A DNA stretch of 29,646 nt from Candidatus Omnitrophota bacterium. Its GTDB lineage: Bacteria > Hinthialibacterota > Hinthialibacteria > Hinthialibacterales > JAKPRU01. The DNA lies in contig JAKQSI010000028.1 of the NCBI GenBank assembly GCA_029570205.1, positions 1 through 29,646 of the forward strand. Reading direction: 5' to 3'. The notes beneath the pieces were generated by a model. The model ran no database searches, had not been told where the DNA came from, and worked only from the letters and a program-made list of their open reading frames with translations. Position 1 is the stretch's first letter. Every line of letters begins with the position of its first letter. The translations under genes and the position numbers were made by a program. Below are positions 1 through 29,646 of this stretch, in pieces.

Positions 1-1
1 C

Positions 2-118
2 AACATGTTGGCGGTGATGATATTCTATGTGGGGATTGTGGCATCCATACTGCTTTTCCTGTTTCTTGGAGGCAACAACAGTGACGATTCATCACGAAGA
101 TTCGTTGTGTCGGTATAG
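2..118 (+). CDS. C-terminal fragment of a membrane protein (5' end outside window)
   Basis: An open frame enters from the left edge and ends at a TAG at 116-118. It encodes about 38 residues: a hydrophobic stretch (MLAVMIFYVGIVASILLFLF) that would form one membrane helix, then a short polar tail rich in Ser, Asp and Arg. This looks like the last transmembrane segment and tail of a gene starting before the window, but too little is visible to name a family. The frame is the same as that of the next gene at 182, with no other stop between them. The next gene has its own ribosome binding site, so two separate genes are more likely than one interrupted gene. Confidence 0.4.
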   Translation, partial: NMLAVMIFYVGIVASILLFLFLGGNNSDDSSRRFVVSV

Positions 119-181
119 GCGGCGGGTCAGCAGACACCGACGCCGGGGCCACTACTCTCACAAGCACGATTTGAGGCTTTC

Positions 182-655
182 ATGAAAGCCCCTTCGCCGA
201 ATCCCTATGGTTACTATTATCCGAATTCTGACAATAGCCGTACCTACAAGACCGGAGATGCAACCCCATTTCAACAACCGGGCGACTATAATTGCTTTGG
301 TTGGGCACTTGGACTTAATCGGTGGTTCTTCCCTTATGAATTTGGTGGCTCAGGCACAGTGGCCGATGTCGAATATTACATGGCAGATCACGGTTATGCA
401 GAGGTCGGCAGTGACGAAGATTGGGATATAGTGTTTTGGGCGAGACCTGGCGGTAATCCTGGAATTCAGGATGATGAGGTGACGCACGCAGCAACGCGCA
501 GCTCACACCAACCGGACAGCTACATCTGGGTCGAGTCGAAGATGGGCGCACAAGAGCGAATTGTCACGAGAATGACCGACCTCGACAACAGTTGTCATTC
601 CTATGGCGCAGTTCTGAACGGAAATCGTGTGCTATATTTTCGACTTGGGGACTAA
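182..655 (+). CDS. DUF7689-like protein with Cys/His pair (papain/NlpC-like?)
   Basis: The product is 157 residues. The start is supported by TGAGG at 172-176, five bases before the ATG. The protein opens with a Tyr/Pro/Asn-rich segment and then has YNCFGWALG (Cys38) followed by RWFFP, later VTHAA (His102), then a WVESKMG segment, and ends in a YGAV...YFRLG strand. The order NC-x2-WALG / W-x2-P / THAA / W-x-SK-x-G is what I recall for the DUF7689 family, small bacterial proteins of unknown role. A conserved early Cys and a later His suggest a papain- or NlpC-like fold, but catalysis is only inferred. No signal peptide is evident. The family name is from memory and unchecked; that this is a real gene is well supported. 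Confidence 0.7.
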   Translation: MKAPSPNPYGYYYPNSDNSRTYKTGDATPFQQPGDYNCFGWALGLNRWFFPYEFGGSGTVADVEYYMADHGYAEVGSDEDWDIVFWARPGGNPGIQDDEVTHAATRSSHQPDSYIWVESKMGAQERIVTRMTDLDNSCHSYGAVLNGNRVLYFRLGD

Positions 656-690
656 ATACGATACATTCAAACTGATGAACAGGAGAAAGA

Positions 691-1422
691 ATGATGAAGT
701 TCCGGATAATTAACAGGGCTTTCTATTTCGCGTTTCTTATCACGTGCTGTTTCGCATCTCGCATTTCGTATTCCACCGAAAGGGAGGAATTGAAGATCCA
801 AGATGTCGCGAAGGAATACAAGGAGACAGTTGCTCGCTGGGATGCGTTTATAAGTGATCCTCGAAACATAGATAATCCGACTGATTCAAGGGGTGACAGT
901 TATGTGAATAACAAGCCGTTTGATGAAATCGTTGCGTTGGGCGTGCCGGCTTTGGAATATATTGTCCAGGACATCGAGAGTGGAAAAAACCTGATCGATT
1001 TTGCATTCAAAAGGATCAGCAAGAAGCAATTCACAAACACGGAGATGTGGCAACCGGGAGGATACGATGCAGCTATCATTAGATGGTGGCGGAATGGTAG
1101 GGCGAACATCAAGGAGGAATTCGCCGCATACTATGAACAGTGGACGAAAACTCCACAAGGCAAAGAGAAAGATACGAGATTCAAGACACTTGTTGGGGTG
1201 AGTGTGCTGGCCTTGCCATACGCCATGGAACACCTTAAGGAAGGAAACGAGCAGTTGATGCCTGCCATTGACTACTGGACCGACAACAAACCGAAGGAAG
1301 CATTCGAGAAATTGGAAGGGGAAGAGATGTCCAAGAAGGATTTCTATCTTGCGTGGTGGGAAAAGAACAAGGATTTCTGGCTTGTGCCGCAACTCAAGAA
1401 GCCTGCGGAATCCAAGGAATGA
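691..1422 (+). CDS. Secreted protein of unknown function
   Basis: The product is 243 residues from ATG 691, or 242 from the adjacent ATG at 694. AGGAG lies just upstream (681-685), at good spacing for either. Residues 1-28 are a Sec-type signal peptide: a basic start (KFRIINR), a hydrophobic core (AFYFAFLITCCFA) and a small-residue region. The mature part is hydrophilic and probably helical, rich in Lys/Glu and aromatic residues (EMWQPGGYDAAIIRWWRNG), with two GVPAL/GVSVLALP segments resembling HEAT-type helices. I recognise no catalytic motif. It follows the DUF7689-like gene by 35 bp on the same strand, so the two may be co-transcribed. Its location is likely periplasm or cell exterior. Confidence 0.7.
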   Translation: MMKFRIINRAFYFAFLITCCFASRISYSTEREELKIQDVAKEYKETVARWDAFISDPRNIDNPTDSRGDSYVNNKPFDEIVALGVPALEYIVQDIESGKNLIDFAFKRISKKQFTNTEMWQPGGYDAAIIRWWRNGRANIKEEFAAYYEQWTKTPQGKEKDTRFKTLVGVSVLALPYAMEHLKEGNEQLMPAIDYWTDNKPKEAFEKLEGEEMSKKDFYLAWWEKNKDFWLVPQLKKPAESKE

Positions 1423-1443
1423 GCCATTGGCCTCGAATCCTGG

Positions 1444-1463
1444 ATTCCGGCTTGCGCCGGAAT
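1444..1463. repeat. Short palindromic (REP-like) repeat
   Basis: ATTCCGGC and GCCGGAAT form perfect 8-bp arms around a TTGC loop, flanked by CCTGG on the left and GACGGGG on the right. This ATTCC-GG...CC-GGAAT-GACGG layout is the widespread intergenic palindrome seen in multiple copies in many bacterial genomes. It begins about 20 bp after the preceding stop codon and could also act as a weak transcript-end hairpin, though it is followed by G rather than T. Confidence 0.6.
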
Positions 1464-1548
1464 GACGGGGGGGTGTCGATTGCCACTAAAGTGTTTGACA
1501 GCGATGCTGCCGGGCCATAGCTATTGCGCACTCAAAGAACGGGGGAGA

Positions 1549-1613
1549 CCGGAGGGGTCGAGCCCAAAATGTGCGGCATTTTCAACCCCTCTGTGTTTCC
1601 TCCGGATTTTGGG
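1549..1613. other. Structured intergenic stretch with mutually exclusive pairings
   Basis: In one fold, GAGGGGT (1552-1558) pairs with ACCCCTC (1585-1591) around an inner AAAATG (1566-1571) / CATTTT (1577-1582) stem with a TGCGG loop. In the other, CCGGAGG (1549-1555) pairs with CCTCCGG (1599-1605) and CCCAAAAT (1563-1570) with ATTTTGGG (1606-1613), which gives a pseudoknot order. The two share bases and cannot form together. The stretch lies between the secreted-protein gene and the antisense oxidoreductase remnant. It may be an RNA element, a terminator for the minus-strand remnant, or a decayed mobile end. Nothing identifies it with a known RNA family. Confidence 0.3.
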
Positions 1614-1641
1614 AGAGAAGGTTTCTGTGCTTTCTCCAGGA

Positions 1642-2100
1642 TCATCCCAGCTGAAAATCCAGTTCCAATTTCTCATTCGCCGCGAGCATCTCATCCCAGG
1701 TTACGACGCGGTTCTGGTAGGAGGCGGTACGTCCGAGAATTGATGTCAATGTGCTGTTGGCCCCGTCTTCCGCGTGGTTCATATACTTGCCGGAACGAAT
1801 GGCCCGGATGAAATCCTTGCAGTTATTGTTGACACCGATATCCCAGGTGTTGTCCCGCTCGGCGCCTTCCCAGTCGTTCTTGCCGAGTTCCCCCACGATG
1901 GCGACCTGGCCGGTTCCCCATGAATCCGAACAATAATGCGCATGAAAAACGCCCAGCGATCCGAATACCCTTCCCCCAGATTGTTGTACCGATTTACAAA
2001 CCGGGAGCAATTCAAGTCAATCACCGGCCCCGCCACAGTCACGCTCGGAATGACAATACATGTCACACCTATTTGTGTTTCGAGCATGAGCAGGGGGTAT
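1642..2100 (-). pseudogene. Decayed 3' part of a Gfo/Idh/MocA oxidoreductase
   Basis: Read on the minus strand, the last 60-odd residues before the stop at 1642 contain CKDFIRAIRSGKYMNHAEDG, STLTSILGRTASYQNR and VVTWDEMLAANEKL. This is the typical C-terminus of Gfo/Idh/MocA-type oxidoreductases, in which the protein ends with an IRSGK...N..E.G..ST...LGR.A...G..V.WDEM block. Upstream, family-like sequence (VTVAGPVIDLNCSRF) is in a different frame, with the shift near 1965-1985. No Rossmann GxGxxG or EKP motif follows before the intact oxidoreductase gene begins on the other strand. I read it as a truncated, frameshifted remnant of a second oxidoreductase lying tail-out from the intact paralogue. 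The 5' limit is approximate. Confidence 0.6.
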
Positions 2101-2178
2101 GATTTCTGTACATCTTTCCCCTCAAAAGTGTAAGAATACAGCGGTATCGAATCATCGCAACGGATGGGAGGAATTCCG

Positions 2179-3483
2179 ATGAGTGTGCGGATCACACGAC
2201 GCTGGTTTATGAAGCAGGCGTTTCGGAGCGCCGGACTGGGAATCTGCATCACAGGAAGTTCTGCCTGGGCGCGAGGTATTTCGCCGAACGACAAGATCGG
2301 CATCGGGATTGTCGGAGTCGGCGGCATGGGAACGCAACACCTTCGGGTGTTGCTGCGGAATCCCGGCGCGCATATTCACGCGGTCTGCGATGTGGATCAG
2401 GCTCGTCGCGATGAGGGCAAGGCACGGGTCGATGACGCTTACAGGAACGCCGATTGTTTTTCCTGCAACGATTTCCGTGATCTTCTGGAGCAACCGGGTA
2501 TTGACGCCATTCTCATCGGGACCCCGGATCACTGGCATATCCCCATCAGTATCGCGGCCTGCAAAGCGGGTAAAGATGTCTACAGTGAAAAACCGCTGAC
2601 TCACACGATCAATGAAGGCAAAGCCTTGATCCGCGTGGTGCAGCGCTATGGGCGTGTGTTTCAGACCGGCACGCAGCAACGCTCCAGCCGGGAGTTTCGG
2701 TTCGCCTGCGGATTGGCTCGGCAAGGCAAACTCGGCAAAGTTCACACGGCGGAGCTCCATTTGCCCACCGGCGGCAGTACCGGCTGGGTTCCCGACACGG
2801 ATCCCCCGCCGGGTCTCGACTGGGACCTCTGGCTGGGACCGGCCCCCTGGGCGCCGTTCAACCAGGCACGTCATCCGGGGGGATTCCGCTCGTTCTGGGA
2901 TTACTCCGGCGGAGCGCTGACCGACTGGGGAGCGCACCATGCCGACACCGCACAATGGGGCCTTGGAACAGATGACACCGGCCCCATCTATGCCGAGGGA
3001 ATCGGAGTCCTACCGGCGGATGGTATCGCCGAAACATTTGACACCTTCAATGTTACACTGACTTACGCAAACGGCGCGAAAATCGTAACGAAACATCCCG
3101 AACACGGGGTTCGGTTCATCGGCTCGGCCGGCTGGGTGCATGTCTGGCGCGGCGGGATCGAGGCCGAACCGGCCGATTTGCTCCGCGAGACGGTCGAGAT
3201 CGACAACGAGCAGATCACCATGGACCCCACTAAACAACAGGACTGGCGAGTCTGGGCCAGCCCCGCTCATCATCAAAATTGGCTCCAATGTATCCGAACC
3301 CGCAAACGGCCGGTCTGCCACGAGGAAATCGGCCACCGTTCTATTACGGTTTGCCATTTGGCCAATCTCTGCATGAGACTGGGCCGCAAACTGCAATGGG
3401 ACCCGGTCAAGGAGGAGTTTGTCGGAGACGACGAAGCGAACCGATATCTATTCAGACCCTATCGCCCGCCCTGGCGCTTATAG
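2179..3483 (+). CDS. Tat-exported Gfo/Idh/MocA family oxidoreductase
   Basis: The product is 434 residues. I place the start at ATG 2179 rather than the in-frame ATG 2164, because GGGAGGA (2166-2172) then sits six bases upstream. Residues 6-12 (TRRWFMK) match the twin-arginine consensus and precede a hydrophobic stretch to about residue 31. Next come the nucleotide-binding GVGGMG (46-51), the Rossmann fold and the family EKP motif (137-139). The C-terminal substrate domain contains DYSGGALTDWGAHHADTAQW. Such proteins usually carry tightly bound NAD(P) and act on sugars or cyclitols; the substrate here cannot be read. Export folded through Tat is common for this subfamily in Planctomycetes-like bacteria. 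The exported HEAT protein begins 30 bp downstream. A broken paralogue lies antisense immediately upstream. Confidence 0.88.
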   Translation: MSVRITRRWFMKQAFRSAGLGICITGSSAWARGISPNDKIGIGIVGVGGMGTQHLRVLLRNPGAHIHAVCDVDQARRDEGKARVDDAYRNADCFSCNDFRDLLEQPGIDAILIGTPDHWHIPISIAACKAGKDVYSEKPLTHTINEGKALIRVVQRYGRVFQTGTQQRSSREFRFACGLARQGKLGKVHTAELHLPTGGSTGWVPDTDPPPGLDWDLWLGPAPWAPFNQARHPGGFRSFWDYSGGALTDWGAHHADTAQWGLGTDDTGPIYAEGIGVLPADGIAETFDTFNVTLTYANGAKIVTKHPEHGVRFIGSAGWVHVWRGGIEAEPADLLRETVEIDNEQITMDPTKQQDWRVWASPAHHQNWLQCIRTRKRPVCHEEIGHRSITVCHLANLCMRLGRKLQWDPVKEEFVGDDEANRYLFRPYRPPWRL

Positions 3484-3513
3484 AGCCGGATGACGGATGG
3501 AGAGGACAAAGCA

Positions 3514-4335
3514 ATGAAAAGACATGCAGCCATATCGGTTTTTCTAATTCTCTCGTTTTTCGCGCTTCCGTCCCGGGGTGTGGATGTGGAATCCCTGATT
3601 GAGCCGCTTGGTTCGTCGGATGAATCCTCGCGCCGGGCGGCGTATCAGGCGCTTGTCGAACAGGGACCGGAGGTCCTGGAGCGGCTGTTCCAGGCGATGG
3701 ATCCCGAACAGAAAACGCTCAACCTGTGGGCCAGGAACACGGCGGAGCGAATTGTCCATAATGCGGGCAGCCCGGGCGCGGAGCCTCAGCGTGTTCAGGC
3801 CGAATCCGCCCTGTTAAGCGTGATTCAATCCACGTATCCCCGCCAAACCAAAGAGTTTGCATTGCGGCTCCTCGCGCGGATTGGGACGGAACGCTCGGTC
3901 CCGATTTTGGCGGAAGTACTCAATGACAAGATACATCGGGAGACGGCGCGATGCACGCTGGTTATGATTCCATCCCGTAAGGCGACCGCCTCGCTGGTGA
4001 AAGCCTTGAAAGGCACGGAAGATCCGAACTGGAAAGTGGCTCTAATCAATGCGCTTGGGGAACGGGGAGACGCGGCGGGCAGATCGCCTGTTCTGAAAGC
4101 TCTCCAGGATGAGAATCGGGAGGTACGACTTGCCGCAATTTCCGCGCTTGGCAGAATAGCGGATGGAAAGAGCGTCTCCGCGCTGTGGAAGGTCTGGGAG
4201 AAAGACGATTCATCCGAGAAAGCCGCCGCGACGGATGCGCTTCTGAACGCGGCGGAAGACATGTCCCGGTCACCGAAGAAAGAGAAAGAAGCCAGGAAGA
4301 TTTATGACCGGTTGCAGATCGCCGAGCGGTCGTGA
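3514..4335 (+). CDS. Secreted HEAT-repeat protein
   Basis: The product is 273 residues. The start at ATG 3514 is chosen because GGAGAGGA (3499-3506) lies seven bases upstream and the protein then opens with a clean signal peptide (MKRHAAISVFLILSFFALPS, cut near residue 22). The mature part is made of repeated helix pairs typical of HEAT/PBS-lyase repeats. Examples are SSRRAAYQALVEQGPEV, RQTKEFALRLLARIGTERSV and NREVRLAAISALGRIADGKS. These are protein-binding scaffolds without catalytic residues. It follows the Tat oxidoreductase by 30 bp and overlaps the next gene's GTG by 4 bp, so the three are probably one operon. It may hold an envelope complex together, but its partner is unknown. The C-terminal 30 residues are Lys/Glu-rich. 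Confidence 0.8.
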   Translation: MKRHAAISVFLILSFFALPSRGVDVESLIEPLGSSDESSRRAAYQALVEQGPEVLERLFQAMDPEQKTLNLWARNTAERIVHNAGSPGAEPQRVQAESALLSVIQSTYPRQTKEFALRLLARIGTERSVPILAEVLNDKIHRETARCTLVMIPSRKATASLVKALKGTEDPNWKVALINALGERGDAAGRSPVLKALQDENREVRLAAISALGRIADGKSVSALWKVWEKDDSSEKAAATDALLNAAEDMSRSPKKEKEARKIYDRLQIAERS

Positions 4336-7070
4336 TAATAAGGGCGCGCGAATTAGCGAAATCAGGTGTAACGTTGGGAAAAAGGCAAAACAAATCCACA
4401 TTATCCAAACTGGAAGATATTTTACTGGAAATGGCCTTCTGGGTTCTTCTGACCCAAATAATGGCGACTGCGATATATTTCACCGGCAAGTTCTCCAATC
4501 CGCAGATTCACAAAGAACTGATCGCCCAATTCTGTGCGGCTACGGCAGTGGGATTGTGGTTCGCGGCTCTGGCAATTCGAGGAGAGTTTCGAATCCGGTT
4601 TACCGCATGTTATGTTCCGCTGATATGGCTCATTCTCTGGTCGGCCTTTCGGACGCTGACTTCTCCCACTCCCTTGTCGACACGGAAATTCATGCTCGTG
4701 GCGCAGGTTCTGATGGCCCTGCCGGTCTGGGTCGATTTGCTGGAATCTCGAAGACGTCGCCTGCTCCTGGTTTGGGGGATCTTCCTGACGGCCTGTGCGA
4801 TTGGGGGAGCAGCATTGCTGGAATCGTTCGGCTATTACCCGTACCCGCTCACTCCCGGCGATTATCACCGCCAACGGCTCGGTTCGTTTCTGGGACACAA
4901 CAATCCCGTGGCGGCGTATCTTCTCGTCGGCAGCATATACGGGATCGGGCTGGCGATGCGGTTTCGTGACCGATCATGGAGCATGATCCTTTATATCATT
5001 CTTGCGGTGAATCTCTATTTATTCCTGCTTTCCGGCACTCGGGGCGCGTGGATTTCGTTTCCCTTCGCCATGGCGGCCCTGTTCCTGGGCGTTTTCGGAT
5101 TTCGAGTTCCAAAGATCGCTCCACAGACCGCGCGAAAAGCGCTTTTGCCTGTGCTGGTTTGTCTCGTACTCGGTATCGTTGGCGTCGTCGCGTACAATCT
5201 GGTTGCTCTCAATCCCGATACGCCCAGTTTTATGGATCGGATCTATGATTTGAAATTCGCTTATGCAGGGACCTACCCTCGCACGTGGACCATGTCGTTG
5301 AAAATGTTCGCGGAGAATCCTTTTTCGGGGGTAGGATTCGCTGCCTGGTCGTTCATGTATTCGTTTGCTCAGGGCGATTGGTTCGCAAAGTATCCCGATA
5401 CAAACCTGGGGCTGCCTGGAGTGGGCCAGTACACTTTGCGCGCTCACTCAGACTATCTGCAACTCGCCGCCGAACTCGGCATTCCGGGTGTGCTGCTGTT
5501 GATCTGGCTGTTGATCTGCTATTTTCGAGAGGTTTGGCGATTCATCTCAAAAGAGCCACGTTCCCAGTTTGCAACCCTTGGCTTTGCCGCGATGACCGCA
5601 ACCATGGCGCACGCCCTGGTATTTTTCCCGTTCCACGAGGCCGCCGCCTCCTGCCCGTTTCTGGCTGCCTGGGCGCTGTTTATTGTCAGCCGAGGGGGCA
5701 GAGGTGACTCGGGTGAGATCGACGTATGCAGGGGCGACGCATGCGTCGCCCCTACATGCGTTATGTCCACAGCAAGATCCCCTCTCCCTCCCGGAGAGGG
5801 CCGGGGTGAGGGCGTTTATCCCGACCGCCTCCTCCGATTCTCCGGTCCCAATGCGCGCTGGATCACCGCCCTGGGCGCAGTTTTCTTCCTCCTGTTTGCC
5901 ACACGACCCGTCGGGAAATTCGTTACGGCGGATACCCTCAGCAGTCAAATGTGTGTGAAACTTCCGAAGGGGCAGACCAGCGATCTGGGATGGGGATACA
6001 AAGCCGGCGCCGTTGTGTGGGAAAACTGGGCAAGCGATTACGAACGCCAGGGAAAGTACGATTACGCTTTGTCGGCCCTTCAGGAAGCGAAGTTGGCGCT
6101 GGAAAAGAGCCTCGAACTTGATCCGAATTTCCCCCAAATCTCCTATCAATACGCCGCTCTCTGTTTTCGAATCGCCGATCTGAAATACCGAATCGAAAAA
6201 AAGACCGATGCGTATCAGGAAGCCATGAAAGCCATCGAGCAATCCCTGAAGGTTTACACCTGGCATGGGTCTTTCCACATGTTGGCTCGGTGCGCCACCG
6301 TTCTCTGGAAAGAGACGGGGGATGAGCAGTACTACCAGATTGCCGTAAAAAATCATGAACAGGGATTGCGGAACTATCCGCTCAATTTTCCGGAGATCGC
6401 CAATTTGGGCAAGCTGTATTATGACCATGGGGACAAACAGAAAACCATTGATTTGTTTTTCACCAACTATGCTCAGTTCAAGGAACACCAGGCCGAATTC
6501 CTGGCGCTGCTGTCCGAACGGGGACAAATCGCATGGATACAGAATCGTCCCACGGACGCGGATTTCTACCTGACGATGTGTTCCGCGCTGGACAGTCAGA
6601 ACTGGGAAAGACGATACTCCCTGGCCCTGTTCTTCTTGCAGTACAAGCGATTCGATGCGGTTTTGCGCGTGTTGAAGGAACATTTGCGAGTGCAACCGAA
6701 TGAATTCCAGCTCATGCCACGCTTGTTTGATGTGTGGATTCAAAACGGCGATCCGCAACAGGCTGTCGAGACCGCCATTCAACTCTTCCAGGGAACCGAT
6801 TACAGCCCTGTGATGCACAGCCACCTGCGCGCAATAACCGCAACCTTTCTTCTGAAAAGAAAATATGAGGAGGCGGATCGGTTGCTTGCCGGTCTTCCCG
6901 ATTCCTATACGGCGCCGGTCAGAAAAGACCGTGCGCTCACCCAATGGCTGAAAGGCGATCCGTTGGGAGCGATGTCAAGTTGGACGCTTTGGTTGCAGGA
7001 ACATACGGATGATGCGGATGCAAAGACCGGCATTGTGGCGAGCTTCTATCTTCTATCTCCGCAGGTTTAA
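4332..7070 (+). CDS. O-antigen ligase/polymerase-like membrane protein with C-terminal TPRs
   Basis: The product is 912 residues. The GTG start overlaps the previous stop (GTGA, 4332-4335); an ATG at 4431 is an alternative. About the first 460 residues are multi-spanning membrane segments of the Wzy_C / O-antigen ligase superfamily. They include the large periplasmic loop with ENPFSGVGFAAW, HSDYLQLAAELGIPGVLLL and FPFHEAAASCPFLAAW, which are the usual landmarks. A last helix (about 505-525) leads into some 380 residues of tetratricopeptide-type helices (YDYALSALQEAKLALEKSLE, FPEIANLGKLYYDHGDKQKT). Such proteins transfer or polymerise undecaprenyl-linked glycans onto lipid A, polysaccharide or protein; which one is not readable. 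The loop at about 455-495 is encoded by two dispersed-repeat sequences (see entries at 5726 and 5779). A paralogue lies at 11635-13485. Confidence 0.85.
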   Translation: MIIRARELAKSGVTLGKRQNKSTLSKLEDILLEMAFWVLLTQIMATAIYFTGKFSNPQIHKELIAQFCAATAVGLWFAALAIRGEFRIRFTACYVPLIWLILWSAFRTLTSPTPLSTRKFMLVAQVLMALPVWVDLLESRRRRLLLVWGIFLTACAIGGAALLESFGYYPYPLTPGDYHRQRLGSFLGHNNPVAAYLLVGSIYGIGLAMRFRDRSWSMILYIILAVNLYLFLLSGTRGAWISFPFAMAALFLGVFGFRVPKIAPQTARKALLPVLVCLVLGIVGVVAYNLVALNPDTPSFMDRIYDLKFAYAGTYPRTWTMSLKMFAENPFSGVGFAAWSFMYSFAQGDWFAKYPDTNLGLPGVGQYTLRAHSDYLQLAAELGIPGVLLLIWLLICYFREVWRFISKEPRSQFATLGFAAMTATMAHALVFFPFHEAAASCPFLAAWALFIVSRGGRGDSGEIDVCRGDACVAPTCVMSTARSPLPPGEGRGEGVYPDRLLRFSGPNARWITALGAVFFLLFATRPVGKFVTADTLSSQMCVKLPKGQTSDLGWGYKAGAVVWENWASDYERQGKYDYALSALQEAKLALEKSLELDPNFPQISYQYAALCFRIADLKYRIEKKTDAYQEAMKAIEQSLKVYTWHGSFHMLARCATVLWKETGDEQYYQIAVKNHEQGLRNYPLNFPEIANLGKLYYDHGDKQKTIDLFFTNYAQFKEHQAEFLALLSERGQIAWIQNRPTDADFYLTMCSALDSQNWERRYSLALFFLQYKRFDAVLRVLKEHLRVQPNEFQLMPRLFDVWIQNGDPQQAVETAIQLFQGTDYSPVMHSHLRAITATFLLKRKYEEADRLLAGLPDSYTAPVRKDRALTQWLKGDPLGAMSSWTLWLQEHTDDADAKTGIVASFYLLSPQV
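5726..5757. repeat. Perfect 24-bp palindrome, dispersed repeat inside coding sequence
   Basis: Positions 5730-5753 are a perfect palindrome centred on GACGCATGCGTC, with arms of 12 bp. After one mismatch it extends three more base pairs on each side. The GGGGCGACGCATGCGTCGCCCC core is a repeat I recognise as widespread between genes in many uncultivated and soil bacteria. Here it lies in frame within the Wzy/WaaL-TPR gene and encodes the Cys/Ala/Val-rich loop RGDACVAPTC. Confidence 0.7.
5779..5814. repeat. Second dispersed repeat (CCCTCTCC...GGAGAGGG...GGGGTGAGGG type) in coding sequence
   Basis: CCCTCTCC (5780-5787) and GGAGAGGG (5793-5800) form 8-bp arms, followed by CCGGGGTGAGGG. This is the common element that gives the SPLPPGEGRGEG peptide when translated, as it does here. 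It begins about 20 bp after the previous palindrome and is in the same reading frame. A related copy sits at 12154-12187 in the paralogous gene. Confidence 0.7.
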
Positions 7071-7097
7071 CTCAACTTTGACTTGGAGGTCATCAAC

Positions 7098-8378
7098 ATG
7101 AGAGTACTGATCGTCGGCAGCGGAGGAAGGGAACATGCGTTGGCGTGGAAACTCGCTCAGTCTCCTCACCTTACAAAACTGTTTTGCACGCCCGGTAATC
7201 CGGGTATCGGGAATCATGCGGAGTTAATCGCTGCCGGGGCAGGCTCCGTGTCCGATATTGCAGACTGGGCTAAAGAGAATGAAATAGACCTGGTTGTGGT
7301 CGGTCCTGAAATTCCGCTGGCCGAAGGGATTGCGGATTGTCTTCATGAGCGCGGCGTGCCGGTTTTCGGTCCAGATCGGAAGGCTGCGCGAATCGAAAGC
7401 AGCAAGGTATTTGCCAAAGAGTTGATGGATCGCCACGGAATCCCGACAGCCGAGTTTGTGGTCTGCGATACGGTGAGTCAAGCGGAGGAGGCAATCCGTC
7501 AATTTACATCCGAGGGCAAACAGGTTGTTGTGAAAGCGGATGGCCTGGCGGCGGGGAAAGGGGCGATTGTCACCAAAGGTCGGGATGAAGCGCTGGAAGC
7601 CGTTCGACGGGTGATGGTAGACCGTGTGTTCGGTTCTGCCGGGGATCGCGTGGTGATCGAGGAACGTCTTCGCGGCCCGGAGACCTCCATTCTGGCCCTG
7701 ACAGACGGAGAGCATCTGGTTGTCCTCCCGCCCTCACAGGATCACAAGCCGATCGGGGAGGGCGACACCGGACTCAATACGGGGGGCATGGGCGCATACA
7801 GCCCCGTTCCACTGGTGGATGACAGCCTCCTGAACCGCATCGTCAAGACCATTTTGCGTCCCACTATCCGGGCTATGAAACTGGAGGGATGTCCGTATCG
7901 CGGAACCCTGTACGCCGGTTTGATGATCGTGAACGGAGACCCTTATGTGATCGAGTTCAACTGCCGGTTCGGCGATCCGGAGACCCAGGCGGCGCTTCCG
8001 GTTGTGGAGGAGGACCTCCTTCCGTTACTGAAACAGTCTGCCGAAGGGAATCTCGGTCCCGACCGTATCGTAAATGCGAATGGCACTGCGCTTTGTGTGG
8101 TAATGGCATCCGGCGGATACCCGGAATCTTACGAGACGGGGAAATCCATTGAGGGGCTTGAAAATGATTTGGGTGAGGGAATCGTTGTTTTCCACGCGGG
8201 GACCGCCATGAAAGATGGGCGCTTGGTGACTGCCGGAGGCCGAGTGCTTGGGGTGACCGGGGTCGGGAGAGACTTTCGTGAAGCGGCCAAACGAGCGAAT
8301 CAGGGAACATCGCAAATCTCGTTTGATAAAGCGTACTATCGTCACGACATCGGATATCGCGTTTTGGGAGTTACTTAA
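7098..8378 (+). CDS. purD: Phosphoribosylamine-glycine ligase (GAR synthetase)
   Basis: The product is 426 residues, the normal length for the family. It joins glycine to 5-phosphoribosylamine using ATP, the second step of de novo purine synthesis in the cytosol. The start ATG 7098 has TTGGAGGT (7083-7090) seven bases upstream and gives the classic opening MRVLIVGSGGREHALAWKLA. Further family landmarks are VVVGPEIPLAEGIADCL, the ATP-grasp stretch VVVKADGLAAGKGAIV, LPPSQDHKPIGEGDTGLNTGGMGAY, and the metal-binding YVIEFNCRFGDPETQ. The gene is 27 bp after the ligase-like gene and could be transcribed with it, though the functions are unrelated. Its stop overlaps the convergent hydrolase gene by 8 bp. 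Confidence 0.97.
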   Translation: MRVLIVGSGGREHALAWKLAQSPHLTKLFCTPGNPGIGNHAELIAAGAGSVSDIADWAKENEIDLVVVGPEIPLAEGIADCLHERGVPVFGPDRKAARIESSKVFAKELMDRHGIPTAEFVVCDTVSQAEEAIRQFTSEGKQVVVKADGLAAGKGAIVTKGRDEALEAVRRVMVDRVFGSAGDRVVIEERLRGPETSILALTDGEHLVVLPPSQDHKPIGEGDTGLNTGGMGAYSPVPLVDDSLLNRIVKTILRPTIRAMKLEGCPYRGTLYAGLMIVNGDPYVIEFNCRFGDPETQAALPVVEEDLLPLLKQSAEGNLGPDRIVNANGTALCVVMASGGYPESYETGKSIEGLENDLGEGIVVFHAGTAMKDGRLVTAGGRVLGVTGVGRDFREAAKRANQGTSQISFDKAYYRHDIGYRVLGVT

Positions 8379-8946
8379 TAATTTTCAATATCTCTTTGAA
8401 CTCCGGTTTTGCGGCATCCTCCAGCATTTCCAGCAGCGCGGATTCCACGCTGGTGATGGTCACGCCCGCCTGACGCATCCGTTCCAGGGCGATATCCTGG
8501 CATTTGGCGCAGCGCGAAGAGGTTGCCTCAAACGGCACATGAACCTGGTATCCGTGCCCCACCAAATCCAGCGCCGTCTGCAACACGCACACATGGGCCT
8601 CGATCCCGGCCAGAATCACCTGTCGGCAGGCACGCTCTGACAGGAAGTGCATAACTTCCGCAGAGCCGCAACAGCTGAATGTGGTCTTTGAAAAGATCAG
8701 ATCGGAGGGAATTCGCTCTCGGATTTCGGGAACCAGTGGCCCGAGTCCCTTGGGATATTGCTCTGTGGCAATGACCGGCATTTTCAAGACCGAGCATCCG
8801 TTGAGCAGACCAAGCGTCTGACCGATCACCCGTTCCGACTCCTGAATCACCGGAATCAAACGCTCCTGGATATCCACAATAATTGCGACCGCACTGGCCG
8901 CTCGAAGGATTCCCGGATGCCGTCGATACGTTCTCTTGTCTATCAT
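8371..8946 (-). CDS. Isochorismatase-family cysteine hydrolase
   Basis: The product is 191 residues, the usual size for a single-domain isochorismatase-like hydrolase. The catalytic triad can be read directly: Asp25 in VAIIVDIQERL, Lys87 in LIFSKTTFSCC, and the nucleophile Cys120 in GIEAHVCVLQTALDL, preceded by the usual cis-peptide region. The sequence is closest in feel to the YcaC / isochorismatase-domain-1 group, whose substrates are mostly unknown, rather than to nicotinamidase, whose zinc-binding motif is absent. It overlaps the upstream RsbW-like gene by 4 bp (ATGA), so the two are translated together. Its 3' end overlaps convergent purD by 8 bp. Confidence 0.88.
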   Translation of the reverse strand: MIDKRTYRRHPGILRAASAVAIIVDIQERLIPVIQESERVIGQTLGLLNGCSVLKMPVIATEQYPKGLGPLVPEIRERIPSDLIFSKTTFSCCGSAEVMHFLSERACRQVILAGIEAHVCVLQTALDLVGHGYQVHVPFEATSSRCAKCQDIALERMRQAGVTITSVESALLEMLEDAAKPEFKEILKIIK

Positions 8947-9404
8947 TCGCTCTGTTTCCTTTCCTTGCCGCCCGACAGTGCCTGTTTTTCCATAATGCTC
9001 TTCGTCAGGTCTTTTCTCAGGTAAAGGATCGTGCCTTCCGGCGGTGAGGTATCGTATCGAATCTCATCGAATACCGATCGGATAATATGCACGCCCAATC
9101 CACCCGGTCTGATATCGTTCAAGTCACGCGACTTGATTTGCTCAAGAGGAACCTTTTTGCCGTAATCCCGAAGGGTGATAGACAGCTGCTTGTCCCGACA
9201 AGTGACATTCAGTTCCACCGGTCCATCTTTTCTGCCTTCGTAGGCATGACGCATGATATTGGTAAATGCTTCATCAACGCCCAGTGTCAGCAAATTGCAC
9301 TCCCGTCCCGGAATTAAGTGCAACTCCAGGACGGCGCGCAGCATGAGACGGACATGTGACCACATGGTCGGATCGCTGGGGAACGTTACACGAAAACCGT
9401 CCAT
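8943..9404 (-). CDS. RsbW/SpoIIAB-like serine kinase (HATPase_c_2), putative anti-sigma factor
   Basis: The product is 153 residues from ATG 9404, where an AGG lies five bases upstream. A GTG at 9434 would add ten residues. The GHKL ATPase boxes are clear: the N box LGVDEAFTNIMRHAY, the G1 box LRDYGKKV, and the G2 box PGGLGVHIIRS. This small stand-alone form is that of RsbW/SpoIIAB proteins, which phosphorylate an anti-sigma antagonist and bind a sigma factor. No antagonist (STAS) or sigma gene is next to it, so the target is unknown. It overlaps the downstream isochorismatase gene by an ATGA, an unusual pairing. The C-terminus is a Lys/Glu-rich tail. Confidence 0.87.
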   Translation of the reverse strand: MDGFRVTFPSDPTMWSHVRLMLRAVLELHLIPGRECNLLTLGVDEAFTNIMRHAYEGRKDGPVELNVTCRDKQLSITLRDYGKKVPLEQIKSRDLNDIRPGGLGVHIIRSVFDEIRYDTSPPEGTILYLRKDLTKSIMEKQALSGGKERKQSE

Positions 9405-9436
9405 TATACCTGCCGGGCAAGGGATATCGCCCACCT

Positions 9437-9826
9437 CTATTGTTTTTCTTCAATCAGGACATTCATATAGAACATCTTCACCTGTTGCATCGCCGGACAC
9501 AGATGGAGATCCCATGCCCCGCCTCTCCCTTTCCGCTCTGACATTGGGACATACATGACACCGTGGGTTGCGGCAAATATTCTGGGGGTGTGAGCTTCCA
9601 AGGTCAATAGTCCGGCAGTGAGATGATTTTGTGGATTGGGTCGGACTCGCTCAAACACAATTAAGCCATGGGGATCATCATTTCTTGCGATTATGCCAAC
9701 TTTCCTGCACAGAACATTCTGTAAGATCCTTATGTGGCGTTGCGGCTCAAACCGTTTCCCATAACGCGTATGTATCGATGCCCTTACCGGCGAAGCGGAT
9801 TCCGGAGTGTCTTCTCATCAATAATC
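9437..9826 (-). other. 390-bp stretch with a small uncertain minus-strand ORF
   Basis: This lies between the UDP-glucose dehydrogenase stop and the RsbW-like gene. On the minus strand a frame is open from about 9812 to a TAG at 9437-9439, but its only standard start is a GTG at 9658 with no ribosome binding site. The last part reads rather like protein (GGAWDLHLCPAMQQVKMFYM, then a short acidic/basic end), and the stop is two bases from the alternative GTG of the RsbW gene. It may be the remnant of a gene or a short leader gene. I recognise no family and see no RNA gene. Confidence 0.3.
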
Positions 9827-11161
9827 CTATGCAAACCCGTCAACCATATTCCTTCCAATTCCGTAATATATGAAACCCAGAGACCGCAACTTTGCCGGGT
9901 CATAGATATTTCTTCCATCAAAAACCACCCGAGACCGCATTCGAGATTTGATCATCTCCCAATTGGGGCGGCGAAATTCCTCCCATTCAGTCACAACTAC
10001 CAAGGCATCCGCGTCTTGCAGGCATTCATAATTCTTGGTTGCGTAGTCGATCCGGTCGCCGAAAACGCGGTGTGCCTGAGGAATGGCAACCGGGTCGTAA
10101 GCGATGATCCGGGCCTGATGCTCAAGCAGGAACTCAATCAGGGGGATACAAGGCGCTTCGCGCATATCGTCGGTATGCGGTTTAAACGCCAGTCCCCAAA
10201 CGGCGACGGTCTTTCCTTGCAGATTCCCCTTGAAATGATCGAGTACTTTTTTGCCAAGCACTTTTTTCTGTTGCTGATTGACCTGGTCGACCGCCGGCAG
10301 GATTCTCAATCGGAACTGCAATTCCTCACCGGTCTGGATCAAGGCCAGGATATCCTTGGGGAAACAACTGCCCCCATATCCCACTCCCGGAAACAGGAAC
10401 GAATAGCCGATGCGCGAATCGGAACCGATTCCCAGGCGCACCTGATCGACATCGGCTCCCACCCGTTCACAGAGATTGGCAATTTCGTTGATAAACGAGA
10501 TTTTGGTGGCAAGAAAACAATTGGCGGCATATTTGGTCATTTCAGCGGATGCGTTGTCCATGACCAGAATAGGTTTGCCGGTGCGCACGAAGGGACTGTA
10601 TAGTTCTTTCATGATTTCTACCGTCCGGACATTGTCCGCCCCGATCACCACCCGGTCCGGTTTCATGCAGTCTTCGATCGCCGTGCCCTCCTTTAGGAAT
10701 TCGGGATTGGAGACCACGTCAAATTCATACGTTGCCTTCCTCCGATCCAATTCCTCCCGGATGATTCGGGCAACCTGAGCGTATGCGCCGACGGGAACCG
10801 TCGATTTGATCACCACAATCTTGAATTGATTCATCAATTGTCCGAACTGATGTGCCACTTGAAAGACGGCGAAAAGATCCGCCTTGCCCTGTGCATCCGG
10901 TGGGGTGCCGACCGCAATGAAAAGTAGAAGCGATTCCTGAACGGCCTGTGCCAGGTCGGTGGTGAAAACCAATCGCTCCTCGGTTTGGTTCCGTTTCACT
11001 AATTCTTCCAGACCCGGTTCATAGATGGGAATTACGCCTCGCTGAAGTTCGGCAATTTTCTTCTCATCGACATCGACGCAGAAGACATCGTTTCCCGATT
11101 CCGCCAGGCATGTGCCGGTTACCAGACCGACATACCCTGTCCCGACAACGGCAATACGCAT
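9827..11161 (-). CDS. ugd: UDP-glucose 6-dehydrogenase
   Basis: The product is 444 residues. It oxidises UDP-glucose twice with NAD to UDP-glucuronate, a precursor for acidic capsule or O-antigen sugars. The start ATG 11161 follows AAGGAGAG at suitable spacing and gives the family opening MRIAVVGTGYVGLVTGTCLA with the NAD-binding GTGYVG. The catalytic Cys is in GVGYGGSCFPKD, the conserved Lys/Asn region is AANCFLATKISFINEIANL, and the C-terminal domain has GLAFKPHTDDMREAP. A GDP-mannose dehydrogenase shares this fold, but the overall motif set fits Ugd better. It is on the same strand as the second ligase-like gene, 473 bp downstream of it, within the envelope-glycan block. Confidence 0.92.
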   Translation of the reverse strand: MRIAVVGTGYVGLVTGTCLAESGNDVFCVDVDEKKIAELQRGVIPIYEPGLEELVKRNQTEERLVFTTDLAQAVQESLLLFIAVGTPPDAQGKADLFAVFQVAHQFGQLMNQFKIVVIKSTVPVGAYAQVARIIREELDRRKATYEFDVVSNPEFLKEGTAIEDCMKPDRVVIGADNVRTVEIMKELYSPFVRTGKPILVMDNASAEMTKYAANCFLATKISFINEIANLCERVGADVDQVRLGIGSDSRIGYSFLFPGVGYGGSCFPKDILALIQTGEELQFRLRILPAVDQVNQQQKKVLGKKVLDHFKGNLQGKTVAVWGLAFKPHTDDMREAPCIPLIEFLLEHQARIIAYDPVAIPQAHRVFGDRIDYATKNYECLQDADALVVVTEWEEFRRPNWEMIKSRMRSRVVFDGRNIYDPAKLRSLGFIYYGIGRNMVDGFA

Positions 11162-11634
11162 GAATGGCTCTCCTTGGCTACCGATGAGAACCCGCTCGAT
11201 GCGGGCCTCGCGCTTTACTCTGCGGACCCGGTCGATCACAGGGTCGCGGACATTGAAAAACCAATTATCGCTATCGGATTTGAGCCGATGAAGGGAGGGC
11301 CGGGATCAAAAGAAGAATTACCGATTATCCTGATAGTAACGGGCAAACAAGAAGGCAGCGTTATTTTTTCTGCACGGTTCCTGACCGATGAGATCGGATT
11401 TATCTGGGCCTTGTTCGATAACCATGAAGCAATACCGACGGCGCGTCGCATAAATGCCGAGGAAGAACGCATGGGGTACTGGGGAGCGTCTTCAATTGCA
11501 AAGGAATTCCCTGCCCAACCAAATTGTCCGCTTAGTTCACGGGATACGGTGCGGGGGATCCCGTCTGGGCAAGGATTTGGGGTGAGACATTCTTGCAATA
11601 ACACCGGTTCCTGACAGACAGTATTCCCCAAACC
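11162..11634. other. 473-bp region with overlapping antisense ORFs, no convincing gene
   Basis: Two frames are open here. A plus frame (11174-11614) would encode 146 residues and a minus frame (11236-11631) 131 residues; they overlap almost completely. Neither has a convincing ribosome binding site or a recognised domain. The plus frame has more protein-like composition in its middle (LTDEIGFIWALFDNHEAIP); the minus frame has the strand expected between the flanking minus-strand genes. One may be the remnant of an old gene and the other its shadow. The region presumably also carries the promoter of ugd. Confidence 0.3.
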
Positions 11635-13485
11635 CTATCCCAATTGCTTTAATGCTTCAATCCTTCGCCGGGCCTTCGCCGCTTCCTCCTCCATACCGTG
11701 TTTCTTGCACATCTCTTCCAGTTCTTCCCAATAGGGGATATAGCCGGGGTTCAACCGGAGAATTTGCCGTTGCTGCTCGATCATGGCTTCCACCGCGCCC
11801 AATCGCGCACAGATGTCCCGCAAGGCCAGGTGGGACGAAAAATCATCTTGAAGCCGCAAAGCATCCAGATAAGCATTGGCCGCCTCTTTCAAAAGACCCG
11901 CCTCGTAATAAGCCTCGCCGAGATACATGTAGTTCATCGGCTCCAGGGGATCGAGAACCACTGCCCACTGAAACTTGTCCAGCTCGATTACCCCCCGCTG
12001 ACGCGCTTCAAACCCCCGCCGAAGATAAACATTCGACAAAAACGGAAGAACCAATGGAATCATCAAAACCAGGCAAAGGCACACCCCATAAGCCGGATGG
12101 AAAGAACGTTTCCCTCTCGCTTCTGACGGTCCCCCTCTCCCTTCCGGGAGACTCCCTCTCCCCCCGGGAGAGGGTTGGGGTGAGGGAGTTCCAGGAAGCA
12201 AGATAGACAACCAGATCAACACCGCCACTGTGCTTGCCGGCAAATGAAACGGAAAACTGGCCAAGGCATGGAAAACAGCCATCATGAATCCCAGGAATAC
12301 CGCCGTCAGGAGCACGCGACTTTCCCCGTCCGCCCGACGGAGGGTTTGTAATGACCTCTTGATTACCGAAACCAGCAGCCACAGCAACAGAAAAACGCCC
12401 GGAATCCCGCTTTCCGCGCACGTTTCCAACAGCTGATGATGGGGTTGATCCACCAGTTTGACATAGGGGCTGGGATGTGCCCGTCCCTGTAATTCATAAT
12501 TCTTACCCTGGTAGGCCATGGAATACGCCTGGAAATTGCCGAAACCGATTCCCAGAAACGGATGCTCGTTAATCATCAACCGCGTGGTGCGCCAATTGAA
12601 TCGACGTGCCGCAAATCCGGTCCGCCACTGCGGTGAGGCTTTCGCCTGATCCAGAACGCTTCCTTCCCGACCGTTATATGGATTATCCGTGCAATAAAAT
12701 GTCGTGATCCCCGCCGCCAGAAAAAGGAGAATCCACAGCCGTGCTCCGAGCAGCTCCCTCAATCCGTGACGAATGGTGCGGAAGAACAGCGCGAACGAAC
12801 TCGCCAGCGCCAGTGCCAAAGCCGCTCCCACACAAAAAGTCGTCACAAACACGGCAACGCACAATCCCACAACAGGAACCGTAACCAAGCTAAACCACCA
12901 TCGCGACACACCGCGAGCGCATCCATGCGCGATCAGAGCGGGAAACAGGATCACGAGGTAACCCGCAACAAAGTTTGGATTGCCCATCGTCGAGACAATC
13001 CGCGCGCGCCAGTCGTTCACACCGCCGGTTGTTTGAATGAAATCCACCCCGTAATCCTGAAGTACCGCATATACGGCTATTATCAAAACGGGAAAATGAA
13101 GCCACTCGATCAGAGCAGACCGGTTCTCGCGTTGAGTCCACAATTGCCGACAAATCGCCCAGAACAGAACCGCCGTAATCGGCCCGGCGAAATCCCGCAC
13201 CTGTCGAAACGAATGAAATCCTGTCAGGATTGTAATCGCAGACCAGCCCAGGAACAGACCAATCGGCCACCACAGAGGGTCTCGCACCGGAGTAAAAATC
13301 CGTCTCGACCCGGCAATCCACACAGCCGTAATTGCCAGGGTTAATACCTGGAACAAGACTCGTTTCGGAAGGAGGTACGAATCATAGGAAATCGGGGAGA
13401 TAAACAACGGCACAACTACCGCAGTCAGAATTGCCAGACCGCGAACAAGTCTCCAGGAAAATCCATCCTGCCCGTTCTTATCCAT
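11635..13485 (-). CDS. O-antigen ligase/polymerase-like membrane protein with C-terminal TPRs (second paralogue)
   Basis: The product is 616 residues. It starts with ATG 13485, overlapping the end of the upstream DUF2723 gene by 8 bp. About a dozen membrane segments fill the first 430 residues. The Wzy_C/WaaL landmarks are NEHPFLGIGFGNFQAYSMAY, QPHHQLLETCAESGIPGVFL and FPFHLPASTVAVLIW. After the last helix, some 130 residues of TPR-like helices end the protein (PMNYMYLGEAYYEAGLLKEA, YIPYWEELEEMCKKHGMEEE). It probably joins or polymerises lipid-linked glycans at the periplasmic face. The loop before the final helix (about 435-455) is encoded by dispersed-repeat DNA, at the place equivalent to that in the paralogue at 4332-7070. 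It is likely translationally coupled to the DUF2723 gene. Confidence 0.85.
   Translation of the reverse strand: MDKNGQDGFSWRLVRGLAILTAVVVPLFISPISYDSYLLPKRVLFQVLTLAITAVWIAGSRRIFTPVRDPLWWPIGLFLGWSAITILTGFHSFRQVRDFAGPITAVLFWAICRQLWTQRENRSALIEWLHFPVLIIAVYAVLQDYGVDFIQTTGGVNDWRARIVSTMGNPNFVAGYLVILFPALIAHGCARGVSRWWFSLVTVPVVGLCVAVFVTTFCVGAALALALASSFALFFRTIRHGLRELLGARLWILLFLAAGITTFYCTDNPYNGREGSVLDQAKASPQWRTGFAARRFNWRTTRLMINEHPFLGIGFGNFQAYSMAYQGKNYELQGRAHPSPYVKLVDQPHHQLLETCAESGIPGVFLLLWLLVSVIKRSLQTLRRADGESRVLLTAVFLGFMMAVFHALASFPFHLPASTVAVLIWLSILLPGTPSPQPSPGGRGSLPEGRGGPSEARGKRSFHPAYGVCLCLVLMIPLVLPFLSNVYLRRGFEARQRGVIELDKFQWAVVLDPLEPMNYMYLGEAYYEAGLLKEAANAYLDALRLQDDFSSHLALRDICARLGAVEAMIEQQRQILRLNPGYIPYWEELEEMCKKHGMEEEAAKARRRIEALKQLG
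12133..12187. repeat. Tandem full and partial copies of a dispersed repeat in coding sequence
   Basis: A full unit at 12154-12187 has arms CCCTCTCC (12154-12161) and GGAGAGGG (12167-12174) followed by TTGGGGTGAGGG. A truncated unit (CCCTCTCCCTTCCGGGAG) lies at 12133-12150. Read on the minus strand it encodes the low-complexity TPSPQPSPGGRGSLPEGRGG within the second ligase-like protein. It belongs to the same family as the repeat at 5779-5814, inserted here in the opposite orientation relative to the gene. Confidence 0.7.
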
Positions 13486-15118
13486 TCCCGATACTTTCTT
13501 TGATGGAATTCGACTTATTGGGAGTCATATCCGGGTGAAGCAGAAACACGGTTCCCCACGGCAAGTATTCTCCGTAGTATGAATCGGTAAATGACCGCTG
13601 CTCCAACAGCAATTGTGCGCCGCAATCTTTCCAGAGGCTTACCCCACGCCACTGGGCCACGTAAGCGGGAGGGATGGTCGAGCAGATCGGACGTTTGTCC
13701 TTCGATGTCAGGATAATCCCAGACCAGACATCCTCATACCATTCCGTCGGTGTTCGATACTTGCCCAGGGGAAGCGGCTTGAGCCGGATACCGATCCCCT
13801 TCCCTGCCAGTTTCTCTCGATACCACGGCAACGCCAGGAAACCGTTTCCGATAGGATCTACATCCGGCCTGCGATGTTCCACAGTCTGCTGATAAATCAG
13901 AGGGAAAATCTCGTTGTCCTGGGATGGTTCGTACAGACCGACAAGGAGCAAAGCATTTGGCGGAAGAATCCGCAGAACATCCTCGCTATACCGAAAAGCC
14001 TCTGTGTCATCTCGAACGAGGGCGACCCTCCAGTAGGCACGTACAACAGGAAGCAACAGCAACAGGAGGCACAGCAAGATCACCCCACGTTCCATTAAAT
14101 GCAGCTTCCCAATACACCATTCCAGACCCAGACAAACAAGCGGAGCGGAGACCAGAAGAAAAGGCAACACAAAAACATCTCGATCCCCCACCAGGTAGAA
14201 CAGAAAAAAAGCCGCGTAAATGCAGAGAATTGAAAGATAGATCACTGTGCATCGCTTTTCTCGTCGATACAGCCGCCACACTCCAACAAAGAGCAGAGGC
14301 AGGAATATCCCCCAAGGCCAAAACAGGGCACACAAGTCCAGGAAAAATGCCTGGAGTGGCGAGTTCAGGAACCGGAACAACCCCCGCGAAAGATTCCCAA
14401 CAAACTCCCCGCCGGTTAGTAAAGCCATCCATCCCTGGAACGACGCGGGATGATACCAGTCCAACTCCACACCCGCGCGGGACCGGATCATTGGAATCAA
14501 AAGGAGCAGAAGCGGCAGTATGATGAGCAGGAAAAACCGCTTACGCACTTGCCACAGCATCCAGACAAGAACCGGCAGAACGATATAGTGATGAACCAGC
14601 GAGACTCCCGCCAGAAGCCAGGCAAAACCGGAGAAATCTTTTCCCGGCTGTTTTGCACAAAGGCTGAGATACAGCGCAACCGAGAGGAACAGCGCCAGCA
14701 GGGCATACACTTCCGCCGAGCGGGCGATACCCCAGAAAACCGGCGCAGTTCCCAGCCAGAGAACGCAGGAGATTCGGGATATGAGTTCCATGGGTCCGTG
14801 ATTCATTGCAAGTGTCTCAGCCGCTCGATACAGGAAAACCAGCGCGCACGATGCACACAGGGCCGACAGGATGTGTATCCGCATCATGACGGTTCCAAAA
14901 GGCACAATGGACAGGAGTTTTCCCAGGACGACATACAGCGGATATCCGGGGGGGTGCGGGACTCCCAGGGTGGCACAAGCCGTGATCAATTCCGGGGCAT
15001 CGCCCCAGGGAAGCGCAGGATGCAGCGTTATCAGGTAAAATGCGAACACACACAGGAAAATCGCTACCGAGTCTTTCGGCGATGAGTGATGAACATGAAC
15101 ATTCGAGGTGGAAGGCAC
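13478..15118 (-). CDS. DUF2723-family polytopic membrane protein (GT-C-like)
   Basis: The product is about 546 residues from a GTG at 15118. A longer frame back to 15253 would run antisense through the divergent neighbour's first codons and is unlikely. No ribosome binding site is clear, so the start is uncertain. Early in the protein HPALPWGDAPELITACATLG and GVPHPPGYPLYVVLGKLLS are the hallmark of DUF2723, related to TMEM260 and other GT-C glycosyltransferases. The acidic residue after the first helix is the usual catalytic candidate. About ten further membrane segments follow, then a soluble C-terminal domain (NALLLVGLYEPSQDNEIFPL). It probably transfers a sugar from a lipid carrier at the outer face of the membrane. 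It is coupled by an 8-bp overlap to the ligase-like gene. Confidence 0.82.
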   Translation of the reverse strand: MPSTSNVHVHHSSPKDSVAIFLCVFAFYLITLHPALPWGDAPELITACATLGVPHPPGYPLYVVLGKLLSIVPFGTVMMRIHILSALCASCALVFLYRAAETLAMNHGPMELISRISCVLWLGTAPVFWGIARSAEVYALLALFLSVALYLSLCAKQPGKDFSGFAWLLAGVSLVHHYIVLPVLVWMLWQVRKRFFLLIILPLLLLLIPMIRSRAGVELDWYHPASFQGWMALLTGGEFVGNLSRGLFRFLNSPLQAFFLDLCALFWPWGIFLPLLFVGVWRLYRREKRCTVIYLSILCIYAAFFLFYLVGDRDVFVLPFLLVSAPLVCLGLEWCIGKLHLMERGVILLCLLLLLLPVVRAYWRVALVRDDTEAFRYSEDVLRILPPNALLLVGLYEPSQDNEIFPLIYQQTVEHRRPDVDPIGNGFLALPWYREKLAGKGIGIRLKPLPLGKYRTPTEWYEDVWSGIILTSKDKRPICSTIPPAYVAQWRGVSLWKDCGAQLLLEQRSFTDSYYGEYLPWGTVFLLHPDMTPNKSNSIKESIGNG

Positions 15119-15137
15119 GTTGACGTCGGCGGATCGT

Positions 15138-16850
15138 ATGAGAGACTTAGTCAATATTGTCCCGATAATACCCAAAAAAACCTTGCGTAAAAACCTGCTC
15201 GGATTTGCCGCATTATACCTGATCCTTGTGGCAATTGTCACTTGGCCCGCCATTTTGAATCCTGCGTGCCTGGCTTTTCCGTATCAAGGCGACCGGGGGG
15301 CGAATGTCTGGAACCTGTGGTGGGTAGCGCACTGTGTGACCCACCTGCAAGATCCCCGATGGACGCCACTTCTGTTTCATCCGGATGGCTGTTCGCTTCT
15401 GCACCACTCTCTTTCTCCGTCAAATGGGCTGCTTCTGGCGCCGGTGACTCTCCTTTTCGGTCCGGAGACCGCGTATGGCGCCGCATTTTTTCTCTGGAGT
15501 ATCCTGACCGGCCTGGGAGGAATGGTCTGGTCGCGGCGATGGCTCGACCGTCCCTGGGAGCAATGGCTTGCGGGATTTTTCATGGTCTGTTGTGCCTATC
15601 GCTTTGCGCACCTGGATCACCTCAACGTGTTCTCAACTGCCGGGATACCATGGGCCTTTTGGGCATTTGACCGATCGAAAGATAAACACGATCTGCGCAT
15701 GGCGCTGGTGTGTGGCGTGATCTGGATTCTGACGACATTCTCCTGCTGGTATTACGGAGTGGTGGTCGGTCTCTACGGCGTGGCCCGATTGTTGGAGATT
15801 GTGTGCAAGCGGCAATCCTTACGAGAAATTGGAGTAGCCCTGATTCCATTTGCCCTGACCTTGATGGTTGTGGCGGGATATCTCGGCATTCCTCTACCCG
15901 GTCCCTCGGCGAAGCCGGATGACATACCGCTTGGAATCAAAGTTTTCTGGTCCTTGCCGCTTGATTCCCTGGTCCGTCCTGTCTGGTTGAATCCCCTCTG
16001 GATGTTGCCGGAGTTTCGCGTTCATCCGGGAATTGTCTTTTTGATTCTGGCGGCGATTGAGATCGTTCGCAGAATTCAAGAGCATGAAAAACAGGCCTTT
16101 CTCTTGTGGATTGCATTAGCCTATGCGGCCCTCGCCCTGGGACCGGTGTTGAAGGTGGACATGAAAGTCTTTCCTGTTCCTCTTCCCGCATACATCTGTC
16201 TGTTGATCGCCGGATTGAGCCAAATGAAAGTGTACACACGGTTTCTGTACCCGGCAACGATTTGTCTTGCCCCATTGGCTGTTCTGGGTGTGCGGTGGTT
16301 AGTCGACAAACTTGGAGAGGAACATCCGCATGTCTCTTTCCCTGTTCTCCAGGCAATCGTTTTTCTGTTGGTAGGATTTGCATTCTGGTTCGAGCAGGCT
16401 CTACCGCCGTTTGCCTCTGCGACCGTCTATTCCGGGAAGACTCAAGTAGCCGATGATGCCCCCATTCAGGCCATCCGGGAGGCGCGCGGCGCGGTGCTGG
16501 AACTACCGTTTGGCGCCAGTTCCGTTGTCGGGATGCACTTGGCCCGTCAAACCCGACACAGGTTACCGTTAGTCATCGGGGAAATCTCTCGAATGCAGAA
16601 TTACCGCAAGACGTTCCTGGACCGATTTCCGTCTCTTCTCCTCCTGAACCAAATGGTCACGGAGGAGGGAGCCTGGTCTGAGGCATCCATCCACGGAGCA
16701 GCGGAGACTTTTGCACGGGATAATGAGACACTCGGTATCGGGGCAATTGTGGTGACAGAATCGTTGTGTGCACAGCAGGGAAAAGAGCGGATTATGGACT
16801 TCCGAAATTACTTGGGGAACGATGTTCAACTGATTATTATTCGCGAATGA
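15138..16850 (+). CDS. Polytopic membrane protein, GT-C glycosyltransferase-like
   Basis: The product is about 570 residues from ATG 15138. A GTG at 15108 would add ten residues but would overlap the divergent gene's start. The first helix is followed by FPYQGDRGANVWNLWWVAHC and LFHPDGCSLLHHSLSP. This GD...N.W..WW / F.P.G..L..H pattern is found in large membrane proteins of the GT-C superfamily and related uncharacterised families. Some ten membrane segments follow, then a C-terminal soluble region (ARGAVLELPFGASSVVGMHL). The acceptor and donor cannot be inferred. It is divergent from the DUF2723 gene and closes the envelope-glycan block. Its stop is 37 bp from the convergent nuclease-like gene. 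Confidence 0.7.
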   Translation: MRDLVNIVPIIPKKTLRKNLLGFAALYLILVAIVTWPAILNPACLAFPYQGDRGANVWNLWWVAHCVTHLQDPRWTPLLFHPDGCSLLHHSLSPSNGLLLAPVTLLFGPETAYGAAFFLWSILTGLGGMVWSRRWLDRPWEQWLAGFFMVCCAYRFAHLDHLNVFSTAGIPWAFWAFDRSKDKHDLRMALVCGVIWILTTFSCWYYGVVVGLYGVARLLEIVCKRQSLREIGVALIPFALTLMVVAGYLGIPLPGPSAKPDDIPLGIKVFWSLPLDSLVRPVWLNPLWMLPEFRVHPGIVFLILAAIEIVRRIQEHEKQAFLLWIALAYAALALGPVLKVDMKVFPVPLPAYICLLIAGLSQMKVYTRFLYPATICLAPLAVLGVRWLVDKLGEEHPHVSFPVLQAIVFLLVGFAFWFEQALPPFASATVYSGKTQVADDAPIQAIREARGAVLELPFGASSVVGMHLARQTRHRLPLVIGEISRMQNYRKTFLDRFPSLLLLNQMVTEEGAWSEASIHGAAETFARDNETLGIGAIVVTESLCAQQGKERIMDFRNYLGNDVQLIIIRE

Positions 16851-16887
16851 TGCAGTGGAGATTTTCCGACGGCGGCCATTCCTGTCT

Positions 16888-17397
16888 TCATGGGATAGAT
16901 CGTCGTATGGGAAAGTCTTTCAGATGTTTGTTCCACGTTGAGAGATTGAACACCATTACATCCTCAACAATCCAGTGTTTCCATATCCCGCTTGATGGGC
17001 CGCATTGAGGCACCTTACGTTTGAGATCGTCCGCTTTTGCCTGAAGATCGGCTTCCGTCAGGCCGTCAATGGCTATCAGCACATAATAATAGATAGGTTT
17101 CTCTATTTTCCCGCATGCCCATTCATACAGGAAGGAGTCTCGATATTTGTACTTCAGGTCTTCGTCGATTTTGCCGGTCTGAAATTTCTTGATAAAAGTG
17201 TCACGATCCATTGCATTGGCTTGCGGATGTTCCGGATCTTTGATCTCGATGAACAGAAAGTGATCCTTGAATTCCAGAATAAGATCCACCGCTTTCATGC
17301 AATGTGTAAGACCGTGGGTGTCGCCGATATCAAATTTCCTTGCAGTTACATCGGACGGAACGGATATCCGAAGATTTCCTTCTGTGATCGCAGTCAT
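16888..17397 (-). CDS. PD-(D/E)XK nuclease-like partner of the adjacent ATPase
   Basis: The product is 169 residues. ATG 17397 overlaps the ATPase stop by 4 bp (ATGA), which decides the start over longer upstream in-frame codons. The segment MKAVDLILEFKDHFLFIEIK has the spacing of a PD-(D/E)XK active site: Asp38, a hydrophobic strand, then Glu51-x-Lys53. It is followed by helices and a YYYVLIAIDGL strand, in keeping with that fold. No DNA-binding domain is apparent. The assignment is by motif only; I do not recognise a named family. Tight coupling to an AAA_21-type ATPase resembles ATPase-nuclease defence pairs such as Septu or Gabija in layout, though the sequences differ. Confidence 0.65.
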   Translation of the reverse strand: MTAITEGNLRISVPSDVTARKFDIGDTHGLTHCMKAVDLILEFKDHFLFIEIKDPEHPQANAMDRDTFIKKFQTGKIDEDLKYKYRDSFLYEWACGKIEKPIYYYVLIAIDGLTEADLQAKADDLKRKVPQCGPSSGIWKHWIVEDVMVFNLSTWNKHLKDFPIRRSIP

Positions 17398-18416
17398 TTC
17401 AGTAGTCTCCCCAGACTTCGCCCCACTTCGCGGTCGTATAGATCGGCGAATGCCTCCGCGACGGCATTTGGATGAATGCCGAGGTATCGGTCGGAGGTAT
17501 GGCAACGAATCTGAGTGATCTCCGTGTCATGATAGAGAGCATGAAACAGCACATTATCCTTCTCTTTCATCCGCAGATCGAGTTCCTTGAGGATCACGTA
17601 GTCATGTGTCGCTAGAAAGATTTGGACACCGTGTCGTTGAAGTTCCAACAGGATCTCCGTAATCACTCCATATAATTTGGGATTGAGGTTGGTTTCCGGC
17701 TCATCCCAAAAGAGTATGGAACCCTCCAGGAGAGTTCCATTTTGAATCAAGAGCCATAGCAATCCCAATTTGCGCATTCCTTCGGCCAATAGAGAGAATT
17801 CAAGGTTTCCCTGCTCGCTTTGTAGAAAAAATTCCTCCTCCTTTGTTGTGATTTTCCCATCCATGGCTTTCTGCAGAATGGTCAATAGAGTTTTTCGGTT
17901 CTTGTCGGTGGGGCCTCGCGGGGCAGGCCGATGGGCACGGTCCAAAATGTCGCGATAGATTTCCTCAAAATGGATTTCTCGACCGGCGTATAATGAACGG
18001 AATCCGGGAGAATTGGCAAGCATTTCTTTTACAGGGATATATACGCTTTCAATGGGCCGGGCCTGCCACTCGTTTATGCCGGTAATGGAGGCCGAGCCCG
18101 TCTTGGTCGAATGGTTTGAGAAGGAAGCCCGTATTCGGACGGATCCCCGGGATACTTCAATAGCACAAGACGAACTGGTTTTCTTTCGCTTGACCAGGCG
18201 GCCAAGCGCATGGTTGGACGGCAAGAATACGTTAACCAGTTTTTCTGCGAAGTTGAGTTTTGTTTTCGTGATGTCACAGGCGGAGTAGACAACTTTCATT
18301 ATGTGGGTTTTGCCCGTGCCGTTGGCTCCAACAAAAACATTGACCCCGGGTGAAAGAGTGAGATCCAGTTTATCGAACGTGGTGAACTATTCCAGTTTGA
18401 TTCTTGTTATCGGCAT
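17394..18416 (-). pseudogene. AAA_21/ABC-type ATPase interrupted by an in-frame TAG before Walker A
   Basis: The frame from ATG 18416 (GGTGGA upstream) reads MPITRIKLE, meets TAG at 18387-18389, and continues without a break as FTTFDKLDLTLSPGVNVFVG and on to the stop at 17394, 340 codons in all. Walker A (GANGTGKT, 18306-18329) lies after the TAG. Walker B (GSILFWDEPETNLNPKL), the signature-like EFSLLAEGMRKLGLLW and the switch FLATHDYVILKELD follow in order. Between TAG and Walker A there is no ATG, GTG or TTG, so re-initiation (first ATG at 18299) would give a protein without its P-loop. TAG is a normal stop in this window, so this is either a nonsense mutation (for example from AAG), a sequencing error, or read-through. 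Apart from that codon it looks intact. Confidence 0.8.
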
Positions 18417-18510
18417 GGATATTTCCACCCTTGTCATCACCGGGCCGAATTGCCTGGTTTATTGTAATCCTTCCTTGCGCAGAGCATACCCGAACCGGTC
18501 TCTCCCCCCC

Positions 18511-19695
18511 TCACTTCAGCTCCGGCAGCAACTTCATTGGGTTAATCGGATTGGTCGCCTCGCGGACCTCGAAATGGAGATGATCGGTTTGAATGTCTTT
18601 CGGGACCCTTCCGGTTCGACCGACCCGCGCGATCATCTGCCCCCGGCTCACTTTGTCCCCCGCCTTCACCACCACTTCGCTGAGATGGGCATAAATGGTG
18701 CGCAATCCTTTTCCTTTTTGTTTGCCGTGATACAGAATGACATAGTTTCCCAGAGTATTCCCGAAGTCGTCACTGACCCCGCCGACCATCTGCACTTCCC
18801 CATCTGCCGCGGCCAGCACCGGAGATCCGGGGGGGGCAGTCAGGATCATGCCGTTTCCCATCAATCCGTTCTCCGCGCCAAATTGTTTTGCCACGGCAAA
18901 ATTCCCTGTCAGAGGCCAGGAGAATATCAATGTATCGACTTTCTTTACCTGGGCCGGCGGCTGAACATCCTGGGGAGCGGGGACTGCGGTCGGTTCCGGA
19001 GTGGGAGTCGGAGTTGGAACGCCCGGTTCCGGAGTGGGTGTCGGGGTTGGGGTGGAAAGAGGCGGCTCTCCTTTCTCCACACGATGCTCATCCACAAGTT
19101 TCTCAATCCGTTTCGCCAAAGCGATCCGTTCTTCGCGGGAACCCTCCGGTGTCTTGTGATACACCTTTTCCGCAACCGACATCTGGACCTCTTTGACTTC
19201 ATCCGCGCCGGGGATGAACAGTTTCTGTCCGATCTGCAATGTGCGGGGATCATGGATGTTGTTGTATCGTTCGATCAGCGTTCGTTCGACACCATAGGCG
19301 TCCGAGATCCGTTTCAGAGTTTCTCCCGCTTTAACCTCATGGTAAACCCCTTTTTCCTCGGGGGCCGCCGCTTTCACAGCCACAGCCGATTTAGGTTCCG
19401 TAGCGCCCGGAATATGCAGGCGCTGTCCCACTTCCAAATGATTGGGGTCATGAATGCGGTTGATCCGCTGAATTCGTTGAGGCGTGATTCCATAGGCACG
19501 TGCGATTCCCACCAGAGTCTCCCCTTCCGCCACAATATGCGTAACCCCCTCCAACACAGGTGGATATCCCACATAGCCCCGGTCCGACTGGTGCGCACAG
19601 GACCCCATCAGTCCTGCCCAGATGCACAGACACAGCAAAACACTCCGCGCATTTCTCGGACAAAATCTTGATCGGCATTTCACGACATTCATCAT
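18511..19695 (-). CDS. LysM/M23 lipoprotein with degenerate metallopeptidase site (NlpD/EnvC-like)
   Basis: The product is 394 residues. Residues 11-33 form a lipoprotein signal (SVLLCLCIWAGLMGSC) with the lipid-bearing Cys near residue 33. Two LysM domains follow (HIVAEGETLVGIARAYGI and YHEVKAGETLKRISDAYGV), which bind peptidoglycan. A Pro/Thr linker with two PTPTPTPEP units comes next, then an M23/LytM domain. The late motifs YAHLSEVVV and DHLHFEVR are present. The first zinc-binding motif, normally HxGxD, reads GLMGNGMILTAPPG with no His or Asp, so it is probably not an active peptidase. NlpD and EnvC share this trait and activate amidases during cell separation; that role is inferred. A second ATG follows directly at 19692. 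Confidence 0.88.
   Translation of the reverse strand: MMNVVKCRSRFCPRNARSVLLCLCIWAGLMGSCAHQSDRGYVGYPPVLEGVTHIVAEGETLVGIARAYGITPQRIQRINRIHDPNHLEVGQRLHIPGATEPKSAVAVKAAAPEEKGVYHEVKAGETLKRISDAYGVERTLIERYNNIHDPRTLQIGQKLFIPGADEVKEVQMSVAEKVYHKTPEGSREERIALAKRIEKLVDEHRVEKGEPPLSTPTPTPTPEPGVPTPTPTPEPTAVPAPQDVQPPAQVKKVDTLIFSWPLTGNFAVAKQFGAENGLMGNGMILTAPPGSPVLAAADGEVQMVGGVSDDFGNTLGNYVILYHGKQKGKGLRTIYAHLSEVVVKAGDKVSRGQMIARVGRTGRVPKDIQTDHLHFEVREATNPINPMKLLPELK
18991..19050. repeat. Imperfect 27-bp direct repeat encoding PTPTPTPEP units
   Basis: The segments 18991-19017 and 19024-19050 are near-identical, both opening CGGTTCCGGAGTGGG, with a 33-bp period. On the minus strand each encodes a PTPTPTPEP unit of the linker between the LysM and M23 domains. 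The plus strand is G-rich, with GGGTGTCGGGGTTGGGGTGG at its end, which could form a G-quadruplex. The unit number may vary between strains. Confidence 0.65.
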
Positions 19696-19975
19696 CGTGC
19701 TCAGACCCAGGGATGCCCGGTCGCACCGGAGCGCCGCACATCACATTTCGAGGCTCTGCCTCGATTCGCCACTTCTGCGAACGATTCCAGACACATTCCG
19801 GCAACGCCAAACCGATATTGCCGACATTCTGAGTCACCGAAAAACCCGCAGAAGAAGCCCCAGCCGGGCCGAGTCAATATCCGGTAAGTACGCGGAATCA
19901 GACGTCCTTTTCCATCCCGCAGTTCAGTGGGTTAGCCTATTGTGACATAAACGAAATGAAAATGCCAGATGGTCG
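19696..19975. other. 280-bp intergenic region with a small hairpin
   Basis: This lies between the methyltransferase stop and the LysM lipoprotein start, both on the minus strand. TCGAGGC and GCCTCGA (19748-19754 and 19758-19764) form a 7-bp stem with a TCT loop, a sequence that resembles a dispersed repeat. Small ORFs cross it but none has a ribosome binding site or recognisable product. It presumably carries the lipoprotein gene's promoter. Confidence 0.35.
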
Positions 19976-20659
19976 TTACCGACTTCCGTTCGAAGATTCG
20001 ATCGGTCGGTGGGCCACGACAATCCGGAAGATCTGATTGAGGTCCTGCACCTGAACATTCTCAAAACCCGCCTCGCTCAGCAGATCTTCCCAGGCGGACA
20101 CGGTGTACCATTCCTGCGACATCCGGTCCTGCGAACCCAGCAGGCCGAGTCTCCCACCCGGACGCAAAAGACGGAAAGCATCCCGAAGAACCGCCCGACG
20201 TTCTGCCTCCTTGAGAATCACCAGCATAAAACTGCTCAGAATCACATCGAATTCCTCCCTGAACGGCATGGCTCGACAGTCTCCTAATACATAGCACACA
20301 TTGTCCAGATGGCGACCTTTCCGCTGTGCGCGATGTAACATCCCGATGGAGTGGTCGATTCCCACCACGTGCGCCGCACGTTGTGCGGCAATATGGGCCA
20401 CCAGCCCCGTTCCACACCCCAAATCCAAAACCGAATCATCCTCCTCCACCACTGCATCGACCAATTGATGAGCCGACTGCACATACCCAAACACCTGGAC
20501 GAGATAAATCCAGTCATAAAACCGGCTGATGATATTGTAAAACATTCTGGAACGACGATTGTGCTTGGATACCACTGATCTCCCGGCGAACTTCATCACA
20601 AGCCGACCCCACAAATTTAACCTGCGGATCGGTTGAAAAGTGTGCGGAACTGTTCTCAT
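19976..20659 (-). CDS. Class I SAM-dependent methyltransferase (UbiE/Methyltransf_11 type)
   Basis: The product is 227 residues. SAM-binding motif I is VLDLGCGTGLVAHI, and the acidic residue ending strand 2 is in VVGIDHSIGMLHRA. The post-I region has LGDCRAMPFREEFDVILSSF, and the later motif is LRPGGRLGLLG. The N-terminus (FYNIISRFYDWIYLVQVFGY) resembles the YD..Y segment of UbiE/COQ5-like and small-molecule methyltransferases. The substrate is not readable. The start is ATG 20659; an in-frame ATG at 20596 is possible, and neither has a strong ribosome binding site. It stands alone between the EF-G-like gene and the LysM lipoprotein, each separated by about 200-280 bp. Confidence 0.85.
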   Translation of the reverse strand: MRTVPHTFQPIRRLNLWGRLVMKFAGRSVVSKHNRRSRMFYNIISRFYDWIYLVQVFGYVQSAHQLVDAVVEEDDSVLDLGCGTGLVAHIAAQRAAHVVGIDHSIGMLHRAQRKGRHLDNVCYVLGDCRAMPFREEFDVILSSFMLVILKEAERRAVLRDAFRLLRPGGRLGLLGSQDRMSQEWYTVSAWEDLLSEAGFENVQVQDLNQIFRIVVAHRPIESSNGSR

Positions 20660-20858
20660 GATCTTACCATGCCCAAATACCCAAAGATTCTGATGGATTT
20701 GACCGTCTCAGGAACACACTCCGGCCCTGAAACATACTCAATCTAACATATCTCACTTCTGATATGAAGCGGGAAAACGCAAAAAAATCCTTCACAGAAT
20801 GGATTGAACCGATTGATCGCGCGATCATTCTGCTGTAACTCGGGGAAAAAACTGCGAA

Positions 20859-22949
20859 TCAACTCTCCACCTGTTCCCTGGCTTTCTCAGCCTGAGCGAT
20901 GATCTTCTCCGCCAATTCAGCCGGAACCTGCTCATAATGTGAGAATTCCATAATGTAAGTTCCACGTCCACGGGTGATTGAACGCAGGTCAATAGGATAG
21001 CTGTACATCTCCGCCAGGGGAACTTGGGCACGAATTGTCTGTTTCCCATGCGCACTTTCCATGCCCATAACACGACCCCGCCGCCCGTTCAAATCCCCCA
21101 TTACGTCTCCCATCATGGTTTCAGGAACAAAAACCGTCACATTCATGATCGGTTCCAACAATACCGGTTTGCATTTTTCGCGAGCCACCTGTTGAAAGGC
21201 CATCGACCCGGCGATCTTAAACGCCATGTCCGATGAATCCACATCATGATACTTGCCGTCAAACAATTCCACATGAACGTCCACAAACGGGAACCCGGCC
21301 ACAACACCCCTTTCCATGGCTTCCCGGATTCCTTTTTCGACCGAAGGGATGAACTTCCCGGGAATCGCGCCGCCGAAAATACTGTCCTGGAATTCGAATT
21401 GCTTGCCACGTTCCAGGGGGGTAAGCCGTATGTGTACCTCTCCGAATTGGCCACGCCCACCGCTCTGTTTTTTATGGCGGTACGAACCTTCCCCCTGGAC
21501 CGTAATGGTCTCGCGATAGGCCACTTTCGGCTCCTTGAGAAGAACCTCCAAGTTGGCGATCTTTCGGACCCGCTGGGCAACCAGGTTGAGTTGAATATCC
21601 CCCATCCCGGAAAGGATGCTCTCACGTGTCTCGTGGTTGCGTTCGAAGGCGAGTGTGGGATCACCTGCGATTACTTTCGGGATAGTCGCGGCAATTTTGT
21701 CCTCTTCTACTTTGGAATGACCTTTGACAGCGAGATGGAAACTGCGAGGCGGGTATTCTGTCGGCGGAATCAACCACTCGCCCGGCTCGCTCGATACGGT
21801 GTCGCCGGTTTCGAAAATGTCCACTTTGGTAAGAGCCACAATGTCTCCGACCCGGGCATGGGCGATATTGTTGTGATTCTTTCCGTTCACGTTGAGCAGA
21901 TGGGAGATTCGCTCATGCTTTCCTTCTTTGCTGAGGTCATACAGTTCCGTATCCGAGGAAAGTGTGCCGCTGAATACCTTGAGAAAACACATCTTGCCCA
22001 CGAATGGATCAATCAGGCTGCGGAAAACCAGTCCGATTCCCGGCCCCTCCGCGGAAATGTGCAGGGGCTTGGTCTGGTCGCCTTTGACAAGGGTAATTTC
22101 ACCTCTTCGGAGAGGACTCGGCAGAAAGTTAGTCAGTCCTTCCAGAAGACAGGCAATCCCGATGCTGCTGGTTGCCGCTGTACAGAAAACCGGAATCGCT
22201 CCGCCGGACATGGCGGCAGTTTGCAGGCCGTTCCAGATATCTTCTTTTGGAATGGCCTCCCCTTCAAGGTAGCGTTCCATCAATGCCTCGTCCGTCTCGA
22301 CCGCGGCATCCATCAGTCTCTCATGATATTCCTCGTACTGATCCTTCAAATCTTCGGGAAGATTCTCCTCGCGCTCCACCGCTCCCTTTGCATTGAAGTA
22401 CTGCACTTTCCCCGACAGCACATCCACAACAGACTTGAATTCGGCCTGTTCGGCCACTGGGAACCGGATCGGGACCAGTTTGGCGCCCAGCTCTTTTTCC
22501 AGGGAATCCAACGCGGCCGCATAGTCCGCCCGCTCTTTATCCATCCGGTTGATTACCACCACGCGAGGAACCCTGTATTTTTCGAGATATCCCCAAATCT
22601 TCTCTGTTTCCACCTCCACCCCGCTCTCTGCATTGACTACAAGCAAGGCCCCATCCGCGACCCGGATCGCACCCAGAATATCTCCGATAAAATCCGAATA
22701 TCCCGGCGTGTCGATGAATGTGAAGTCGGTTCCCTTGTATGTACACTGAATGATTTTGGACATCAGGGTGATGCGTTTTTCCCGCTCTTCGTCCAGGAAA
22801 TCGGCGAATGTATTGCCTTCCTCCACGAGACCGCGACGTTCAATTACCCCCACATTATATAGAAATGCCTCAACCAGGGACGTTTTACCCGCCCCATGAT
22901 GTCCGACAATAACAACATTGCGTTTTCTTTCGGCAGGAACTTCACTCAT
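20859..22949 (-). CDS. Elongation factor G-like GTPase (divergent paralogue type)
   Basis: The product is 696 residues, full EF-G length. ATG 22949 has AAGGAG ten bases upstream. The GTPase boxes are G1 GHHGAGKT (16-23), G3 DTPGYSDF and G4 NRMDKE. Then come domain II, the RETI-type domain III/IV region (PKVAYRETITVQGEGSYRHK), domain IV with DGKYHDVDSSDMAFKIAGSM, and domain V (GDVMGDLNGRRGRVMGMES). Standard EF-G has AHIDAGKT in the first box. The GHHGAGKT version marks the EF-G-like branch (FusA2 type) that usually co-exists with a true FusA elsewhere. Its role is unsettled in the family: ribosome-related, perhaps recycling or stress. It is not next to str-operon genes. Confidence 0.92.
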   Translation of the reverse strand: MSEVPAERKRNVVIVGHHGAGKTSLVEAFLYNVGVIERRGLVEEGNTFADFLDEEREKRITLMSKIIQCTYKGTDFTFIDTPGYSDFIGDILGAIRVADGALLVVNAESGVEVETEKIWGYLEKYRVPRVVVINRMDKERADYAAALDSLEKELGAKLVPIRFPVAEQAEFKSVVDVLSGKVQYFNAKGAVEREENLPEDLKDQYEEYHERLMDAAVETDEALMERYLEGEAIPKEDIWNGLQTAAMSGGAIPVFCTAATSSIGIACLLEGLTNFLPSPLRRGEITLVKGDQTKPLHISAEGPGIGLVFRSLIDPFVGKMCFLKVFSGTLSSDTELYDLSKEGKHERISHLLNVNGKNHNNIAHARVGDIVALTKVDIFETGDTVSSEPGEWLIPPTEYPPRSFHLAVKGHSKVEEDKIAATIPKVIAGDPTLAFERNHETRESILSGMGDIQLNLVAQRVRKIANLEVLLKEPKVAYRETITVQGEGSYRHKKQSGGRGQFGEVHIRLTPLERGKQFEFQDSIFGGAIPGKFIPSVEKGIREAMERGVVAGFPFVDVHVELFDGKYHDVDSSDMAFKIAGSMAFQQVAREKCKPVLLEPIMNVTVFVPETMMGDVMGDLNGRRGRVMGMESAHGKQTIRAQVPLAEMYSYPIDLRSITRGRGTYIMEFSHYEQVPAELAEKIIAQAEKAREQVES

Positions 22950-23036
22950 CGATAGAAACTCCTTCAGAAATGGATTCCGGCGCTTCGATCCACTCGAGCG
23001 GAAACGGAATTGTTCAGGTTAAATGGAAATTGGCCC

Positions 23037-23059
23037 TATTAAAAGGGCAGGCTGCCTGC
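23037..23059 (-). terminator. Weak intrinsic-type terminator
   Basis: On the minus strand GCAGG and CCTGC flank a CAG loop, followed by CC and a TTTTAAT run. It lies about 70 bp downstream of the ABC ATPase stop and before the EF-G-like gene, where a transcript end is expected. The stem is short, so this is tentative. Confidence 0.35.
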
Positions 23060-23129
23060 AAACCCAATCGGAAACGGGGGCCGAAAAGGAGTGATGAAAT
23101 GCCCTTTGCCTCCATTCGGATACTGCCAT

Positions 23130-24233
23130 CTAAATGAGAGCCTCCTGGGTGGTCGGATCGAACAGATGAGCGTTCTCGACAAAGAACACAACCCGCCTGT
23201 CCGCATTCACCTCCGCCCTCAAATGTGCCCCGACCTTTGCGATATACGAGCAAAGCCCCGTTGTGAGGTACCAGAAGGATTCTGCTCCCACAGGTTCGAC
23301 AACCTCCACGCGGGAGGTTACACAGTGCTCCGGATTGGGATTGGGGACTTCCTCAAGGTCTTTGATGTCTTCGGGGCGGATTCCGAATGTAATCGGTGCG
23401 CCATTTTTGCCGGCCAGGACAGGACTCATGTGTTCGGCCAGCGCAATCCTGAACGTGCCTTCATTGAAATAGAATCGCCCGTTGGCTCTTTCAATCTTGC
23501 CTTCGATGAAATTCATGGGCGGAGTCCCGATAAAACCGGCCACAAACCGATTCTTTGGGTGATCGTACAGCTCGAGGGGTGTGGCGACCTGCTGGATTTC
23601 CCCGTCTTTCATTACCACGATTCGGTCGCCCATGGTCATGGCCTCCATCTGATCGTGGGTCACATAAATCATGGTGGCTTGAAGTCGGTTATGCAGCTTG
23701 CTGATTTCGGCGCGCATCTGAACGCGCAATTTGGCGTCCAGGTTCGACAGCGGCTCATCAAACAGAAACACTTTAGGTTTCCGCACGATGGCTCGCCCCA
23801 CGGCGACCCGCTGACGTTGCCCTCCGGACAGCGCCTTCGGTTTCCGGTTCATCAACTCCGTGATCCCGAGAATCTCGGCGGCTTCTCGCACACGGCGTTC
23901 GATCTCATCCTTGGGGTATTTCCGTAATTTCAGTCCGAACGCCATATTCTTATACACGGTCATGTGCGGATATAAAGCGTAATTCTGAAACACCATCGCA
24001 ATATCGCGGTCTTTTGGGGGCACATCGTTGACCAGCCGATCCCCGATATAGATTTCTCCGGAGGTTACCTCCTCCAGACCGGCCACCATTCGCAGAGAAG
24101 TCGACTTTCCACACCCCGATGGCCCCACCAGAACAACAAACTCCTTGTCTTCCACTTCCAGACTGAAATCTTTCACAGCCACCACATCGCCCGGAAAGAG
24201 TTTCGTGACGTTATTATAGACGACTCTTGCCAT
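23130..24233 (-). CDS. UgpC/MalK-type ABC transporter ATP-binding protein
   Basis: The product is 367 residues from ATG 24233, which gives the typical opening [20 protein letters not shown]. The longer frame to 24431 runs through repeat DNA and is not part of the gene. Walker [10 protein letters not shown] (37-45), the Q-loop [20 protein letters not shown], signature [14 protein letters not shown], Walker [17 protein letters not shown] and the His switch VTHDQMEAM are all intact. A C-terminal TOBE/regulatory domain (FGIRPEDI) follows, as in MalK, UgpC and MsmK. These power uptake of sugars or glycerol phosphate, and one copy often serves several importers. No permease or binding protein is nearby, in line with a shared ATPase. 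AGGAGG lies upstream, 13 bases from the ATG. Confidence 0.93.
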
Positions 24234-24339
24234 CCTGTTGGAACGACCTCCTGGCAAAGCTGAACCTGTTTTCCTTAACGGATCTTGAAAATGCCGGTGT
24301 CCTGTAACTGAATTACCTTTACTTATTGCAATCATGGAA

Positions 24340-24411
24340 AACCACCGACAAGACGCCGGCGCCACCCGGAAAGATGCATGGTAAAAGGGTGACACAGGCT
24401 TCCAGCCTGTG
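24340..24411. repeat. Composite dispersed repeat with hairpin
   Basis: CACAGGCT (24393-24400) and AGCCTGTG (24404-24411) form an 8-bp stem around TCC, preceded by an ACCGACAAGACGCCGGCGCC module at 24343-24362. Both modules (translating to TGWKPVSP-like and AGxxPASCRW-like peptides) are familiar intergenic repeats of many bacterial genomes. The element sits between accD and the ABC ATPase gene; the surrounding 24234-24492 holds no gene. Confidence 0.6.
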
Positions 24412-24492
24412 GCGGGCAACATGCTGAGCAAGAATCATTGCAAAGCTTATTCAGTTACACAACGCTAGCATGATGGGCGGTCGATGCGGTTG

Positions 24493-25392
24493 TCAAGTGG
24501 CCACAAGTTCACCGGCACGGATAGAGGAGAGACTTTCCCGCTGAAAAAACACTCCCGCTGTGAGATGCTTCAGCAGTTTTCCGACAAGGGGCTTGATCTC
24601 GGACCTGGGGGCTACGATATCAATCATCCCGTGTGCCAGGAGAAATTCGGCACGCTGGAACCCGCTCGGTAGACTCTGCCCGATGGTTTGTTCGATGACT
24701 CGGGGCCCGGCGAATCCGATCAGAGCGCCCGGTTCCGCAATAATCACATCGCCCAGGGCCGCATAGCTGGCGGCGACTCCGCCCATGGTCGGGTGCGTAA
24801 TGATCGAAATGAACGGAACAGCCGCGCGCCTCAGACGGGCCACCGCCGCGCTGGTTTTTGCCATCTGCATCAGGGAGAGCATCCCCTCGTGCATCCGAGC
24901 GCCCCCACCTCCGGCAGATGCAATCACAACCGGCCTTCTCATCTCCAGTGCGCTTTCCATCGCGCGCGTGATCTTTTCGCCGACCACCGATCCCATGCTG
25001 CCGCCGAGGAACCGGAAGTCAATCGCCGCAAATACAATCGGATGTTCGTTCAAAGTGGCGGTTCCCCATATTGCGGCCTCCCGTAACTGGGTCCGCTCCT
25101 GGGCCTTTCGAATCTTCTCGGGATACCCATCGAACTGGAGAGGATCCAGACTTTCCAGATGCGAATCTTGCTCCTCAAAGCTACCGGGGTCCACGGTGAT
25201 ATCCAGACGCTCCCGGGCGGACATCAAGTGATAATGACCGCAATGAGGGCAGATTTTCAGATGCCGAAGCAGTTCCACATTGGTGATATACCGCTCGCAT
25301 TGCTCACACCGGGTCCAAATCCCGGCGGGCATCTCTTTTTTCTTGGATGAGGGAGTGAGCGCAGTGAGGTTTTTCTTGCGAAACCATGCCAT
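24493..25392 (-). CDS. accD: Acetyl-CoA carboxylase carboxyltransferase beta subunit
   Basis: The product is 299 residues, normal length. With AccA it moves the carboxyl group from biotin to acetyl-CoA, making malonyl-CoA for fatty acid synthesis. The N-terminal four-Cys zinc finger is visible (CEQC at about 29-32 and CPHC at about 48-51). Then comes the crotonase-like domain with GGSMGSVVGEKITRA, SAGGGGARMHEGMLSLMQMA and HPTMGGVAASYAALGD, and the end region GFAGPRVIEQTIGQSLPSGF. It lies 81 bp downstream of trpA. trpB-trpA-accD is a common gene order across bacteria, so co-transcription from the trp promoter is likely. Confidence 0.97.
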   Translation of the reverse strand: MAWFRKKNLTALTPSSKKKEMPAGIWTRCEQCERYITNVELLRHLKICPHCGHYHLMSARERLDITVDPGSFEEQDSHLESLDPLQFDGYPEKIRKAQERTQLREAAIWGTATLNEHPIVFAAIDFRFLGGSMGSVVGEKITRAMESALEMRRPVVIASAGGGGARMHEGMLSLMQMAKTSAAVARLRRAAVPFISIITHPTMGGVAASYAALGDVIIAEPGALIGFAGPRVIEQTIGQSLPSGFQRAEFLLAHGMIDIVAPRSEIKPLVGKLLKHLTAGVFFQRESLSSIRAGELVAT

Positions 25393-25473
25393 CGTTGCTT
25401 TGCCTCCAGCACAATCGGCCTGCCGACCGATTCATGCAGAATTCCACAACCCAGAACATTCTCCACGGTTCTC

Positions 25474-26304
25474 TCAAGCCGTTGTATGGAGACAGGTCAA
25501 GATAGGACAAAGGTATTGTAGCACGTTTTTTTGAATTTCACCCCTGGGGCCGGCCTCGATGATTCGAACAATGGCGCTGCCGATCACGGCCCCATCCGAA
25601 TGCTCGGAGACCCACCGTGCCTGTTCGGCATTCGATACCCCAAAACCGACCACAATGGGCAACCGTGTCCGCTGCCGGATTCGCTCCAGGTTTGCAGCCA
25701 GGTCGGAGGCAATATCTTTCCGCTCGCCGGTGACTCCGGTTCGTGAAATATAATAGATGAATCCACGCGCCAAGCGTCCGATCAGCTCCAATCGACTGTC
25801 GGTGGTTGTCGGCGCAACCAGGTAAACCAACGCAAGGCCATGCTCGGCCAGATTGCCGTCGAACTCTTCGGATTCTTCCGGCGGTAAATCCACCACAATC
25901 AGCCCATCAATTCCCGCGCCCGCCAAATCCCGGCCCAGACGATCAATCCCATATCGCAGCAATGGGTTATAGTAAGTCATAAGAATGAAGGGAGTTGCGA
26001 TGCCCTCGGCTCGCAAAGCCTTTGCGCCCTGCAAGATTTTTGGCAGTGTGGTTCCGGCAGCCAGCGCTCTCTGTCCGGCCCGCTGAATCACGGGACCATC
26101 GGCCAGTGGATCCGAAAACGGCACTCCCAGTTCGACCAGATCAACTCCTTCTGCAGCCACGGTTCGCACCAAATCCATGCTGGTATCGAAATCGGGATCG
26201 CCGATCATCAGGTAGGGAATCAATACCTTACCGCCGGATTTTCTGCGGGCCTCGAAACTTACCGCAATAGCCTCCACTCCGCGCCGGCCTGTTTCTTCGG
26301 TCAT
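25474..26304 (-). CDS. trpA: Tryptophan synthase alpha subunit
   Basis: The product is 276 residues. It cleaves indole-3-glycerol phosphate to indole and glyceraldehyde 3-phosphate and passes the indole to TrpB. The catalytic Glu is in [17 protein letters not shown], with the catalytic Asp at the end of the same segment. Other marks are [26 protein letters not shown], the loop [12 protein letters not shown] and the phosphate-binding [12 protein letters not shown]. The start ATG overlaps the trpB stop (ATGA, 26301-26304). The C-terminus ([11 protein letters not shown]) is an ordinary short tail. Confidence 0.97.
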
Positions 26305-27533
26305 TTCACACCTCCGAGGAACCGCGCGGCGGTCTCCACATCCTTATCCCCTCTCCCGGAAAGATTGACAACAATCCGTTTCTCCGGGGGCTGAGTCGGA
26401 GCGAATTTCAGAACATACGCAACGGCATGAGCCGATTCCAAAGCGGGAAGAATGCCCTCGGTCTCCGCCAGAACCTTGAAAGCGTCCAACGCTTCTTGAT
26501 CGGTGATATTCACATACTCCGCCCGGCCGGAATCCTTATAGAAACAATGTTCCGGTCCGACCCCGGGGTAATCCAAACCCGCCGAAACAGAATGCGCAAT
26601 GAGGATTTGCCCGTGTTCATCCTGCAAGAGGTATTGGTAAGCCCCATGGAGAACACCCGGCTGACCGGCAGCCAGCGGTGCAGCGTGCTTGCCGGTTTCA
26701 ATTCCCTCGCCGGCAGCCTCCACGCCGATGAAGCGGACCGAACGATCCTCGTAGAAGGGGTGAAACAATCCCAGCGCGTTGCTGCCCCCACCCACACACG
26801 CCATCAGCACATCCGGCAGTTGTCCGAATCGCTCCAGGCTTTGCGCTTTGACCTCGCGCCCGATCACCGATTGGAAGTCTCGAACCATGACCGGGTACGG
26901 GTGCGGACCGGCGGTGGAACCAATCACATAGTGGGTGGTTCGCACATTGGTCACCCAGTCCCGAATCGCCTCGTTCATGGCATCCTTGAGGGTTCCGGAC
27001 CCGGAGGCTACCGGGATGACCTCTGTGCCCAGAAGACGCATCCGGACTACGTTCAGGTGCTGACGCTCCATGTCTTCTTCGCCCATATAGACATGGCATT
27101 CCAGGCCGAAGAGGGCGGCGGCGGTGGCGGTGGCGACTCCATGTTGGCCGGCGCCGGTTTCGGCGATGATCCTTGGCTTGTTCATGCGCCGGGCAAGCAG
27201 AATCTGCCCCATTGTGTTGTTGATCTTATGCGCGCCGGTGTGGGCGAGATCTTCCCGCTTCAGGAAGATCTGCGCTCCGCCGCATCGTTTTGTCAGCCGT
27301 TCCGCGAAATAGAGGGGGGTCGGACGGCCTACATAATCCTTGAGATACCCATCCAGCTCCTGCTGAAACGCGGGATCGGCTTTCGCCTCTTTCAGAGCCT
27401 TTTCCAACTCCTCCAGGGCAGGCATGAGAGTTTCGGGAGCATATTTGCCCCCGAACGGTCCGAACCGACCAAACGGGTCAGGGCGTGGCGCATCCGGTGT
27501 GCAAACCGGGATTGGACTTCTATGCAGAGACAT
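26301..27533 (-). CDS. trpB: Tryptophan synthase beta subunit
   Basis: The product is 410 residues. It condenses indole with L-serine using pyridoxal phosphate. ATG 27533 is the first in-frame ATG giving the usual TrpB length; AAGG upstream is a modest ribosome binding site. The longer frame to 27599 overlaps the promoter below. [20 protein letters not shown] is the family opening. The PLP lysine is in [13 protein letters not shown], the catalytic Glu in [11 protein letters not shown], and the phosphate loop is GGGSNALG. This is the classic TrpB1 type that works with TrpA. No trpF, trpC or other trp gene lies upstream in the window. Confidence 0.97.
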
Positions 27534-27569
27534 GAAACGTTCCGTCCTTTTCCAAAAACCCAAAACATC

Positions 27570-27599
27570 AGTATCACGACCCTGGGGCGGACCTGTCAA
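27570..27599 (-). promoter_or_regulatory. Sigma-70-type promoter of trpB-trpA(-accD)
   Basis: On the minus strand a perfect TTGACA -35 box (27599-27594) is followed after 18 bases by GATACT (27575-27570), four of six matches to the -10 consensus. Transcription would begin about 30 bases before the trpB ATG, leaving room for the ribosome binding site. No attenuator or leader peptide fits in this short 5' region. Confidence 0.55.
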
Positions 27600-27667
27600 G
27601 GCGGGTGCGGGGTGAACAGAGGCTTACGCGGACTCTCTGCTGCGGACTTAATAAGCCGTGTCGCCAA

Positions 27668-27913
27668 TCACCGAATGGATGGCTCGCTTGGTTTGCCTTC
27701 CCCAGACCTGGATTCCCGGATGGCCTCCAGGATGTCGGCGGTTGTGGCTTTGGTTGCGATTCCGGGGACATCGAACGGGGATTTGGGCACAGTCTTGTAA
27801 GTGATCGAGAATGTTTCTTCGCCACGTCTCCTGATCAAGACTTCCTCTTTCCGGGCCGTGTCAAGCAGTCTGGCGAGACGCTGTCGTGCTTCCGAGTACG
27901 TGTAGACTTTCAT
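27668..27913 (-). CDS. Phd/YefM-like type II antitoxin
   Basis: The product is 81 residues from ATG 27913, which gives the typical opening MKVYTYSEARQRLARLLDTA; upstream in-frame codons run into the neighbouring gene. The N-terminal dimer/DNA-binding fold (YSEAR..LA.LLD.A..E..V.IRRRG) matches Phd/YefM antitoxins. The C-terminal part (SPFDVPGIATKATTADILEA) is the flexible toxin-neutralising region. Such proteins bind their own promoter and block a partner toxin. No known Doc, RelE or PIN toxin is adjacent; the only same-strand neighbour is the small ORF ending 5 bp upstream. It lies about 70 bp upstream of the trp promoter on the same strand. Confidence 0.75.
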   Translation of the reverse strand: MKVYTYSEARQRLARLLDTARKEEVLIRRRGEETFSITYKTVPKSPFDVPGIATKATTADILEAIRESRSGEGKPSEPSIR

Positions 27914-27918
27914 GGCGA

Positions 27919-28125
27919 TTACTCCGGTATGTCGATACCCAGCTTTCGGGCGATGTGCTCCATGTTCAATAACGGTAGACAAAGAGTCAAGGTGACAGGA
28001 TAGGGAAGGGTGTCTTTATGGCGCAGCGATGAAGCCGGAAACCTATAATCCTGCTTGATGTGTCGTTTGAGATCGAGATATATTTCAAAGTGGCCATCAA
28101 AAAGAGAATACTGCCATGCCAACAA
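27919..28125 (-). CDS. Small protein of unknown function beside the antitoxin
   Basis: The frame encodes 68 residues from a TTG at 28125. The upstream in-frame TGA is at 28144-28146, so it cannot be much longer. It ends 5 bp before the antitoxin ATG, the spacing expected of a two-gene operon. The sequence is protein-like (AWQYSLFDGHFEIYLDLKRH, then LPYPVTLTLCLPLLNMEHIA, then KLGIDIPE), with no signal peptide or recognised motif. It could be an unrecognised toxin, an antitoxin accessory, or the C-terminal remnant of a longer protein cut by the start region of the divergent gene. The start codon is uncertain. Confidence 0.5.
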   Translation of the reverse strand: MLAWQYSLFDGHFEIYLDLKRHIKQDYRFPASSLRHKDTLPYPVTLTLCLPLLNMEHIARKLGIDIPE

Positions 28126-28159
28126 TCCAGGGTGGATTCGCCGTCAGGAGGTGTCTCCC

Positions 28160-29281
28160 GTGATTATTCGGAACATAGTGAAAGTAGGTGCTGTTATTCT
28201 CGTATTTCTTCCGGCTTCCACATCATCGTTTGCGGATGAGAGACCTTTGCAGATGGAGTTGCCTGTCGGACTGAAGCCGTTCCCCCCTCCCGCCGATGAT
28301 CGCGTGCGGGGAGCGACACGCTCTGCTGAGATCTGGGAAAGCATATCCGAGAGCGATAAGGCCGAGTTTGAAAGTCGGCTATTTTATCTGACGGAGAAAA
28401 TGATCGGGCATCGTGATGTAAAGATTACCTATCAACTTCACGGAAGCACAGACGATCTGTCAAAGGGTAGGGCGGAAATTGCATCCGCCAGTGAAGAAAA
28501 GGTCTCTATCCTTTTTATGCTGCCCTCTCTTCAGGTGTATGGAATCTATCGCAATGATCTCGACATTCCCAACGTTCTGGAATGGGAGGATGACCTGAAA
28601 TTCAAGAATACATGGGCCGATGATCCTGACAGGCTATCCGACGACGAACTCATGCCCAAATGGGAACGGGTGAAGGAGTTCCTGCACGATGTGCCACGAG
28701 CGGCTTTGTCGCTGATCTGTGAGGCGACGCGGTTGTCTGCAACCGGCTCCGTGGAGTGTTATTCGCAGATTGTGCTGTGGAATGCCGTCGGCAAAGAGAA
28801 CATTCCGTTTGCTCAATATGGAGAGGTCAAACTGGAGGTAATAAACGGAAGCATGGTAAGAGGGGTTCATACGTTGCCTCGAATGGAAGATCCAGACAAT
28901 GCATGGGTGATCGGAGAGGAAGAAGCAGGGGCAATAGCGATTGACTATTTCAAACAGAAATTGCCGGAGAATCCGAAACCGGAAGATCAGCAAATGTTTG
29001 ACAGGTTGAAAACCACCCAGAGATCCTGTCTGAAAGTAGTTTGGGTAACGAATAAGCTTGTTAATGACGCAATGTATCCACAACCACGGAATGCTTTTGT
29101 GATTGTCTTCGGGTATGGAGATCCTGAATGGATATCGGTCTACCGATCTCTTCCGAAAATATACCTAGATGCAACTACGGGAGAGGTATATCAGAGTGGC
29201 GCCACGAGTTCTGAGCTGCACGGACATTTCCTGAATCTGGTTAATGATCTTCAGCAAGGCCGTGCGTTCCTATTCGAATAG
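28160..29281 (+). CDS. Secreted protein of unknown function
   Basis: The product is 373 residues. GTG 28160 is chosen because AGGAGG (28146-28151) lies eight bases upstream and a clear signal peptide follows (RNIVKVGAVILVFLPAS, cut after SFA). The longer frame from 28055 would place the signal inside the protein. The mature chain is acidic and mixed alpha/beta. It has an early YLTEKMIGHRDVKITYQLHG region, a middle DELMPKWERVKEFLHDVP region, and a C-terminal KVVWVTNKLVN...FVIVFGYGDPEWISVYRSL...YLDATTGEVYQ segment. That end resembles the strand-turn layout of PepSY/cystatin-like modules, only faintly. No enzymatic motif is recognised. It is divergent from the small antitoxin-side ORF. Confidence 0.75.
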   Translation: MIIRNIVKVGAVILVFLPASTSSFADERPLQMELPVGLKPFPPPADDRVRGATRSAEIWESISESDKAEFESRLFYLTEKMIGHRDVKITYQLHGSTDDLSKGRAEIASASEEKVSILFMLPSLQVYGIYRNDLDIPNVLEWEDDLKFKNTWADDPDRLSDDELMPKWERVKEFLHDVPRAALSLICEATRLSATGSVECYSQIVLWNAVGKENIPFAQYGEVKLEVINGSMVRGVHTLPRMEDPDNAWVIGEEEAGAIAIDYFKQKLPENPKPEDQQMFDRLKTTQRSCLKVVWVTNKLVNDAMYPQPRNAFVIVFGYGDPEWISVYRSLPKIYLDATTGEVYQSGATSSELHGHFLNLVNDLQQGRAFLFE

Positions 29282-29292
29282 CCGTATTTTTG

Positions 29293-29370
29293 GGGATAAG
29301 CCATTCTTTTCAGGAAGAGAAATAGAGACGCGGCGCTGAACGATGTCCAGCGCCGCGTTTGACTTATCCC
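29293..29370 (+). terminator. Nested inverted repeat, probable terminator of the secreted-protein gene
   Basis: The inner arms ACGCGGCGCTG (29328-29338) and CAGCGCCGCGT (29348-29358) are perfect over 11 bp with a 9-base loop, followed by TTTG. The outer arms GGGATAAG (29293-29300) and CTTATCCC (29363-29370) are perfect over 8 bp. The structure starts 12 bp after the stop codon at 29281. The strong GC stem fits a terminator, though the T-run is short. The second, concentric pairing is unusual for one. Confidence 0.55.
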
Positions 29371-29484
29371 TTATTGAGACTTCAGCCACCGATCCGTCAA
29401 TACACGGACCAATCCGTCACGGCTGTGGATTCGGGCGGATAATCCTCTCACAAGCAATGCGACCCATATCGTTTGCTTTTTCAT
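29371..29484 (-). CDS. Very small ORF with good ribosome binding site, possibly remnant
   Basis: The frame encodes 37 residues beginning MKKQTIWVALLVRGLSARIH and ending at a TAA directly against the outer arm of the nested inverted repeat. AAAGGAG lies about ten bases upstream of the ATG, and MKKQ plus a short hydrophobic run resembles the start of a signal peptide. The rest is basic and has no recognised motif. It could be a truncated gene left by nearby transposon activity or a genuine small protein. Confidence 0.3.
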   Translation of the reverse strand: MKKQTIWVALLVRGLSARIHSRDGLVRVLTDRWLKSQ

Positions 29485-29541
29485 CCGGAGTTTTCTCCTT
29501 TCCGACTTACTAATCCAAACCATATATAGTAGGCATGTGGC

Positions 29542-29569
29542 TTGACTAACGAATGGATTCGGGTAGAAT
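29542..29569 (+). promoter_or_regulatory. Promoter of the IS630-type transposase
   Basis: TTGACT (29542-29547) and TAGAAT (29564-29569) are 16 bases apart, each five of six to the consensus. The transposase ATG is only eight bases after the -10 box. A transcript from here would start at or next to the ATG, giving a nearly leaderless message. Confidence 0.5.
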
Positions 29570-29577
29570 GTGTAATT

Positions 29578-29646
29578 ATGACAAAATCGGATGCACGTTC
29601 GCTGAGTCAAGAGAGTCAAGAGGACCTTCGGATGCGGGTGGTGCGC
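29578..29646 (+). mobile_element. 5' end of an IS630-family transposase gene (cut by window edge)
   Basis: ATG 29578 opens a frame that runs off the window after 23 codons. The peptide MTKSDARSLSQESQEDLRMR matches the usual N-terminus of IS630-type transposases, which begins with a DARSLS..AQE.LR.R.V segment ahead of a helix-turn-helix. IS630 elements insert at TA dinucleotides; the left end must lie in the AT-rich stretch before 29578 but I cannot place the terminal repeat without the other end. Only the first residues are seen, so the call is provisional. Confidence 0.65.

Follow-up and report, generated by a model that had tools for sequence, protein, structure and literature searches.

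The window studied here, a stretch of 29,646 nucleotides from a Candidatus Omnitrophota bacterium, carries on its minus strand two coupled genes (16888-18416), one for an ABC/Rad50-type ATPase and one for a small protein with a nuclease-like motif. This arrangement raises the question of whether the pair is an anti-phage system of its own kind and whether it is able to work in this organism.

Layout and identity of the gene pair

The ATPase gene (17394..18416, minus strand) comprises 340 codons, and the gene downstream of it (16888..17397, minus strand) is intact and encodes a protein of 169 amino acids. Both are coupled by an ATGA stop/start overlap (17394..17397) in which the ATG that starts the partner runs into the TGA that ends the ATPase frame upstream. 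The ATPase is marked by a Walker A motif GANGTGKT (residues 30-37; 18306..18329), a Walker B acid pair D238-E239 within FWDEPE (17700..17705), and an H-loop histidine, His271, within ATHD (17604..17606). Invariant in an alignment of 60 sequences are K36, D238, E239, Q265 and H271. The putative catalytic core of the small protein, D38 ... E51-x-K53 (17239..17286), is similarly conserved: D38 and E51 are present in all 74 aligned sequences and K53 in 73 of them, with K84 and W139 being the other invariant residues. The original prediction had placed both genes, their coupling and the D38...E51-x-K53 pattern exactly. It was also correct about the flanks, which are a convergent gene for a 580-amino-acid membrane protein of glycan type (15108-16850, plus strand) and a gene for a LysM/M23 lipoprotein (18511-19695, minus strand), and about a location outside an obvious island; the surroundings of the pair are of housekeeping type.

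Two repeat features were seen elsewhere in the window. The LysM lipoprotein has a PTPTPEP linker, which is encoded by a short tandem repeat (18991-19050). Within a 912-aa ORF for a membrane protein (4332-7070, plus strand), a palindrome with 22-nt arms is followed in frame by a CCCTCTCCC...GGAGAGGG stretch (5722-5761), and together they look as though a small mobile repeat had entered the coding sequence; a similar stretch of the PSPGGRG type occurs in a 616-aa ORF (11635-13485, minus strand).

The pair had been regarded as distinct, and its small partner could not be matched to a named family, a view that has to be revised because PADLOC-DB 2.0.0, dated 2023, lists the pair as HEC-02A/B. The ATPase matches the HEC-02A model PDLC04213 with 430.9 bits (1e-129; residues 1-336 aligned to model positions 1-335 of 337), and the partner matches the HEC-02B model PDLC04229 with 186.7 bits (6e-56; residues 1-166 to 1-167 of 171), E-values that place the pair beyond chance. 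Judged by these profile matches, the locus is a copy of the already catalogued, little-studied two-gene candidate anti-phage system HEC-02. Both proteins match over their full length, and gene order and coupling are identical; the window copy differs by a stop at ATPase codon 10 and by its location outside any defence operon. Embedding in a defence cluster is how the HEC group was discovered and not a strict requirement for membership. Models PDLC04145/04146 carry A/B labels that are reversed relative to the other HEC-02 models, which we treated as a naming quirk. Pfam and NCBIfam recognise the ATPase alone, as AAA_21 (67.3 bits in Pfam) and general ABC types; searching both with HEC-02B gave no family match, and a profile search of PDB sequences returned only ferritin, a chance match.

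HEC stands for Hma-embedded candidate, a designation that PMC12988326 traces to Payne et al. 2024 (bioRxiv 10.1101/2024.01.29.577857); the same paper records antiviral activity for several HECs including HEC-06. HEC-05 and HEC-06 are described in PMC11411939 as GmrSD-like proteins of the set which function independently. No paper naming HEC-02 was found among the open publications on defence that were searched.

Predicted folds and relation to known systems

The AlphaFold2 model of HEC-02B, computed from the 74-sequence alignment, has a mean pLDDT of 92.4 and a mixed alpha/beta core with strands at residues 39-42 and 47-53, helices at 62-94 and a strand at 102-108. The first of the motif residues, D38, immediately precedes one strand, and the other two, E51 and K53, lie in the next. 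The model thus displays the alpha-beta-beta-beta-alpha-beta core with D...(D/E)-x-K in central strands that is expected of PD-(D/E)XK enzymes. Such enzymes also lead the list of structural matches, among them BstEII (Z 6.7), Nt.BspD6I (6.4), Cdn1 (6.2), Can2 (6.1), McrC (6.1), XisH and FokI. Matches to solved structures are weak, with Z at most 6.7 and a best Foldseek E-value of 0.03; as all of them fall below Z 8, the assignment is based on topology and the invariant D/E/K residues and not on a strong structural match. With this qualification the predicted fold resembles that of PD-(D/E)XK nucleases, as had been anticipated from the motif. The ATPase was modelled from the intact congener copy and not from the window copy (pLDDT 91.3). 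Heads of SMC, Rad50 and PtuA matched this model at Z 18-20.6, and its top Foldseek match is PtuA of Septu (E-value 6.5e-14).

HEC-02 shares with the PtuAB proteins of Septu and of retron Ec78/Eco7 a Rad50-like ABC ATPase encoded upstream of a small nuclease. However, PtuB is an HNH nuclease whereas HEC-02B is PD-(D/E)XK-like; no HNH family match for the partner was obtained in Pfam, NCBIfam or PADLOC, and PtuA profiles reach only about 38 bits on the window ATPase. PARIS likewise combines an AAA_21/AAA_15 ATPase, AriA, whose profile PDLC02980 scores 69.6 bits on the window ATPase, with a small effector. This effector, AriB, is a Toprim/DUF4435 protein, in contrast to the PD-(D/E)XK-like HEC-02B, for which Pfam, NCBIfam and PADLOC contain no AriB family match. 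Gabija and the OLD nucleases also follow an ATPase-with-nuclease logic, but there a Toprim domain on the same polypeptide as the ATPase serves as the nuclease, whereas that of HEC-02 is a separate small protein. Neither the ATPase-Toprim fusion GajA nor the helicase GajB of Gabija has a counterpart at the locus, the 340-codon ATPase being devoid of a Toprim match and no helicase gene being adjacent. Finally, SduA of Shedu is a PD-(D/E)XK nuclease, and four of the 74 HEC-02B members weakly match SduA_C (best E-value 0.01, near noise); unlike HEC-02B, SduA is a single protein without an ATPase partner.

An in-frame TAG and the three states of the site in the genus

While the Walker A, Walker B and H-loop motifs of the ATPase had been recognised correctly, the frame thought to carry them is not open. 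Codon 10 of the frame starting at 18416 is an amber TAG (18387..18389), located upstream of Walker A. Neither ATG, GTG nor TTG is present as a start codon between the TAG and Walker A; the next possible start, ATG40 (18299), lies past the P-loop lysine, and the longest listed ATPase ORF begins there and lacks Walker A. A whole-genome search of the source assembly recovered the same single TAG and found no second intact HEC-02A elsewhere in that genome. Decoding of TAG as an amino acid is not supported because TAG is an ordinary stop in the window, where it terminates 4 of 20 genes, and because relatives have various sense codons at this position (N, R, H, K, G, Q, D or S in the 60-sequence alignment).

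In all three genomes of the genus (L007 and L008 being among the congener loci) the pair occupies the same site, with the LysM lipoprotein gene on one side and the glycan-type membrane gene on the other, and the locus is found there in an intact, a TAG-interrupted and a deleted state. The copy in G001 is intact and has CGA at codon 10; identity of the window ATPase to the intact congener copy L003 amounts to 79%. In G002 the ATPase gene has suffered a large out-of-frame internal deletion, ACG replaces its start codon, and codon 10 is CAG, which is one transition from TAG. Given that TAG is an ordinary stop and that both congeners have a sense codon at this position, the window copy is probably inactive. 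The window thus harbours an HEC-02 locus, of which the partner gene alone is open, but probably not a functional HEC-02 system: HEC-02A has most likely been inactivated and an intact nuclease gene left behind.

Downstream of the TAG the ATPase gene is under strong purifying selection (dN 0.12, dS 1.06 in comparison with G001), which implies that the stop is recent, or an error, or suppressed. A sequencing or assembly error, with the pair intact and working in the source organism, would account for a single lesion in 340 codons, for the selection acting downstream of it and for the ATPase start codon being in place, and the genome is a draft of 131 contigs. Consensus substitution errors are uncommon, however, and the independent loss of the ATPase in G002 makes decay at this locus plausible; hence, we regard an error as unlikely. 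The most economical interpretation is a fresh nonsense mutation at a locus whose loss is already under way in other members of the genus.

Pairing, genomic context and proposed function

Scanning with the partner alignment yielded 75 loci from many phyla. Wherever enough sequence was available, the ATPase gene was almost without exception located directly upstream of the partner; only a truncated partner remnant (L069) clearly departs from this pattern. Gene spacing in 76 related loci ranges from a 36-nt gap to a 17-nt overlap, with a 4-nt overlap in 51 of them. When the search was started from the ATPase, 12 of 386 sampled genomes were found to encode it, at 14 loci. The partner was detected by profile at 10 of these (three weakly), and the remaining four have a small downstream frame in which a D/E...E-x-K signature was discerned by eye. 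Unpaired ATPase homologues, which would have contradicted the original prediction, were therefore not encountered among the 14 loci. The partner occurs in 4 of 14 genomes of its class, and HEC-02 relatives reside on two plasmids (31-37% identity) and four viral contigs; the phage records searched contained no match.

Decayed copies are found in several lineages. An intact partner lies beside a broken ATPase in the window and at L008, L013, L031, L041, L077 and L079. Preferential decay of the ATPase with retention of the nuclease was considered and rejected, since the ratio of broken ATPases to broken partners, 7 to 2, is that expected from the lengths of the genes alone (p 0.73). At L013 (Dehalococcoidia; 4393-9239) three copies of the same 392-aa transposase-like ORF and one IS5-like ORF interrupt HEC-02A, the partner being intact. 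The intact pair at L033 lies downstream of a degenerate second HEC-02A (Synergistota; ~7806-8776), which resembles the remains of a tandem duplication.

BREX genes are located in or beside 3 of 20 sampled HEC-02 loci, which are phylogenetically scattered. In a gammaproteobacterium (L010; BrxC..PglX-[HEC-02]-PglZ) the pair is inserted between PglX and PglZ, at L017 ([HEC-02]-BrxHI..PglZ) it adjoins BrxHI with PglZ further on, and the third arrangement is [HEC-02]-PglX-PglZ-BrxL (L067). Two further loci adjoin a type I specificity subunit (L032) or lie near a PD-T4-4 ATPase (L045), and strong PADLOC matches are absent from the vicinity of many relatives. No BREX genes were among the matches listed for 20 control regions of the same genomes, a difference that is not significant (3/20 vs 0/20; Fisher p 0.23) and that limits our claim to embedding in particular cases; a broad enrichment in defence islands is not claimed. 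PADLOC families matched numbered 125 around HEC-02 loci and 19 in the control regions. The neighbourhood survey suggested along with the original prediction thus bears out conservation of the pair, but only modest enrichment near defence genes. Similarly, the proposed defence logic of an ATPase with a nuclease fits a conserved pair that is sometimes part of defence operons, but the interrupted ATPase of the window probably leaves no working cassette there.

From the strict pairing and the occasional embedding in defence operons we infer, with good support, that phage defence is the role that best describes the pair. That the pair is instead a chromosomal module for DNA repair or housekeeping, of the Rad50-plus-nuclease type and with no part in defence, might be suspected from the Rad50 and SMC folds closest to the ATPase, from the site fixed between housekeeping genes in the genus, and from the many relatives away from strong PADLOC matches. 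It is distinctly unlikely, however, in view of the patchy occurrence of both genes, their decay in several lineages, the three scattered associations with BREX operons and the relatives on plasmids and viral contigs. A toxin-antitoxin type of function, in which the ATPase restrains a nuclease toxin, has a precedent in PARIS, where AriA holds the effector AriB in check. The two genes are small and coupled, and Pfam annotates AAA_21 as a putative AbiEii toxin. Yet intact partners persist beside broken ATPases at seven loci, which would not easily be tolerated if they were toxic, and gene length suffices to explain the excess of broken ATPases; we therefore consider such a function very improbable.

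A different variation on the theme is offered by G047. On its contig 154, L108 (1417-3058) contains a second HEC-02A, a member of the close family (556 bits), the other copy in this genome being internally deleted, and the protein encoded downstream is a very diverged one of the ELKGE type that escapes the HEC-02B profile, which suggests partner exchange. Considering that a small D/E...E-x-K gene is present at each of the 14 ATPase-first loci and that several partners, including this one, are barely recognisable, HEC-02A might conceivably be a common sensor ATPase that swaps nuclease partners, and a lone retained nuclease such as that in the window may act by itself or with another ATPase. This idea appears rather improbable to us.

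Our preferred reading, to which we assign a probability of roughly 0.7, is that HEC-02 is an ATPase-licensed PD-(D/E)XK nuclease in intact relatives and that the window copy is most likely inactive owing to a recent TAG. In intact relatives, production of the Rad50/SMC/PtuA-type ABC ATPase HEC-02A and of the minimal PD-(D/E)XK nuclease HEC-02B would be coupled, and the two proteins most likely assemble into a complex. PtuAB and Rad50-Mre11 are precedents for an ABC ATPase acting with a nuclease. By analogy, an ATPase dimer would sense DNA ends or a product of the phage and bring the small nuclease into position: on meeting a DNA structure or protein of the invader, ATP binding or hydrolysis would place or license HEC-02B, which would then cut, presumably, DNA. 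The small size of HEC-02B, which comprises little beyond the catalytic core, fits the need for a targeting partner. In the window, the TAG at codon 10 would remove the P-loop-bearing N-terminus, leaving an inactive ATPase and the nuclease gene.

With the present analysis, an unstudied candidate system gains a concrete and testable mechanism, in which a Rad50/PtuA-like ATPase would gate a PD-(D/E)XK nuclease and for which the invariant residues are named. A profile match alone would score the window copy as an active defence system. The genus to which it belongs provides an example of one fixed HEC-02 locus in intact, stop-interrupted and deleted forms.
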